Assembly (NCBI RefSeq): GCF_004341165.1
Contig: NZ_SLZR01000004.1
Coordinates: forward strand, 124,001 to 188,000
Source of the DNA: Reinekea marinisedimentorum
GTDB lineage: Bacteria > Pseudomonadota > Gammaproteobacteria > Pseudomonadales > Natronospirillaceae
Reading direction: 5' to 3'
DNA length: 64,000 bases
Position 1 is the first letter of the stretch. Every line of letters begins with the position of its first letter. The position numbers were made by a program, and so were the translations under genes. The notes beneath the pieces were generated by a model. The model had not been told where the DNA came from. It searched no databases and saw only the letters and a list, made by a program, of their open reading frames with translations. Positions 1-64,000 of the stretch are shown here, piece after piece.

Positions 1-362
1 CGGACCCGATCTTCACGACCAATATTACCCGGATTGATACGCAGGCAATCTACGCCCAGCTCGGCAACACGCAACGCGATTTTATAGTCGAAGTGAATAT
101 CTGAAATTAACGGGACAGACACCTGCTTTTTAATCTCACCAAACGCTTCGGCTGCCTCCATGCTGGGCACGGAAACACGCACCATGTCGGCCCCTGCTTT
201 CTCCAGTGCTTTAATTTGAGCAACGGTGGCTGCCACATCGGTGGTTTGGGTATTGGTCATTGACTGAACACTGATAGGCGCATCACCGCCCACAGGGACA
301 TCACCTACCCATATCTTCCGGCTTTGACGGCGGGTAATCGGACTTTGTTCCTGTTTATTCAT
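1..362 (-). CDS. ispG: 4-hydroxy-3-methylbut-2-enyl diphosphate synthase (flavodoxin), N-terminal part
   Basis: Partial gene running off the left edge; only about the first 120 codons are present. IspG is a cytoplasmic 4Fe-4S enzyme of the MEP pathway that reduces methylerythritol cyclodiphosphate to HMBPP. The visible translation begins [17 protein letters not shown] and contains the family stretches [20 protein letters not shown] and [11 protein letters not shown], which belong to the TIM-barrel domain; the C-terminal cluster domain is outside the window. The ATG overlaps the stop of pilF in an ATGA tetranucleotide (359-362), so the two are translationally coupled. Its need for an Fe-S cluster links it to the suf operon upstream. 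Confidence 0.95.
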
Positions 363-1141
363 AAAGATTTCTGCCAATCGATGAACTGTGCATATTCTTT
401 TGTTTTGGAATACTGGTTTTTAAGCTGTAGGGCATAAGAGGCATACGCATCGGAATCGTCCTGCTCGTGCGCCAGCTGAATACCGAGCCAGAGCGTTGAC
501 GCATTCTGGCGTGCCAGCTTAGCCCGTACCAGTCTTACGAAACCGTTATAAGTTCGATAAGCCCGCGCGTAGTCTTCCTGCTCTTTATAGATGGCAGCCA
601 AGTTCAGGTAGCTACTGCTCATTGAAGGGTTCAGCACAATGGCCTTTTGATAGGCCAGAATAGCCTCTTCCTTCATTCCCAGGCGATTGGCGACCAGACC
701 TTTGAAATCGAATGCCTGAGCCCTGCGCGCATAGAGGGTATCTTTTAGTACCATATCGAACTCATCGATCGAGGCTTCCAAGTTACCACGGTTATAGAGG
801 TATACCGCATATTGAAAATGTGCCTCGGTACCGCCGTTATACTTTATTGCTTTCCTGAAGTGATCATCAGAAAGTTCAAACTCCAGCTCTCGCTCGTATA
901 CTCTTGCCAGCCCCATGTGAGCACCGGCACTCTGACTGTTGATATCCAATGCATTCATCAGATTTTCTTTCGATTTGAGTAAGTCGCCCTTCTGGAAATA
1001 GCCATAGCCGATTTGAATGTAGGTTTTTTCGGCTTTATCCAGGTCTTTCTTATCTTCATATGGGCCGGTTTTGGTAGTAACGCAACCGGCTGCAACAAGT
1101 GCAATTACAGCTAAAAATACATACTTCACAATCAGTTTCAT
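359..1141 (-). CDS. pilF: Type IV pilus biogenesis/stability TPR lipoprotein PilF (PilW)
   Basis: A 260-residue outer-membrane lipoprotein of the PilF/PilW family, which helps the PilQ secretin multimerise for type IV pili. The signal peptide ends in lipobox VAAGC with the lipidated Cys at residue 20. The rest is a run of tetratricopeptide repeats (about residues 40-210), for example [20 protein letters not shown] and [19 protein letters not shown]. Length matches the family. It overlaps rlmN upstream and ispG downstream by 4 bp each, as in the conserved ndk-rlmN-pilF-ispG cluster. In many gammaproteobacteria rodZ lies between pilF and ispG; here it does not. Confidence 0.9.
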
Positions 1142-2301
1142 TTGGCAGAACTCCGATCTGAACGTTGGTTAGCAACCGTGGCGGCTGTGTGACCCAACTC
1201 AACGGCTTCAATAAACTTTTCAGAGCGGCGGGTTTTATCTGCAACCTGGCCAATGAGCTGGCCACAGGCTGCGTCGATATCGTCGCCGCGCGTTTTACGA
1301 ATGGTTACATTGTATCCGCCCTTTTGAAGAATGTCCCTAAAGCGGTGAATTCGATTGTTGCTCGGACGCTGATAACCGGAATTCGGGAACGGATTAAACG
1401 GTATCAGGTTAATCTTACAGGGCGTGCTCTTTAACAGCTGCACCAGCTCTTCCGCGTGTGCCGGTTCATCATTCACCTTGTCGATCAGGGTGTATTCGAT
1501 GGTACACACCCGCTTATCCGGCAGGCGGTCAAAATAGGTGTTTACTGCATCAAGCGTTGCTTTCAAGCCATAGCGCTTGTTTATTGGCACCAGTTGGTTA
1601 CGCAGCGCATCGTTGGGCGCATGAAGAGAAAGAGCCATAGACACATCTGTGACCTTGGCCAGATCAAGTATTCTTGGTACCACACCAGAAGTACTGACGG
1701 TGACACGACGCTTGGAAAGGCCGTAAGCGTTGTCTTCCATCATCAGGTTCATCGATTCAACAACATTATCGTAATTCAGCAAGGGCTCACCCATGCCCAT
1801 CATCACGACGTTGGTAACGTGACGTTCACGCTTTTTGCCCGGCTCATCCCAGGAGCGAGCGGCAACCCAGAGCTGACCAATAATTTCAGCGGAACTCAAA
1901 TCACGGTTAAAACCCTGCTTACCCGTAGAGCAGAAGGAGCAATCGAGCGCACAGCCGATCTGCGAGGAAACACAAAGTGTGCCGCGATCGTCTTCAGGGA
2001 TGAACACCGTTTCAACGGCACTGCCACCGGGCATTTTCATCACCCATTTGCGGGTACCGTCTTTGGAATATTTTTTATAGGTGATCTCAGGGCCGACGAT
2101 TTCACAGCGCTGCTTCAGCTTTTCACGCATAGACTTGCTGACATCCGTCATTTGGTCGAAATCATCGACTCCACGCTGATGTATCCATTTCATAATCTGA
2201 ATGGCACGAAACTTCTTCTCACCGAGTTCCTCAGTGAAAAACTGAACCATGTTATCCAGGCCCATGCCCAGTAAATTAACTTTTTGCGATGACTCTGACA
2301 T
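1138..2301 (-). CDS. rlmN: Dual-specificity 23S rRNA A2503 / tRNA A37 C2-methyltransferase RlmN
   Basis: A 387-residue radical-SAM enzyme that methylates C2 of A2503 in 23S rRNA and of A37 in some tRNAs. The cluster motif CxxxCxxC is at C117, C121 and C124 ([13 protein letters not shown]). The GEPL motif ([12 protein letters not shown]) and the C-terminal [12 protein letters not shown] segment, which carries the Cys that receives the transient methyl group, are both present. Start ATG has a GGAAAGG-like ribosome site. It is the second Fe-S enzyme beside the suf operon and overlaps pilF by 4 bp. Confidence 0.96.
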
Positions 2302-2355
2302 ACCAACCTTTCCGGAGACCTTAAACCACTAAGCTACTCATAATGATAAAGACAG

Positions 2356-2386
2356 AAAAAGGGAGGCCACTGATGACCTCCCTTTT
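2356..2386 (-). terminator. Intrinsic terminator after ndk
   Basis: GGGAGG and CCTCCC arms (within 2361-2382) enclose a short loop, with a T run on the minus strand formed by the A run at 2356-2360. It lies between the ndk stop and the rlmN start, so it should end ndk transcripts. The flanking T run on the plus strand could make it bidirectional. Confidence 0.7.
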
Positions 2387-2439
2387 ATTATTCTGGCTAG
2401 TGTAGCTAGCCGGCGTATGTTACTAGAAAACGTGATGAA

Positions 2440-2865
2440 TTATCTTGTAAATATCTTAGATTCACCGAAAAAACAGGCTATTTCACGTTCTGCCGAAGCC
2501 GGTGAGTCAGATCCGTGCGCCGAGTTCTTACTCATGCTGATCGCGAAGTCGTGACGAATGGTCCCCGCTGCGGCATTTTCCGGGTTGGTTGCACCCAGAA
2601 TCTCGCGGTACTTGGCGATAGCGTTCTCTGCCTGCAGCACCTGAACCACAACTGGGCCGGAGGTCATATATTCGACGAGCGAATCAAAGAAGGGCTTGCC
2701 ATCATGCTCGGCGTAAAAATTCTGCGCCTGCTCGACTGTCATTTGGATTAAACGCATGCCGACGATAACAAAGCCGGCCGCTTCCAAACGCGCATTGATA
2801 GCGCCGATCAGGTTACGTTCTACTGCGTCTGGTTTAATAATGGAAAATGTTTGTTCGATTGCCAT
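2440..2865 (-). CDS. ndk: Nucleoside diphosphate kinase
   Basis: A 141-residue cytoplasmic enzyme that moves the gamma phosphate of ATP to nucleoside diphosphates through a phosphohistidine. The phosphate-accepting His is H117 in NSAHGSDS, the family signature. The N-terminal [13 protein letters not shown] strand and the RHDFAISMS segment are typical. Full family length. It sits between the Fe-S operon and rlmN, its usual position in gammaproteobacteria that carry an isc operon. Confidence 0.97.
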
Positions 2866-2980
2866 GGTACTTCTCTCTATATTTATCTTTTAGTTATTTA
2901 TTTTTAACGCGCGGATTATAGGTAGCTGCAGCACGACTGCCTATCTGACTAAGGTTGGAGTCAAAAGCGGCGCGGATATG

Positions 2981-4537
2981 TTAGAGCTTGTCCCAGATAT
3001 CCTCGTTCATTTCCAGAATGACCGGCTTTGACAGGAACTGCACCTCTGCTTCCTTCGCAGAAAGCGGCCGGCTGAAGTAGAAACCCTGAATAGAGTCGGC
3101 CTTCATATCTCTTAGCAGACTGATCTGATGCGCCGTTTCAACGCCCTCTACGACCACCTCCATCTGCAACCCGTGAGCAATTGAAATGATCGCCTGCACC
3201 ATTTTCAGATCTTTCGAATTGGTCGTTAAGCCATCGACAAAAGACTTATCAACCTTAAGTACATTAAATGGTAGCCGGTTCAGGTACGACAGCGACGAGA
3301 AGCCTGTGCCAAAATCATCCAACGCCAGCAACACACCGGATTGCTTAAGGTAATCAATGCCATCCAGAATCCGGTCAGACGCGGATAAAAACAGACCCTC
3401 GGTGACCTCCAGCTGAATTGAGCCGGGCAACACTCCGGTTTGCTTAATAACACTCTTCAGTGCCGGCAAAATGGTTTCATCCTGGAACTGTCTGGGTGAT
3501 ACGTTAATCGACATTATCAGCGGGCGATTGTACTTCAGCTGCCAAGCCTTCAACTGCTCGGTTGCCTCACGCAGCACCCAGGTACCTATTTCTGAGATTA
3601 AGCCAACCTGCTCTGCCACTTCGATAAACTTAACCGGTGAAATACTGCCCAGCTCCGGGTTGTTCCAGCGAATAAGCGCCTCGAAGCCCTTCAGCTTGCC
3701 ACCCTGACTGTAGACAATAGGCTGATAAACCAGTGAAAACTCGCCTCGCTCCAGCGCACCGCGCAACTGTTGATCGATCAGCAGTCGCTCGGCTGCCACC
3801 TGGTTCAGGCTGCGGCTGTAGAACGAATAACCTTTACGGCCATTGGATTTACACAGCTTCAGTGCGCTTTCAGCGTGGCGGATCAGTGATTCACTGTCTG
3901 CACCGTCACTGGGAGCGACGGATATCCCGATACTGCAGGAAACCGTCAGTTTATGCCCTTCCAGCATGAACTGATTGGTCATGCTGTTAATCACCCTACG
4001 GGCAACCAGCTCTGCGGCCATACCATCGTTAATGTTGGGAAGAATGATAAAGAACTCATCGCCGCCGTTGTAACCCAGCAAGTCACCCTTTTTCACGATA
4101 CTGGCCAGGCGTTTAGCCACCTTAACCAGCAGCTGATTGCCGAGGGTATGACCCAGTGCCTCGTTAAATTCTTTGAAGAAATCGAGATCCAGATAGAGTA
4201 CTGCACAGAACTGGTTACGTTTAATGGCCACATTGACCATTTCATCGAGCCGCTCCTGAATGTACAGGCGGCTGTTTAAACCAGTGAGCGGGTCTTTGTT
4301 GGCACTGAGACGTACATTGGCAAGCTCTTTTAAAACGGAATGGGCATAGAGCTGCGACTCATCCAGCTCTTTGGCCAGCTGTCGCTCCAACAAGCGAGCC
4401 AAAACGAAAAGAAGAATCACAGGAACTGCGAGAATACTGATGACAAAGGCATTAACGCCCTGAAACCATAAATAAGCGGCAACGGCAGTTTGCGCAATGG
4501 TTGCAATAAGCGTGATTTTTAATGCACTAATCTTCAC
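2981..4537 (-). CDS. Membrane-anchored GGDEF/EAL cyclic-di-GMP protein
   Basis: 518 residues. Two N-terminal hydrophobic helices (about residues 5-50) anchor the protein, followed by a short coiled segment, a GGDEF domain (starts near NKDPLTGLNSRLYI, active-site YNGGDEFF) and an EAL domain (GFEALIRWNNPE, later DDFGTGFSSLSYL). Both signature motifs are intact, so it may make and degrade c-di-GMP; which activity dominates cannot be told. No sensory domain is recognisable beyond the membrane part. It begins 44 bp downstream of sufE on the same strand, with no clear terminator between, so it may be read from the Fe-S operon promoter. Confidence 0.88.
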   Translation of the reverse strand: MKISALKITLIATIAQTAVAAYLWFQGVNAFVISILAVPVILLFVLARLLERQLAKELDESQLYAHSVLKELANVRLSANKDPLTGLNSRLYIQERLDEMVNVAIKRNQFCAVLYLDLDFFKEFNEALGHTLGNQLLVKVAKRLASIVKKGDLLGYNGGDEFFIILPNINDGMAAELVARRVINSMTNQFMLEGHKLTVSCSIGISVAPSDGADSESLIRHAESALKLCKSNGRKGYSFYSRSLNQVAAERLLIDQQLRGALERGEFSLVYQPIVYSQGGKLKGFEALIRWNNPELGSISPVKFIEVAEQVGLISEIGTWVLREATEQLKAWQLKYNRPLIMSINVSPRQFQDETILPALKSVIKQTGVLPGSIQLEVTEGLFLSASDRILDGIDYLKQSGVLLALDDFGTGFSSLSYLNRLPFNVLKVDKSFVDGLTTNSKDLKMVQAIISIAHGLQMEVVVEGVETAHQISLLRDMKADSIQGFYFSRPLSAKEAEVQFLSKPVILEMNEDIWDKL

Positions 4538-4581
4538 AGATGGCCTTATCAGTTAACTAAACAGCCAGATGAAGTACGACC

Positions 4582-5001
4582 CTACGCCTGAGCTGCATCC
4601 TTAATTCGACTAACCATAGCGCGAAGTCCGTTTCCACGTGTCGGGCTAAGGTGACGTATCAGATCAATGCTTTCAAAATAAGCATCTACGTCGAAGTCTA
4701 GGATGGCTTTGGCCGTCTTGCCATTAAATGCAGACAATATTATGGCCAAAAGGCCGCGAACTATGTGGGCATCGGAGTCAACCTGAAAGAAATATTGATC
4801 TCCCTCAACGGTTGGAACCAGCCAAACCTGGCTTTGGCAGCCTCGTACGATGTTAGCATCGACCTTCAGCGACTCATCAATGGCGGGAAGTTCTTTGCCC
4901 AAATCAATAATGTATTTGTAGCGCTCTTCCCAGCTGTCAAAAAAAGACAGATTTTCGAGAATATCTTCTGAAGTTATGTCGACACCAAAAACTGAACTCA
5001 T
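4582..5001 (-). CDS. sufE: SufE-family sulfur acceptor
   Basis: 139 residues. SufE takes persulfide sulfur from the SufS cysteine desulfurase and passes it to SufB in the SufBCD scaffold. The sulfur-accepting Cys is C55 in the family motif VRGCQSQVW, with the conserved tail segment HLSPTRGNGLRAMV. Length matches the family (138 in E. coli). It closes the suf gene run, 37 bp after sufT. Confidence 0.95.
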   Translation of the reverse strand: MSSVFGVDITSEDILENLSFFDSWEERYKYIIDLGKELPAIDESLKVDANIVRGCQSQVWLVPTVEGDQYFFQVDSDAHIVRGLLAIILSAFNGKTAKAILDFDVDAYFESIDLIRHLSPTRGNGLRAMVSRIKDAAQA

Positions 5002-5038
5002 AGGAATTAATCACCCATTATGCAAAACCGCAAGGGTG

Positions 5039-5566
5039 TCAGAAGAACATACCGGTTTCAAGCTGCGCTTCTTCAGTCATCATGTCGCGATGCCATGGCG
5101 GATCAAAAACCAGCTCGACATTGACCGAAGCAACATTAGGCACCATAGCAACACGATACTTTACATCATCAACCAGAACCGGCCCCATTCCGCAGCCCGG
5201 CGCCGTCAGTGTCATCTTGATGTTTACCTCCTGGCCGGCGATATCAACACTGTAAACCAAGCCCAACGCTACAATGCTGACCGGAATTTCCGGATCAAAT
5301 ACAGTAGAGAGTGCATACCAGACCTGATCTTCGACAACCTCATCGCCCTCAACTGCAGAAAAATCGAGCTTTTCTGCTTCAAAACCCAGCGCATCGGCAT
5401 CGGTGCCATCAATGCGAGCCATATTGCCCTGATGCACCACCGTATAGGTACCACCCAGCGCCTGTGTCAGGGTTACAAAGGTATCGGAAGGAATGACGAT
5501 GGGTGTACCCACAGGTACCAGTCGCGCATTAACTTCCCTGGTTGTTACGACAACGCGTCTTTCCAC
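5039..5566 (-). CDS. sufT: SufT-type Fe-S cluster assembly protein (MIP18/DUF59 family)
   Basis: 175 residues with a C-terminal MIP18/DUF59 domain (from about residue 80: VWYALSTVFDPEIPVSIVALGLVYSV) containing the conserved TAPGCGMG loop. The N-terminal part matches the SufT subfamily found in suf operons, whose members help mature Fe-S proteins. The exact step is not settled. It overlaps the preceding A-type carrier gene by one base and is followed by sufE. Confidence 0.9.
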   Translation of the reverse strand: MERRVVVTTREVNARLVPVGTPIVIPSDTFVTLTQALGGTYTVVHQGNMARIDGTDADALGFEAEKLDFSAVEGDEVVEDQVWYALSTVFDPEIPVSIVALGLVYSVDIAGQEVNIKMTLTAPGCGMGPVLVDDVKYRVAMVPNVASVNVELVFDPPWHRDMMTEEAQLETGMFF

Positions 5567-5949
5567 TATGCTTCGCCCTCAGCTTCTACAACAAAACTTT
5601 CGCCACAACCACATTCACCGGTCACATTCGGGTTATTGAACATCACCAGCTCATTGAGCCCGTCTTTACGGAAATCTATTTCAGTTCCTTTCAGAATGGT
5701 GATCGCATCACCCTGAACATGCAATGGAAAATCATCACAAACGGCGATGCTTTCATCACCCGGTTCAGCCTGAGAAACCAACGCCACACGATACATGTAG
5801 CCGGAGCAGCCGCTTTCTTCGATGTACAGCCGAACGGCATTGCCTTCAGACCTGGCCAGCTGCTTTTTAAAGTGAGCTACAGCCGATTCAGTCATCGTAA
5901 TATTGGGGTTGTGCTTGAGCTCTTTGGGGTCAATTGATTGAACTGTCAA
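5566..5949 (-). CDS. A-type Fe-S carrier protein (SufA/ErpA/IscA family)
   Basis: 127 residues. A-type carriers accept clusters from the scaffold and deliver them to apo-enzymes. The three cluster-binding cysteines are C48 (EESGCSGY), C113 and C115 (ECGCGESF). The sequence does not separate SufA, ErpA and IscA cleanly, so no symbol is given; operon position favours SufA. It lies 25 bp after sufS and abuts sufT. Confidence 0.92.
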   Translation of the reverse strand: MTVQSIDPKELKHNPNITMTESAVAHFKKQLARSEGNAVRLYIEESGCSGYMYRVALVSQAEPGDESIAVCDDFPLHVQGDAITILKGTEIDFRKDGLNELVMFNNPNVTGECGCGESFVVEAEGEA

Positions 5950-5974
5950 AACCTATACCTCGCGATAGAGCAAA

Positions 5975-7195
5975 CTAAAAAAGAAAATACTTAACTTTGT
6001 CGAGCGCGTTAAACAGGCCATCGACATCCTCACGACTGTTGTAGAGGGCAAAGCTCGCACGCACCGTTCCGGTCACGTTAAAGTGATCCATGATCGGCAT
6101 TGCGCAATGGTTACCTGTACGCACAGCAACACCCTGCTGATCGAGCAATGTGCCCACATCCTGCGGGTGAGCCCCATCCAAAACAAAGCTCATGACACCG
6201 GCCCGGTTTTTGGCATTTCCGATCAGACGAAACCCTTCATAACCGGCTGCACGCTCCAGCGCATATTGCAGCACATCATGCTCATGCGCGGCGACGGCTT
6301 TACGATCCAGCGCGGTCACATAATCAATCGCCGCTCCCAAGCCAATAGCACCGGCAATATTGGGCGTTCCCGGCTCAAACTTGTACGGCAGTTTGTTGTA
6401 GGTGGTTTTTGCAAAGGTGACGGTTTCAATCATTTCACCGCCGCCCATAAATGGCGTCATTTCATCCAGTAAAGCCTGCTTACCATATAAAACGCCAATG
6501 CCTGTCGGGCCATAGAGTTTATGACCGGAAAATGCGTAAAAGTCACAATCCAGCTCTGCCACATCAATCGGCCAATGGGCAACAGCCTGTGCACCATCGA
6601 TCAGCACTTTCGCACCCACCTGATGTGCCAGCTCAATCACCTCTTTGACTGGGTTTACCGTCCCCAGCGCATTGGAAACCTGCACCATAGACACAAATTT
6701 CACGCGCGAATCGAGCAGCGCTTTAAAGGCATCCATGTCCAGCTCGCCGTCTTCGGTCACCGGAATCGGAACCAGCTCTGCCCCGGTACGCTGACAAACC
6801 ATCTGCCAGGGAACAATATTGGCGTGATGCTCCATTTGCGACACCAGCACGCGATCACCGGCTTTCAGGTTTTCTAACCCCCAGCTGAACGCCACCAAGT
6901 TCACGCCCTCTGTGGTACCCTTGGTCCAGATAATTTCATCTGTCGAGGCAGCATTAATGAACGCTTTAACGGTTTGCCGGGCCTGCTCAAAATAACCGGT
7001 GGCCCGGTCACTCAGTGTATGAGCACCACGATGCACATTACTGTTGTCATGACGGTAGTAATGACAGATGGCATCAATCACCGCATTCGGTTTTTGCGTG
7101 GTCGCACCGTTATCTAAGTAGATCAGCGGCTTATCGTTGATGGTTTGCGCCAGAATCGGAAAATCCTGACGAATGATGTTCACATCAAAGCTCAT
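5975..7195 (-). CDS. sufS: SufS-type cysteine desulfurase
   Basis: 406 residues, PLP-dependent group II desulfurase that makes an enzyme persulfide from L-cysteine for SufE. The PLP lysine lies in FSGHKLYGPTG and the catalytic Cys in the short group-II loop RTGNHCAMP. Overlaps sufD by 4 bp (7192-7195), as in classical sufD-sufS pairs. It is the second cysteine desulfurase of this operon; the first is the IscS-type enzyme at 10715-11875. Confidence 0.95.
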   Translation of the reverse strand: MSFDVNIIRQDFPILAQTINDKPLIYLDNGATTQKPNAVIDAICHYYRHDNSNVHRGAHTLSDRATGYFEQARQTVKAFINAASTDEIIWTKGTTEGVNLVAFSWGLENLKAGDRVLVSQMEHHANIVPWQMVCQRTGAELVPIPVTEDGELDMDAFKALLDSRVKFVSMVQVSNALGTVNPVKEVIELAHQVGAKVLIDGAQAVAHWPIDVAELDCDFYAFSGHKLYGPTGIGVLYGKQALLDEMTPFMGGGEMIETVTFAKTTYNKLPYKFEPGTPNIAGAIGLGAAIDYVTALDRKAVAAHEHDVLQYALERAAGYEGFRLIGNAKNRAGVMSFVLDGAHPQDVGTLLDQQGVAVRTGNHCAMPIMDHFNVTGTVRASFALYNSREDVDGLFNALDKVKYFLF

Positions 7196-8478
7196 GGAAT
7201 ATGCCTCGTTAAATCTGCCTGCCCCTTAGCAAACAGCTCACTCAGCATGGGTTGCAACAACAAACGCACCGGCTCATCGGACAGTGCGTCGAGCAACTCA
7301 TTGATAAAACCAAAACTCAGCATAACTTCGGCTTCTGCCCGGCTGATGCCGCGCGAAAGGAAGTAAAACAGCATGTTGTCGTCGAGCTGGGCAATTGTAG
7401 CGCCGTGAGCACAACGTACGTCGTCGGCATAGATTTCCAGTTCCGGCTTGGTATCGATCTCGGCTTTCGGGCTTAACAGCAGGTTGCGGTTATTCATATC
7501 TGCCAGCGACTTTTGTGCATGAGGGTGAATATGAATACGACCATTAAAGACCGCCTTACCCTGCTCACCGAGAATGCCGCGGAAGATCTGATTACTGACG
7601 CAGTTCGGCACGGCATGATCAATACTGGTGTGGTAATCGATCACTTCATTGCCGGTTGGCAGATAAACGCCATTCATGCTCAGCTCGGCACCTTCGCCTC
7701 GGTAAACAACCGCAATATCTTTGCGCTTTAATACACCACCAATAGCCATGTGGAAGGTTGTCAGCCTGGCGCTGCGCTCAAGTGCCGCACTGACTCGACC
7801 AATGTGGTGGCTCTCGCCTTGCTCCAGCAACAGGTGATAATGCGTTAAATGCGCATTTTCACCGACAACAATGGTGGTATTGGCATTGGTAAACCCTACA
7901 CAGCCTGCAACCTGCGTGAAGGTTTCGGCAACGGTCGCATTGGCGCCCGGCTCAACCTCAATCAACAACTGGGTGTTAACCATGCTGTTGCTGCCGGCCT
8001 GTAAAAAATTGAAATGTAATGGCTGAGCCGCCTGAACATTTTTATCAATTTTCAACCAGTAGCCCTGATCCAGAGCGCCCTGATTCAGGCTGTCAAAAAA
8101 GAAACTGCCGCGCTGCGCTTCAATCTTTTCAATAAAAGACTGCGCCTGTGCTTCGCTGAAGTCATCTGAGCTGATCAACGTTACACCAGCCGGCAACTCA
8201 CCATGAAAGTTAAGCTTACCGTTTTCAATCCGAATAGAAACTTCGTTCCAGTCCGCAAACTGTATACCTTCACCAAAATCGGTTTCCGCGTGCTTTTGCC
8301 ACGGCACCGCGACAACTTCTTTCAGCGGCGTGTACTTCCAGGCTTCCGTTTTACGCGTTGGCAGGGTTGCAGCTGTAAAGGCACTCTGCCCTGCGGCCTG
8401 CCAGCTTTTCAGCCAAGCTGGTTGTGATGCTGCGTTCGCAGCACTGAATACGTCAGATGTATCGAAACTGTTACTCAC
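7192..8478 (-). CDS. sufD: Fe-S cluster scaffold protein SufD
   Basis: 428 residues with the SufB/SufD beta-helix core. Diagnostic stretches are GGVLKRKDIAVVYRGEGAEL, HIHPHAQKSLADMNNRNLLLS and the C-terminal VRCAHGATIAQLDDNMLFYFLSRGI. SufD forms the SufBC2D scaffold complex in the cytoplasm. The gene starts one base before the end of sufC and overlaps sufS by 4 bp, so sufC-D-S are tightly coupled. Confidence 0.95.
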   Translation of the reverse strand: MSNSFDTSDVFSAANAASQPAWLKSWQAAGQSAFTAATLPTRKTEAWKYTPLKEVVAVPWQKHAETDFGEGIQFADWNEVSIRIENGKLNFHGELPAGVTLISSDDFSEAQAQSFIEKIEAQRGSFFFDSLNQGALDQGYWLKIDKNVQAAQPLHFNFLQAGSNSMVNTQLLIEVEPGANATVAETFTQVAGCVGFTNANTTIVVGENAHLTHYHLLLEQGESHHIGRVSAALERSARLTTFHMAIGGVLKRKDIAVVYRGEGAELSMNGVYLPTGNEVIDYHTSIDHAVPNCVSNQIFRGILGEQGKAVFNGRIHIHPHAQKSLADMNNRNLLLSPKAEIDTKPELEIYADDVRCAHGATIAQLDDNMLFYFLSRGISRAEAEVMLSFGFINELLDALSDEPVRLLLQPMLSELFAKGQADLTRHIP

Positions 8479-9228
8479 TTATACAGTCTCCTTTTCGATC
8501 CACCCATAGCCGTGCGCTTCCAACTCTTTCGCAAGTTCGCTGCCACCGGACTTAACAATTTTGCCGCCGGCCAGAACATGAACGTAATCCGGCACAATGT
8601 AATCCAGCAGACGCTGATAGTGGGTCACAACAATGAAAGAGCGGTCTGGGCTGCGTTGTGAATTCACACCATCGGCAACCACCTGCAGGGCATCGATATC
8701 GAGGCCAGAATCGGTTTCATCAAGAATACACAGCGACGGCTCAAGCAGCATCATTTGCAGGAGCTCATTACGCTTCTTCTCACCACCGGAAAAACCTTCG
8801 TTAACCCCGCGCTTCAGGAAGTCTGCAGGCAGGTTAACGGCTTTGGATTTTTCACGAGCCAACTTAATAAATTCTACCGATGTGTAAGGGGCCAGGCCCT
8901 TCGACTCACGGACAGCATCCACAGATGCCTTAAGGAATTCCATATTTGAAACGCCCGGAATTTCAACCGGATACTGGAACGCCAGGAACAACCCCTTACG
9001 GGCACGCTCTTCGGCATCCAGCTCGAGCAGATCTTCACCGTGAAAATCAACACTTCCACCAATGACTTCATAGCCGTCACGCCCGGCCAATACATTGCCC
9101 AGGGTACTTTTACCTGCGCCGTTAGGGCCCATAATGGCGTGAACCTCGCCCGGGTTAATGGTTAAATCCAACCCTTTGAGGATTTGCTTTTCTTCAACGC
9201 TTGCTTGCAGATTTTTAATGCTTAACAT
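8479..9228 (-). CDS. sufC: SufC ATPase of the SufBCD scaffold
   Basis: 249 residues, ABC-type soluble ATPase. Walker A is GPNGAGKSTLGN, the signature is FSGGEKKRNE and Walker B is LCILDETDSGLD. SufC differs from transport ATPases by working with SufB and SufD rather than membrane permeases. Full length; directly abuts sufD. Confidence 0.97.
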   Translation of the reverse strand: MLSIKNLQASVEEKQILKGLDLTINPGEVHAIMGPNGAGKSTLGNVLAGRDGYEVIGGSVDFHGEDLLELDAEERARKGLFLAFQYPVEIPGVSNMEFLKASVDAVRESKGLAPYTSVEFIKLAREKSKAVNLPADFLKRGVNEGFSGGEKKRNELLQMMLLEPSLCILDETDSGLDIDALQVVADGVNSQRSPDRSFIVVTHYQRLLDYIVPDYVHVLAGGKIVKSGGSELAKELEAHGYGWIEKETV

Positions 9229-9263
9229 GAATTTGAATAACCTATAAATAATTTCAGGGTGGA

Positions 9264-10703
9264 TTAACCAACGGAGCCTTCGAGGCTCACTTCCAATAAC
9301 TTTCCGGCTTCTACGGCAAACTCCATAGGCAGCTCTTTAAAGACTTCCTTACAGAAACCGTTAACGATCATCGACACGGCCTTTTCAGCATCAATGCCAC
9401 GCTGCTGACACAGGAACATCTGGTCATCACTGACTTTAGAGGTCGTCGCTTCGTGCTCTACAACCGCCGACGGGTTCTTACTTTCAATATAAGGGAAGGT
9501 GTGTGCGCCGCACTGGTCGCCAATCAACAGTGAATCGCACTGTGTGAAGTTTCGCGCACCCTCAGCACCGGCCTGCATTCTCACCAGACCTCGATAGCTG
9601 TTCTGGCTTTTCATTGCACTGATACCCTTGGAGATAATGGTCGACTTGGTATGTTTACCAATGTGGATCATCTTGGTTCCGGTATCGGCCTGCTGCTTAT
9701 TACGCGTCAGCGCAACGGAATAGAACTCACCAATGCTGTGATCACCCTTGAGAATGCACGACGGATACTTCCAGGTAATTGCAGAACCGGTTTCAACCTG
9801 CGTCCAGCTGACTTTGGCCCGGGTATGAGCAATCGCACGCTTGGTCACAAAGTTATAGATACCGCCCTTGCCATCTTCATCGCCCGGATACCAGTTCTGA
9901 ACCGTTGAGTATTTGATATCGGCGTCATCCATCGCTACCAGCTCAACCACCGCAGCGTGTAACTGGTTTTCATCGCGCATGGGCGCGGTACAGCCTTCCA
10001 AATAACTGACCTGGCTGCCTTCATCGGCCACAATCAATGTCCGCTCAAACTGACCGGTGTGGGCTTCGTTGATCCGGAAGTAGGTAGAAAGCTCCATCGG
10101 GCAACGCACGCCCTTTGGAATGTACACAAAGGAGCCGTCAGAAAACACAGCAGAATTAAGTGCTGCATAAAAGTTATCGCGCTGCGGTACGACCGAACCC
10201 AGGTACTTTTTAACCAGTTCCGGGTATTCCTGAACAGCTTCAGAAATAGAACAAAAAATCACACCGACTTCAGCCAGTTTTTCACGGAAGGTTGTACCAA
10301 CCGAGGTGGAATCAAAAACCACATCAACTGCGACACCCGCCAAACGCTCACGCTCGTGAATGGGCACCCCTAACTTTTCATAGGTGGCCAGCAGTTCAGG
10401 GTCGACATCATCAAGCGATTTAGGCCGGTTTTCTTCAATACTTTTTGGCGAAGAATAGTAAGAGAGCGCCTGAAAATCGGGTGTAGGATAGTTAACATTG
10501 GCCCAATCCGGCTCTTCCATTTCCTGCCAGGCAGCAAAGGCTTTTAAACGCCATTCCAGCAGCCACTCGGGCTCGTTCTTTTTCGCCGAGATAATGCGAA
10601 TGACTTCTTCATCCAAGCCAGCGCGAATGGTTTCAGATTCAATATCTGTCACAAAGCCAGCTTCATAATCTGACTTTATATACTTCTCTACTTCTTCACT
10701 CAT
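9264..10703 (-). CDS. sufB: Fe-S cluster scaffold protein SufB
   Basis: 479 residues, the sulfur-accepting scaffold subunit on which nascent clusters form with SufC and SufD. Family segments include [43 protein letters not shown] and the C-terminal [20 protein letters not shown]. Length is close to E. coli SufB (495). It follows the iscS-type gene by 11 bp and precedes sufC by 35 bp. Confidence 0.97.
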
Positions 10704-10714
10704 ATTTAAACCTT

Positions 10715-11875
10715 TTAACTTTTCGCAACTGTTCGCAAAGATGTGACTGCTTCAGTAATGGCTGAGACAGCATTATCGATATCTTCTTCGGTGGTATAAC
10801 GACCCACGCTGAAACGGATTGAGCTGTGGGCATCGTGATCGGATAGCCCCATTGCCTTTAATACATAAGATGGGGCCACCGTCGCCGACATACAAGCCGA
10901 ACCGCTGGAAACGGCCAGCATACGCAGACCCATCAACAGTGATTCACCATCGACCCCGTGAAAACACACATTCAAGTGCGCAGGAGAACGCGGCGCCTGA
11001 CTGCCATTAACAGACACATCCGCTAATGAAGATGAGATGCCCTGCCACAACTGGTCACGTAGCTTTTGTAGCTTTTCAATTTCAGTGCCAGCTTCATCGC
11101 TCAAAATTTGTGCCGCTTTTCCAATTCCAACCAGCTGATGCGTGGGTAAGGTGCCGGAGCGCATGCCACGCTCATGGCCGCCACCGTGCATTTGAGGCAA
11201 CAGTTTCAGTGTGCTGCGCCGTCGCACATACAAAGCGCCGACTCCCTTCGGGCCATAAAATTTATGTCCGGACATCGACAACATTGTCACTGGCAGCGTT
11301 TCAACACTGAGCGAAACCTTACCAATAGCCTGAGCAGCATCGACATGAAAATAGACGCCAACCTGCTCACACAAGCCGGCGATCTCATCGATCGGGTTTA
11401 TTACGCCCGTTTCATTATTCACAGCCATCACAGAAACCAGCCGGGTATTTGGCCGCAACTCTGCCTCGACAGCCGCCTTGCTGATCACGCCTGTAGAATC
11501 CGGCTGAATAATCGAAACTTCATAACCCTGCTGCTGTAAGTGCACAACCGGGTCTAATACGGCCTTATGCTCTGTCGCGCTAGTGATAATGTGGCAATCT
11601 GACGGCGCATAGTTTTCTGCGACGCCCTTAATGGCCAGATTGTTTGATTCTGTGGCGCCGCTGGTCCAGACGATCTCGCGGCTGTCCGCACCGATCAGGT
11701 CCGCAACCTGATTACGGGCTTCTTCAACCGCTTCCTCGGCCATCCAGCCGTAAAAATGAGAGCGGGATGCCGGGTTGCCGAAGTCGCCATTAACATCGAG
11801 GTACTTCACCATTTCTGTAACGACGCGTTCATCAACCGGAGTGGTCGCGGCGTAATCTAAATAAATTGAGCGCAT
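10715..11875 (-). CDS. iscS: IscS-type cysteine desulfurase
   Basis: 386 residues, group I PLP-dependent cysteine desulfurase. The PLP lysine is in [11 protein letters not shown] and the catalytic Cys in the long mobile loop [17 protein letters not shown], which separates it from SufS. IscS also supplies sulfur for tRNA thiolation and cofactors. Its ATG overlaps the iscR stop by one base (TAATG), so it is coupled to the regulator as in isc operons. It has lost its usual partner iscU and is followed by sufB. It is slightly shorter than E. coli IscS (404), chiefly at the ends. Confidence 0.92.
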
Positions 11876-12363
11876 TAGTTAATTTCTACTTTATCTATGT
11901 TTGTGCTTTCTAACAGCATCGACAGCCTCTGGTTTTGCCGATTATTCACGGCCTGAATCTCATTCCGGGACACCAAATCTGCCAGACTGATACTATCAAG
12001 AAAGGAATATATCTGGGCGCTGAGATCTTGCCACAAATGATGGGTTAAGCATATTTCACCCTGCTGACAGCCTACCGAGGCACCGCCGCATTTGGTGGCA
12101 TCCATAGACTCGGAAACCGCGTCTACAACCTTGGCAACACTGATTTCATGCTTTTCTTTGCCCAACAGGTAGCCCCCGCCGGGGCCACGCACAGACACCA
12201 CCAGCTGCTGCTTTCGCAATTTTGAAAACAGCTGTTCCAAGTATGAAAGGGAAATCCCCTGCCTTTGCGAAATATCCGCAAGACTTGTTGGGCCCTTGGC
12301 CTCGTTAAGAGCCAGATCGAGCATTGCCGTTACCGCATAACGGCCTTTGGTGGTCAGTTTCAT
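11875..12363 (-). CDS. iscR: IscR, Rrf2-family Fe-S cluster-sensing repressor
   Basis: 162 residues. An N-terminal winged helix-turn-helix ([29 protein letters not shown]) is followed by the cluster-ligand cysteines C92, C99 and C105 with nearby H108/H109, matching the IscR 2Fe-2S pattern. Holo-IscR represses its own operon; loss of the cluster relieves repression when Fe-S demand rises. It is first in the operon and lies behind a promoter with a matching type-1 operator. Confidence 0.96.
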
Positions 12364-12394
12364 AGCGAAGCATCAACTAAGGATTTCGCTAAAA

Positions 12395-12422
12395 ATTATA
12401 AATACCTGACTAAAACAGTCAA
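12395..12422 (-). promoter_or_regulatory. Promoter of the iscR-suf operon
   Basis: On the minus strand TTGACT (12422-12417) and TATAAT (12400-12395) are separated by 16 bp, a near-consensus sigma-70 promoter. The predicted start lies shortly before the iscR ATG at 12363, leaving a short leader. The IscR operator overlaps the -35 box and spacer. Confidence 0.75.
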
Positions 12423-12426
12423 CTAT
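12402..12426. promoter_or_regulatory. IscR type-1 operator
   Basis: This 25-bp element matches every position of the E. coli type-1 consensus half-sites ATASYYGACT and AGTCRRSTAT around a 5-bp A/C centre. It covers the -35 element and spacer of the iscR promoter, so cluster-loaded IscR should block RNA polymerase. Identified by eye against the remembered consensus. Confidence 0.85.
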
Positions 12427-12440
12427 TAAAAATCCGAAGG

Positions 12441-12465
12441 TTATATGCGTATTTTTTGCATATAA
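12441..12465. promoter_or_regulatory. Unassigned palindrome upstream of the iscR promoter
   Basis: Perfect 8-bp arms TTATATGC and GCATATAA flank a 9-bp AT-rich centre. It lies about 20 bp upstream of the -35 box of the iscR promoter, a usual place for an activator site. It resembles neither IscR type-1 nor Fur consensus closely; the binding factor is unknown. Confidence 0.4.
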
Positions 12466-12551
12466 ATTAAAAGCACCGCTGGAAGCTGCCTCGTTGAGAT
12501 AAGTGACGCTCAAACTTAACGCTAATCGAATTTTCAGGGTGCCATTTAAAG

Positions 12552-12577
12552 AAAACCCCAGCTAGAACTGGGGCTTT
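12552..12577 (-). terminator. Intrinsic terminator after the sulP-usp pair
   Basis: CCCCAG (12556-12561) and CTGGGG (12568-12573) form a 6-bp GC-rich stem with a 6-nt loop; on the minus strand it is followed by a TTTTC run. It lies 45 bp beyond the usp stop. Confidence 0.75.
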
Positions 12578-12618
12578 CGTGTCACTCGTTTAAGAGCATG
12601 ACTTCACCATCACGGGCC

Positions 12619-13497
12619 TTAACGCAACAGCAACAACGGCACCTTAGTATTCAGCAACATCTTCGCAGTAAAGCTACCAAACACCAGCTCACGCAACCGG
12701 TTATGGCTGAACGCACCCATAACGGTCAGGTCAATGTTATGGATCTCCTGATACTGGCAAAGTGCTTTAGCCGCATCACCTTCCAGTACACCGGCATAGA
12801 CCTTGCGCCCTGCCGAAACGAGTTTCTGCTTGGCTTTTTCAATGATCTCTGCACCCTGCCCCTTTTCTTTAGCGACATAAACCAGATGCACTGGAATATC
12901 GTTAAACATAGGGCTACTGGCGACCATTTCCAGGGCTTTATCACTGCAGGCGCTGCCATCGTAAGCGATCATAGCGGCCTTTGGCTCGGCAAACTCTTTG
13001 TTTACGACCAGAATGGGGCGTTGAATGCTGCGCACCAGAGTTTCCAGATGCGCGCCTAAATGGTCCGTGGCTTCCTCATGCTGTTCGCCACGAATACCAA
13101 CCACGACAACCCGGGTTTCATGTTCAAAATCAAGCAGCGTTTCGGTAATAGAGCCATGACGCTGAACGGTAACAGGATTTTCAATGCCGGCTTCAGTGGC
13201 CCGTAGCTTAACGGTCTCAAGCATCTGCCGGCCCTTCTGCATTTCCAACTTATTACGCTGCTGTTCCAGCTCCGTCAGCTCAGAAAGCAGCAACTCCTGC
13301 GCGCCCAGGCCAATGGCACCGGTCAAGTCGGCAGCAGCCGTCGTCGTCGCATGCTCAATAGCGTAAACCGCCTTAAACGGTGCAGCCAGAACACGGCTTA
13401 ACCAAACGGCATAATCACAGACCGCAGAGTTGAATTGAGAACCATCAATACAGGCAATAGTCCAGGTACGTTCGTTATTTTTATTTTCTGCTGCCAC
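12619..13497 (-). CDS. Tandem universal stress protein (UspA family)
   Basis: 292 residues made of two UspA-type domains (about 10-150 and 155-292). The second shows the ATP-binding-type Gly-rich pattern VMGAFSHNRLRELVFGSFTAKML. Start is GTG (13497-13495), overlapping the stop of the SulP transporter by one base, so the two are co-translated. SulP transporters are often followed by a usp gene; a role in controlling the transporter or responding to its substrate is inferred, not shown. Confidence 0.88.
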   Translation of the reverse strand: MAAENKNNERTWTIACIDGSQFNSAVCDYAVWLSRVLAAPFKAVYAIEHATTTAAADLTGAIGLGAQELLLSELTELEQQRNKLEMQKGRQMLETVKLRATEAGIENPVTVQRHGSITETLLDFEHETRVVVVGIRGEQHEEATDHLGAHLETLVRSIQRPILVVNKEFAEPKAAMIAYDGSACSDKALEMVASSPMFNDIPVHLVYVAKEKGQGAEIIEKAKQKLVSAGRKVYAGVLEGDAAKALCQYQEIHNIDLTVMGAFSHNRLRELVFGSFTAKMLLNTKVPLLLLR

Positions 13498-14981
13498 TAG
13501 TGGCCTCCCAGTACTTTTTCGATTTCATCAGATTTATCGTGCTTACCAAAACGGTCAACAATCGTCATGCTGGCTTCGTTCATGCCGGTCACATTTACTT
13601 CAGTGCCTTCCCTACGGAATTTCAACACAACCTTATCCAATGCTTCAACCGCTGTTATATCCCAGAAGTGGGCGCGGGATAGATCAATATCAATCTTTTC
13701 AACAGCTTCTTTAAAATCGAACGCTGCGGTGAACTTTGGCGCAGAGCTAAAAAACACCTGACCATGCACTTTATAGGTTCGGGTATCCGTACCTTCATCA
13801 AAGGAAGAATCAATATACATAAAGTGGCCAATCTTATTGGCAAAGAACATCGCGGCCAGTAAAACACCGGCAAAGACACCGAATGCCAGGTTATGCGTCC
13901 AGACCACAACAATAACAGTCACCAGCATCACCAGGTTAGTAGAAAGCGGGTATTGCTTTAAATTTCTGATCGACGCCCAGTTAAAAGTCCCGATCGAAAC
14001 CATAATCATCACGGCCACCAGCGCGGCCATTGGAATTTGAGCAACCCAGTCATTCAGGAAAACAACAAGAATCAACAACACCGTACCGGCAACAAAGGCT
14101 GATAAACGGCCACGACCACCGGATTTCACATTGATTACAGATTGCCCGATCATCGCGCACCCTGCCATGCCGCCCAGCAAGCCTGCACCAATATTGGCTA
14201 TGCCCTGCCCTTTACATTCACGGTTTTTATCGCTCGTTGTATCCGTCAGGTCATCAACGATGGTTGCTGTCATTAAGGATTCCAGCAAGCCAACAACGGC
14301 CAAAGGCGCAGCATAAGGGAAGATAATCTTCAGCGTTTCCAGGTTCATAGGAACATCAGGCCAGAGGAAGATTGGCAGCGTATCCGGTAGCTCACCCATA
14401 TCACCTACGGTACGAATATCCAGATCCAGAACAATTGCAACAACGGTCAACAGCAGAATACACACCAAAGGCGACGGTATGGTCTTGTTAAGCAGCGGGA
14501 ACAGGTAAATAACCCCAAGGCCGGCCGCCGTCATCGCATACACCACCCAACTGACGTCCGTCAGCTCTGGCAGCTGGGCCATGAAGATCAGAATCGCAAG
14601 CGCATTAACAAAGCCGGTTACCACTGACCGCGACACAAAGCGCATCAGCTCGCCCAAGCGAAGATAGCCAGCAATAATCTGTAATACACCGGTCAAAACC
14701 GTCGCTGCCAGCAGGTATTGCAGACCATGCTCTTTCACCAAGGTCACCATAACCAGCGCCATGGCACCGGTTGCCGCCGAGATCATCCCCGGCCGGCCGC
14801 CGACCACAGAGATCAGCACAGCAATACAGAAAGAGGCATACAGGCCAACTTTAGGGTCTACACCTGCAATAATAGAGAATGCAATCGCTTCAGGGATGAG
14901 TGCCAGTGCAACCACCAGACCCGCCAGAACATCGCCGCGGATATTACCCAGCCAATCTGCCTTCTTTTGTGCCAATAACAT
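13497..14981 (-). CDS. SulP-family anion transporter with STAS domain
   Basis: 494 residues. About ten to twelve membrane helices cover residues 10-400, with the family signature near the start ([28 protein letters not shown]), followed by a cytoplasmic STAS domain (about 415-490, [25 protein letters not shown]). SulP proteins carry sulfate, bicarbonate or other anions; the family branch with a downstream usp gene includes Na-dependent bicarbonate carriers of the BicA type, but the substrate cannot be read from the sequence. No sulfate-assimilation genes are nearby. Confidence 0.9.
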
Positions 14982-15358
14982 TTATACGCCTCTTAGTCTT
15001 TCTGAAATCAATATTCAATGAGTGTGCCATCTGATTATTTCAAACAGCCGATCAAAAAGCGCGCAAGCGTACACAGTCGGTGTGCACAATTCAATGAATT
15101 AGAGTGTGAAGCCTGCACTCATACTTTATGAGTACTAGCTCAAAAAATAAGCTTACAAACATATGCAAACGGTCAAGAAACTGTCACATTTGGGCCATAA
15201 GGTGACTGGCTGCTACTCAGATCACCTGATTACGAACTAAAAAAAGAGCGATACCCGCCGTACGTCTAATCACTTTGAGAGCAACATGAAATGGTCGCCG
15301 GTTTCTTTGAAGCCCGACCTAAAAGATAAAGATAAAGTCACCTATTGGGAGAGTATCC
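14982..15358. other. Intergenic region between divergent sulP and exeM-like genes
   Basis: 377 bp holding the promoters of both genes. I see AT-rich stretches around 15110-15190 and a spaced inverted repeat GGTGA-N16-TCACC near 15200, but no confident promoter pair, RNA gene or terminator. A good ribosome site (GGGAGAG) precedes the exeM-like ATG. Confidence 0.5.
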
Positions 15359-18076
15359 ATGAAACAGCCTCTTGCTATCTTAGTGAGTAGCATAGTCCTC
15401 GCCTCTGCGGCGCAGGCAGATGTCATTTTTTCTGAATATATTGAAGGCTCCAGTAATAATAAAGCCCTCGAACTATACAACTCTGGATCAGAAGCCGCTG
15501 ACCTTTCTGAATACACCATTGAACTATACACCAACGGCAATAGTGACGGTGCAGGAAGCACTAAAACACTATCTGGAACCCTATCTGCAGGCGCCTACTT
15601 TGTTATCGCCAATAGCTCAGCAGACAGTACTCTTGCAGCTCTTGCAGACCTTACTTCATCTGTTACTAACTTTAACGGCAATGATGTTCTGCTGCTTAAG
15701 CAAAACGATACAGTTGTCGATCGAATCGGCCAACTGGGAAATAACGAATATTTCGCACAAGATGTGACCCTGGTACGCAACAGCGATATTACCAGCGGTG
15801 ACAGCGATTATGAATCAGCTTTCGATACCTCTGAAGAATGGACAGAGTATGATCAAGACACCTTCGATTACCTGGGTAATGGCGATGGCGGCGATGGTGA
15901 TGGTGATGGTGATGGCGATACTAATGACTCTACAGCAGAAATAGATACCCCGCCAGAATATGCTGCAGAACTCACTATCATGCAGGTTCAGGGCGATGGC
16001 GACAGTTCTCCATACATCACATCCGGCTATGAAACAGAAGACAACTACAAGGTTACCGGCATTGTCACCGGCATTCAAACCGACACCAGTGATACCATAC
16101 TTTCCAAAGGCTTCTTTATTCAGGACGCCAGCGGAGATGACGATGAAACAACCTCCGATGGCGTCTACGTTTATTATTCTGACACCGATGAATTAGGCCT
16201 GAGCATCGGCGATGAAGTCAGTGTTTATGGCCCCATCAAAGAGTATTACACCCTGACGGAACTGGCGCCGGTGTATGTAGAACTCACCGGTAATACCGGC
16301 AACATTGAGCCCACAGCACTGCGTATTCTAGAGAGTGATGAAGACTTCGAAGATACCCTTGAGCGCCACGAAGGCATGTATGTATTGCTGGACGAAGAAG
16401 CGGATATGCACATTACCCGCACCTTCAGCTTTGACTATGTGACCCGAGAAAATAGTGGTTACACCGAGTACCGTGACAACATGGTCGTTGCACATGGCGA
16501 CTGGAATATCAATCCTAATCAGAACTTTGGTCCTGGCTCAGAGGGTGCCATAGCCCAATCTGAAAATAACGCCTTGAACAGACTGTATGTTGAATCTATG
16601 ACTGAAGGAGAAAGTGGCGCTATTCCATGGTATTCCACCTTCCAAGATGATACTGACTTAGATGGCTCAGCCGATGAATACCTGCGCGTAGGTGCGGTGG
16701 TTGATGGCATGACGGGTTTTATTGGCTACGACTACTCTGAATATCGCTTTTATGTTGAAAAAGAACTGGATTTAAATTCTGAAAACTTCATCTATGCCTA
16801 TGGTTACGACCGTACCGAAGAACCCCAACTGCTCGATGGCGATTTGCGCGTTGCAACGTTCAATGTACTGAACTATTTCAACTCTGCAATTGGTGGAAAC
16901 GCCAACCCAGCAAACGACAACCGAGGTGCTGATAATACAGATGACTTTAATACTCAAACAGCCAAAATCATCAGCGCCATCATAGCAATAGATGCAGATA
17001 TCGTCGGCTTAATGGAAATAGAGAATAACGGTTTTGATGAATATTCAGCTATATCTGTACTGGTTGATGCCCTGAACCAAGAACTTGAAGAAGATGATCA
17101 ATACTCTTTTGTTGCACCAGAGGGTTATGACTATATCGGCACCGATGCAATCACCAACGCCATTATCTACCGTGCGTCTACTGTTTCCTTGGATGACGTT
17201 ATCGTTATTGAAATGCCGGAACAACATGCTCCTGCAGTTACTTCCAGTACAGGTACTGTAGAAGAAGATGGTGACAACTATCAGCGTGATGCACTCACAC
17301 CAACATTCACCCATATCGACAGTGGCGAACAACTCACCATTTCCGTTAATCATTTGAAATCAAACGGCTCTACTTGTTATGACGACTTTGATAGTTCTGG
17401 TGAACTAACAGATGATGATCTGCAGGGTAACTGTGAAGCGCTACGAGTTTCCGGCGCCTATCATCTAGCAGAACAACTGAGCGATATGGACGGTTACAAG
17501 CTCATCATTGGTGATTTGAACTCCTATGGTAATGAAGATGCCATCATGTTACTGACCAATCAGGATAACGCAGCTGAAGGCTATGAAATCGACGCGGCTG
17601 CTTACACCTATATTAGCGGTGAAGACGGCGAAGTATTGCATGGCGAAGATGGCGCTGTTCTGACCGAAAGTTATGGTTATTTAAACCTAATCGAGCTATT
17701 TGATGCGGGCTATTACAGCTACTCCTATAACGATGAATTGGGCACGCTGGATTACATTCTGGGCAGTGCAGATATTGAAGATATAGTCATTGATGCCATG
17801 CACTGGAATATCAACGCTGGTGAAAGCGATCTATTTGAATACGACTACAGCTATGGCGATGTGCAGACTTATGAAGATGCCTACCGCTCTTCAGATCACG
17901 ACCCCGCCATTGTGGTACTGGAGTTTAATTCTGACAGCAGCACCGGCGGTGAAACGACCGACGATGAGGATGAAGAAGACGACGAAGACACCTCTGCCGG
18001 CTCATTTGACCCGTTCACGCTGATGGGAATGCTCAGCTTACTTGCTATTGGTGCCGTTCGACGCCGTAAGCTTTAA
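15359..18076 (+). CDS. ExeM/NucH-family extracellular endonuclease with LTD domain and C-terminal sorting signal
   Basis: 905 residues, secreted. A signal peptide ends near AAQAD (residue 21). Residues 22-150 look like a lamin-tail domain (IFSEYIEGSSNNKALELYN). A GDGDGD-rich linker (about 174-190) follows, then an OB-like region and an endonuclease/exonuclease/phosphatase domain from about 490 (RVATFNVLNYFN, IVGLMEIENNG, NHLKSNGS, IIGDLNSYG, YRSSDHDPAIV). The C-terminus has an acidic run, then SAGSFDPFTLMGMLSLLAIGAVRRRKL-type tail: a small-residue motif, one hydrophobic helix and basic end, as in GlyGly-CTERM proteins processed by rhombosortase and exported by type II secretion. Relatives such as Shewanella ExeM degrade extracellular DNA. 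Confidence 0.9.
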   Translation: MKQPLAILVSSIVLASAAQADVIFSEYIEGSSNNKALELYNSGSEAADLSEYTIELYTNGNSDGAGSTKTLSGTLSAGAYFVIANSSADSTLAALADLTSSVTNFNGNDVLLLKQNDTVVDRIGQLGNNEYFAQDVTLVRNSDITSGDSDYESAFDTSEEWTEYDQDTFDYLGNGDGGDGDGDGDGDTNDSTAEIDTPPEYAAELTIMQVQGDGDSSPYITSGYETEDNYKVTGIVTGIQTDTSDTILSKGFFIQDASGDDDETTSDGVYVYYSDTDELGLSIGDEVSVYGPIKEYYTLTELAPVYVELTGNTGNIEPTALRILESDEDFEDTLERHEGMYVLLDEEADMHITRTFSFDYVTRENSGYTEYRDNMVVAHGDWNINPNQNFGPGSEGAIAQSENNALNRLYVESMTEGESGAIPWYSTFQDDTDLDGSADEYLRVGAVVDGMTGFIGYDYSEYRFYVEKELDLNSENFIYAYGYDRTEEPQLLDGDLRVATFNVLNYFNSAIGGNANPANDNRGADNTDDFNTQTAKIISAIIAIDADIVGLMEIENNGFDEYSAISVLVDALNQELEEDDQYSFVAPEGYDYIGTDAITNAIIYRASTVSLDDVIVIEMPEQHAPAVTSSTGTVEEDGDNYQRDALTPTFTHIDSGEQLTISVNHLKSNGSTCYDDFDSSGELTDDDLQGNCEALRVSGAYHLAEQLSDMDGYKLIIGDLNSYGNEDAIMLLTNQDNAAEGYEIDAAAYTYISGEDGEVLHGEDGAVLTESYGYLNLIELFDAGYYSYSYNDELGTLDYILGSADIEDIVIDAMHWNINAGESDLFEYDYSYGDVQTYEDAYRSSDHDPAIVVLEFNSDSSTGGETTDDEDEEDDEDTSAGSFDPFTLMGMLSLLAIGAVRRRKL

Positions 18077-18098
18077 TTATCTATCTCGATTCCAAACA

Positions 18099-18121
18099 AG
18101 CCGGGTTCGCCCGGCTTTTTT
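18099..18121 (+). terminator. Intrinsic terminator after the exeM-like gene
   Basis: AGCCGGG and CCCGGCT arms around a TTCG tetraloop, followed by a T run ending at 18121, 23 bp past the stop codon. A canonical strong rho-independent terminator. Confidence 0.92.
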
Positions 18122-18201
18122 GTCACAAACTGTTCACCAAGCCTTCACAGTCCGGTCATGCGAAATTTCTACTGTTTGCAAAACGTAGACGGGCAAAGCC
18201 A

Positions 18202-18996
18202 ATGCAGAAGCGCAACGTAAGAACCCTATTCCTTTCCGACATTCATCTTGCAAACCCGAACAGCCAGGTTAAACGGCTCAGTGAATTCCTGAACATGGTG
18301 GATGCCGAGTACATTTTTCTGCTGGGCGATATTGTCGATTTGTGGAAGCTCTCCAGCCGCAAAGGCCGTTGGTATAAATCGCATGAAAAGGTACTGCACC
18401 AGATTATGGATTTAGCCAAAAACGGCACCAAGGTGATTTACGTGCCCGGCAACCATGACCCCTTCTTCCGCACCTTTGGCGGCCTGAATATTGGCCAGGT
18501 CGATGTGTACGAAGAGTATATTCACACCATGGCCAACGGCGATAAATTCCTGCTGATGCACGGCGACCGCTTTGATAAAGAACTCTATGTGGGCGATACC
18601 TGGCACTACATTGGTGAAGCGCTTTACGAAACCATCGTCACCTGCAACCGGCTTTTGAATCAGGTACGCAGCTGGATGGGCAAACCTTATTGGTCACTTT
18701 CGGTTGCACTGAAGATGAACAGTAAAAAAGCGCGCGATTATATTGAACGCTTTGAACAACTGGCGGTGGACTACGCGAAACAACAAAACGCACAAGGCGT
18801 TGTTTGCGGGCACATCCACCAGAGTAAGCTGATCAAAAAGGATGGCATTATTTACGGCAATGACGGTGACTGGGTTGAATCCTGCACGGCACTGGTTGAA
18901 AACACCGACGGTACCTTGGAGCTATTAACCTGCAAAGCCGTAACGGTTCAGAAAACCAAACCAACAGTGACTGCCAGACCCGCCGTGGAAGCCTAA
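18202..18996 (+). CDS. LpxH-like metallophosphoesterase (UDP-2,3-diacylglucosamine diphosphatase family)
   Basis: 264 residues, cytoplasmic or membrane-associated calcineurin-like phosphoesterase of the COG2908 group. All metal-site motifs are intact: FLSDIHL (residues 10-16), LGDIVDLW, PGNHDPF, MHGDRFD and CGHIHQSK. LpxH hydrolyses UDP-2,3-diacylglucosamine to lipid X in lipid A synthesis. This protein belongs to the longer, LpxH2-like branch whose in vivo substrate is less certain, and the 60-residue C-terminal part is not typical of classical LpxH. It stands alone between a terminator and convergent efflux genes. Confidence 0.8.
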   Translation: MQKRNVRTLFLSDIHLANPNSQVKRLSEFLNMVDAEYIFLLGDIVDLWKLSSRKGRWYKSHEKVLHQIMDLAKNGTKVIYVPGNHDPFFRTFGGLNIGQVDVYEEYIHTMANGDKFLLMHGDRFDKELYVGDTWHYIGEALYETIVTCNRLLNQVRSWMGKPYWSLSVALKMNSKKARDYIERFEQLAVDYAKQQNAQGVVCGHIHQSKLIKKDGIIYGNDGDWVESCTALVENTDGTLELLTCKAVTVQKTKPTVTARPAVEA

Positions 18997-19001
18997 GCCA
19001 G

Positions 19002-19020
19002 AGCCAGTTTTTAACTGGCT
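19002..19020. terminator. Possible bidirectional terminator hairpin between convergent genes
   Basis: AGCCAGTT and AACTGGCT arms with a TTT loop lie between the end of the LpxH-like gene and the end of the DUF2955 gene, overlapping the latter's stop codon. There is no long T run on either side, so it may only protect mRNA ends. Confidence 0.4.
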
Positions 19021-20024
19021 AACGGCTTCTGGGGTTTAGGTTGCTTACGGGTTACCTCTATGTGGTCCAGCCAGTGAGCAACCACATAAATAAGCAACAG
19101 TGCAACGACCAGCTCGAACGCCCGTAAAAAGATCGACTGCAAGCCATAGCTGTCTCCGTTAGTGGCCACATAGAGTTGATAGGGAATTAAAAATCCCATT
19201 AAAGCATCGGCATGAATCGCCCTGTCACCCGGTTCGGCATAGTGGCTCCAGTACAGCAGCAGATAAATCAATAAAAAAGAAACAACGAAATAAGCAAACA
19301 AATTCGTTTCTGTACCAGACCACAATACTGAAACCACAATGGCAAGGCTGCACCCACCTACTTGAGAAAGAATTTTCTCCCGCGAATGGTTCTTCATGGT
19401 GGAATGCGTAGGCTGCATGGCAGATGTTACCAAGGGTACCAGGCAAAAAACGGCACTGGTTATTTCGTTAATCATAATAAAAGCCAAACCAACGCCAACT
19501 AACACCAACATCTTTAAGCGATCTGCACCGGTCACAGGCTGCTCTATAATTTGTGGCATTGGCGGCTTTATTCGCACCGGCATCAGGTGATTCACGGCAC
19601 TGGCAACGACAGCAGAGAGAAACGTGGCACTAATAACACCCCTGAGAATAACCGGAATCGAGGCGTGATAAGCGCTGCTGTTAAAGTAGATAGTAATAAA
19701 AATAATCATAAACAGCGGCAAGGTCGCCATTCGAATTCTTAAGTTGGTATTTGCACGCCGGCGTACAAAATCAAAATAAACAAGAACAACCGTCCAGATA
19801 ATAAATGGATGTTCAGAAAATAAATTATTGATCAGCACCGCCACCAGCGTTGCAAAAACTGAAGGTGCCAGAACCTTCAGCAAATGAACGATATGACTGG
19901 AAAAACTCGCTGTCGCCAGAACAACCGAAAACAGCACCACATAGACGCTGGCAGTTAAGTGCATAACTTTACTGAGCAACAGACATATGCAAATTATCAG
20001 CGCCTTACGGGTTAATTCGTACAT
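19011..20024 (-). CDS. DUF2955 integral membrane protein, putative efflux pump component
   Basis: 337 residues with about ten hydrophobic segments in two halves separated by a polar loop (about 155-170, RIKPPMPQIIEQPVTGADRL), and a basic C-terminus. The layout is that of the FUSC/DUF2955 aromatic-acid exporter-like families, whose members work with an HlyD-type adaptor. The adaptor is encoded 25 bp upstream on the same strand and a LysR regulator is divergent, as in AaeXAB-like loci. Substrate is unknown. Confidence 0.75.
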   Translation of the reverse strand: MYELTRKALIICICLLLSKVMHLTASVYVVLFSVVLATASFSSHIVHLLKVLAPSVFATLVAVLINNLFSEHPFIIWTVVLVYFDFVRRRANTNLRIRMATLPLFMIIFITIYFNSSAYHASIPVILRGVISATFLSAVVASAVNHLMPVRIKPPMPQIIEQPVTGADRLKMLVLVGVGLAFIMINEITSAVFCLVPLVTSAMQPTHSTMKNHSREKILSQVGGCSLAIVVSVLWSGTETNLFAYFVVSFLLIYLLLYWSHYAEPGDRAIHADALMGFLIPYQLYVATNGDSYGLQSIFLRAFELVVALLLIYVVAHWLDHIEVTRKQPKPQKPLAS

Positions 20025-20049
20025 AAAATACCTACCTGGTTACCCGCAA

Positions 20050-20958
20050 CTAATACAGATACCTGAACCAACTCAGAATGGTCATCCAGACATCGGAAAT
20101 ATGATAGTTGTCTTTCACCATCAGGCTGGCACGGCTACCGGCTACTATCCTTAGCGGCGAATCGTCTGCTGCGACCCGAACCCGAATTTTCTGCTGCGAG
20201 CGAATCCATTGAGTACTGCTGCTAACCTGCGCTAATTGACTGGAGCTGGTCACACCTGAGCTGATAGCCGGGTCCACAGAAAGAATATGGCCAGAGAAAA
20301 CCTGGTTTGGGTAGGCATCGTAAACAATATTCACCTGCTGATTTTCAGTCAGTACTGATATGCCCTTTTCGGTAAAGTCTGCGGCAATCCACCAGTTCTG
20401 CTGATCAACCAAGTGCACCACAACACTGCCGGCGGATACATACATCCCTTCACGGTAAAACAGATTCGTAATCACTCCGGGCTGCTCGGCGACAACCAAT
20501 GTTTTATCCACATCTCGCTGAGCTTTACTAACCTCGGCGATGGCTGCACGAAGGTTAGCCTCTGCCGTACGGGTCGCTGTTTCGGCCTCCAGAGCGGCTT
20601 CCTTACTGACCGAACCGGATAACCCCTGGAGTGACGACACCCTTTCAGCATAAGATTTTGCCCGCTGCAGTTGGCTTTCAGCACTCACCTGCTGAGCTTT
20701 GGCTTTTTCCAGAGCAATCTGATACAGGCTTTTATCAAGCTGAACTAACGGCGTACCTTTCTCAACCTTTTGACCTTCTGAAACCAGCATTGATTCGATA
20801 GTGCCCTGCACCTGCGGAACGACTTCAATCACATTGGTTTTAATTGTCGCTTGCGTCGTAAAAGGTATGCGATTGTCACTTATCACCAGAAACGCACTAA
20901 AACCAACAGCCACACTCAGAACACCTGTCGTTAAATAGGCATAGACATCTCGTTTCAT
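20050..20958 (-). CDS. HlyD/EmrA-family periplasmic adaptor protein
   Basis: 302 residues. One N-terminal membrane helix (about 8-26), a biotinyl-lipoyl-like hairpin (VVPQVQGTIESMLVSEGQKVEKGTPLVQLD), a short coiled-coil hairpin (about 75-145) and a beta-barrel part (WWIAADFTEKGISVLTENQQV). This is the membrane-fusion subunit of a tripartite or bipartite pump; its partner is the DUF2955 protein encoded directly downstream. No outer-membrane factor is encoded in the locus. Confidence 0.88.
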   Translation of the reverse strand: MKRDVYAYLTTGVLSVAVGFSAFLVISDNRIPFTTQATIKTNVIEVVPQVQGTIESMLVSEGQKVEKGTPLVQLDKSLYQIALEKAKAQQVSAESQLQRAKSYAERVSSLQGLSGSVSKEAALEAETATRTAEANLRAAIAEVSKAQRDVDKTLVVAEQPGVITNLFYREGMYVSAGSVVVHLVDQQNWWIAADFTEKGISVLTENQQVNIVYDAYPNQVFSGHILSVDPAISSGVTSSSQLAQVSSSTQWIRSQQKIRVRVAADDSPLRIVAGSRASLMVKDNYHISDVWMTILSWFRYLY

Positions 20959-21111
20959 ATTACAAAAACCCCAAAATTAGAAAGCCCTGCCCGCTCGACT
21001 GAATATGCCGATGTTTGCCAATCCACAAACGCTGTGATTACGCAGATCTGCGAGGCCAAAGGCGGGCAATAGTAGGGAGGTTTGGCAACCAGCAGGTAAC
21101 AATGCTATTTC

Positions 21112-21136
21112 ATATAGGGTATAAATATACTTATAT
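21112..21136. promoter_or_regulatory. Putative LysR-type operator in the efflux divergent promoter
   Basis: An AT-rich imperfect palindrome centred on GTATAAATATAC with outer ATATA/TATAT arms lies 25 bp before the LysR start and between the divergent lysR and hlyD genes. The T-N11-A spacing suits a LysR-family site. Confidence 0.45.
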
Positions 21137-21160
21137 CCAAATGGCAGCATTGGAAACCCT

Positions 21161-22051
21161 ATGTCTTTAACTCGCATGCGCACCTTTATTGAAGTATTCC
21201 GCCAGAACTCAATCAACAAAGCGGCGAAATCCCTTAACCTGACGCAGCCAGCTGTGTCGCAGCATATTGCAGCGCTGGAAGTCGTTGTCGGTTACCCACT
21301 CTTTGAGCGATCTTCCAGCGGCGTTGTTCCGACCGCTGCAGCTACCGAACTGGCACTGGAAATTGGCGATAAACTGGATGCTGCTGAAGCCGCACTGGCA
21401 GCGGCACGAGCACGCTCAATGGATATAACGGGGGTTTTACAGGTCGTTGGCCATGCAGACTTTCTGGCTGAAATTCTCAGTGAGCAGCTACTGCCGCTGC
21501 TTGAGTCCGGCATAAAAGTGCGCATGCACACCGGCAGTCGGGAGATCGTCACAAGTATGCTACTGGAGGGCCACTGCGATTTAGGCGTATCAGCCTACCC
21601 GGTCATCGATAACCGTTTGAAAAGCGAAAAGATTTATACAACCAGAGCCTTGCCCGTTGCCTCTCCAGCGGTTGCAGAACGCCTGAACAACGCAGCAGAC
21701 TTCACTCAGGCAATAAGCGAAGAACCCCTGCTGACCTATAACCTGGAATTAACCCTAATAGACAGGTGGCTGACAAAGAACCGAATCAACATTGATCGGG
21801 TTACACCCAGTATGGTTAGCCTCGACCTTCGGGCATTGCGCAAGCTCGTTATATGCGGCTATGGCTGGACGATACTTCCTGAGTTTTTATGTACCGAACA
21901 TCTGCACAGCGGCAAGCTGGCACAGCTTCCTTCGCCGATTGGCACGCATGAAATAGATTATTATTTGATCTGGTTGCCCAGCGCGCTGCGCACTGCAAGA
22001 GTGGCTCACGCGCGGCAATTGTTACTCAACCAGAAAACGTTATCCCAATAA
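21161..22051 (+). CDS. LysR-family transcriptional regulator
   Basis: 296 residues. The N-terminal helix-turn-helix is clear (SINKAAKSLNLTQPAVSQHIAALE, about residues 17-40), followed by a substrate-binding fold of two Rossmann-like halves (GVLQVVGHADFLAEILSEQLLP onward). It is transcribed away from the HlyD-DUF2955 pair, the usual position for the pump's regulator, so it probably controls that pair in response to an exported small molecule. Confidence 0.88.
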   Translation: MSLTRMRTFIEVFRQNSINKAAKSLNLTQPAVSQHIAALEVVVGYPLFERSSSGVVPTAAATELALEIGDKLDAAEAALAAARARSMDITGVLQVVGHADFLAEILSEQLLPLLESGIKVRMHTGSREIVTSMLLEGHCDLGVSAYPVIDNRLKSEKIYTTRALPVASPAVAERLNNAADFTQAISEEPLLTYNLELTLIDRWLTKNRINIDRVTPSMVSLDLRALRKLVICGYGWTILPEFLCTEHLHSGKLAQLPSPIGTHEIDYYLIWLPSALRTARVAHARQLLLNQKTLSQ

Positions 22052-22384
22052 GCCACTCAATAAACTGCATCGCAGATGACGGCCTAATTTATTGTAAATG
22101 AAGTCATGGTCAGGTTCTGGATGTAAAGACTTAAACATCAATCTGAGTGATTTTTCACTCTCGCCAGGCTGTAAGTGCATTAGAAAAGCAAGCTCATCTC
22201 TATTTCCATTTATATAATCAACACATTATGCACAACAACAACATATTTTCTGTCGATTTAATTTACATGCAGAAAGGCTGCTTAAGCGAATTGAGTTAGA
22301 TACCTCATTTTTTCTTTATTAACAAGCAAACCAACATGTTATGTCCAGTAAATTCACGCTCCCTTCTCTAGGCAAGGAATCTCA

Positions 22385-22546
22385 ATGCCTGTAATCGATT
22401 TAGACTCAGGCATCAACATCATCGATTTTTTTTCAAAAGCAAATTTTAGTCCACATTTCAGACAAATTTGCTTGTCGATTATATTTACAGTTATGCCCGA
22501 AAATATCAGAGGAATCTTATTAACTCACTATATATCAGATACTTAA
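22385..22546 (+). CDS. Possible small ORF, 53 residues
   Basis: ATG at 22385 with an AAGGA sequence six bases upstream, ending in TAA at 22544-22546; translation starts MPVIDLDSGINIIDFFSKAN. No domain or signal recognised. It lies inside an AT-rich regulatory region and ends just before the sigma-54-type promoter, so chance is a fair explanation. Confidence 0.15.
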   Translation: MPVIDLDSGINIIDFFSKANFSPHFRQICLSIIFTVMPENIRGILLTHYISDT

Positions 22547-22552
22547 GAGCCA

Positions 22553-22568
22553 TGGCGCAACCTATGCA
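22553..22568 (+). promoter_or_regulatory. Sigma-54-type promoter of the PEP-CTERM vWA gene
   Basis: TGGCGC-N5-ATGCA matches the -24/-12 consensus TGGCAC-N5-TTGCA at all but two positions and keeps the invariant GG-N10-GC spacing. The predicted start is near 22580, about 80 bp before the ATG at 22659. PEP-CTERM genes are known to be controlled by the sigma-54-dependent PrsK/PrsR system in several genera. Confidence 0.65.
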
Positions 22569-22658
22569 TTATCTCCTCCATACAACATAGCAATGTTGTT
22601 TACGTAAATTACCATCGCATCTATTCCGTAGTAATTTAACCTAGGAAGGAAATAAAAA

Positions 22659-23693
22659 ATGAAAACGACCAATAAATTACTTACAGCTGGATTTGCAGTA
22701 CTTGCCGCTGCTTTTTCAGCGAATGTGAGTGCTGAAACGTTTGTTTCATGGACTTCACCAGCTAACGGTTCTAGTTATGACTCAGGCTCAACAGTAACGT
22801 TAACAGGTACCGCAAACACAACTGGCTCGATAAGCGATCAGCTTGACCTTGTAATTGTCATGGACTCTTCAGGTAGTATGGGTTCGTATAGAAATAGCAC
22901 AGGAGGGTATTGCTATGATTATGGGTCCTCAAGCTGTAAAACCGTCCAGGATTGGCAAAAAGAAGCAGCCTTAACATTGGTCAATAATTTGCCTGCCGCT
23001 ACAACATCGGTCTCTATCGTTGAGTTCGATTCTTATTCAAGCACTGTCCAAACTTTGGTTTCTCTTTCTACAAACCTCGCAGATATTACTAATGCAATTA
23101 ACTCAGTAAATGCATCTGGGGGCACCAATATTGGTACAGGGATTGACCAAGCAACCTCTGAGCTTACTGGCATTAATGCGACAGCTGGCGCTTCTAGCCA
23201 AATGGTTGTTTTTTCAGATGGCTATAGTTCTGGCTCCCCTGCTGCTTCAGCAAGCGCCGCCATTGCAGCCGGAGTCGATGCGGTTCATTCTGTTGCGCTA
23301 CCGGGAGCAAGTATTACTACAATGGAATCAATTGCAACGGCAGGTAATGGCACGTTTATTAATGCCACAACTGACATCTCCAGCTTAACGTCTATCTTCA
23401 CCAGTGGCGGTACTCTAGCCGGCTTAGACTATGTAGATATTACTCTAAATGACGGAACATTAGTGTCAGACGTCGCTACTGATGCATTCGGCAACTTTTC
23501 CATCGACGTCGTAATTGCTGCAGGAACCAACAACTTCTTTGCAGATGCCTACGGAACTGATGGAACAAGTGCCACTGCACAATTAACGTTAAACGGCAGA
23601 ACATCGGATGTGCCAGAGCCTGCCACACTAGGACTACTAGCCGCTGGTCTATTTGGCATGGGCGCCGCTCGCCGCAAGAAAAGTGCTAGTTAA
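22659..23693 (+). CDS. vWA-domain PEP-CTERM surface protein
   Basis: 344 residues. The signal peptide ends near VSAET (residue 26). An Ig-like segment (about 28-60) leads into a von Willebrand A domain (about 62-255) with a complete MIDAS: D69, S71 and S73 of DSSGS, the Thr in GGTNIGTG and the Asp in FSDGYS. A second Ig-like part follows. The C-terminus is a full PEP-CTERM signal from about 318 (VPEPATLGLLAAGLFGMGAA then RRKK): PEP motif, hydrophobic helix, basic end, which is cut by exosortase for export to the surface or matrix. The ribosome site GGAAGGA is strong. No exosortase is encoded in the window, so it must act in trans. Confidence 0.9.
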   Translation: MKTTNKLLTAGFAVLAAAFSANVSAETFVSWTSPANGSSYDSGSTVTLTGTANTTGSISDQLDLVIVMDSSGSMGSYRNSTGGYCYDYGSSSCKTVQDWQKEAALTLVNNLPAATTSVSIVEFDSYSSTVQTLVSLSTNLADITNAINSVNASGGTNIGTGIDQATSELTGINATAGASSQMVVFSDGYSSGSPAASASAAIAAGVDAVHSVALPGASITTMESIATAGNGTFINATTDISSLTSIFTSGGTLAGLDYVDITLNDGTLVSDVATDAFGNFSIDVVIAAGTNNFFADAYGTDGTSATAQLTLNGRTSDVPEPATLGLLAAGLFGMGAARRKKSAS

Positions 23694-23733
23694 GTCAAAG
23701 GGAGAATAGTCCAAATAATCTCCCTGCCCTGTA

Positions 23734-23775
23734 CGACATCAAGCAATGGCGCTCACGTGTCATTGCCTGATGTCG
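23734..23775 (+). repeat. 15-bp-arm stem-loop between the PEP-CTERM and TPR genes
   Basis: Arms 23734-23748 and 23761-23775 pair over 15 positions with one A.C mismatch; the loop is 12 nt. There is no T run after it, so it is not a standard terminator. It may shield the upstream mRNA or limit read-through into the TPR gene. Confidence 0.6.
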
Positions 23776-23824
23776 AATTCGAGCTAATATGAGGAAACAG
23801 CTTAAAGCATAGGAAGCAATAATA

Positions 23825-25885
23825 ATGCTGAAAAAAATTTGTACAGTCCTGTTTGTCACAATAGTATCTGCTAGTTACTCATCAGCAGTTCCGCTAGAAC
23901 TTGAAAATGATTCTTTTAGCGATAACAGGGAAATAGAGCTCCCCAAAATAAACTTCGATCTGAATTCCAAACTTCCTCCTTACCACAGTTTATCGAATGA
24001 CCAAAAATACGCATTAATGCTGACTTCAACTCAGAATGGGCAGTTCAACTATGCTATTGCAATTGCGAAGGAGTTAGAAAAGGTTCGTAGTGCAGATACA
24101 TCCATAAAGGCACTATTGGCAGCAGATCTAGTTCAATCAGGTAATTATAGCAAAGCAGAAACAGCCCTTAGCAAGCTCGCACCTAATGACAAATATGAAT
24201 CAGCCCTAATTAATTTGGTAACAGCAATCCTATACTATAAGAACAATGACTTAGAGGTCGCTGAAAAACTAATTGACGAAACATTAGAAGAAATACCAAG
24301 GCACCCCTACGCACATGCAATTAAAGGTATGATTGCCCAGTCTAAAGGTATTTACTTTGAAGCTAAGCAATCCTACTCAAACGCTATATCCTATTTTGAT
24401 CGTATGGCGCTAGCCCACATAAACCTAGCTAATATACTTTTTGAGGAAGGTGATACTGAGAAAGCCTTGAGCCACTACAATCATGCGATCTCCATTGACC
24501 AGAAAAACTGTAATGCTGTCAATGGCAAAGCTCGAATCCTTTATTCGTATGAACAGCGTACAGAAGCAGAACAACTGCTAGAGGAATGCGTATCTGAAAA
24601 ATCTTTAAATTCTGTATTACTTAAATCTGAAATCGACTTCGCACAAAAAGAATACGGAAAGGTTGTTAAGTTACTCACCCCTCTATCGAAGGCCGATTTG
24701 CTCAACAGCTGGCATAGAACCATATTCATTCAAAGTGCTCTTAAGTTAAACGACCTAGACAGCGCTTTAAATGCAAACAAACAGGCGACAGACCAGGAAA
24801 AATACTTGCTTGCAGTTACTCTAATGGCTCAAGAAGATGCCCAAGGTGCTAACAGGATTTTTTTAGAGTTGTGGGATAAGAACGAGAGTAATGTAAGTGC
24901 GCTTCTCGGGGCTGTCATAACCTCTATTTCTCTAGGAAACAACCCTGACAAAAACCATATAAATGTCATTTCTGATTCAAAGTACTCAGCTCTAATGAGT
25001 TTTATTGAATCAAAAAATTTATTTTCAACAAACACAAAATCAGCGATATATAGCTTCAATAAAGCCGCTTCTTTTGATGAAAACAATGATTTTTCCAGAG
25101 TAAATCCATCTATCATTGAATCTCAAATAAGGAGCACTGAACTAAAATACTTTCTACCTGGGGTTTATTTTTATCTGTTCGAGCTTTATGAACCTGCAAC
25201 TAAGAATTTCAACTTGTCCGCAACAACTAAAGAGTTCTTCACTCAGTTCCTGATAGGAAAATCAGCCTTTATTACCGGAGACTACGAGCAGGCTGAGCTC
25301 TCGTTAAATACGGCTCTAAGTACTGCACCTCAGTACTGGTCTGCACAAATATTGTTAGCAGAGACATACTTAAAGTTAGGTGAAATAGAAAAGTCTAAAT
25401 TTGCATTTAAAAAGAGCATTAATATACGCCCGACGTCAGACGCTTACTTTAAACTCGGAGCTTTGTATGAGAAAACGGGCGATATTAAAAGAGCTCTTGA
25501 ATATTACGAACAATTAGTAAATGTTGAACCAGATAACTTTATCGCACTAAACCAACTGGCTTGGGTCTATGCCGAAAACAACACAAAAATTGACAGGGGA
25601 ATTCAACTCGCCTTAAGAGCAAACCAACTGTACCCCAATTCACCTATTATTTATGACACTCTCGGCTGGCTGTATTATAAAGACAACAATTTAAATGAAG
25701 CATATAAATGGCTGGATAGTGCAAAAAACCTAAGCAACTCAAAGAGTGCTTCAGTACTATACCATCTAGCCAGCGCTCAAATTAAAGGTGGTCAAGAACA
25801 AAAAGCCAGAGAGAACATTAACCTTCTACTCGAAATGGATGGCCCTTACAAAGAGCGAGCAAAAAACCTACTGAATAAAATGTAA
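23825..25885 (+). CDS. Secreted TPR-repeat protein, PrsT-like
   Basis: 686 residues with a signal peptide (about 1-22, no lipobox Cys) and many tetratricopeptide repeats from about 60 to the end, for example ALAHINLANILFEEGDTEKALSHYNHAI and DAYFKLGALYEKTGDIKRALEYY. Its position 131 bp after a PEP-CTERM gene, and the repeats, suggest the PEP-CTERM-system TPR protein PrsT, although classical PrsT is longer (about 900) and usually a lipoprotein. Visibly AT-rich, like the gene before it, and unlike the housekeeping genes on either side; this points to a joint foreign origin. Confidence 0.7.
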   Translation: MLKKICTVLFVTIVSASYSSAVPLELENDSFSDNREIELPKINFDLNSKLPPYHSLSNDQKYALMLTSTQNGQFNYAIAIAKELEKVRSADTSIKALLAADLVQSGNYSKAETALSKLAPNDKYESALINLVTAILYYKNNDLEVAEKLIDETLEEIPRHPYAHAIKGMIAQSKGIYFEAKQSYSNAISYFDRMALAHINLANILFEEGDTEKALSHYNHAISIDQKNCNAVNGKARILYSYEQRTEAEQLLEECVSEKSLNSVLLKSEIDFAQKEYGKVVKLLTPLSKADLLNSWHRTIFIQSALKLNDLDSALNANKQATDQEKYLLAVTLMAQEDAQGANRIFLELWDKNESNVSALLGAVITSISLGNNPDKNHINVISDSKYSALMSFIESKNLFSTNTKSAIYSFNKAASFDENNDFSRVNPSIIESQIRSTELKYFLPGVYFYLFELYEPATKNFNLSATTKEFFTQFLIGKSAFITGDYEQAELSLNTALSTAPQYWSAQILLAETYLKLGEIEKSKFAFKKSINIRPTSDAYFKLGALYEKTGDIKRALEYYEQLVNVEPDNFIALNQLAWVYAENNTKIDRGIQLALRANQLYPNSPIIYDTLGWLYYKDNNLNEAYKWLDSAKNLSNSKSASVLYHLASAQIKGGQEQKARENINLLLEMDGPYKERAKNLLNKM

Positions 25886-25926
25886 ACTGTAACAGATTTA
25901 TGAGTTTCGAACTCAGATTACAGTTT
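25884..25926 (+). terminator. Nested hairpin after the TPR gene, probable terminator
   Basis: Outer arms AAACTGTAA/TTACAGTTT enclose an inner TGAGTT-TCG-AACTCA hairpin, beginning in the TPR stop codon. Only a weak TTT follows, but the position between convergent genes fits a terminator. Confidence 0.5.
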
Positions 25927-25993
25927 CTAAATACGCATGGATTATTGCTTTCAATATCTAGAACTCTGCACCGAATGAACATATCTCTATTAG

Positions 25994-26776
25994 CTAACCG
26001 ATGTTTTGCTGATCAGACTCTTCAATTGGTGCAAAATCTTCATCTTTTAATGCAACCGCATCTTCAATTTTAAAGTTTTTATCCAGCTGCTTCAGCACAC
26101 CGCACATACGTTCCATACGCTCATCCTGAGCATGCTGGTGATCCAATAGTGCCTTAATTGCATGCGCGGTCACATCGGGCATATCGGCCACACCGTAGGC
26201 ATCGAAGCCCATTTTCTTGGCCAGTTCCTGCTGCTGATCGGAAAACGGCACCACCTTTTTGCCATTCTGTCGAACAACACGCCCCGGAATACCAACCACC
26301 GTCGCCGATTCCGGCACAGCCTTGGTAACCACAGCATTAGAGCCAATGCGCGCATTCTTTCCGACGGTAAAAGGCCCAAGTACTTTCGCGCCGGCGCCGA
26401 CGATTACGCCGTCTTCCAGCGTTGGGTGGCGCTTGCCCTTTTCCCAGCTGGTGCCGCCCAGAGTGACGCCCTGATAAACCGTAACGTCGTCGCCAATAAT
26501 GGCGGTTTCACCGATCACCACGCCCATGCCGTGGTCGATAAAGAAGCGCTTGCCGATGGTTGCGCCGGGATGAATTTCAATACCGGTAAACCAACGCGCT
26601 ACCTGCGATGACCAGCGCGCCAGCGTTTTTAAGTTCCACTGCCACAGCTTGTGGTTAAAACGGTGAAAGATAATGGCGTGCACGCCGGGATAGTTCAGTA
26701 AAACTTCCACCCAGCTTCGTGCTGCCGGGTCTCTGTCAAAGACACTTTTAATATCGTCTTTCAGCTGAGAAAACAT
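25994..26776 (-). CDS. cysE: Serine O-acetyltransferase CysE
   Basis: 260 residues, first step of cysteine synthesis (L-serine plus acetyl-CoA to O-acetylserine). An alpha-helical N-terminus ([25 protein letters not shown]) leads into a left-handed beta-helix of hexapeptide repeats ([41 protein letters not shown]) with the catalytic His-Asp pair in FIDHGMGV. Length matches the pseudomonad type rather than the 273-residue E. coli enzyme. Its ATG overlaps the trmJ stop (TGATG). It normally sits next to iscR, supplying cysteine for Fe-S assembly; here 13.6 kb separates them. Confidence 0.95.
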
Positions 26777-27534
26777 CAGTTTCTCCTCAATTTTTTATCA
26801 ATATGGCTGAGCATTCCACGCAGAATATTGGCTTCTACTTCATCCGGAAGCGCACGCAGTACAAACCGTCGCAGTTTGGTCATCAGGTGCCTCGGGTTAT
26901 TGGGGTCGAGAAACTCAATATCAACCAACACCTTCTCCCAGTGATCAAACAAACCTTCCAGCTGCTTGCCTTTTGCCAGCGGTTGATCCCATTCTACGCC
27001 CCATTCGGGCTTTTCCTGCTCTTGCGATGCAATGGCCGACATGCGCAATTCGTAACACAACACTTGCACAGCAGATGCCACATTCAGGGAACTATAGTCC
27101 GGATTCGCCGGTATATTCACATGCACATGGCAGCGCGCCAGCTCTTCGTTGGTTAAACCGCTGCGCTCACGGCCAACCACCAGAGCGACCTTTGCATCCT
27201 CTGGCAAGGCCAGAACCTTAGTGGCCATTTCCCGCGGATTCACCAGTGGCCAAGGCAGGTTGCGTGACCGGGCCGATGCGCCAATAACGAAATCGCAATC
27301 GGCTACCGCCTCTTCCAGAGTATCTGTGACAACCGCCCTCTCAAGAATATCCGTCGCCCCTGAAGAAAGCGCCGTCGCCTCTTCGGAAGGGAACTGTTTA
27401 GGCTCAACCAATACTAAATGATGAAGCCCCATGGTCTTCATAGCACGGGCAGCCGAGCCAATATTACCGGAATGAGAAGTATGAACCATTACAATGCGTG
27501 TACGGTTTAGAACATTGAGCGCGGAGTTTGTCAT
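26776..27534 (-). CDS. trmJ: tRNA (cytidine/uridine-32-2'-O)-methyltransferase TrmJ
   Basis: A SPOUT-family enzyme of 252 residues that methylates the ribose of position 32 in tRNAs. Family segments: [42 protein letters not shown] and [15 protein letters not shown], the last two forming the knotted SAM site. ATG at 27534 is preferred over an upstream TTG at 27591 because family alignments begin here; no strong ribosome site distinguishes them. Coupled to cysE by a TGATG overlap; divergent from suhB, the usual gammaproteobacterial arrangement. Confidence 0.93.
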
Positions 27535-27745
27535 GGAGTTGTCTTGCTCTGACACGAACGGGTACCTGATTGAATAACTGAACGAGCGCAAAGGATAACA
27601 GCTTTTTCACCGCAACTGACCGATAACGAAATCAGCGTGAATTTGAGCTGGCTAATAAGCCCCCTTTTAACGTAGAATGCGCGCCCATTGAAGAACCGCA
27701 ATCCAACCGGTTCACGGGTAAGTGCCGAAAGCCGCGCTGCCCTGC

Positions 27746-27756
27746 GCTTTTTAACA
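27746..27756 (+). promoter_or_regulatory. boxA-like Nus-factor element in the suhB leader
   Basis: GCTTTTTAACA differs from the rRNA boxA core GCTCTTTAACA at one position. It lies 70 bp upstream of the suhB ATG in a leader of roughly 140 nt. Further down, GTGTGAG (27813-27819), a boxC-like sequence, overlaps the ribosome site. In E. coli, SuhB with Nus factors represses its own translation through leader boxA and boxC elements. Confidence 0.5.
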
Positions 27757-27825
27757 TGTCCCTGCGGGCCCAAATTTCCTGAGCTTCTCCTCTTTGGGGA
27801 GGTTCCGTTTACGTGTGAGAAAATT

Positions 27826-28572
27826 ATGCAACCTATTTTAGCCATAGCATTGCGCGCTGCTCAAAGCGCTGCCGATAAACTCAACTACACCGTTTTGAAC
27901 ATTCTGTCCTTAACAGCAGATGGTGATTCCCGCATGGATGTGTTCAACAAATCTATCGAGGACGCCGCCTGGCGTGCCCGTAAGACCATCCGTAATGCCC
28001 ACACCCAACACCACATTGATTCCGTACAGCTTGGCCTGGAAGAAAGCCGCGACTGGGACCGACAATCACGCTGGGTAATTGATGTAGCTTGTGGCGAAGA
28101 AAACCTGCGTAACGGCCTGCCCGGTTTTGTTGTAAACGTCGCGCTTTACACCAAAGACAAGATCGACTGTGTCGCCATTGTTGACCCGATGACCGGCGAT
28201 TACATGACGGCCTTTAAAGGCCGTGGCGTTCAGTTCTCGGACAAGCGTGTTCGCGTTGAAGCTGCGCCATTGAAAGAAGCTATCTGCGCCATCGAAACCA
28301 AAGACATTCATGTTCTGAGCAATTGGCATCAAAAAGTAAAAGCGCTGCGCGTATCTGGCTGTGCACTGCAAAACTTTGTTAACTTGGCCGCCGGTCGCAT
28401 CAATATCGCCGTTGCCCAAAATATGTCACCGTCAGATATGGCCAGCGCCATGCTGATTGCACAGGAATCCGGTGCGCTGACCGGCGATGCTAATGGCCGC
28501 CCGGTTAAAATGGACAAAGGCGAACTGATGGCCGCAGCACCAAAGCTGTTTAAGCAGCTGATGGCGCGATAA
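27826..28572 (+). CDS. suhB: SuhB homologue with altered inositol-monophosphatase motif
   Basis: 248 residues of the inositol monophosphatase fold in the position of suhB (divergent from trmJ). E. coli SuhB is both a phosphatase and a partner of NusA in rRNA antitermination. Here the key motif WVIDPLDGT reads WVIDVACGE: D86 is kept, but the second metal-ligand Asp is C89 and the catalytic Thr is E91. The glutamates at E72-E73 (LEES) and an Asp equivalent to the WD motif (SPSDMAS) remain. Catalysis is therefore probably lost or changed while the fold is retained (VAIVDPMTGDYMTAFKGRG). ATG at 27826 aligns with the family start; a longer frame to 27688 lies in the leader. Confidence 0.85.
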   Translation: MQPILAIALRAAQSAADKLNYTVLNILSLTADGDSRMDVFNKSIEDAAWRARKTIRNAHTQHHIDSVQLGLEESRDWDRQSRWVIDVACGEENLRNGLPGFVVNVALYTKDKIDCVAIVDPMTGDYMTAFKGRGVQFSDKRVRVEAAPLKEAICAIETKDIHVLSNWHQKVKALRVSGCALQNFVNLAAGRINIAVAQNMSPSDMASAMLIAQESGALTGDANGRPVKMDKGELMAAAPKLFKQLMAR

Positions 28573-28609
28573 ACCCAACTCCGCCCAGACACAACTGAGT
28601 ACAGCCCCA

Positions 28610-29674
28610 ATGCAAGCAATCGATATTTATGCCGGTAGTGAAGCCTACCGGCACATTGAACAGCACGGCTTAAAACCGGAACACACCCGCATGATTATCG
28701 GTGCATCCGGTGGGCCCAAGTGGTTTGTACTCAGTCATCTCGACCGCTACCTGGTAGAGCACTGGCTTCCCAAAATTCCACACAAGATAGATTTAATCGG
28801 CAGCTCAATCGGCGCATTCCGCATGGCATGCTATGCCAGTAAAGACCCGCTGCAAGCGATTAAAAACCTGGAATCGAACTACGTTAATCAACGTTACTCA
28901 GCAAAACCGACGGCTCGCGAAGTCACTCAGTCCGTTGAAGAGATGCTGGATGTCATAGCCAGCGCTGAAGACCTGCAACATCACCAGCTGCGCAAGCTGC
29001 ACATTGTTGCGGCGCGCACCAAGGGCTACTGCAGTTCAGAGAACAAGTTTGTTCAGTCACTGGGGCTGGCCGGCGTAGTTCTGGGAAATTATATGTCGCG
29101 CAATACCTTGCCGATGTGGTTCGACCGGGTCATCTTTCAGTCACCCGGTGGTGAATTACCGGTTGAAAACTGGGATAAATTTAAAACCAGCGCCATTACT
29201 CTGTGTGAAGAAAACTACCGCGATGCCCTCTTTGCCAGCGGTGCGATACCCATCGTTATAGAAGGGGTTGAAACACCCTATGGCGCACCTAAAGGCCTGT
29301 ACCGTGATGGCGGCATGGTGGATTACCACTTTGACCTACCCTTCAAACCCAAAGATGGTCTGGTACTGTACCCGCACTTTTCACCGGTCATGAAACCCGG
29401 CTGGTTTGATAAATCCATTGCCCGACGCAAAATTTCGGCACACAACTATTCGCATACTGTCGTGATTTGCCCGAGCCGGGAATTTATTGATTCGTTACCG
29501 CATCAGAAGATTCCTGACCGGAAAGACTTTGAAAAAATGACCACCGAAGCCCGCATTGACTACTGGAAAACCGCCGTAGAACAAAGCAAGCAGATTGCCG
29601 AACAGTTCGACCAGTGGCTAAGTCAGGGCGCGCCTATCTCAGCGGTCCAGCCAATAGAAGCGATTGCAAACTAA
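28610..29674 (+). CDS. Patatin-like phospholipase family protein
   Basis: 354 residues with the patatin catalytic set: oxyanion loop GASGGPKW (31-38), nucleophile elbow GSSIG with S66, and the catalytic Asp in YRDGGMVD (about 236). No signal peptide, so cytoplasmic. Patatin-like proteins hydrolyse acyl esters of phospholipids or other lipids; the actual substrate is unknown. It follows suhB by 37 bp on the same strand and may be co-transcribed. Confidence 0.85.
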   Translation: MQAIDIYAGSEAYRHIEQHGLKPEHTRMIIGASGGPKWFVLSHLDRYLVEHWLPKIPHKIDLIGSSIGAFRMACYASKDPLQAIKNLESNYVNQRYSAKPTAREVTQSVEEMLDVIASAEDLQHHQLRKLHIVAARTKGYCSSENKFVQSLGLAGVVLGNYMSRNTLPMWFDRVIFQSPGGELPVENWDKFKTSAITLCEENYRDALFASGAIPIVIEGVETPYGAPKGLYRDGGMVDYHFDLPFKPKDGLVLYPHFSPVMKPGWFDKSIARRKISAHNYSHTVVICPSREFIDSLPHQKIPDRKDFEKMTTEARIDYWKTAVEQSKQIAEQFDQWLSQGAPISAVQPIEAIAN

Positions 29675-29694
29675 AAACTGCGGCCTAATCAAGG

Positions 29695-30285
29695 CTATTG
29701 CACGGTTGCGGTAATCGACTCGAACATTTCACTGATCATCTGCTCCAGCGGCGCATCGTCGTTGGCTTTCGCATAAATACGCAGCCCGGCTATCTGCACC
29801 TGAACAAAGCGCGCCAAGTGTTCTGCGTTTTTTTCTGCAGAGATTTCACCCGCCTGTTGCGCTTCCTTAATCAATTCAGCAATTGCATCCTCAACGGATT
29901 TTAACTTTGCCTTGGCAAACTCGAGTAACTCCGCTTCATTATCCGTCAGTTCTGCCACAGTCTTAACCAGCATGCACATGGAGCTGGGGGCATCTGTTTT
30001 CGACTGAATAACCACCTGCCTAACGGTATTCTTCAGCGCCTGCAGGGGTGAGCTCGCAGCAGCACGCTGCGCGCGGAACCGGCCGATGCTCTGCTCGGCA
30101 TAATGCTCCAGCGATTCTCTAAACACCCCATCTTTACTGCCAAAAGCGGCATAGATACTGCCGGGGCGCATATCTATAGCATCCTGCAGGTTGCGCATGG
30201 ATGTTGCGTGATAACCCCGCTCCCAATAAAGATTGGTCGCTTTAGCTACAACCTGCTCACGATCAAACTTGGGACTTTTACTCAT
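29695..30285 (-). CDS. TetR/AcrR-family repressor
   Basis: 196 residues. The N-terminal helix-turn-helix is typical (ATNLYWERGYHATSMRNLQDAIDMRPGSIYAAFGSKDGVF, about 16-55), followed by an all-helical ligand domain that contains one Cys (SSMCMLVKT), a possible electrophile sensor. It is divergent from the CMD-YghU-GFA operon and three identical-type palindromes lie between, so it probably represses both itself and that operon. Confidence 0.9.
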   Translation of the reverse strand: MSKSPKFDREQVVAKATNLYWERGYHATSMRNLQDAIDMRPGSIYAAFGSKDGVFRESLEHYAEQSIGRFRAQRAAASSPLQALKNTVRQVVIQSKTDAPSSMCMLVKTVAELTDNEAELLEFAKAKLKSVEDAIAELIKEAQQAGEISAEKNAEHLARFVQVQIAGLRIYAKANDDAPLEQMISEMFESITATVQ

Positions 30286-30307
30286 GAAATTACCTATTTG
30301 AAAAAAT

Positions 30308-30387
30308 ATTTGAGCGATTGTTCAAATATAGCTTGAACGATTGTTCAAATCCAGTTAAATTAGCCCTCAAATTGAACGATTGTTCAA
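30308..30387. promoter_or_regulatory. Three tandem TetR-type operators
   Basis: Three 16-bp palindromes TTGAAC-GATT-GTTCAA: 30310-30325 (first copy reads TTGAGC and extends to a 20-bp palindrome), 30333-30348 and 30372-30387. They fill the gap between the divergent tetR and CMD genes. Start-to-start spacing is 23 and 39 bp. The same asymmetric centre GATT in all copies argues for a specific binding protein rather than chance. Confidence 0.8.
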
Positions 30388-30428
30388 TCAACAGCACAAT
30401 CCCTTAAGAATACGAGAGAGTACAAAAC

Positions 30429-30980
30429 ATGACAGATTTCACTTTTCACACTCTGGAAACAGCCCCTGAATCAGCCAAACCCGTATTGGAAGCCGCTCAG
30501 GCAAACATGGGCCGCATCCCTGGCCTGTTCGCAATCATGGCTGAATCACCAGAAATTCTGAAAGCCTACACACAACTGCAGCAGGCTTTTACCAGCACAT
30601 CTTTCGATGCCGAAGAGCTGACAGTTGTCTGGCAAACCATTAACGTAGAGCACGAATGCCACTTCTGCGTTCCGGCTCACACTGCCATTGCACATTCAAT
30701 GAATGTTGATCCGGCGTTGACCGAAGCACTGCGCAACAAAGAACCGATGCCTACGCCAAAACTTCAGGCATTGCAGGATTTAACCCTGACGCTGGTTCGC
30801 AGCCGTGGTAACGCAACCGATGCAGAACTGGAAGCCTTCTACGCAGCCGGCTACAGCCCTAAGCAGGTGCTGGAAATCATTCTCGGCCTGTCGCAAAAGG
30901 TGATCAGCAACTACGTTAACCACGTTGCTAAAACGCCGGTTGATGAAGCGTTTAAACAATTTGAATGGAGCAATAAATGA
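30429..30980 (+). CDS. Carboxymuconolactone decarboxylase-family (AhpD-like) protein
   Basis: 183 residues with the AhpD/CMD active-site motif E76-C77-x2-C80-x3-H84 (ECHFCVPAH), typical of peroxidase-linked or thiol-relay members. It starts the operon facing tetR and its stop overlaps the next ATG (ATGA at 30977-30980). With a glutathione transferase-like protein and a GFA-type protein next to it, a role in reactive electrophile or peroxide removal is likely. Confidence 0.85.
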   Translation: MTDFTFHTLETAPESAKPVLEAAQANMGRIPGLFAIMAESPEILKAYTQLQQAFTSTSFDAEELTVVWQTINVEHECHFCVPAHTAIAHSMNVDPALTEALRNKEPMPTPKLQALQDLTLTLVRSRGNATDAELEAFYAAGYSPKQVLEIILGLSQKVISNYVNHVAKTPVDEAFKQFEWSNK

Positions 30981-31831
30981 GCAAAGACTATGTACCTGCC
31001 GAAGTCTGGAGTCTCGACTCCGGCAACGGCGGTGAATGGGCGGGTGTAAACCGCCCTGTTTCCGGCGCGACCCATGAAAAGGCTCTGCCTGTGGGTCAGC
31101 ACCCTTTCCAGTTGTACTCTATGGGCACGCCGAATGGTCAGAAGGTGACCATTATGTTTGAAGAGTTACTCGCCCTTGGTAAAAACGCTGAGTACGATGC
31201 CTACCTGATTAAAATCATGGAAGGCGACCAGTTCTCTTCAGGCTTTGTCGACATTAACCCGAACTCCAAAATCCCTGCCCTGGTCGATCATTCCGGTGCA
31301 GAGCCGATTGAGGTGTTCGAATCCGGCTCTATTCTGGTTTACCTGGCCGAAAAGTTTGGTGCTTTTTTACCGGAAGACACCGTTCAGAGAACCAAAACAC
31401 TGAACTGGCTGTTCTGGCTGCACGGTTCAGCGCCCTTCCTAGGTGGCGGCTTCGGGCACTTCTACGCCTATGCACCGGAAAAGTTTGAATACCCAATCAA
31501 CCGCTACACCATGGAAGTAAAGCGCCAGCTGGATGTACTCGATAAGCACCTGGCGAAAAACCGCTTCCTGGCCGGTGACGAATACACCATTGCCGACATC
31601 GCCACCTGGCCGTGGTATGGCAATCTGGTGATCTATAACGGCTACGATGCCGCTAAATTCCTGTCCGTACATGAATATACCCATGTTGTGCGCTGGGCTA
31701 ATGAAATTGCCGAACGCGAACCCGTTCAGCGTGGCCGTATCGTCAACAAAATCCGTGGCGAAGAATGGGAACAGCTGGCGGAACGACACAAAGCGGAAGA
31801 CATTACCGAAGTTCTTAATAAAAAAAGTTGA
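30977..31831 (+). CDS. YghU-type glutathione transferase / disulfide-bond oxidoreductase
   Basis: 284 residues. The thioredoxin-like N-domain follows an extended N-terminal arm (LPVGQHPFQLYSMGTPNGQKVTIMFEEL), with SKIPALVDH and ESGSILVYLAEKFG binding glutathione, then an alpha-helical GST C-domain (FLAGDEYTIADIATWPWYG). This pattern is that of YghU, which binds two glutathiones and reduces disulfides and hydroperoxides. Overlaps the CMD gene by 4 bp and precedes the GFA gene by 9 bp. Confidence 0.9.
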   Translation: MSKDYVPAEVWSLDSGNGGEWAGVNRPVSGATHEKALPVGQHPFQLYSMGTPNGQKVTIMFEELLALGKNAEYDAYLIKIMEGDQFSSGFVDINPNSKIPALVDHSGAEPIEVFESGSILVYLAEKFGAFLPEDTVQRTKTLNWLFWLHGSAPFLGGGFGHFYAYAPEKFEYPINRYTMEVKRQLDVLDKHLAKNRFLAGDEYTIADIATWPWYGNLVIYNGYDAAKFLSVHEYTHVVRWANEIAEREPVQRGRIVNKIRGEEWEQLAERHKAEDITEVLNKKS

Positions 31832-31840
31832 GGAAAATCT

Positions 31841-32254
31841 ATGAGCTATCCAGTTGAAGGTTCCTGCCAGTGTGGTCAGGTAACATTTAAGATTCATGAA
31901 GCGCCTAAAATGGTCATCGCCTGCCACTGCAAAGAGTGCCAAAAGCTGGCGACTGCTCCCTACAGCGTCACTGCTGTTATCGACTACGACAAAATTGAAT
32001 TCAGTGGCGAACTGAAAGAATGGAGTCGACCTGCCGATAGCGGTAACACCAGCACAGCAGCTTTTTGCCCGGATTGCGGTAACCGCCTCTACCACTACAA
32101 CCCTGCGGATAAAGCAACGCTGAAACTGAAGTTAAAGCCAGTGGGCCTTAAAGATGACGCGTTTTACAAACCAACGGTTCATGTCTGGACTGATGAAAAG
32201 CAAAACTGGGTAGAAATTCCTGAAGGCGTAAAAACCTTCGCCAAGCAGCCCTGA
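31841..32254 (+). CDS. GFA-family (glutathione-dependent formaldehyde-activating-like) zinc protein
   Basis: 137 residues with the GFA zinc-binding cysteines: C9 and C11 (GSCQCGQV), C28, C30 and C33 (ACHCKECQ), and CPDCGN near the C-terminus. The family was named from S-(hydroxymethyl)glutathione synthase, but most members have no proven reaction. Third gene of the TetR-controlled operon, with an AGGA ribosome site. Confidence 0.88.
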   Translation: MSYPVEGSCQCGQVTFKIHEAPKMVIACHCKECQKLATAPYSVTAVIDYDKIEFSGELKEWSRPADSGNTSTAAFCPDCGNRLYHYNPADKATLKLKLKPVGLKDDAFYKPTVHVWTDEKQNWVEIPEGVKTFAKQP

Positions 32255-32271
32255 TAAGCACAACCCCCTTT

Positions 32272-32295
32272 GGCCGGAATGTTTCTTTTCCGGCC
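32272..32295 (+). terminator. Hairpin after the GFA gene
   Basis: Perfect 8-bp arms GGCCGGAA and TTCCGGCC lie 18 bp after the GFA stop. No clear T run follows, so it may be a weak or rho-assisted terminator. Confidence 0.45.
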
Positions 32296-32363
32296 CGGCT
32301 TAACGCCATTCAGATTAAGTTCAGCCTCCGCATTGCATAGTTAATGCAAAAGGAGGTGAGCTT

Positions 32364-33239
32364 ATGTTTTTGAACGACCAATCTTTTCAGCCTGTCAGCG
32401 TATTCCGGTTTGGAGCCGCCAGCTCCCTGCTACTCGCCGTTTTTGCACTGAGTGGCTGCTACGTGGAGGTTGGCCCGAACCCATCGGCTTACTATGACAC
32501 GGAAGTTAATTACTCGACTGATATCACCGACTTCAGCACAAAGTATCTGGTTCTGACCGCTGTCACACCTTTGGCGTTAGCGATGGAAGCCCCCGAGATG
32601 ATCGCGGACCCTGATGATTACACAGCACCCAGAAGCGTTCAGCGTGCCGTGGTCACAGAAACGACCTACACCTATCTGTATGACGATTGGTATTGCGATG
32701 CCGGCGGCTACACGGAGATTGAAGCCGAAGCCGATACAACCAGCTACTCAGATGGCTTTACTTATGTCGATATTCAGTTGAGCAGTGAATCCCACAACTG
32801 TACCGGTTGGTCGAAAGGCACGGCCTATATGGTCAATAGCGATCTGTTCTATGACGTTTATGGCTGGTATGACGACTGGCAAAACAAAATTGATTCCGTT
32901 AATGGCGCTCTCAGCGGCGAGCTGGTCACCAGCTTTAGCGGAAAAGCCATTGATTACAGCCACCTGGATGTCACCATCAATGATATTTCACCCAACGATT
33001 ACGCGATTCAGGTAAGGGCTGATTTAGCACTGGACTACGACTGGGATTTTGAATACGCCAAGCTGACAACGAGCAGCACCTTACACTGGTACCGCTACGA
33101 TTCTCACCCGCATCAGGGCAAGGTACGCATCAGCGACGGTCACACCTGGGTAACCCTTCGCTTTGACGCCGGCGGTGTATGGCGCGAAGACAGCAGTTAC
33201 CACGACAGTTACTACAGCTGGTATGAGCTGGGCTATTAA
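32364..33239 (+). CDS. Hypothetical lipoprotein
   Basis: 291 residues, not recognised. A signal sequence with lipobox LSGC (Cys about 32) suggests an outer- or inner-membrane lipoprotein. The mature part is rich in Tyr, Asp, Ser and Trp with alternating beta-like stretches and no detectable repeat or enzyme motif; the end is HDSYYSWYELGY. A near-perfect ribosome site (AAGGAGGTGAGC) precedes the ATG, so expression may be high. Single gene, isolated by hairpins on both sides. Confidence 0.7.
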   Translation: MFLNDQSFQPVSVFRFGAASSLLLAVFALSGCYVEVGPNPSAYYDTEVNYSTDITDFSTKYLVLTAVTPLALAMEAPEMIADPDDYTAPRSVQRAVVTETTYTYLYDDWYCDAGGYTEIEAEADTTSYSDGFTYVDIQLSSESHNCTGWSKGTAYMVNSDLFYDVYGWYDDWQNKIDSVNGALSGELVTSFSGKAIDYSHLDVTINDISPNDYAIQVRADLALDYDWDFEYAKLTTSSTLHWYRYDSHPHQGKVRISDGHTWVTLRFDAGGVWREDSSYHDSYYSWYELGY

Positions 33240-33246
33240 AGGCAGA

Positions 33247-33304
33247 TACTCATTAGGGATTAAGGTATTCACTAGGGATTTAAGGTATTCACTAGAGTTT
33301 TAAA
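33247..33304. repeat. Three short imperfect tandem repeats
   Basis: About 19-20 bp units of the form TATTCACTAGGGATTTAAGG occur three times in a row with a few changes, directly after the lipoprotein stop codon. Confidence 0.6.
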
Positions 33305-33310
33305 TAGTAA

Positions 33311-33338
33311 AAAGCCCGGAGCTATATGCCCGGGCTTT
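33311..33338. terminator. Bidirectional intrinsic terminator
   Basis: AAAGCCCGG and CCGGGCTTT arms around a 10-nt loop, with T/A runs on both sides, between the convergent lipoprotein and MBL-fold genes. Confidence 0.8.
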
Positions 33339-33424
33339 ATTCCCTGCTTACGAACCAGGGGGTCTTTCTTAGCCTTATCGGTCGTATAGGGCTGAAAGCC
33401 CTAAACCTGAATCAGTTACCCACA

Positions 33425-34294
33425 TCATAGTACATTTAATGGAATTTTCAGGTAGCGGGTGCCGTTATCTTCAGCCGGGGGCATTTCACCGGCCCGCATG
33501 TTGATTTGCACCGATGGCAGAATCAACACTGGCATGGCCAGGGTTGCATCCCGTTCGGTACGCATCTTCACGAACTCCTGCAGGCTGATATTTTGGTTCA
33601 CATGAATATTGGCCTCACGCTGTTCCTTAACGGTTGTCAGATACTTGTACTCCCGCCCGTTAGGCGCGTAGTCATGACACATATACAGCTTGGTATCGTC
33701 CGGTAATTGCAGAATACGATGAATAGAATTGAACAGGGTGTTGGCATCGCCACCGGGGAAGTCACAGCGGGCGGTGCCCTGGTCTGGCATGAAGAGGGTA
33801 TCGCCCACAAAGGCAAGCTCGTTTTCAACAACGTACGTAGAACAGGCTGGCGTATGGCCAGGCGTATGCATGACATAAGCCTGCAGGTTACCAATGCTGA
33901 AGGTATCACCTTCAGACAGTTTGACATCAAACTGTGAACCATCGGTGCTGAATGACTCTTCGGCATTGAAGATCGACTTAAAGGTTTCCTGAACAATGGT
34001 AATGTGATCACCAATGGCCACCTTGCCACCGAGCTTCTGTTTGATGTACGGCGCGGCAGAAAGGTGATCGGCATGCACATGGGTTTCCAGCTGCCACTGC
34101 AGCGTTAAGCCGGCATCCTGAACATAGGCGATAACCTCATCGGCAGATTGGGTATCGGTTCGGCCGGATTTAGGATCGTAATTCAGCACCGAATCAAAAA
34201 TGGCCGCCTGCATTGTTTCCGGATCATGCAACACGTGGGTATAGGTAAAGGTCGCCTGATCGAAAAAGGTTTTAACGACTGCTTTGGATGACAT
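33425..34294 (-). CDS. MBL-fold hydrolase, persulfide dioxygenase-like
   Basis: 289 residues of the metallo-beta-lactamase fold with HVHADH (H72, H74, D76, H77), PGHTPACSTYVV and GDTLFMPDQGTARCDFPGG, features of the ETHE1/Blh persulfide dioxygenase group, which oxidises glutathione persulfide to sulfite. It has no fused rhodanese, but a DUF442 sulfurtransferase and YeeE/YedE transporters lie next to it, the set known from BigR-controlled sulfide-detoxification operons. Ribosome site GGAGAGAG precedes the ATG. Confidence 0.85.
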   Translation of the reverse strand: MSSKAVVKTFFDQATFTYTHVLHDPETMQAAIFDSVLNYDPKSGRTDTQSADEVIAYVQDAGLTLQWQLETHVHADHLSAAPYIKQKLGGKVAIGDHITIVQETFKSIFNAEESFSTDGSQFDVKLSEGDTFSIGNLQAYVMHTPGHTPACSTYVVENELAFVGDTLFMPDQGTARCDFPGGDANTLFNSIHRILQLPDDTKLYMCHDYAPNGREYKYLTTVKEQREANIHVNQNISLQEFVKMRTERDATLAMPVLILPSVQINMRAGEMPPAEDNGTRYLKIPLNVL

Positions 34295-34318
34295 AATCTC
34301 TCTCCTTCTAATCTTTAT

Positions 34319-34334
34319 ATTAGAATTTTCTAAT
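34319..34334. promoter_or_regulatory. Putative BigR-like operator 1
   Basis: Palindrome ATTAGAATTTTCTAAT, core ATTAG-N6-CTAAT, 25 bp upstream of the MBL gene within an AT-rich promoter. The same core recurs upstream of the YeeE/YedE pair. BigR, an ArsR-family persulfide-sensing repressor, binds AT-rich palindromes at such genes; no bigR is encoded in the window. Confidence 0.55.
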
Positions 34335-34554
34335 TTAGATATAGCATAATCTGTGTTTTTATTTATGCAAGCCTTATTAATTATTTATTTTAAATACTAG
34401 TATAAAGATGAAACAAGCTGATTAATTAGGTTGAATCTGGCGTCAATAAGCGCCATAACAGTTTAGCTGGTGTTTAAGCAAACCCTGACTGAATACCAAA
34501 CCGAACGGTAACCTGAAATAACGAAAACTAACCTGAACCACGATGGAGAGACCT

Positions 34555-34881
34555 ATGAGCTGGACACAAATCGCCGACAAATTTTTTGTTAATGGCCAGA
34601 TCGATGCTGCAGATGTTGCCGCAGCAAAAGAAGCGGGTATTGAATTAATTGTCTGTAATCGCCCGGATGGCGAAGAAGCCAATCAACCGCCACATGCACA
34701 GCTGAAAGCGCTGGCAGAAGAAGCCGGTATTGAATTCACCTACCTGCCAATGCGCGATCTGAACGTACTGCCCGAGGCTGTTGAAGGCTTAAAGGCTGTG
34801 CTGGCGCAGGATAAAAAAGTGCTGGCTTACTGCCGCAGCGGCCGCCGCAGCTCCGTGCTGTTCGAAGCAGCGGTAGTGTGA
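34555..34881 (+). CDS. DUF442/TIGR01244-type sulfurtransferase
   Basis: 108 residues of the phosphatase-like DUF442 fold with the active-site loop YCRSGRRSS (C93), resembling dual-specificity phosphatase P-loops but acting as a persulfide carrier (rhodanese-like) in BigR operons. Start at 34555 is chosen because GGAGAG lies seven bases upstream; an earlier in-frame ATG at 34543 overlaps that site. Divergent from the MBL gene and followed by a repeat-rich gap before the transporters. Confidence 0.85.
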   Translation: MSWTQIADKFFVNGQIDAADVAAAKEAGIELIVCNRPDGEEANQPPHAQLKALAEEAGIEFTYLPMRDLNVLPEAVEGLKAVLAQDKKVLAYCRSGRRSSVLFEAAVV

Positions 34882-34893
34882 GGCGCGTTGGAC

Positions 34894-34942
34894 GTTAGAT
34901 GTTAGATGTTAGATGTTAGATGTTAGATGTTAGATGTTGAAT
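34894..34942. repeat. Heptanucleotide tandem repeat
   Basis: Six perfect copies of GTTAGAT (34894-34935) plus one variant GTTGAAT, 12 bp after the DUF442 stop codon. A likely variable-number tandem repeat; it lies outside any recognised gene. Confidence 0.9.
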
Positions 34943-34950
34943 ATGGGTGG

Positions 34951-35334
34951 TCCGGCATCCCGGCGTCAAACCCTACATGTAATGTAGTAGCTCAGACTCG
35001 ATCTGACAGGTTTTAAAGCAAGCAGAGACTTGATCTGACAACCCATATTACTCATTTCTGGCCCTTTTCGAGTTTGAAAGTGGCAATTGGAAATGATTCT
35101 GTCGGCCTAAAGGCGCGACCTACAGAGTGACCGAAATGTGCAGGCTGAGTAGGGTTTTGTAGGTCGGGGCTTTAGCCCGACAAATATAGAAAAGTCAGAT
35201 AAAACACGAAACTATCCAGTAATGAGTTAACGCTCGAAAGCTAGACTTGCCAAGCCTAGTACAGCCTCTTGGCCAAAACTGTCAGATTAAGTCTAAGCTA
35301 CTATGCATATAACTTCTAACGCCGGGATGCCGGA
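34951..35334. repeat. Mirror-symmetric intergenic repeat element
   Basis: Perfect 16-bp terminal inverted repeats (TCCGGCATCCCGGCGT at 34951-34966, its complement at 35319-35334). Further inside, a 24-bp segment at 34986-35009 recurs inverted at 35279-35302 with three mismatches, and its core AGACTYGATCTGACA recurs directly at 35026-35040. At the centre two REP-like units face each other: GTCGGCCTAAAGGCGCGACC (35101-35120) and TGTAGGTCGGGGCTTTAGCC (35158-35177). No open frame of note. It looks like a non-autonomous mobile or REP/BIME-type repeat. Confidence 0.75.
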
Positions 35335-35423
35335 TAACGTCTTACATCTAAAGCCACGCGCTACCATCCGGTACTTCCCCTAAAAAACCATTTCCCCCTT
35401 GCATTTCTCCGCTTTATCGCCAC

Positions 35424-35445
35424 AATATTAGTCATCACTAATATT
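35424..35445. promoter_or_regulatory. Putative BigR-like operator 2
   Basis: AATATTAGT-CATC-ACTAATATT, perfect 9-bp arms, again with core ATTAG-N6-CTAAT, 16 bp before the first YeeE/YedE gene. Its match to operator 1 links the transporter genes to the MBL gene. Confidence 0.6.
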
Positions 35446-35461
35446 TATTACGAGAGTTAAG

Positions 35462-35917
35462 ATGGAGATCATCAATTTTACACCCCTTTCCGCCACCATT
35501 GGTGGTGCTTTAATTGGCCTTTCAGCTGCTCTGCTGCTGTTGGCCAAGGGCCGAATCGCGGGTATTTCCGGTATAGCCGGCGGTATCATCTTCCCTGAGA
35601 AGGGTGATGTTGTCTGGCGGGTTATTTTTATTGTTGGCCTGATACTGGGTGGGTTTCTATACCAGCTACTGAGCAGTGACAGTTCCGAAGGCCTGTTCAA
35701 GGGTGTTGAACACATTCAGCCTGTGGTAGGTACTCCGCTGTTGATCCTCGGTGGTCTGTTTGTAGGCATTGGCACCACGATAGGGACCGGTTGTACTTCC
35801 GGCCATGGTATTTGTGGTCTGGCACGTCGCAGTCCTCGCTCGCTGGTCGCAACGCTAACCTTTATGGCGACGGGCTTTATAACCGTTTTCATTGTTAAAC
35901 AGCTGCTGGGAGCCTGA
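35462..35917 (+). CDS. YeeE/YedE-family sulfur transporter, first half
   Basis: 151 residues, four to five hydrophobic helices with the family Cys motif GTTIGTGCTSGHGICGLARRSPRSL. YeeE/YedE (DUF395) proteins move thiosulfate or sulfur species; this half and the next correspond to the PmpA/PmpB pair of BigR-type operons. Its TGA overlaps the next ATG (TGATG). Confidence 0.9.
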   Translation: MEIINFTPLSATIGGALIGLSAALLLLAKGRIAGISGIAGGIIFPEKGDVVWRVIFIVGLILGGFLYQLLSSDSSEGLFKGVEHIQPVVGTPLLILGGLFVGIGTTIGTGCTSGHGICGLARRSPRSLVATLTFMATGFITVFIVKQLLGA

Positions 35918-36405
35918 TGATGACTGTCGTATCCAAAGCTCTGTTCCGATTGTTTTTTGCCCTGATTGCCGGTGTGCTGTTTGGCCTGGGTCTATCTGTT
36001 TCGCAAATGATCGACCCTGCCAAGGTTATTAATTTTCTGAATATCTTCGGCGCATGGGATCCGTCACTGGCGTTCGTAATGGGTGGCGGTCTGCTGGTGA
36101 ATGCGATTGCCACACCTTTGATTCTGAAGCGCAGACAACCCATCTTTACCCATATGTTCCGGGTACCGGCGAAGAGCCAGATTGATTCACGGCTGGTTAT
36201 TGGCGGCGCACTCTTTGGTATCGGCTGGGGTCTGGCCGGCTATTGCCCGGGCCCGATGATTACATCATTGAGCTTTGCCAGCACGGAAATTTTAACGGTC
36301 GTACTGGCCTATGTAGTTGGCACTTACGCCACTAAGTGGGTGCTGTTTAAAATTGAACAGGTCAATCAGATTGAACATCAGAAAGACGAAGCCTGCGTGG
36401 GTTAA
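35917..36405 (+). CDS. YeeE/YedE-family sulfur transporter, second half
   Basis: 162 residues, membrane protein with LSVSQMIDPAKVINFLNIFGAWDPSLAFVMGGG and the second Cys motif GWGLAGYCPGPMI. Partner of the preceding gene, with which it overlaps by one base; two adjacent ATG codons are possible starts. Confidence 0.9.
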   Translation: MMTVVSKALFRLFFALIAGVLFGLGLSVSQMIDPAKVINFLNIFGAWDPSLAFVMGGGLLVNAIATPLILKRRQPIFTHMFRVPAKSQIDSRLVIGGALFGIGWGLAGYCPGPMITSLSFASTEILTVVLAYVVGTYATKWVLFKIEQVNQIEHQKDEACVG

Positions 36406-36428
36406 TCCGAAGGCGCTCTAAACCTAAG

Positions 36429-36450
36429 CGCTCCATCTGGGAGCGTTTTT
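36429..36450 (+). terminator. Intrinsic terminator after the sulfur transporter genes
   Basis: CGCTCC and GGAGCG arms with a short loop followed by TTTTT (36446-36450), 23 bp beyond the stop. Confidence 0.85.
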
Positions 36451-37081
36451 AGCTTTCTATCAAATCCTGAGCTGAAACGAAGCTCAACCACTGTTTACTG
36501 ATCCAATGGTGCCCCAGGTACGTCGGGTGAACGCCGTCACTCATATAATCGAACAGCTTGCCGCGCGCTGTCGACATCAGCGCATCCTGCAGCGGCAGAA
36601 AGCTGGCGCCATGCTGTGCAGCCAGTGCACGCTGCCCTTTTGCCAGCTCATCCATATAAGACCACCATTGCTGGGTTACTTCACCGCAAGGCAAGGCAAC
36701 GGGCTCACAGATCACCACCTGTTTAGCGCGTTCCGATAAGCGGCGGACCAGTTCGTCAAAGCTTTGCAGCGATCGATCGATGTTGTGTGATAATCCTCGC
36801 CAGAACGGCATCCAAACGTCATTCACACCTATCATCACACTGACGATATCGGCAGTTTCCAGCTGTTCCGGCCACCAATCGAGCTGACTCATCAATTCAT
36901 GGGTCTGGCAGCCGGCATAGCCACGGTTAAACAGCTGATATTCCTGCGGGCGAGCCTGCAGAACACTGCCGACCTTCGAGACCCAGCCATCGCCAAGGCT
37001 TTCGGGTAAGCCCTGGTATCGGGCTGCACGTTTGCGTGAACAGTCGGTTACTGAGTCACCCAGAAATAAAATACTGCTCAT
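36449..37081 (-). CDS. SGNH/GDSL-family hydrolase
   Basis: 210 residues, no signal peptide. SGNH blocks are present: FLGDSVTD (nucleophile Ser), GYAGC, IGVNDVW and SDGVHPTYLGH (Asp-His). Probably a carbohydrate esterase or lysophospholipase-like enzyme; substrate unknown. The start at 37081 is chosen over an ATG at 37096 because AAGGAG sits seven bases upstream of it. Confidence 0.88.
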   Translation of the reverse strand: MSSILFLGDSVTDCSRKRAARYQGLPESLGDGWVSKVGSVLQARPQEYQLFNRGYAGCQTHELMSQLDWWPEQLETADIVSVMIGVNDVWMPFWRGLSHNIDRSLQSFDELVRRLSERAKQVVICEPVALPCGEVTQQWWSYMDELAKGQRALAAQHGASFLPLQDALMSTARGKLFDYMSDGVHPTYLGHHWISKQWLSFVSAQDLIES

Positions 37082-37123
37082 ATCATGCTCCTTCATACAG
37101 CAGACTGAACCACTGGCATCGGG

Positions 37124-40100
37124 CTATTGCGCGACAACCTTTTGCCATTGCTTTTCCAGTCGCTTTTTAGACACAGGGAACCGCGTCTTTAAACTCTGCG
37201 CAAACAGAGAGACACGATACTCTTCTATCATCCAGCGGAACTCGGTTAAATCTTCCGATATACGCTGGCTACTGCTCAGCTGTTCGTTGTGCTTCAGATA
37301 ACGTTGCCACAATTCCTTCAATTCATCGACCACCATGGTCTCTGACGATGGAATGCCCGAGGTTCGGTTTAGGCGCTTATCAATGGCCGATAAGTAACGC
37401 GGCAACTCACTGCGCCAGTATGCAGGCGTTTTTGCGATAAACCCCGGGTAAATCAGGTTATCGAGCTGTGCCGCAATATCAGCAAAAATAAAGGCCGTGG
37501 CAAACGATACCTTGCCTTTTATCTGCTTGCGCACCTTGTGGTGCAGCAACAGAACATCGTGAACCTCTTTAGCTAATTGCTCTGCAACACTGACAAAATC
37601 AGCCCTGCCCTTTTCCAGCCAGCGGAGAAAATCCTGCTCCGTTCTGGGCATATCAGCATTCAATGGTAAGGCCGCCTGAACGGAGGCAAACAGCATATCC
37701 TGCCGAAGGTTATCGGCTTTACCATAGGGCGCAAACAGCAGTGCCGATTCTTTAAATTGCGGCAGGCGCTTAGACAGGTACTGGATGTTTTCATGCCAGT
37801 AGAAACTGGCGAGGCGCCACAAGGCTTGGCGGTGCTGTTCATCAGACCAGTCCTGACTGGTGAAACTTTCACGCGAAACGGCATTGATTTTATCGACCAG
37901 CGCCGGGTACATCACCACCTTAATACCCGCCTGAATCCGGTGTTCTACCGGCGGCAAATCGGAAAATTGCCAGCGCGTCGCCGTGGGGATTTCTTTCTTC
38001 TTCGCTGTGATCTCGGTTGCCTGCTTTTGCGCAGTTTCATTGGCCGGTTGCAGAATCTTTTCCAGATCGCGCCCTGCGGTAACGACCTTACCCCGCTCAT
38101 CCACAACCTCGTAGCGCATACGCAGGTGGTCGGCAACGGTATCGACCGGCCATTCATCCTCCGGCACGCGTACACCGGTCATACGGAACAGTTTTTCAGC
38201 CATGCCTAAGTGCAGCGGCGTTTCATCCGGCACCAGTGCAGCCATCAACGCATCCACATAGTTCGGCACCGGCACAAAATTTTTACGGTAGGCTTTCGGC
38301 AGGCCTTTCAGCATGGCGGTCACTTTTTCACGCAGCAGGCCCGGTACCAACCATTGCATTCGGCCCGCCGGAATTTGGCTAACAGCGCCCGCCGGTACCT
38401 TCATGGTAACGCCATCGGCTTTATGCCCGGGCTCAAAGTGATAGCTGAGCGGCAGTACCATGCCGTTAATCTCGAAGGTATCGGGAAAATCATTTTCCGA
38501 AACGGCTGTAGCGTTGCTGGCAATCAACAGCTCCGGCTTATAATTCAAAAAGTCTTTCGGCTGCTTCTTCAGCCAGGCATGAAAGCCCCGGCTGTTAACA
38601 ATGTTCTCCGGCAGCTTGCTGTCGTAAAACTGAAACAGAGTTTCTTCATCCACCAGAATATCTTTGCGGCGGGCTTTGTCTTCCAGCTCTAAAACATCTT
38701 CAGTGAGCTTTTTATTATGTTTAAAGAACTCCGCCTTGGTGACCAGTTCACCTTCCACCAGCGCGGTTCTGATAAATATTTCACGCGAAAGTTTTTCATC
38801 GATGCGGCCGTAATTTACCGTCCGATTGACAACAATCGGCAGGCCATAGAGCAACAAGGTTTCACTGGCAGTCACCTGCCCGCGCTTCTTCTCGTAATGA
38901 GGCTCAGAATAGTTACGCTTGACCAAATGCATGGCCAACGGTTCCAGCCAGGCCGGTTCTATCTTGGCCACACAACGGGCAAACACCTCGGTGGTTTCTA
39001 CCATTTCCCCACAGACAAACCATTTCGGGCCGCGCCGGCGGTGTACCGATGATGGGTGAATGACACAGCTCTTACCGCGTGCGGCACTGTAAACTCTGTC
39101 TTCCTTGTGGGTAGCAACATGGCTCAGCAGGCCCGACATCAGCGATTTGTGGATAGCCACATAATCGGCTTCCTGACTGTTTTGCTTGTAATTAAGCTGC
39201 TGGCACATCAATGTGAGCTGGCGGTGAATATCGCGCCATTCACGCATGCGCAGGTAATTTAAAAACTGGGTTTTACAGTACTTGCGTAATTGATTCTGCG
39301 ATAGCACCTGCCGCTGCTCTTCATAACGCTGCCAAAGATTGTAGAACGCCAGAAAATCAGATTCTTTGTCTTTATCCTGGGCATGCTTTTCTGTCGCGGC
39401 CTGTTGTTTATCTTGCGGACGCTCACGCGGGTCCGGCACGGAAAGCGCACTGGCAATAATCAGCACTTCGCGCAATGCACCCTGCTTGTTGGCAGCGATG
39501 ACCATGCGCCCAATACGCGGGTCGACCGGCAGGCGCGCCAGCTCTTTACCCTCGGTGGTCAGATTGCCCTTGTCATTGACAGCACCCAGTTCATTGAGCA
39601 GCGTATAACCATCACGAATCATGCGGTGATCCGGCGGCTCTACAAACGGGAAATCGGCCAGCTGGCCCAATCGCATGTGCAGCATCTGCAAAATAACGGA
39701 AGCCAGATTGGTACGCAGAATTTCCGGGTCGGTAAATTCAGGCCGGCTGATGAACTCTTCTTCATCGTACAACCGAATAGCAAGGCCCGGCGCAATACGC
39801 CCGCAGCGCCCCGAGCGCTGGTTCGCTGAAGCCTGAGAGATGGGCTCAATCGGCAAGCGCTGAATCTTAGAGCGGTAGCTGTAACGGCTGATACGCACCA
39901 AGCCGCTGTCAATAACATAGTGTATGCCCGGAACCGTCAGCGAGGTTTCAGCAACATTGGTCGAAAGAATAATTCGCCGACCGCTATGGCCGGAAAAAAT
40001 TCGCTGCTGCTCACTGGCGCTTAAGCGCGCATAGAGCGGTAATATTTCAGTCGCGCGTAGCTCCGAACGACGCAGAAAAGTATAGGCTTCTCGAATCTCA

Positions 40101-41023
40101 CGCTCGCCGGGCAGGAAGACCAGAATGTCTCCGCCACGGCCATGGGTATGGCCACTGCGCTCCAGCTGCTCAATCTCTTCCACTGCGTTGAGAATTGCAC
40201 CGGGCAGATCCGCCGCGTAGTCGTCTTCATCGGTACTCATCGGCCGGTACAACACATCCACCGGGTAAGAACGGCCACTGACTTCAATGACCGGGGCATT
40301 ATCGAAGTGCTGTGAAAAGCGCTCTACATCGATGGTTGCGGAGGTAATAATCAGCTTTAAATCCGGACGCTTGGGCAGCAGTTGCTTCAGGTAGCCGAGC
40401 AGGAAATCGATGTTCAGGCTGCGCTCATGCGCTTCGTCGATAATCAGCGTGTCGTAATTATTCAGGTACGGGTCGCTCTGAATCTCGGCCAGCAGAATAC
40501 CGTCGGTCATCAGCTTGATCGCAGTTTCGGTACTGGACTGATCGGTAAAGCGCACCTGATACCCCACCAGCTCACCCAGGTTGGTATTCAGTTCTTCGGC
40601 AATACGGCCGGCCACCGAACGCGCAGCCAGGCGCCGGGGCTGGGTATGCCCAATCATACCTGCCGAACCCAACCCCAACTGCAGGCAGATTTTCGGTAAC
40701 TGAGTGGTTTTACCGGAACCGGTTTCACCGGCAACGATGACCACCTGATTGCCGGAAATAGCCTCGCGGATTTTATCGGCATGCTCACTGACCGGTAAAT
40801 CAGCCGCCAGCTTCACCTCCGGCATGCGGGCCTTTCGGTTGGCGTAAGCCTCAACGGACTTCTTAAACGCATGATCAACCACGCCTTCCAGCTGCCCGCT
40901 CGGCTTATTCGCCTTTTTGAGCGAGGCAATGCGACGACATCGCGTTGCCAGAAAGTGACGGTCTTTAATTAAACATTTATCCAGTGAGGAAAGAATTTCC
41001 TGAGGGCTTACCAGTGAAGACAT
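37124..41023 (-). CDS. hrpA: ATP-dependent RNA helicase HrpA (DEAH box)
   Basis: 1299 residues from the ATG at 41023, which matches E. coli HrpA (1300). Motifs in order: Walker A GETGSGKTTQLPK, DEAH in IIDEAHERSLN, SAT (ITSATID), motif V/VI STNVAETSLTVPG and QRSGRCGR, then the HA2/OB region and the long HrpA-specific C-terminal domain (DUF3418). HrpA helps rescue stalled or collided ribosomes and process mRNA. The frame is open to 41104, but those codons lie across the fadD terminator hairpin. Confidence 0.95.
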   Translation of the reverse strand: MSSLVSPQEILSSLDKCLIKDRHFLATRCRRIASLKKANKPSGQLEGVVDHAFKKSVEAYANRKARMPEVKLAADLPVSEHADKIREAISGNQVVIVAGETGSGKTTQLPKICLQLGLGSAGMIGHTQPRRLAARSVAGRIAEELNTNLGELVGYQVRFTDQSSTETAIKLMTDGILLAEIQSDPYLNNYDTLIIDEAHERSLNIDFLLGYLKQLLPKRPDLKLIITSATIDVERFSQHFDNAPVIEVSGRSYPVDVLYRPMSTDEDDYAADLPGAILNAVEEIEQLERSGHTHGRGGDILVFLPGEREIREAYTFLRRSELRATEILPLYARLSASEQQRIFSGHSGRRIILSTNVAETSLTVPGIHYVIDSGLVRISRYSYRSKIQRLPIEPISQASANQRSGRCGRIAPGLAIRLYDEEEFISRPEFTDPEILRTNLASVILQMLHMRLGQLADFPFVEPPDHRMIRDGYTLLNELGAVNDKGNLTTEGKELARLPVDPRIGRMVIAANKQGALREVLIIASALSVPDPRERPQDKQQAATEKHAQDKDKESDFLAFYNLWQRYEEQRQVLSQNQLRKYCKTQFLNYLRMREWRDIHRQLTLMCQQLNYKQNSQEADYVAIHKSLMSGLLSHVATHKEDRVYSAARGKSCVIHPSSVHRRRGPKWFVCGEMVETTEVFARCVAKIEPAWLEPLAMHLVKRNYSEPHYEKKRGQVTASETLLLYGLPIVVNRTVNYGRIDEKLSREIFIRTALVEGELVTKAEFFKHNKKLTEDVLELEDKARRKDILVDEETLFQFYDSKLPENIVNSRGFHAWLKKQPKDFLNYKPELLIASNATAVSENDFPDTFEINGMVLPLSYHFEPGHKADGVTMKVPAGAVSQIPAGRMQWLVPGLLREKVTAMLKGLPKAYRKNFVPVPNYVDALMAALVPDETPLHLGMAEKLFRMTGVRVPEDEWPVDTVADHLRMRYEVVDERGKVVTAGRDLEKILQPANETAQKQATEITAKKKEIPTATRWQFSDLPPVEHRIQAGIKVVMYPALVDKINAVSRESFTSQDWSDEQHRQALWRLASFYWHENIQYLSKRLPQFKESALLFAPYGKADNLRQDMLFASVQAALPLNADMPRTEQDFLRWLEKGRADFVSVAEQLAKEVHDVLLLHHKVRKQIKGKVSFATAFIFADIAAQLDNLIYPGFIAKTPAYWRSELPRYLSAIDKRLNRTSGIPSSETMVVDELKELWQRYLKHNEQLSSSQRISEDLTEFRWMIEEYRVSLFAQSLKTRFPVSKKRLEKQWQKVVAQ

Positions 41024-41080
41024 GTGTAACCAGCGCGAAAATGAAAGCGGGATTATAGGCGCAGTACCGAAGGGAGGAAA

Positions 41081-41101
41081 CCCGCCAGTCGTTCTGGCGG
41101 G
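41081..41101 (-). terminator. Hairpin after fadD
   Basis: CCCGCCAG and CTGGCGGG arms with a 5-nt loop; on the minus strand only TTTCC follows, so termination may be partial and allow read-through into hrpA. Confidence 0.6.
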
Positions 41102-41109
41102 CACAGACG

Positions 41110-42780
41110 CTACTGGGCCGGATCGCGCAGTTCGCGGCGCAGAACCTTACCAACGTTAGTTTTGGGCAGTTCATCTTTGCGCTCGTACAGACGCGGCACC
41201 TTGTAGGCCGTCATCTCTTTACGGCAGAACTTAATCAAATCGTCATCCGCAATATCAGACTTACTGACGTAGTAAACCTTAACCGCTTCGCCGGTCTTCG
41301 CATCTGGCACGCCCACCGCTGCACACTCGATGATATCCGGATGGCCAGCCAGCACCTCTTCAATTTCATTCGGGTACACATTAAAGCCGGAGACCACGAT
41401 CATATCTTTCTTGCGATCGACAATTTTCAGATAGCCATCGGGTTGCAGAACGGCAACATCACCGGTTTTCAGCCAGCCTTCTGCAGTGATGGTTTTCTTG
41501 GTATCACCGGGGCGGTTCCAGTACCCCTTCATCACCTGAGGGCCGCGCACCCAAAGCTCACCTGCCTCGCCCATGGGCAGCGGTTTTTCGTCATCATCGA
41601 CAATCATCACATCGGTCCCGGGAGCCGGAATACCAATGGAGTCCACCTGACTGGCACCGGGCGGGTTAAAGGAGATCACCGGCGAGGACTCGGTCATACC
41701 GTAGCCTTCGTTGATGCTGCAGCCGGTTACCTGCTGCCATTGATCAGCCGCCGCCTTTGTCAGCGCCATACCGCCGGAGATGGTCAGCTTCAGGCTGGAG
41801 AAATCGAGCTTTTTAAAATCTTCATTACTGCAAAGCGCAACGAACAGCGTATTCAGACCGACAAAGCCGGTAAAGCGGGTTTGCTGCAGGGCTTTCACGA
41901 AACCCGGAATATCACGCGGATTGGGGATCAACAGGCTGTGGTTACCGGTGTACATCAACACCATGCAGTGAACAGTAAAAGCATAAATATGGTAAAGCGG
42001 CAGCGGTGTGACCAGTGTTTCTTCACCTTCGTTCAGAGACAGCTTAAAGAATTCATAACACTGCATCATATTGCCGATCAGGTTGCGGTTAGTGAGCATT
42101 GCGCCCTTAGCCACGCCGGTGGTACCGCCGGTGTATTGCAGGACAATCGGATCGTCGTGGCCGGTGTGTACCGGCTTGAACTTGTGATACGAACCGGCAC
42201 TGAGCACCTGACGGAAGCTTTCTGTCGCTGTCGCATCGTAGGCCGGAACCATCTTTTTAATATGCTTAACCACATTGTTGATCAGAATTCGCTTTAACGG
42301 CGAATGCATGTCGGCGATCTCGGTGACGATGATCCGTTCGACCGGTGTTTTCGGCTGCACCTTCAACGCCGTTGCCGCCATACCGGCGTAGACCACCATC
42401 GCCTTTGCACCGGAATCATTAAGCTGATGTTCCAGCTCGCGCTCGGTGTAGAGCGGATTGGTATTCACGATGATCAGGCCCGCGCGTAACGCGCCCCAGG
42501 CGGCTATCGGGTACTGCAGGATATTGGGTATCTGTAAAGCAATGCGGTCTCCGGGCACCAAATCAGTTTCAAACTGCAGATACGCCGCAAACTGGGAAGA
42601 CAAGCGATCCAACTCACTGTAGGTGATCGTTGTTCCCATACAACTGAAAGCAGGCAGGTTACCAAAGCGAGTAACCTTTGCTTCAAACAGATCGGTGACG
42701 GTAACGAAACTCTCGGGGTTAATAATGGCTTTCATGCCCTGAGGATAATTCTGATGACGGTAGAACTGCGCCTCTGTCAT
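41110..42780 (-). CDS. fadD: Long-chain fatty acid-CoA ligase
   Basis: 556 residues, AMP-forming acyl-CoA synthetase. The phosphate loop is YTGGTTGVAKGA, the adenine/acyl motif is NEGYGMTESSPVISF, and the C-terminal hinge region reads GWLKTGDVAVLQPDGYLKIVDRKKDMIVVSGFNVYPNEIE with the catalytic Lys in PKTNVGKVLRRELR. It activates fatty acids for beta-oxidation or lipid synthesis at the inner membrane. The start at 42780 has GGAGAGA upstream; an earlier ATG at 42795 overlaps that site. Confidence 0.93.
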   Translation of the reverse strand: MTEAQFYRHQNYPQGMKAIINPESFVTVTDLFEAKVTRFGNLPAFSCMGTTITYSELDRLSSQFAAYLQFETDLVPGDRIALQIPNILQYPIAAWGALRAGLIIVNTNPLYTERELEHQLNDSGAKAMVVYAGMAATALKVQPKTPVERIIVTEIADMHSPLKRILINNVVKHIKKMVPAYDATATESFRQVLSAGSYHKFKPVHTGHDDPIVLQYTGGTTGVAKGAMLTNRNLIGNMMQCYEFFKLSLNEGEETLVTPLPLYHIYAFTVHCMVLMYTGNHSLLIPNPRDIPGFVKALQQTRFTGFVGLNTLFVALCSNEDFKKLDFSSLKLTISGGMALTKAAADQWQQVTGCSINEGYGMTESSPVISFNPPGASQVDSIGIPAPGTDVMIVDDDEKPLPMGEAGELWVRGPQVMKGYWNRPGDTKKTITAEGWLKTGDVAVLQPDGYLKIVDRKKDMIVVSGFNVYPNEIEEVLAGHPDIIECAAVGVPDAKTGEAVKVYYVSKSDIADDDLIKFCRKEMTAYKVPRLYERKDELPKTNVGKVLRRELRDPAQ

Positions 42781-42967
42781 GTCTCTCTCCAACATTTATT
42801 CTTGTTATAAGGCAGAATAGCCAACCTTCCGACGGTTAAACTGCCGGATCGGAATGGCTATTCTAAATTTGACATGAATCAATTGTTATCGCCTGAGAGC
42901 CATTCATCAACCAGTACTTGTGAGAATTTCTCTCATAACAAGACTAATTGATGACTAAAAGGACAGA

Positions 42968-43789
42968 CTAAGCACTCTTGCAGCACTCATCACGCTTCTT
43001 GTGAATCACCTCCGGGCCATAGTCACGCCAGACGCAGAGACCATCGCGGAACATCCTGCCCTCACCGGACTTCATGGTTTCCCACTTTTCGTTATCGGTC
43101 AGCGGCTCGGTCGCGATGACCGTGGCGATATCGGTTTCGTTCGTTACCGCAGCGAAATCGAGTGACACATCGCAGTCGCGCAGGTGCGCTTCACCAAACG
43201 GAGCCTTACGGGTAATCCAGCTGAGCTTGGTAGAGCAGAAGGTAAAAATATCTTCACCGTCTGAAAGAATAATATTACTGACGCCTAACGAATTCAGGTG
43301 ATTACACAGGGTCAGCAGAAAGGCAGAAACCTTGGCAATGGCAGTACCGCAACGGTATTCATTGCGTAACTCGCTGAGTATCCAGCAGAAGATTTTTTCG
43401 CTGTCTGTGGTGCCGACCGGCTGATAATGGGTTGGCTCCGGTACCGATTCGATAGGCATTTGGCCGTTATGCGCAAAGGTCCAGGTCTTGCCGCATAGCT
43501 CCCGGTGGAAAGGATGGGTGTTCTGCAGGTTCACGTCACCCACATTCGCCTGACGGATATGACAGACAATATTCTTACTGCGAATAGGGTAATCCTGCAG
43601 GAATTTCGCAATCGGGGATTGGCAGCTGGGCAGGTAATCTTTGAATTCCCGCATGCCACCGTGTTCATAAAAACAGATGCCGAAACCGTCGCGATGCGGA
43701 CCGGTCTTTCCGCCTCTTGGGCTAAAACCAGTAAAGCTGAAACAGATATCGGTTGGTACATTGGCGCTCATCGCCAGCAGTTCACACAT
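42968..43789 (-). CDS. Class II glutamine amidotransferase (YafJ-like)
   Basis: 273 residues with the N-terminal nucleophile Cys at position 2 (MCELLAMSANVP) and the class II glutaminase elements NTHPFHRE, FAHNGQMP and PVGTTDSEKIF. It lacks a synthetase domain, like E. coli YafJ, whose physiological acceptor is not established. Monocistronic. Confidence 0.88.
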   Translation of the reverse strand: MCELLAMSANVPTDICFSFTGFSPRGGKTGPHRDGFGICFYEHGGMREFKDYLPSCQSPIAKFLQDYPIRSKNIVCHIRQANVGDVNLQNTHPFHRELCGKTWTFAHNGQMPIESVPEPTHYQPVGTTDSEKIFCWILSELRNEYRCGTAIAKVSAFLLTLCNHLNSLGVSNIILSDGEDIFTFCSTKLSWITRKAPFGEAHLRDCDVSLDFAAVTNETDIATVIATEPLTDNEKWETMKSGEGRMFRDGLCVWRDYGPEVIHKKRDECCKSA

Positions 43790-43919
43790 GATTGCCTCCT
43801 TAGTGCAAACATTCTACCGTAACCGCGAGCCCTTTTAATGCTCCAACTCAGGTAATTCATTACAGTAGTACCGAGAATCTTGTGGTTTTTCAGCTAGTTA
43901 GGCAATGGCTTTTTAAACT

Positions 43920-46226
43920 TTATTTTTTTGTGTCATCAATATCAGCAAACGGGTCATCGCCATCCAGGGCTAAATCCAGGTCTGCCAGATCATCATCGAT
44001 ACTGCTGATATCAAACAGCTCTTCTTCCTCTGTTTCCGGCTCTGGCGCGGGCTCTTCAGCGTCCAGTAGCGCCTCCGGCAGGGTGTCATCGAGCATGTCT
44101 TCCATCGCTGGGTTCGGTGCCTGTGTATTTTTTGGCGGTGGCGGCGGACGGTTGTCAGACATGATGGCATCAATTTCAGCATCGCTGAGAGACTGCGGCT
44201 CTGCTTCTGTGTCGGCTTCAGGCTCAGGCGCAGCCTCGGGCTCAGGCTGCAAAACGGAGAGATCCAAATCATCCGGGCTTTCTTCATCCGGCATATCCAG
44301 ATCAAGATCCGGGTCCGGGCCTGGCACAGTGCCCACATCGGCCAGCGAATCTTCGCCGACCAGAAAATCCGGCTCAGCACTCTTCAGCTCGCGACGGCTC
44401 TCAAACCATCGATAACCCAAATAGCCAACACCCAGCACAAGGGCACCGGCCACACTGAGCAGCAGGTAGGTAAGCCAGGAGACCGGCTCAGAAACCGGAA
44501 TAGTCTGCGTTTGACCTTGCGGTGCCGTCGGGGAGGCCTGTTCATCGCCGGGCTCGGTGACCGTCAGCTCCGGCTGCAACTCTTCAAACTCCGGCATGGG
44601 CTCTTTAATAAATTCAGTGCCAGTCATGGCTGTTTCCGCCATCAGTGGTAGCCGGTTCATAGCGGCAGCCTGAGTTTGAATCATACCGGGCACAGCCATG
44701 GGTGGCAGCGTAAACAGCTGCTCTTCCGGCTCAAGTTGCGTGCGCAGGCCAGCCGCCTGTATCAGCTGACCACTGAGCTTCACCTGATATTGACCATCGG
44801 GCTTATCAAACGGCAGCCGCCAGTACCAGTAGCCGCCATCGTGCTGAACGAAGACTTCAGACATCATTTGACCGCTCTGCTCATAAAGAGCCAAGGCTTT
44901 CAGACTTTCAACATCGAGGAAGCGGTTGGTGTAAAGGCGCCATTCATAGGCGTTTTCGAGCATCAGTACTTCGGTCATGTACGGCTCAATGGCGTGTAAT
45001 TGCCGGGTAAGGCTGCGGCTGAAGGTGCCACCATCGACGTTCAACTTCACCTCACGGATGTTCATGGAGTGCTCTGCCGGCAGCGATGCATGAATGACCT
45101 GATCGGTCTGGTGAACCGGCACACTGGCACCCTCTACCATCATCATCACGTTGATGTGCTCCGGCATGGCCATCAGGATCGAACGCCCGCGATTGTCTTT
45201 CAGGCTCGCTTCCAGGGTTACGCTCGCACCCTCAGCCACACTGCTCTGATCCGGCCTTACCCAATTGAGCTCAATATCTGCATACTGCTGAATCTCGCTG
45301 GCTTCAACGCCCTTCACCTGCCATTCGCCCGCTTCAGGTTGGCTGACCGTCACCTGGCTCATGCCCGCATAAACCTGCCAGCGCTGTTTGGCCGGGGCCA
45401 CAGCTGAGGTTTCCTGCCCGGAAGGCGCTACCAGTATCGCCGCGCCGGAAGAGTGCTTCACCGTCACGGTCAGCTCTTCTATATCGGCATCAACTCTGAA
45501 CCGGTTGGCAGCACTGACAGCCGGATTAGAGCCTGATGTTGCGGCTCTGCTATTCGAAGCACTGACCGATGACACGTTAAACAAGGCGTCCACAAACGCT
45601 TCCGGGTTTTCAACGCGGTAATATTTGCCTCCGGTTTCTGTCGAAAGCTGTTTCAGCAGGTCGTGATCGGCATCATCGGAAAGCGCGACTGTGTGAATCT
45701 TCGCATTTGCGCCCCGGTACAAGGGTATCAACTGGTTGATCACCCGGGTGCGCTCTACCCGGTTCACTTCCGCATTTGGTGCGATATCCACTTCGCCGTC
45801 GGTGATCAGAATCACCTCAACATCGTTTTCAAAGCCAGGAAACCGGAAATCGTAGGCGGCCTTCTCCAGCACTCCGCCAATATTGGTGCGGGTCGCGGGC
45901 GCACCCAAGTTCTGGATTTCTGCCCGCGCCGTTCTGCGCCAGCTATTGTTGACGGTTTCGTGTGGCACCAGCAGGTTGATGTACTGGCCAAAGGTCCAAA
46001 TAGCGGCGCGGTCACCTGCAGGGATTGTGTCGACCAGCTGGTAAAGCGCTTCGCGGCGATGATTTTCGGGGTCGTGCTGCGCCATGCTCTGGGAAACATC
46101 CAACAGAATGCGGATATCGGCAGCCTGCGCTGCAGTCGCTCCCAGGCACAATACCCAGCCGAACAGCAGCATCGCCATCGGCCTGAAAAGCGCGCCGCTG
46201 TTATAATTTGAATGTTTACTCATCAT
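43920..46226 (-). CDS. TIGR03503-type vWA-domain membrane protein
   Basis: 768 residues. The signal peptide ends at AQAAD (about 36). A vWA domain follows (about 37-220) with MIDAS DVSQSMAQHD, TNIGG and ITDGEVD. A long beta-rich periplasmic region (about 225-560), one transmembrane helix (about 582-607) and a strongly acidic, Pro/Asp/Glu-rich cytoplasmic tail of about 160 residues come next. The layout fits the conserved hypothetical family TIGR03503 of marine gammaproteobacteria; function unknown. Two consecutive ATGs are possible starts; AGGGG spacing favours the second slightly. Confidence 0.78.
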   Translation of the reverse strand: MMSKHSNYNSGALFRPMAMLLFGWVLCLGATAAQAADIRILLDVSQSMAQHDPENHRREALYQLVDTIPAGDRAAIWTFGQYINLLVPHETVNNSWRRTARAEIQNLGAPATRTNIGGVLEKAAYDFRFPGFENDVEVILITDGEVDIAPNAEVNRVERTRVINQLIPLYRGANAKIHTVALSDDADHDLLKQLSTETGGKYYRVENPEAFVDALFNVSSVSASNSRAATSGSNPAVSAANRFRVDADIEELTVTVKHSSGAAILVAPSGQETSAVAPAKQRWQVYAGMSQVTVSQPEAGEWQVKGVEASEIQQYADIELNWVRPDQSSVAEGASVTLEASLKDNRGRSILMAMPEHINVMMMVEGASVPVHQTDQVIHASLPAEHSMNIREVKLNVDGGTFSRSLTRQLHAIEPYMTEVLMLENAYEWRLYTNRFLDVESLKALALYEQSGQMMSEVFVQHDGGYWYWRLPFDKPDGQYQVKLSGQLIQAAGLRTQLEPEEQLFTLPPMAVPGMIQTQAAAMNRLPLMAETAMTGTEFIKEPMPEFEELQPELTVTEPGDEQASPTAPQGQTQTIPVSEPVSWLTYLLLSVAGALVLGVGYLGYRWFESRRELKSAEPDFLVGEDSLADVGTVPGPDPDLDLDMPDEESPDDLDLSVLQPEPEAAPEPEADTEAEPQSLSDAEIDAIMSDNRPPPPPKNTQAPNPAMEDMLDDTLPEALLDAEEPAPEPETEEEELFDISSIDDDLADLDLALDGDDPFADIDDTKK

Positions 46227-46313
46227 TACCCCTGAATTGAATCGCTACCGCTCACTCTGATAAATCGGCACCTATTGCTTCAACTGTAGTCTTTTTTTCT
46301 GAAATACAGATAC

Positions 46314-46339
46314 AAAAACGCCCCGTTTTAACGAGGCGT
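46314..46339 (-). terminator. Intrinsic terminator upstream of the vWA gene
   Basis: ACGCCCCGTT and AACGAGGCGT arms (one mismatch) with a 2-nt apex and a TTTTT run on the minus strand (46318-46314). It ends transcripts of the small membrane-protein gene. Confidence 0.8.
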
Positions 46340-46370
46340 TTAAGCAGATCAGGGGTTATTGCCGTACCTT

Positions 46371-46739
46371 TCAGCCGGCACCGTTAGCTTCCGGGTCGCT
46401 ATCGGCATCGGGTTCATCATTCCGCTTCAGCTGGCGGATCTTCAGAATAATGGCCAGGAAAACAATCACCACACTGCCAGCGACTATGGCGGCGATCATC
46501 GGCCGCAGAATCTCCAGCGCATCGGCCATTCCAAGATCCAGAAAATCAAACGCCGCGACAATAATAGCCGGCGCGTAATAGACCTCCGGTTCTGTCCCCT
46601 GCCAGGGCGTCAGCACAACGCAGAAGTAGATCCAGGTAATCCACCAGCGCAATGGCCGCCACGGAAGATAGGAGGTGATCTTCCAGATACAAAGCCAGAA
46701 CCCGAGAAAGCCGGCAAAGTAAAACAGCGCCGCTTTCAT
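46371..46739 (-). CDS. Small membrane protein of unknown function
   Basis: 122 residues from the ATG at 46739, which has AGGA eight bases upstream; an earlier in-frame start at 46760 is possible. Two N-terminal hydrophobic helices, a Trp-rich stretch (WRPLRWWITWIYFC), a third helix (about 85-105) and a charged, Asp/Glu-rich tail. Not recognised. It lies between ycgN and the vWA gene, separated from the latter by a terminator. Confidence 0.7.
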   Translation of the reverse strand: MKAALFYFAGFLGFWLCIWKITSYLPWRPLRWWITWIYFCVVLTPWQGTEPEVYYAPAIIVAAFDFLDLGMADALEILRPMIAAIVAGSVVIVFLAIILKIRQLKRNDEPDADSDPEANGAG

Positions 46740-46808
46740 GTATAAATCCTGATAAACCATGAGTTTCCCCAGTGTGGCTTTAAGCCATTAAGTTAAGTAA
46801 TTCAGCAA

Positions 46809-47249
46809 CTATTGATTATCGATAACGTAATCTTGCCAGTCTTCTTCCGGCACTTCGTTGTCTTTGACTAAATCCATATGCTGCACCGAAATATTTACCG
46901 CATGAATGATATCCGGGTCGCCACACACCAGCGGGTGCCAGGCCGGTAAATCGCGGCCTTCGGCCAAAATACGGTAAGCACAGGTTGAAGGCAGCCAGAA
47001 GAAATTCTCGACATCGGAAGGCTTCAGCCAGACGCAGTTCGGCACCAGTTCATGGCGGTTCTGATACTCCGAGCATTTGCAGTCGTCGGTCATGTAGCGA
47101 CAGATCACCGAGGTGTAATACACCATACCGTCTTCTTCGTCTTCCAGCTTCTGCAAACAGCACTTGCCGCAACCATCGCACAGAGATTCCCATTCTGTCT
47201 GAGACATCTCCTGCAATGTTTTATGCTTCCAGAACACCCGATCAGCCAT
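46809..47249 (-). CDS. ycgN: YcgN/UPF0260 family Cys-cluster protein
   Basis: 146 residues. Cysteine pairs CDGCGKCC, DDCKCSEY, the WLPSTCAYR segment and VCGDP follow the UPF0260 pattern, a YkgJ-like putative metal- or Fe-S-binding fold with no proven function. The start at 47249 matches family length; the frame is open further upstream but overlaps ycgL. It overlaps ycgL by 8 bp, as in the pseudomonad rnd-ycgL-ycgN order. Confidence 0.88.
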   Translation of the reverse strand: MADRVFWKHKTLQEMSQTEWESLCDGCGKCCLQKLEDEEDGMVYYTSVICRYMTDDCKCSEYQNRHELVPNCVWLKPSDVENFFWLPSTCAYRILAEGRDLPAWHPLVCGDPDIIHAVNISVQHMDLVKDNEVPEEDWQDYVIDNQ

Positions 47250-47535
47250 GATCCGAATAACCCTTTTCCCGGTACAAATCCAACAAGTAGTCTTCTTTTG
47301 GCGGTGGCAGCTGCAGGTAGAAGCCCTTCTCTTCGATACTTTCCAGCACTTTCGCTGCATCGGCCCGGGCCAGTTTTTTATCTTCGGTCAACAGCATATC
47401 CATCGCGGTAATGCCGCGGCCAAACAGTTCTTTCAGAGCATCCGGCAGGCCATCAAAGGCATCCTTCTTGCGCATATAAAGATATGTTTCCGGCGATTTG
47501 GACGAACGGTATACCCTAACAACTTCTCGTTTCAA
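47242..47535 (-). CDS. ycgL: YcgL domain protein
   Basis: 97 residues, single YcgL domain (VVRVYRSSKSPETYLYMRKKD, GFYLQLPPPKEDYLLD). Function unknown; the fold is small alpha/beta. I choose the TTG at 47535 because AGGA lies seven bases upstream and relatives in Pseudomonas begin at the same place (KR-x-YRSSKR). A GTG at 47565 would overlap the rnd stop and has no ribosome site. Confidence 0.82.
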   Translation of the reverse strand: MKREVVRVYRSSKSPETYLYMRKKDAFDGLPDALKELFGRGITAMDMLLTEDKKLARADAAKVLESIEEKGFYLQLPPPKEDYLLDLYREKGYSDHG

Positions 47536-47552
47536 TGCAGTTCCTACCCGGG

Positions 47553-48689
47553 TTATGTGCCCCACTGGGCACTTAAAAGCTCATTAACAGGTGCCAGCAG
47601 AATTTGTCCCCGCCAGCCGTTGAACACATCCGGCGCACGGTACTGACCATCCCGGCAACCACTGCGCAACCAACTTTCCAGCTGCTTACGCTTGGCCAAA
47701 ACTTCTGCCGGTATATTATGCTGATCCGCCAACTGACTGATGCGTTCACGAACCTTCTTCAACAGCTCGGATTGATCGGCCGGCAAGGGGCCATCGATTC
47801 GCTCTGGCCACTGCTGGCGGTTTATTGTTTCTGCTGTTTTCAGAATCTGCATAATCGCATCGCCATACAGGCGAATCTTACGCGGATTCAATTTTAACCG
47901 GTGTTGCAGGTCGCCTTTGGTCGACGGCATGCGCTCCACAATCTGGATCAGTTCTTTATCCTGCAGAATGCGGCCGCGGTTGCAGTTTTCCTGACGGGCC
48001 TTGCGTTCGCGCCAGGCTGCGAGTTCTTTCAGTGCAAACAGCGATACACCCTTGAGTTTCCAGCCACCGCGCAATTTTAAGTAATACTGATCAGGCTCGG
48101 CAGGCAGATTGTTCAGAATCTGCCGCTCGCTGTCTTCAGCAACCCAATCGTAGCGCTCAATATTCTTCAGTTGCTCAGCCAGCTCACCATAAATGCGGTA
48201 CAGCCAGAATACGTCGGCCGCCGCATATTCACACTGCTTATTGGTGAGCGGTCTGGCCAGCCAGTCACTGCGGGTGGCGTCTTTATCAATTTGCTCGCCA
48301 AACAGGCCTTCAACCAGCTTGGCATAGCTGACCTGAAGCGGGTAACCCAACAGCGCCGCAGCGATTTGGGTATCAAACACATTGCACAGCAGCACGCCGA
48401 CACTGTGTTTTATCACCTCTGAATCTTCTGAAAGAGAGTGAAACACCTTGGTAATGTCAGGGTTTGTCAGCACCTGCTGTAACGGCCGCCAATCCTGAAT
48501 ATCCAATGGATCGACCAGCCAGACGGTATCTTCAATACAAACCTGAATCAGGCCAAGGTTGGCGTGAAAGGTTTCTGTACGTACAAATTCGGTATCAATC
48601 GCAATTACTGAAGACTGCTGCCACTGCTGGCACACCAGAGCGAGTTGCTGATCCCCCTGCACCCAGATGAAAGGATCACTTCTGCTCAA
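47553..48689 (-). CDS. rnd: Ribonuclease D
   Basis: 378 residues, 3'-5' exoribonuclease that trims tRNA and other small RNA 3' ends. DEDD motifs: IAIDTEFVR (ExoI), VFHSLSEDSEVIKH (ExoII) and QCEYAAADVFWLYRIY (ExoIII), followed by an HRDC domain (ALKELAAWRERKARQENCNRGRILQDKEL). Starts inside the end of recR (14-bp overlap). Confidence 0.95.
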   Translation of the reverse strand: MSRSDPFIWVQGDQQLALVCQQWQQSSVIAIDTEFVRTETFHANLGLIQVCIEDTVWLVDPLDIQDWRPLQQVLTNPDITKVFHSLSEDSEVIKHSVGVLLCNVFDTQIAAALLGYPLQVSYAKLVEGLFGEQIDKDATRSDWLARPLTNKQCEYAAADVFWLYRIYGELAEQLKNIERYDWVAEDSERQILNNLPAEPDQYYLKLRGGWKLKGVSLFALKELAAWRERKARQENCNRGRILQDKELIQIVERMPSTKGDLQHRLKLNPRKIRLYGDAIMQILKTAETINRQQWPERIDGPLPADQSELLKKVRERISQLADQHNIPAEVLAKRKQLESWLRSGCRDGQYRAPDVFNGWRGQILLAPVNELLSAQWGT

Positions 48690-49287
48690 TGTTTATCTCC
48701 CTTTTGTGTTCAATGGCGCTGACCAGATGACGGCTTTCGGCCTGATCGAGACTGCCATTTTTAAGATGAGCAACCATTGCCCGGCTGCATTTCACGTTTA
48801 ATCCCTTAAGCTGTTCGGTGATGTAATAGATGGTCGCTTCCGACTCCATCTGGTCATCCAGAACGAACATAATCTCTTCAATGGATTCGGCTTTAACCTT
48901 ATCGACCAGATCGAACACGCCCAGCTGCTCAGGGCCGACAGCATCCATCGGCGAAAGCACGCCATGCAGCACGAAGTAGCGACCAGTAAAACGGTTGGAC
49001 ATTTCAATGGCCGAGCGGTCAGCGTCGTTGGCAACCACACACACCAGTTTGGTATTGCGGTCGGTACTTTCACAAACCGGGCACACCGGAAGTTCTGTCA
49101 GTGTTCGGCATGAAGGGCAGCGATGCACTTTTTCCAGCGCATCTGCCAGCGAGTGGCTCAATTGCCGGGCCGAGTCGGTATCGCGCTCCAACAGGTACAA
49201 CGCCATGCGCGTTGCCGAGCGGGTTCCGATGCCGGGCAGCAATTGCAAAGCACGGATCAGTTCTTCAGTTGCGGGTGTGTATGCCAT
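48676..49287 (-). CDS. recR: Recombination mediator RecR
   Basis: 203 residues, RecFOR pathway. An N-terminal helix-hairpin-helix (LQLLPGIGTRSATRMALYLL), a four-Cys zinc finger (CPSCRTLTELPVCPVC) and a Toprim domain (LVCVVANDADRSAIE) are present. It loads RecA at gapped DNA with RecO. In the conserved dnaX-ybaB-recR cluster. Confidence 0.96.
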   Translation of the reverse strand: MAYTPATEELIRALQLLPGIGTRSATRMALYLLERDTDSARQLSHSLADALEKVHRCPSCRTLTELPVCPVCESTDRNTKLVCVVANDADRSAIEMSNRFTGRYFVLHGVLSPMDAVGPEQLGVFDLVDKVKAESIEEIMFVLDDQMESEATIYYITEQLKGLNVKCSRAMVAHLKNGSLDQAESRHLVSAIEHKREINIEQK

Positions 49288-49311
49288 GATTCAGTCGTTT
49301 GAGTTCAGTAT

Positions 49312-49638
49312 TCAGAATGGCAGTTTCATGCCCGGTGGCAAACCCATACCGGCAGTCACTGAAGCCATCTTTTCCTGGCTCTGGGTTTCAATTTTGCGCA
49401 CGGCATCATTTACCGCAGCGGCGAGTAAATCTTCCAGCAGGTCTTTTTCTTCACTCATCAGCGAGTCATCAATCGATACCTTGCGGACATCGTGACGGCC
49501 AGTCATAACCACTGAGATCAGGCCTGCGCCAGCTTCACCGGTCACTTCCATGTTGGCTACTTCTTCCTGCATCTGCTGCATTTTTTCCTGCATTTTCTGG
49601 GCTTGTTTCATCATGTTGCCCATGCCGCCTTTCATCAT
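49312..49638 (-). CDS. ybaB: YbaB/EbfC-family nucleoid-associated protein
   Basis: 108 residues. A Met/Gln-rich helical N-terminus ([23 protein letters not shown]) and the family core [15 protein letters not shown]. These proteins form dimers that bind DNA. Lies 3 bp after dnaX and 24 bp before recR. Confidence 0.94.
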
Positions 49639-49641
49639 TAC

Positions 49642-51672
<2,031 letters not shown>

Positions 51673-51831
51673 AGGAATTCAGTTCTAAATTTGCTAAGCG
51701 CGTATCCTAACTATGATTACCGGCCTCTACCAGTCCTGAAATGAACCAAGCCCGCAAAAAGCCAAAGAAAACAAAAAGTTAGATTGCTGAAGCAAAAACG
51801 GATCAATGACTGCAATGCCTTTGCCGATCAC

Positions 51832-52470
51832 TTAGCCACCCGCAGTTAAAGCCTGCTGCACCAGCGGCAGTACGTTCTGTAGAATGATGGGCTGAGCTTC
51901 CGCGGTGGGGTGAAGACCATCGCTTTGCATCAGGGAAGGCTCCAGAGCGACACCTTCAAGCAAAAAAGGCAGGTAAGCACTGCCGGATGCCAGCGCAACA
52001 TTTTCAAAGGCTTTAAAGAACGGCTCGGTATAACGCTTACCAAAGTTGGGTGGCAAATGGGTGCCCACCACGATTACGCTGGCCCCCATGTTCTGGCTCA
52101 TGGTAACCATAGCCTCCAGGTTCTGCTGCATCATGGTCACCGGAAAACCTCGCAGGCCGTCATTTGCGCCCAGTTCCAGAATAAGGATATCCGGCTTCAC
52201 ACTGCTGAGCAGAACCGGTAAGCGCTCCAGGCCGCCACGGGTGGTTTCACCGCTGATGCTGGTATTGAGCACCTCATGTTCCGGCTGAAGCGCCTGCGTC
52301 AACAGCGCCACCCAGCTCTCTTGCGGGTTAATACCGTAACCGGCTGAAAGGCTGTCGCCGTGAACCAAAATGGTTTGCGCCTGACTAAGCTGAGTAAAGT
52401 GGCACAGAAACACCGCCAGAAACAAACCGTACATCGGCTTCAGCCGTAATTTAGAAATTTGGAATCGCAT
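51832..52470 (-). CDS. tesA: TesA: multifunctional acyl-CoA thioesterase I / lysophospholipase L1
   Basis: About 212 residues from the ATG at 52470. Signal peptide (LFLAVFLCHFTQLSQAQ) for the periplasm and SGNH blocks VHGDSLSAGYG, SGETTRGG, LGANDGLRG and SDGLHPTAEAQP. Hydrolyses acyl-CoA, lysophospholipids and other esters. An upstream in-frame ATG at 52494 would overlap the divergent ybbA start. Divergent tesA/ybbA-ybbP order is conserved. Confidence 0.92.
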   Translation of the reverse strand: MRFQISKLRLKPMYGLFLAVFLCHFTQLSQAQTILVHGDSLSAGYGINPQESWVALLTQALQPEHEVLNTSISGETTRGGLERLPVLLSSVKPDILILELGANDGLRGFPVTMMQQNLEAMVTMSQNMGASVIVVGTHLPPNFGKRYTEPFFKAFENVALASGSAYLPFLLEGVALEPSLMQSDGLHPTAEAQPIILQNVLPLVQQALTAGG

Positions 52471-52474
52471 AGTT

Positions 52475-53158
52475 ATGAACAGCCCAGTCATCATTCAGAC
52501 CGTCGATCTTAAACAGGTTGTCTCTAATCGAGAAGAGCCCATTGTCATTCTCGATGGCATCAATTTGTCGATACAGAAAGGCGAAACCGTTGCCATTGTT
52601 GGGGTTTCCGGCTCCGGCAAGTCCACCCTGCTGGGTATGCTGGCGGGTTTGGATTACCCCAGCTCCGGCCAGGTACTGATGGCAGGCGAAGACATTACCG
52701 GCCTGGATGAAGAGGCCCGCTCAGAGCTTCGCGGAGAAAAGGTTGGCTTTGTCTTCCAGAATTTTCAGTTGCTACCTGGCCTGACCGCACTGGAGAATGT
52801 CATGCTGCCGATGGAAGTACGCGGTGACCGGGCAGCCAAAGAAAAGGCCAGCCAATGGCTTGAAAAGGTCGGCCTGGCCAAGCGCGCCAGCCACCTGCCT
52901 CAGCAGCTGAGCGGCGGCGAGCAGCAGCGTGTTGCCGTGGCCAGAGCCTTTGCCGGCGAGGCTGACATTTTGTTTGCCGATGAACCCACCGGCAACCTGG
53001 ATACCAAAACCGGCGAACACATTGCCAACCTGCTGTTCGAGCTGAATGAACAACAGGGCACCACGCTGATTCTGGTGACACACGACAACAAACTCGCCAG
53101 CCTCTGTCAGCGACAATTGCGTATGGAATCCGGCCGATTGAGCGAGGTTAGCGCATGA
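52475..53158 (+). CDS. ybbA: ABC transporter ATP-binding protein YbbA (LolD-like)
   Basis: 227 residues of the MacB/LolD class. Walker A GVSGSGKSTLLGM, signature LSGGEQQRVAVARA, Walker B ILFADEPTGNLD. Works with the YbbP permease, with which it overlaps by 4 bp; the complex is thought to act on lipoproteins, lipids or TesA-linked products, but its substrate is unproven. Only four bases separate its ATG from the divergent tesA ATG and no good ribosome site is visible. Confidence 0.93.
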   Translation: MNSPVIIQTVDLKQVVSNREEPIVILDGINLSIQKGETVAIVGVSGSGKSTLLGMLAGLDYPSSGQVLMAGEDITGLDEEARSELRGEKVGFVFQNFQLLPGLTALENVMLPMEVRGDRAAKEKASQWLEKVGLAKRASHLPQQLSGGEQQRVAVARAFAGEADILFADEPTGNLDTKTGEHIANLLFELNEQQGTTLILVTHDNKLASLCQRQLRMESGRLSEVSA

Positions 53159-55656
53159 GCAGAAAGGCAAGCTCACACCTGACCCGCCTTGGCTTAAAGC
53201 TGCTGTGGCGCGACTGGCGCAGCGGTGAATTGAATGTCCTGGTATTCGCACTGGTGGTTGGTGTTGCCACAGTCACCGGGATCGGCCTGTTCGTAGACCG
53301 TATTCAGCGCTCCATTCTCGATGAAGCCAGTACCCTGCTGGCAGCGGATGCACAGATTGGCGGCTCGCAACCCATTCCAACCGAATGGGTAGATCAGGCT
53401 GAACAGCAAGGGCTGGACACTGCCTTTTCCACCTCGTTCAGAGCCATGGCCTTTGGTGGCGAAGGCCGTATGCAGCTCGCCTCCATCAAGGCAGTTTCCG
53501 ATGAGTACCCGCTCAAAGGCGAGCTGGAAATCAGCCAACAGATATTCAGCGAAGGTCAAAAGACCCGAAGCGGCCCGCAACCGGGCGAGGCCTGGGTCAA
53601 TTCGCGTTTACTGGCGGCACTGAACCTCAGCATCGGAGATTCTATCGGCGTGGGTGATGCCGACTTCACCATCGCCCAGGTGCTGTTGAGTGAGCCGGAC
53701 AATTCAGGCGTATTCGCCTCGGTTAACCCCCGGGTAATGATCAGCCAGCAGGATTTAGCCGCAACGGCCGCCGTTCAACCCGGCAGCCGGGTGCGCTATG
53801 AATTACACCTGCTGGGCGATGTTGAGCCCTTCTACGCCCAGTGGCAGCAGCAGGACCACAACCATCACCGCTGGCAAAGCGTTGAAGATGCCAGCGAGCA
53901 GGTTGCCGATACCCTGAGCCGGGCGGAGTCTTTTCTGCTGTTGGCCGGGTCGTTATCAGTCATCCTTTCCGGTGTTGCACTGGCCCTGTCATCCAACCAC
54001 TACGCCCGGCATCAGGCCAGCCACGTTGCCTTACTGAAAACGCTGGGCCTGACCCCGAAAGCAATCACCCGCCTGTACGCCGGCAACCTTACCCTACTGG
54101 CCGTCATGATCGTCATCTGCGCCATCGCGCTGGGCTGGTTGATCCACTGGTTATTTCTGCAGCTGTTTGCGGGACTGCTGCCGCGTGAACTGGTTGAAGC
54201 ATCGGCCAAGCCCTACCTACTGGGTCTGGCGACCGGCATGATCTGCTTTCTCGGCTTCTCACTGCCGCCGATATGGCTACTGAGAAACACGCCGCCCGCC
54301 AAAGCCCTGCGCAGCCAGGAAGCCGGCGGTCAACTGACGCAATTGAAGGCGACCCTGCTCGGCATCGTTGCCGTTATCGGGCTGATCTACCTCTATTCGC
54401 AGAGCCTGCTGATTACCACCGTACTGTTTGGCGCGGGTGTCATTGCCATCTTTGGTGTCGCCGTTTTAGCGCGCGCTCTTATTGTGCTTGCCCGCCGATC
54501 GGCTTCACGCTTAGGGCCTATCTGGCGAATTGGTCTTGCCAGTGTGCAGCGAAACCAGGCGCAGAACTCTTACCAGATCATGATATTTTCGGTCGCCTTT
54601 CTGCTACTGTTTGTTCTGATTCTTGTGCGAACCAGCCTGGTTTCAGAGTGGCAGCAGCAACTGCCGGAAGGTACACCCAACCACTTTGCCTTCAATATTT
54701 TTCAATCGGAACGCGACTCTATTGAACAGATACTGACGGATAACGGCGTCGACACTCAGGCGTTCTACCCTATGTCACGCGGCCGGTTAGTGCAGGTAGA
54801 CGGTGAGGAAATCAGCGAACGCATTGAGCGCCTGCAGCCCCGCGGCGACGATTATCAGCGCGAACTGAACATCACCTGGACAACAACACTTGCCGACGAC
54901 AACGAAGTCATAGAGGGCGACTGGTTTACCGAAGCCGATACCTCACAAAACCTGATATCCGTTGAGCAGGATTTCGCCGAAGGTTTGGGTATTGAGTTGG
55001 GCAGCGAACTGCAGTTTTCCTTTGGCGGCCAGTCTGTCAGCGCCACGGTAAAAAGCATCCGCACCGTTCAATGGGACAGCATGGCACCCAACTTCTATGT
55101 CATCTTTTCCTCACCGGTACTTGCAGGCAGCGGCGCCGCTTATCTGACCAGCTTCTATCTGGACGCTGAACAAAAACCGGCGCTGGTGGATATTCTTCAG
55201 GCGCACCCCACCGTTTCAGTGATCGAGGTCGACATCATCATTGCCCGTATTCAGGCCATTGTTGGCCAGGTAACCCGAGCCATTGAGTTCATCCTGAGCC
55301 TGACCCTGGTGAGCGGATTAGTGGTACTGATCGCCAGCATTCAGGCCACCATTGATGAACGCATGCGCGAAAGCGCCATGCTGCGGGCATTGGGTGCCAA
55401 ACAGAAAATGGTGCTGGGCGCACTGGCCATCGAATTTCTGTTTATCGGCGCCATTGCAGGGTTCTTAGGTGCGCTCGGTGCCCAAGTAGCACTCTACTTC
55501 CTGCAGACAGAATTGTTCGGCATGGACTTCAACCCGAACGGGCTGGTGTTTGCACTTGGCCCGGTTGTAGGGGCGGTGATTATTGGTTTGGTAGGATTGG
55601 TTTCGACCAGGAAAGTGGTCAGGGTGGCACCGCTGACAATTTTGCGCGGGACTTAG
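53155..55656 (+). CDS. ybbP: FtsX-like ABC permease YbbP
   Basis: 833 residues. One N-terminal helix (about 20-42), a large periplasmic domain, then membrane helices in two FtsX-like blocks (about 260-440 and 710-830) with a second periplasmic domain between. The C-terminal FtsX motif is clear (TIDERMRESAMLRALGAKQKMVLGALAIEFLFIG). Mechanotransmission-type permease; overlaps ybbA by 4 bp. Confidence 0.93.
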   Translation: MSRKASSHLTRLGLKLLWRDWRSGELNVLVFALVVGVATVTGIGLFVDRIQRSILDEASTLLAADAQIGGSQPIPTEWVDQAEQQGLDTAFSTSFRAMAFGGEGRMQLASIKAVSDEYPLKGELEISQQIFSEGQKTRSGPQPGEAWVNSRLLAALNLSIGDSIGVGDADFTIAQVLLSEPDNSGVFASVNPRVMISQQDLAATAAVQPGSRVRYELHLLGDVEPFYAQWQQQDHNHHRWQSVEDASEQVADTLSRAESFLLLAGSLSVILSGVALALSSNHYARHQASHVALLKTLGLTPKAITRLYAGNLTLLAVMIVICAIALGWLIHWLFLQLFAGLLPRELVEASAKPYLLGLATGMICFLGFSLPPIWLLRNTPPAKALRSQEAGGQLTQLKATLLGIVAVIGLIYLYSQSLLITTVLFGAGVIAIFGVAVLARALIVLARRSASRLGPIWRIGLASVQRNQAQNSYQIMIFSVAFLLLFVLILVRTSLVSEWQQQLPEGTPNHFAFNIFQSERDSIEQILTDNGVDTQAFYPMSRGRLVQVDGEEISERIERLQPRGDDYQRELNITWTTTLADDNEVIEGDWFTEADTSQNLISVEQDFAEGLGIELGSELQFSFGGQSVSATVKSIRTVQWDSMAPNFYVIFSSPVLAGSGAAYLTSFYLDAEQKPALVDILQAHPTVSVIEVDIIIARIQAIVGQVTRAIEFILSLTLVSGLVVLIASIQATIDERMRESAMLRALGAKQKMVLGALAIEFLFIGAIAGFLGALGAQVALYFLQTELFGMDFNPNGLVFALGPVVGAVIIGLVGLVSTRKVVRVAPLTILRGT

Positions 55657-55800
55657 CGTTTATCGGGAAGGCAGCTCAAATGAAATCTATGATCAGGCTG
55701 GAAAATTCCTGCTTTAATGGCCGCGATTCAATGTTTTAATTTTTTGGCTGGCCAAACCTAACTGATGATTTCAGCCAGCCTTGTTTACATGAGTGGTACC

Positions 55801-56160
55801 TTATTTAGAAACCCATTGATTATCTACATTGATGATTTCGCAAGCAATTCTATCGCTTACTTCATCGTACTTTTTCAGCAGTTGCTGATTACAATTTTCT
55901 AAAGCCAGCTCTATAGCAAAATCAGCAGTTGTTTTGTTTGTAACATAGCTAGAAGCTCTAGTTCCTTTTGATTGAGCCCAAGCTTTGTGATCTGGCTTAT
56001 TGTAGTACTTCTCATACATTCCAAGAGCATTATTGGTCTTCAAAGTCACTTTAGCTTGTTCATACGACTCTTCATATGCAGCCGGGTCTTTAGTCGAAAG
56101 TGTCGTAGCACAACCTGTGAGTGCAAAAGCAGTTAGAAATATGCAAATCTGATTTTTCAT
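55801..56160 (-). CDS. Small hypothetical lipoprotein
   Basis: 119 residues, not recognised. Signal peptide with lipobox LTGC (Cys 17), then a mostly helical, charged mature part with two Cys near the C-terminus (LENCNQQLLKKYDEVSDRIACEI) that could pair. Distinctly AT-rich compared with ybbP, so possibly acquired; it sits next to an integrase remnant. Confidence 0.65.
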   Translation of the reverse strand: MKNQICIFLTAFALTGCATTLSTKDPAAYEESYEQAKVTLKTNNALGMYEKYYNKPDHKAWAQSKGTRASSYVTNKTTADFAIELALENCNQQLLKKYDEVSDRIACEIINVDNQWVSK

Positions 56161-56471
56161 GTAACTTCCCTTGTTTTTATTAGGTTCTAAAAGTTAATTC
56201 GACTGGCACTACTTAGTGAGAAATATTTCAGCCAGATCGCCAATACTGAGCACGAGTGCTTAGGATTATTGTTGTTCTCAAGCCGAAATATGAACGCCAT
56301 TTGACAGCGTGTCAATTTGTCACACAAATAGGCTATGACCTATATCAATTGCGAGCGTTACTGAACGAGCCCCTCCTTGGCAACTCAGTCGCGGCGGCAA
56401 TTTCAAAACCATCTCACAGCACGCTCAGACACATCCATGTAAGGACTACCACGCCCACCGGAAGCCCTTAA
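56161..56471. other. Non-coding gap beside the integrase remnant
   Basis: 311 bp between the small lipoprotein and the integrase fragment. The part near 56161-56200 should contain the lipoprotein promoter. I see no gene, hairpin or repeat in the rest that I can support; it may be decayed mobile-element sequence. Confidence 0.4.
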
Positions 56472-56678
56472 TTAGAGCCTACCAGCCCTCTCCAGCACCA
56501 CAGAGCTACTCATAAAGGCACAACGCCGATCACTAGTCTGCAATGAGCGTTTGATATGAGTACAGGAGAGCGAATCAACAAGTGCAACAGGCACGCGCTG
56601 ACGAAAGTAATAAACACCGTGACGGGAAGTCTGCAAATATGCTGAGTTTCTGGAAATGTGTCCCACTTTGTGTCCCAC
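56472..56678 (-). pseudogene. Tyrosine recombinase (phage integrase) N-terminal remnant
   Basis: 68 codons from a GTG at 56678. The stretch YLQTSRHGVYYFRQRVPVAL then IKRSLQTSDRRCAF matches the start of integrases with a DUF6538/Arm-type DNA-binding N-terminus. The core-binding and catalytic domains (R-H-R-Y) are missing. Its start codon region carries a doubled GTGGGACACA. It lies 26 bp past the ffs terminator hairpin, an integration-site position. Confidence 0.65.
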
Positions 56679-56703
56679 CTAGTGGTCAACAAAGCGAATT
56701 TCA

Positions 56704-56730
56704 GAGAAAACCTATATAAAACAATAGGTT
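56704..56730 (-). terminator. Terminator hairpin downstream of ffs
   Basis: AACCTAT and ATAGGTT arms (56709-56715, 56724-56730) with a TTTT run on the minus strand, 14 bp beyond the 4.5S RNA 3' end. Confidence 0.6.
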
Positions 56731-56743
56731 AAAAAGATTGGGT

Positions 56744-56851
<108 letters not shown>

Positions 56852-56866
56852 ATAACGAGAGGCGGC

Positions 56867-56894
56867 ATTATCCACAGCCTGAAAAAAAACTCAA
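56867..56894 (-). promoter_or_regulatory. Promoter of ffs
   Basis: On the minus strand TTGAGT (56894-56889) and GATAAT (56872-56867) with 16 bp between, followed by a GC-rich GCCGCC discriminator as in stable-RNA promoters. The predicted start is near 56860. Confidence 0.65.
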
Positions 56895-57100
56895 CTCAAA
56901 TTCGCCCTATTATTCAATAATGAACTGAAAAACACCGCAATCTGTTCCAGCCGACCAACAGTTCAGGCCATGTTTAACAGCAGCTGCTAAGCTGTTGTGA
57001 TCATTGAGAATTAACTCTCATCCGGAAAGCAGCTTTTTGGTAAAACTGTCACACACTGCTTTACTTGTTGATAATCCTTAACAAAGAATCCCGCTTCTAG

Positions 57101-59545
57101 ATGCTCAGAGACAAAAGCGCTATTCCACAGTTCAGTAAAAGATTGTCTGTTCGGGCAATCGTTGCGGGCATTCTAATCACGCTGGTTACCAGCGGGCTTG
57201 TGACTGTTTTCCAGGTGATTTCTTCCATCAACAGCAACAGCAAATTACTGTCGTCAGAGATACTGGCTCGTGTGGAAACGTATCGCAGTGATGTCACTTA
57301 TGCCCTAATAGAGGGTGATGCCGCGGCGGGCATTGAAGTGCTTAAGAATATCAGCGCTCCGCCTTTTGTCATCCGTGCAGGCTTGTACCATAACGATGAT
57401 CAGACTCTTGCGGAAACCGCCAAACCGGCCAGTTTCAGGAACCGAAACTTCACAGGCATTGCCGACCTGGTGAACAACCCCATTCGCGAGCTAACCCTGG
57501 CTGTTACGGAGCAAGACCAGGTTTTGGGCTATCTGAAGCTGGAACTGGACGTGCGCTTTCGCCTGGAGCGTATCTCCAGCAGCATTGTGCACGGAATGTA
57601 TCTGCTGTTGGGCCAGGGTGTGCTTATCTCCTGCGTTCTGGCTTACTTCTATCTACGCTACCTGATAAAGCCAATCAATGAAGTTGCCCGGCAAATTAAA
57701 GAAAGCCCTATAACCGGCAATACCCAAACTTTGATCGGAGAAAAGCACCTGTCACGCGATGACGAAATTGGCATTCTGGTCCGGGAGGCGAATCGATTTA
57801 TTCGCCTGATCAACGAAACCTCCAGCGAAAAAGAAAGCGCCTTAGCTGCGGCCGACCAATCCTATAAAAGCATCGCGGATCTGCTGGAAAGCCTGCCGCA
57901 CTTTATCAATGTGAAAGACACCTCAGGAAGGTTAATGCTGGCCAACAAGTCCTTTTTAAAGGCATTAAAGCTCAACCCCGAAACCTATATTGGTGCTGAT
58001 GAAGACGACTTCATGACTCTAATCCCCGAAGCTACCCGCAAGATGGTCAAAGAGGCCGATGAAGATGCACTGGCACTGGAAATACCGGTGGTTCTGCCTG
58101 AGGTGGAATGGAAGCACGCGGACGGCAGCTATATGGCGCTGGAAGTCCGTAAAATAGCCATTAGCTATCGCGGCCAAAAGGCGATTCTTTCTGTCGCCAT
58201 GGACGTTACCGAACGCAAGGAACATCAGGCACGGGTGCAGTATCTGGCCTATCACGACTCGCTGACCGGCCTGCCAAACCGCCATCTGTTTCTGGATCGT
58301 CTCGATCAGGCGCTGCTGCGCGCCGAGCGCTCCGGCCTGTATGGCGCGCTGATCTTTTTCGACTTGGATAATTTTAAAAACTATAACGACACCCGCGGCC
58401 ACCTGTTTGGCGATGAAATTCTGGCAAATATCGCCAGCCGGCTGAAAGAGACGGTTCGCAGTCAGGATACCGTCGCCCGGTTGGGTGGCGACGAATTCGT
58501 AGTCTGCATGACCGAACTCTCCGAAGATGAGCAAACCGCAAAAACACTGGGCGGTGAGCTGGCGGAGCGCATTGTCAGCAATCTGAGAAAACCGCTGATG
58601 ATCGAAAACTTCGAAGTAAACATCAGTGCGAGCCTTGGTATTGCCTACTTTAACAGCTACGGCCTGAATGCTTCAGAACTGCTTCAGCACGCCGACATGG
58701 CCATGTACAAGGCTAAGGATTCCGGCCGCAACAAGGTTATTGTCTTTGAAGATAAGATGGCCGACGCCGCAAACCGATTGCGCCAACTGAAGGCAGACTG
58801 TAAGCAAGCACTGGCCGAAGAACAGTTCTTTCTGGTATTTCAACCCCAGATCAACTCAGAAACCAAACAGATTATCGGCGCAGAAGCTCTGATCCGCTGG
58901 CGTCACCCTGAACGTGGGGTAATATCGCCGGGCGAGTTTATTCCCCTACTCGAAGAAGCCGGGCTGATGACCAAAGTGGGACAGTGGGTTCTGAAAAAAT
59001 CCATTGAGACCACTGCAGACTGGCACAACCAGAACCTGGTTCACGATGGCTTTAAAATCAGCATTAATGTCAGCCCGCAGCAGTTCAGGCAGTCTGGCTT
59101 TGCAGACGAAGTACAAAGCATCATTCATGACTATTCGCTTGAAGCGCAGCTGATTAATCTGGAAATCACCGAAAGCATGATCATCGATGACATCGCCCAT
59201 ACCGCCAGCTCAATGAACGATCTGCGCAATATCGGCATTAACTTCTCGATTGATGATTTTGGAACCGGCTATTCAAACCTGAACTACCTGAAGCAGCTGC
59301 CGCTGGATGTTATCAAGGTCGATCAATCCTTTATCCGAGACCTGCTTAACGACCAGAACAGCATCGCCATTGTGCACACCATTCTAACGATGGCTAAACA
59401 GCTGAAGCTGACGACCATTGCCGAAGGCGTGGAAACCAACGAGCAATTGCTGGAGCTGAAAAAAATGGGATGCCATGTTTACCAAGGCTATCTATACTCC
59501 CCGCCGGTCGAAGCCGAACGGTTTCAGCAACTCCTTACAGATTAA
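57101..59545 (+). CDS. PAS-GGDEF-EAL cyclic-di-GMP signalling protein
   Basis: 814 residues. Two transmembrane helices (about 18-38 and 165-188) flank a periplasmic domain; a HAMP-like linker (about 190-245), a PAS domain (about 250-375, LLESLPHFINVKDTSGRLMLANKSF), GGDEF (RLGGDEFVV, intact) and EAL (GAEALIRWRHPE, DDFGTGYSNLNYL) follow. Both catalytic motifs are complete. A stand-alone regulator; the periplasmic input is unknown. Confidence 0.92.
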   Translation: MLRDKSAIPQFSKRLSVRAIVAGILITLVTSGLVTVFQVISSINSNSKLLSSEILARVETYRSDVTYALIEGDAAAGIEVLKNISAPPFVIRAGLYHNDDQTLAETAKPASFRNRNFTGIADLVNNPIRELTLAVTEQDQVLGYLKLELDVRFRLERISSSIVHGMYLLLGQGVLISCVLAYFYLRYLIKPINEVARQIKESPITGNTQTLIGEKHLSRDDEIGILVREANRFIRLINETSSEKESALAAADQSYKSIADLLESLPHFINVKDTSGRLMLANKSFLKALKLNPETYIGADEDDFMTLIPEATRKMVKEADEDALALEIPVVLPEVEWKHADGSYMALEVRKIAISYRGQKAILSVAMDVTERKEHQARVQYLAYHDSLTGLPNRHLFLDRLDQALLRAERSGLYGALIFFDLDNFKNYNDTRGHLFGDEILANIASRLKETVRSQDTVARLGGDEFVVCMTELSEDEQTAKTLGGELAERIVSNLRKPLMIENFEVNISASLGIAYFNSYGLNASELLQHADMAMYKAKDSGRNKVIVFEDKMADAANRLRQLKADCKQALAEEQFFLVFQPQINSETKQIIGAEALIRWRHPERGVISPGEFIPLLEEAGLMTKVGQWVLKKSIETTADWHNQNLVHDGFKISINVSPQQFRQSGFADEVQSIIHDYSLEAQLINLEITESMIIDDIAHTASSMNDLRNIGINFSIDDFGTGYSNLNYLKQLPLDVIKVDQSFIRDLLNDQNSIAIVHTILTMAKQLKLTTIAEGVETNEQLLELKKMGCHVYQGYLYSPPVEAERFQQLLTD

Positions 59546-59560
59546 AGCCTTATTCCAGTT

Positions 59561-60214
59561 ATGACTTACAGCGTAAAAGAAATGTTTTACAGCCTTCAGG
59601 GGGAAGGCCACCACAGCGGTCGCCCGTCTGTTTTCTGCCGGTTTGCCGGCTGCAACCTGTGGAACGGCAAAGAAGCCAGCCGCGCGACATCCGTATGCAC
59701 CTTCTGCGATACAGATTTTATCGGCACCGATGGCCAGAACGGCGGCAAGTTCAAAACAGAAGCGGCACTGGCAGAGGCCATCGAATCATTGTGGCCAGAA
59801 AACGCCGGCAACCGGTTCGTGGTTTTTACCGGTGGCGAACCGGCTCTGCAGTTAACCCCGGCATTGATCCGCGAACTACAGCAAAGAGGGTTTGAATGCG
59901 CAGTGGAATCAAACGGTACCCTGCCACTGCCCACCGAGCTGGACTGGGTCTGCATCAGCCCCAAGGGTTCATCCGAGGTCGTCATTACAGAATGCGATGA
60001 GTTAAAGCTGGTTTACCCCCAGCAGAACGCTCTGCCGGAACGCTTTGCGGCTGTGAAGGCCCGCTACCGCTATCTGAGCCCGTTAAACGACTGGACACAA
60101 AGCTCATTGCTGGCCAGCAGCCACGGCAACACGCAGCAGTGCATCGAATACTGCCTGCAAAACCCGCAATGGCGGCTGACACTGCAGAGCCACAAAATTC
60201 TCAACATTGACTAA
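59561..60214 (+). CDS. queE: 7-carboxy-7-deazaguanine synthase QueE
   Basis: 217 residues, radical-SAM ring-contraction step of queuosine/preQ0 synthesis (CPH4 to CDG). The cluster motif has the long spacing of the pseudomonad type, C31-x14-C46-x2-C49 (FAGCNLW...VCTFCDTDF). VVFTGGEPALQ is the SAM-binding GGEP motif. Starts 15 bp after the GGDEF/EAL gene. A further Fe-S-dependent enzyme. Confidence 0.94.
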   Translation: MTYSVKEMFYSLQGEGHHSGRPSVFCRFAGCNLWNGKEASRATSVCTFCDTDFIGTDGQNGGKFKTEAALAEAIESLWPENAGNRFVVFTGGEPALQLTPALIRELQQRGFECAVESNGTLPLPTELDWVCISPKGSSEVVITECDELKLVYPQQNALPERFAAVKARYRYLSPLNDWTQSSLLASSHGNTQQCIEYCLQNPQWRLTLQSHKILNID

Positions 60215-60537
60215 TAAACATACAGAGAATTAATTCCGGCGGTAACAAACATTCACCGCATGAATGCCGCCTATTAGTCTTGTTTGACCGGTATTCACTT
60301 AACTTTCAAGCCTTTATTCACTAAACTTTTCCCGCAATACAGCCTGATCGGGTGCCAGCAACGCTTCATACAGCGCAGCACCTGAACTCTTTGAACAGTG
60401 CATTATCCTAAAGAGCTGGCTCGGACTACCCGCTTTGGGTTTACAACTATTTCCGTAATGGATAGACGCTGCAGAGAAAATAACCGGCGCAAACCATTCA
60501 CCCCAAAGCTCACACTTACGAGAATGGAGATCAAATC
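60215..60537. other. Intergenic region before acnB
   Basis: 323 bp that must contain the acnB promoter and leader. I see no clear -35/-10 pair, terminator or RNA gene. An antisense open frame (60314-60580) overlaps the acnB start but has no recognisable domain. Confidence 0.4.
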
Positions 60538-63126
60538 GTGCTTGAAGCTTATCGTAAACATGAACAAGAGCGCGCCGCACTAGGCATCCCAGCTAAACCT
60601 CTGAGCGCTGAACAAGTAACCAGTTTGGTCGATCTGCTGAAGAACCCTCCTGCCGGCGAAGAAGCATTCATCAAAGACCTTCTGGTCAACCGCGTACCGC
60701 CAGGCGTAGACGAAGCCGCCTACGTTAAAGCTGGCTTTTTATCCGCGGTTGCCAAGGGCGAAGACAGCTCTCCTCTAATCACCAAAGCTGAAGCCGTTGA
60801 ACTGCTGGGCACCATGCAGGGCGGCTACAACATTGAAACTCTGGTCGCCCTTCTGGACGATGCTGAACTGGCCGAACTGGCCGGCGAGCAACTGAAGCAC
60901 ACCCTGCTGGTTTTCGATGCCTTCCACGATGTTAAAGAAAAGGCCGATTCCGGTAACGCCTCGGCTAAAGCGGTCATGCAAAGCTGGGCCGATGCCGAGT
61001 GGTATCTGAACAAGCCTGAAGTCCCTGAAAAAATCACCCTGACCGTATTCAAGGTGACCGGTGAAACCAACACCGATGACCTGTCTCCGGCGCAAGATGC
61101 CTGGTCGCGTCCGGATATTCCGCTGCACGCTCTGGCCATGTACAAAATGGAGCGCGATGGTCTGACCCCGGATAAAGACGGTGAAATTGGCCCGATCGCA
61201 CAAATCGAGAAACTGAAAGAACAAGGCTACCCGCTGGCACTGGTGGGCGATGTCGTTGGTACCGGCTCGTCGCGTAAATCTGCGACCAACTCGGTATTGT
61301 GGTACACCGGCCAGGATATTCCGAACGTACCGAACAAGCGCTTCGGTGGCTTCTGTCTGGGCGGAAAAATTGCCCCAATCTTCTTCAACACCATGGAAGA
61401 TGCCGGTGCCCTGCCGATTGAACTGCCGGTAGAAAAAATGAACATGGGCGATGTTATCGACCTGTTCCCATACGCTGGTAAAGTCGAAAAGAACGGCGAA
61501 GTTGTCTCTGAATTCCAGCTGAAAACCAACGTGCTGCTTGATGAAGTGCGCGCTGGCGGCCGAATTCCACTGATCATTGGCCGTGGCCTGACAGACCGTG
61601 CCCGCGAAGCCATGGGCCTGGAACCTTCAACTGTCTTTAACCGTCCGGGTGATGTTGAAGATACCGGCAAAGGTTACACACTGGCGCAGAAGATGGTTGG
61701 TAAAGCCTGCGGTGTTGACGGCGTTCGTCCAAACCAATACTGCGAACCTAAGATGACCACCGTCGGCTCTCAGGACACCACTGGCCCAATGACCCGTGAC
61801 GAACTGAAAGACCTGGCCTGCCTCGGCTTCTCTGCCGACCTGGTGATGCAATCATTCTGTCACACTGCGGCCTACCCGAAACCAGTGGATATCGACACCC
61901 AGCACACCCTGCCCGACTTCATCATGAACCGTGGCGGTGTTTCCCTGCGTCCGGGTGACGGCATTATTCACAGCTGGTTAAACCGTATGTTGCTGCCTGA
62001 TACCGTCGGTACAGGTGGTGACTCTCACACCCGCTTCCCAATGGGTATTTCCTTCCCGGCCGGTTCCGGCCTGGTCGCCTTTGCGGCCGCCACCGGTGTT
62101 ATGCCGCTGGATATGCCAGAGTCGATTCTGGTGCGCTTTAAAGGCGAAATGCAGCCGGGTATCACCCTGCGTGATCTGGTTCATGCCATTCCTTATTACG
62201 GCATCAAAGAAGGTTTATTGACCGTTGAAAAAGCCGGTAAGAAGAATGAGTTCTCTGGCCGCGTCCTGGAAATTGAAGGTCTCGACCACCTCACGGTAGA
62301 GCAGGCATTTGAACTGTCTGATGCTTCTGCAGAGCGCTCTGCAGCTGGCTGTACCATTGCGCTGTCGGAAGAGTCTGTTGCCGAATACCTGCGTTCCAAC
62401 ATTGTGATGCTGCGCTGGATGATCGCCAACGGCTACGGCGACGAACGCACTCTGGAGCGTCGCGCCAAAGCCATGGAAGAGTGGCTGGCCAACCCAAGCC
62501 TGATGAAAGCCGACGCCGATGCTGAATACAAGCACATCCTCGAAATCGATCTGGCCGACATTAAAGAGCCTATCCTGTGTGCACCGAACGATCCGGACGA
62601 TGCCCGCCTGCTGTCTGAAGTGGCTGGCGACAAGATTGACGAAGTCTTTGTTGGCTCCTGTATGACCAACATCGGTCACTTCCGTGCCGCCGGTAAACTG
62701 CTGGAAAACCACAAGGGCTCTATCTCAACCCGCATGTGGATTGCACCGCCAACCAAGATGGATGCCCACCAGCTGATGGAAGAAGGCTACTACAACATCT
62801 ACGGTCGTGCCGGTGCACGTACCGAGATGCCGGGCTGTTCACTGTGTATGGGTAACCAGGCACGGGTGGCGGATAAATCGACCGTGGTTTCTACCTCGAC
62901 CCGTAACTTCCCGAACCGTCTGGGTGCCGGTGCCAACGTCTACCTGGCCTCTGCAGAGCTGGCCTCGGTTGCTGCGGTTATGGGCAAACTGCCAACGCCG
63001 GAAGAATACCTGGAATATGCCAACAGCCTGAACAGCATGTCCGCTGAAATCTACCGCTACATGAACTTTGATCAGATGGAAGAGTTCACCGACGCGGCAA
63101 GCTCGATCATTGCTTCGGTCAAGTAA
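60538..63126 (+). CDS. acnB: Aconitate hydratase B / 2-methylisocitrate dehydratase
   Basis: 862 residues, TCA-cycle 4Fe-4S enzyme converting citrate to isocitrate. The B-type domain order is clear: HEAT-like N-terminus, swivel domain with [16 protein letters not shown], then catalytic domains with cluster cysteines in [10 protein letters not shown] and [12 protein letters not shown], and [19 protein letters not shown]. The start is GTG with GGAGA nine bases upstream; relatives begin at the same residue ([12 protein letters not shown]). In E. coli AcnB also binds mRNA when its cluster is lost. Confidence 0.97.
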
Positions 63127-63142
63127 ATAAGACTGACAACAC

Positions 63143-63165
63143 AAGCCCGGTTCGCCGGGCTTTTT
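63143..63165 (+). terminator. Intrinsic terminator after acnB
   Basis: AAGCCCGG and CCGGGCTT around a TTCG tetraloop, followed by T residues to 63165; 17 bp past the stop. Confidence 0.92.
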
Positions 63166-63228
63166 AGCATCCTCAGGATGCACGTCAAATTACCGCCTGT
63201 TTAAAAAACTCATACAAATCACCAGTCT

Positions 63229-63250
63229 TTTGGCCAAATATTTGGCCAAA
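63229..63250. promoter_or_regulatory. 22-bp perfect palindrome upstream of the sensor gene
   Basis: Two copies of the self-complementary TTTGGCCAAA separated by TA. It lies about 46 bp upstream of the predicted -35 of the next gene, a plausible regulator site; the factor is unknown. Confidence 0.5.
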
Positions 63251-63295
63251 CTCAACGGTCCTTATCGTACTTTCTGACCATTCAAACGAATTTTA

Positions 63296-63323
63296 TTGCT
63301 TGTTGAAAATTCGCCCTTATAGT
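63296..63323 (+). promoter_or_regulatory. Putative promoter of the sensor gene
   Basis: TTGCTT and TATAGT separated by 16 bp, about 60 bp before the ATG at 63383. Confidence 0.45.
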
Positions 63324-63382
63324 GCGCCACCCCCTATTCAATTCACCGGTTTTCAGACTTTATTGTCGTCAGAGGTTTAAGG

Positions 63383-64000
63383 ATGAAAGCATTAGCATCA
63401 CTTTCCATTAAGTCGCGACTGATCATTTCCATGGTCCTTGCGGTTATCTTATCCACCAGCATTGTTACCGCCGTTGGTTTGCATAAAACCAAAGCGCTGC
63501 TGGTCACCCGTGTGGAATCATCAGATTTACCCAATCTGGTTTTACGCATCCGCAACGCTGTTAACAGCGAGATTTTAGAAATGAAATCCTATACCCGTGC
63601 GATAGCAACCAACCCGTTCATTATTGAATGGTCAAAGGCTGGGGCAGACAGCGCCGGTGAAGCCCGGCTGACGGAGTACCTGGGCAGCATCAAGCGGCTT
63701 GGGCACCTGAGCAATGCCTCGTTCGTGGACCGTGAAACCAACAATTACTGGAATCAGGATGGTTTTCTGCGTCAGCTGAAAAACGACAACCTGGACAGCT
63801 GGTTCTTTGCCTTCAAAAACAGTGGCAACGCAGAGTCTGCCAGTACCTACACCTACCCCAACGGCGATGTCGATATCTTTGTGAATTACCAGCAATTGAA
63901 CGGTCGTGGTGCCTCCGGCGTATCGAAATCGTTCAATGAAATGGTCAGGTACCTGAACGGCTTCGAGGTAGAAGAAACCGGTACCGTTTATCTGGTCGAT
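63383..64000 (+). CDS. Membrane sensor with Cache-type periplasmic domain, probable chemoreceptor (partial)
   Basis: The first 206 codons, cut by the window end. ATG at 63383 has AGAGG upstream. A transmembrane helix (about 12-34, LIISMVLAVILSTSIVTAVGL) follows a basic start (SIKSRL), then a periplasmic ligand domain with helical and Cache-like beta segments (ASFVDRETNNYW, TGTVYLVD). The pattern fits methyl-accepting chemotaxis proteins, but a diguanylate cyclase or kinase output cannot be excluded because the cytoplasmic part is missing. Confidence 0.6.
   Translation, partial: MKALASLSIKSRLIISMVLAVILSTSIVTAVGLHKTKALLVTRVESSDLPNLVLRIRNAVNSEILEMKSYTRAIATNPFIIEWSKAGADSAGEARLTEYLGSIKRLGHLSNASFVDRETNNYWNQDGFLRQLKNDNLDSWFFAFKNSGNAESASTYTYPNGDVDIFVNYQQLNGRGASGVSKSFNEMVRYLNGFEVEETGTVYLVD

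Follow-up and report, generated by a model that had tools for sequence, protein, structure and literature searches.

SuhB poses a puzzle, being a phosphatase found within the rRNA transcription complex, and in E. coli, where a single protein carries both activities, nothing but mutation has set them apart. The suhB locus of Reinekea marinisedimentorum (Natronospirillaceae, Pseudomonadales, Gammaproteobacteria), analysed here within a window of 64,000 nt, raises the question of whether the two activities have also come apart in nature. The original prediction for this locus was a regulator-only SuhB with a broken phosphatase motif, and it started from the premise that the Nus role of E. coli SuhB had been reported not to need catalysis. 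That premise is borne out by PMC4807359 and PMC6614801, according to which the phenotypes of suhB mutants can be relieved by E. coli SuhB without its inositol monophosphatase (IMPase) activity. Three features define the locus and its anomaly:

27826 to 28572, + strand: suhB orthologue of 248 aa whose active site is not intact (open reading frame, Pfam PF00459, alignment to SuhB of E. coli and to 21 orthologues from the family)
26776 to 27534, - strand: trmJ, the divergent gene by which the suhB locus is recognized, with its start at an internal ATG (NCBIfam NF011694)
28072 to 28098, + strand: WVIDVACGE replacing the metal-binding motif WVIDPLDGT, with D87 changed to C and T89 to E (translation, alignments)

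The translated suhB frame runs on the + strand from an ATG at 27826 to a stop at 28572, and residues 2-246 of its product match Inositol_P PF00459 with 57.9 bits (cut-off 27). The SuhB equivalog NF008027 is the best NCBIfam family match for this protein, yet the score of 85.8 bits lies far below the cut-off of 332. The suhB/trmJ arrangement is common to E. coli and the Reinekea window, and the proposed conservation of the place beside trmJ was confirmed by the NF011694 match of the divergent neighbour (285.5 bits, cut-off 280). By locus, the gene is a divergent suhB orthologue; under the NF008027 model it is no member. We infer the IMPase fold of the protein from the near full-length Pfam profile match, because the AlphaFold model, built from a 2-sequence alignment, was too poor (pLDDT 51). 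The gene 3' of suhB (28610-29674, + strand, 354 aa) has a sub-threshold match to patatin-like phospholipases (20.2 vs 27.7 bits).

How far does the loss of the active site go? Residues 83-91 of the window SuhB read WVIDVACGE where the E. coli counterpart is WVIDPLDGT; the motif DPxDGT has become DVACGE, and only D84 remains of D84, D87 and T89. The predicted loss of the second metal Asp and of the Thr held in four alignments (C at 87, E at 89). As active-site residues we take a list of eight to hold for the IMPase family (K34, D44, E67, E68, D84, D87, T89 and D212). In alignment, K34 is replaced by D and D44 by I, and the third metal Asp, D212, is kept within MSPSDMASA. E67 and E68 correspond to V and Q in most alignments, the paralogue alignment placing the EE of GLEES at 67-68 instead. 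With K34, D44, D87 and T89 gone and E67/E68 dependent on the alignment, four to six of the eight residues are therefore lost, and D84 and D212 remain. Moreover, some nine residues are missing from the loop that corresponds to the region around residue 160 in E. coli. As these alignments indicate, the original prediction understated the extent of the change. A sequencing error can be dismissed because all 22 genomes of the family have a degenerate copy with an open frame. Judged by its metal motif, the window SuhB falls outside the catalytic IMPase group, and it is predicted to lack phosphatase activity.

To the extent that sequence allows a judgement, the window SuhB works as a Nus factor would. 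It shares with E. coli SuhB (IMPase and Nus factor; PDB 2qfl, 6ib7, 6tqn) the trmJ neighbour, an N-terminal MxPxLxIAxRAA, the K251 equivalent and a leader boxA, but the two are 28% identical, and the metal site is intact in E. coli while four to six of the eight residues are missing here. Among proteins of solved structure, it matches best the Nus factor SuhB proteins of PDB 8wdq and 9j90, presumably from Pseudomonas (85.5 bits, residues 1-246), in which, unlike in the window protein, WVIDPLDGT is intact.

The degenerate state is not a peculiarity of one genome. Within Natronospirillaceae (f1), a degenerate SuhB with an open frame lies at the trmJ locus in 22/22 genomes (10 genera). For the order, 391 genomes were searched with a profile built from intact SuhBs. 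By hand count, 130 of them had no match better than 1e-70, two of the 391 having no match at all; among the weak-score genomes are some fragmented assemblies as well as f14, whose matches read in genus g23 lack trmJ as a neighbour. Sixty regions were taken from 69 selected genomes of the order that were searched (G166, G221, G239, G256, G159, G316, G210 and G144 were left out, and G056 was already among the earlier loci), and these regions together with the first 31 loci, minus three f14 hits, make up 88 suhB genes of the order. Copies that had lost at least one of E67, D84, D87, T89 and D212 were called degenerate. By this definition 70 of the 88 are degenerate and 18 intact, which is not a frequency because 57 of the 88 were picked for weak canonical scores. 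The degenerate copies are spread over f1 (22), f36 (11), f38 (9), f37 (8), f26 (5), f19 (5), f44 (4), f39 (3), f6 (2) and f14 (1). All 70 have trmJ nearby, within 400 bases in 69 cases and at 957 bases in the f14 copy. The three f14 hits of genus g23 (L137-L139) were left out of both counts because they are intact but trmJ is not in the stretch read; they keep the active site and have G, S or P at residue 251.

Beyond the order, a survey of the class covered 187 genomes, 184 of them from outside. A match at 1e-80 or better was present in 171 of the 184 (hand count), but such a score does not establish that the site is intact, since degenerate f37 copies reach 1e-95. Fourteen weak or borderline genes from outside the order were examined. 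L248 and L250, from other orders of the class, are degenerate SuhBs beside trmJ, and L252, likewise from another order, appears degenerate, with trmJ absent from the stretch. L239 and L242 are intact with trmJ beside them. L243, L244, L245, L247, L249 and L251 are intact, trmJ is absent from their stretches, and they may be paralogues; L240, L241 and L246 were counted in neither class. L239 presents the reverse case, keeping the active site beside trmJ, but with Glu at position 251.

Does the change mark a single clade? In the family it is a shared trait, all 22 genomes being degenerate; for the order the idea did not stand. On a NusA tree of 99 genomes (11 of the 29 called intact were judged by profile score only), at least four state changes are needed, two of them forced by well-supported branches. 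A single clade for all 70 degenerate copies was rejected (p 0.007), a test weakened by the very long branch of one f39 row, and a single clade without f39 and f44 was not rejected (p 0.62). Still, f44 is split too, with well-supported branches separating its intact genera from the degenerate ones. The rejection of one clade for all 70 implies that loss probably occurred more than once, and one old loss followed by at least one further loss would be the simplest reading.

What selection has kept in these proteins can be read from 34 positions that do not vary among 19 intact SuhBs, a set to which the E. coli protein belongs. Retention among the 70 degenerate sequences was 1% for T89, 4% for K34, 6% for D44, 7% for E67, 13% for E68, 27% for D84, 31% for D87 and 46% for D212. 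The eight active-site positions (1-46%) are thus among the least retained, the remaining 26 having a median of 71% (p 1.3e-4 by Mann-Whitney; like all p-values given here, it ignores the relatedness of the sequences and serves for description), and the three active-site positions outside the definition of degeneracy are retained in 4-13% (p 0.003). V40, S102, D118 and Y194, outside these eight positions, are about as poorly retained.

A different reading of this pattern would be that the active site has been rebuilt, giving an enzyme of new or altered activity. Such an enzyme would fit the uniformity of the replaced positions within some families (EPFHGY in 7/11 of f36, DAIQGQ in 5/5 of f26) and the Glu that one alignment keeps at 67-68 of the window protein. 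However, the genera of Natronospirillaceae differ at their active-site positions, where D87 is represented by C, A, V, S, T, L, Q or D; with such variation the genera show no replacement catalytic set in common, and we consider a rebuilt enzyme very unlikely.

The residues that align with the E. coli contacts to NusA lie at the C-terminus:

28552 to 28563, + strand: codons K243 to M246, K243 and M246 aligning with E. coli K251 and L254 (alignment; contacts from PMC6614801)

K251 and L254 are, according to PMC6614801, tested contacts of E. coli SuhB to the AR2 domain of NusA, which were replaced jointly. Position 251 is K in the window SuhB and K or R in 67/70 degenerate SuhBs. Among 20 intact family paralogues, for which the C-terminal alignment is weak, it is K in 2, another residue in 17 and a gap in 1 (K/R in 67/70 vs K in 2/20, Fisher p 6e-14); one further paralogue, L227, had been dropped, its frame having only 79 aa. 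Position 254 is M in the window SuhB and mostly other hydrophobic residues in the 70, so the comparison of AR2 contacts comprises two residues of which the second (L254) has drifted. At position 184, where a published variant of the E. coli protein has its R altered, R is found in 0/70 degenerate and 14/19 intact SuhBs.

A second line of evidence comes from the leader of the gene:

27746 to 27756, + strand: boxA-like element GCTTTTTAACA, one mismatch to GYTCTTTAANA, 80 nt 5' of the ATG (consensus from PMC5725501)
27758 to 27769, + strand: possible 4-bp hairpin directly 3' of the boxA-like element (seen by eye)

PMC5725501 gives GYTCTTTAANA as the boxA consensus, describes repression of E. coli suhB through a leader boxA, and reports boxA near suhB in 34/55 genera, in three more with unannotated suhB homologues, and in one case 82 bases from the start. 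The boxA-to-start distance of 80-86 in f26 resembles this last case. A boxA within one mismatch is present in 20/22 leaders of Natronospirillaceae, and perfect boxA elements were found in 11/11 leaders of f36, 5/5 of f26 and 7/9 of f38. Altogether, 48/70 degenerate leaders have a boxA within one mismatch and 24/70 a perfect one; in 812 control windows taken at these loci the corresponding numbers are 3 and 1. The search at one mismatch found none in f19 (5/5 leaders), f39 (3/3), f14 (1/1), 6/8 of f37, 3/4 of f44, 2/9 of f38 and 2/22 of f1; boxA control is not universal, since f19, f39, f14 and 6/8 f37 leaders are without the element. Among intact suhB leaders of the order, 1/18 has a boxA. An association between boxA and degeneracy (48/70 vs 1/18) is not claimed, as the tree offers no more than 2-3 contrasts that are independent, too few for a statistical test to have any power. 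By eye, a candidate hairpin (GTCC, a four-base loop, then GGAC or GGGC) recurs in the leaders of the seven genomes of this genus, and the order of parts, a boxA-like element followed by a possible hairpin, is reminiscent of phage nut sites.

Could another family member have taken over? The R. marinisedimentorum genome (G000) has three further Inositol_P members, namely an IMPase-like one on C7, a CysQ that passes its cut-off and a CysQ-like one that narrowly misses it. Non-suhB family matches number 51 in total, and the catalytic set is intact in all 20 that were aligned. These CysQ and IMPase-like paralogues share Inositol_P PF00459 with the degenerate SuhBs, but differ from them in the intact catalytic set, in having Lys251 in only 2 of the 20 and in lying elsewhere in the genome. 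The original prediction had proposed looking for a second, intact IMPase gene: the C7 paralogue has all eight active-site residues, but it does not qualify as an E. coli-type SuhB. It reaches 163 bits against the cut-off of 332 of that model, has Asp at position 251, and the neighbours read are other genes, unlike those of the suhB locus. A second canonical suhB, which the original prediction had named as evidence that would count against it, was accordingly not found in this paralogue. Seven family genomes have two family matches only. For five of these genomes (G003, G004, G006, G020 and G021) the second match is CysQ-like, three of them scoring 212-225 bits (cut-off 229), and IMPase-type activity seems dispensable there because the sole other member is CysQ-like.

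The intact C7 paralogue would permit a reading in which it has become the Nus factor, leaving the window gene with some other task. We regard this as very improbable, given the D at position 251 of the C7 paralogue, the five genomes that have no such paralogue and CysQ-like members only, and the location of the boxA-like element at the degenerate gene in the suhB leaders searched. Highly improbable, too, is a ligand sensor that kept the NusA contact and binds a metabolite in the old pocket. The fixation of R139 (69/70) and E222 (70/70) in degenerate SuhBs might faintly hint at it, but the former active-site residues vary among genera and there is no pointer to any ligand. A decaying suhB without function, for which the loss of most of the catalytic set could be cited, deserves hardly any credence against an open frame in 22/22 genomes, a retained locus and leader element, and dN/dS ratios of 0.01-0.30 in 14 pairs (dS >1 in six of them), ratios which indicate that the gene is under purifying selection.

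The preferred reading is a pseudoenzyme that kept the transcription role, and its would-be partners are present in the family. NusA, including its AR2 end, occurs in 22/22 family genomes, and a similar C-terminus was seen by eye in the other genomes of the order that were taken; NusB lies above its cut-off in 22/22 family genomes. Each of 13 rrn leaders from five family genomes has a boxA within one mismatch in its last 400 bases (a search run without a control), and TTCGTGTGGGC, which we take to be boxC-like, is present in 12/13 of these leader stretches, again without a control. The 16S rRNA gene was not found in the G000 assembly (99.95% complete), and of the 21 other family genomes 16 gave the same result, with 11 candidates scored per genome and 9/14 controls detected; this absence may come from collapsed repeats, masking or a limit of the search.

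The window SuhB would join NusA, NusB/NusE and NusG on boxA-bearing rRNA leaders, would help RNA polymerase to make and fold rRNA, and would repress its own synthesis via the leader boxA; NusA binding, a function in rRNA synthesis and autoregulation are thus predicted. The regulator-only interpretation of the original prediction gains support from the sequence tests: the active site is poorly retained, K251 is kept, NusA AR2, NusB and rrn boxA are present, and the leader has a boxA-like element. The two jobs of SuhB appear to have been separated in nature because the phosphatase parts are lost and the features of the rRNA role are kept. We hold it as very probable, on sequence evidence, that the window gene is a true suhB orthologue whose product is a pseudoenzyme, most likely with a transcription role only.

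Catalysis-independence is already known from E. coli, where IMPase-dead SuhB proteins are laboratory mutants, unlike the Reinekea type, which is the natural state of whole families. A search of titles and abstract beginnings, mainly of open-access literature, found no report of a naturally degenerate, clade-wide SuhB, and the natural, clade-wide loss of the active site in SuhB seems new. With somewhat less confidence than for the window gene itself, we think it probable that SuhB has no function besides the Nus role in many related families of Gammaproteobacteria, catalysis having been lost once at the base of this large group and a further time in one or more other lineages, with boxA autoregulation kept in many. 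Lineages could then do without the phosphatase over long evolutionary times, and what selection preserves would be the face that binds NusA. The residues still conserved in degenerate SuhBs are candidates for this Nus face, and the proteins themselves could serve as ready separation-of-function reagents. Genes at the trmJ locus throughout the order that are annotated as inositol monophosphatases may often encode non-enzymes.
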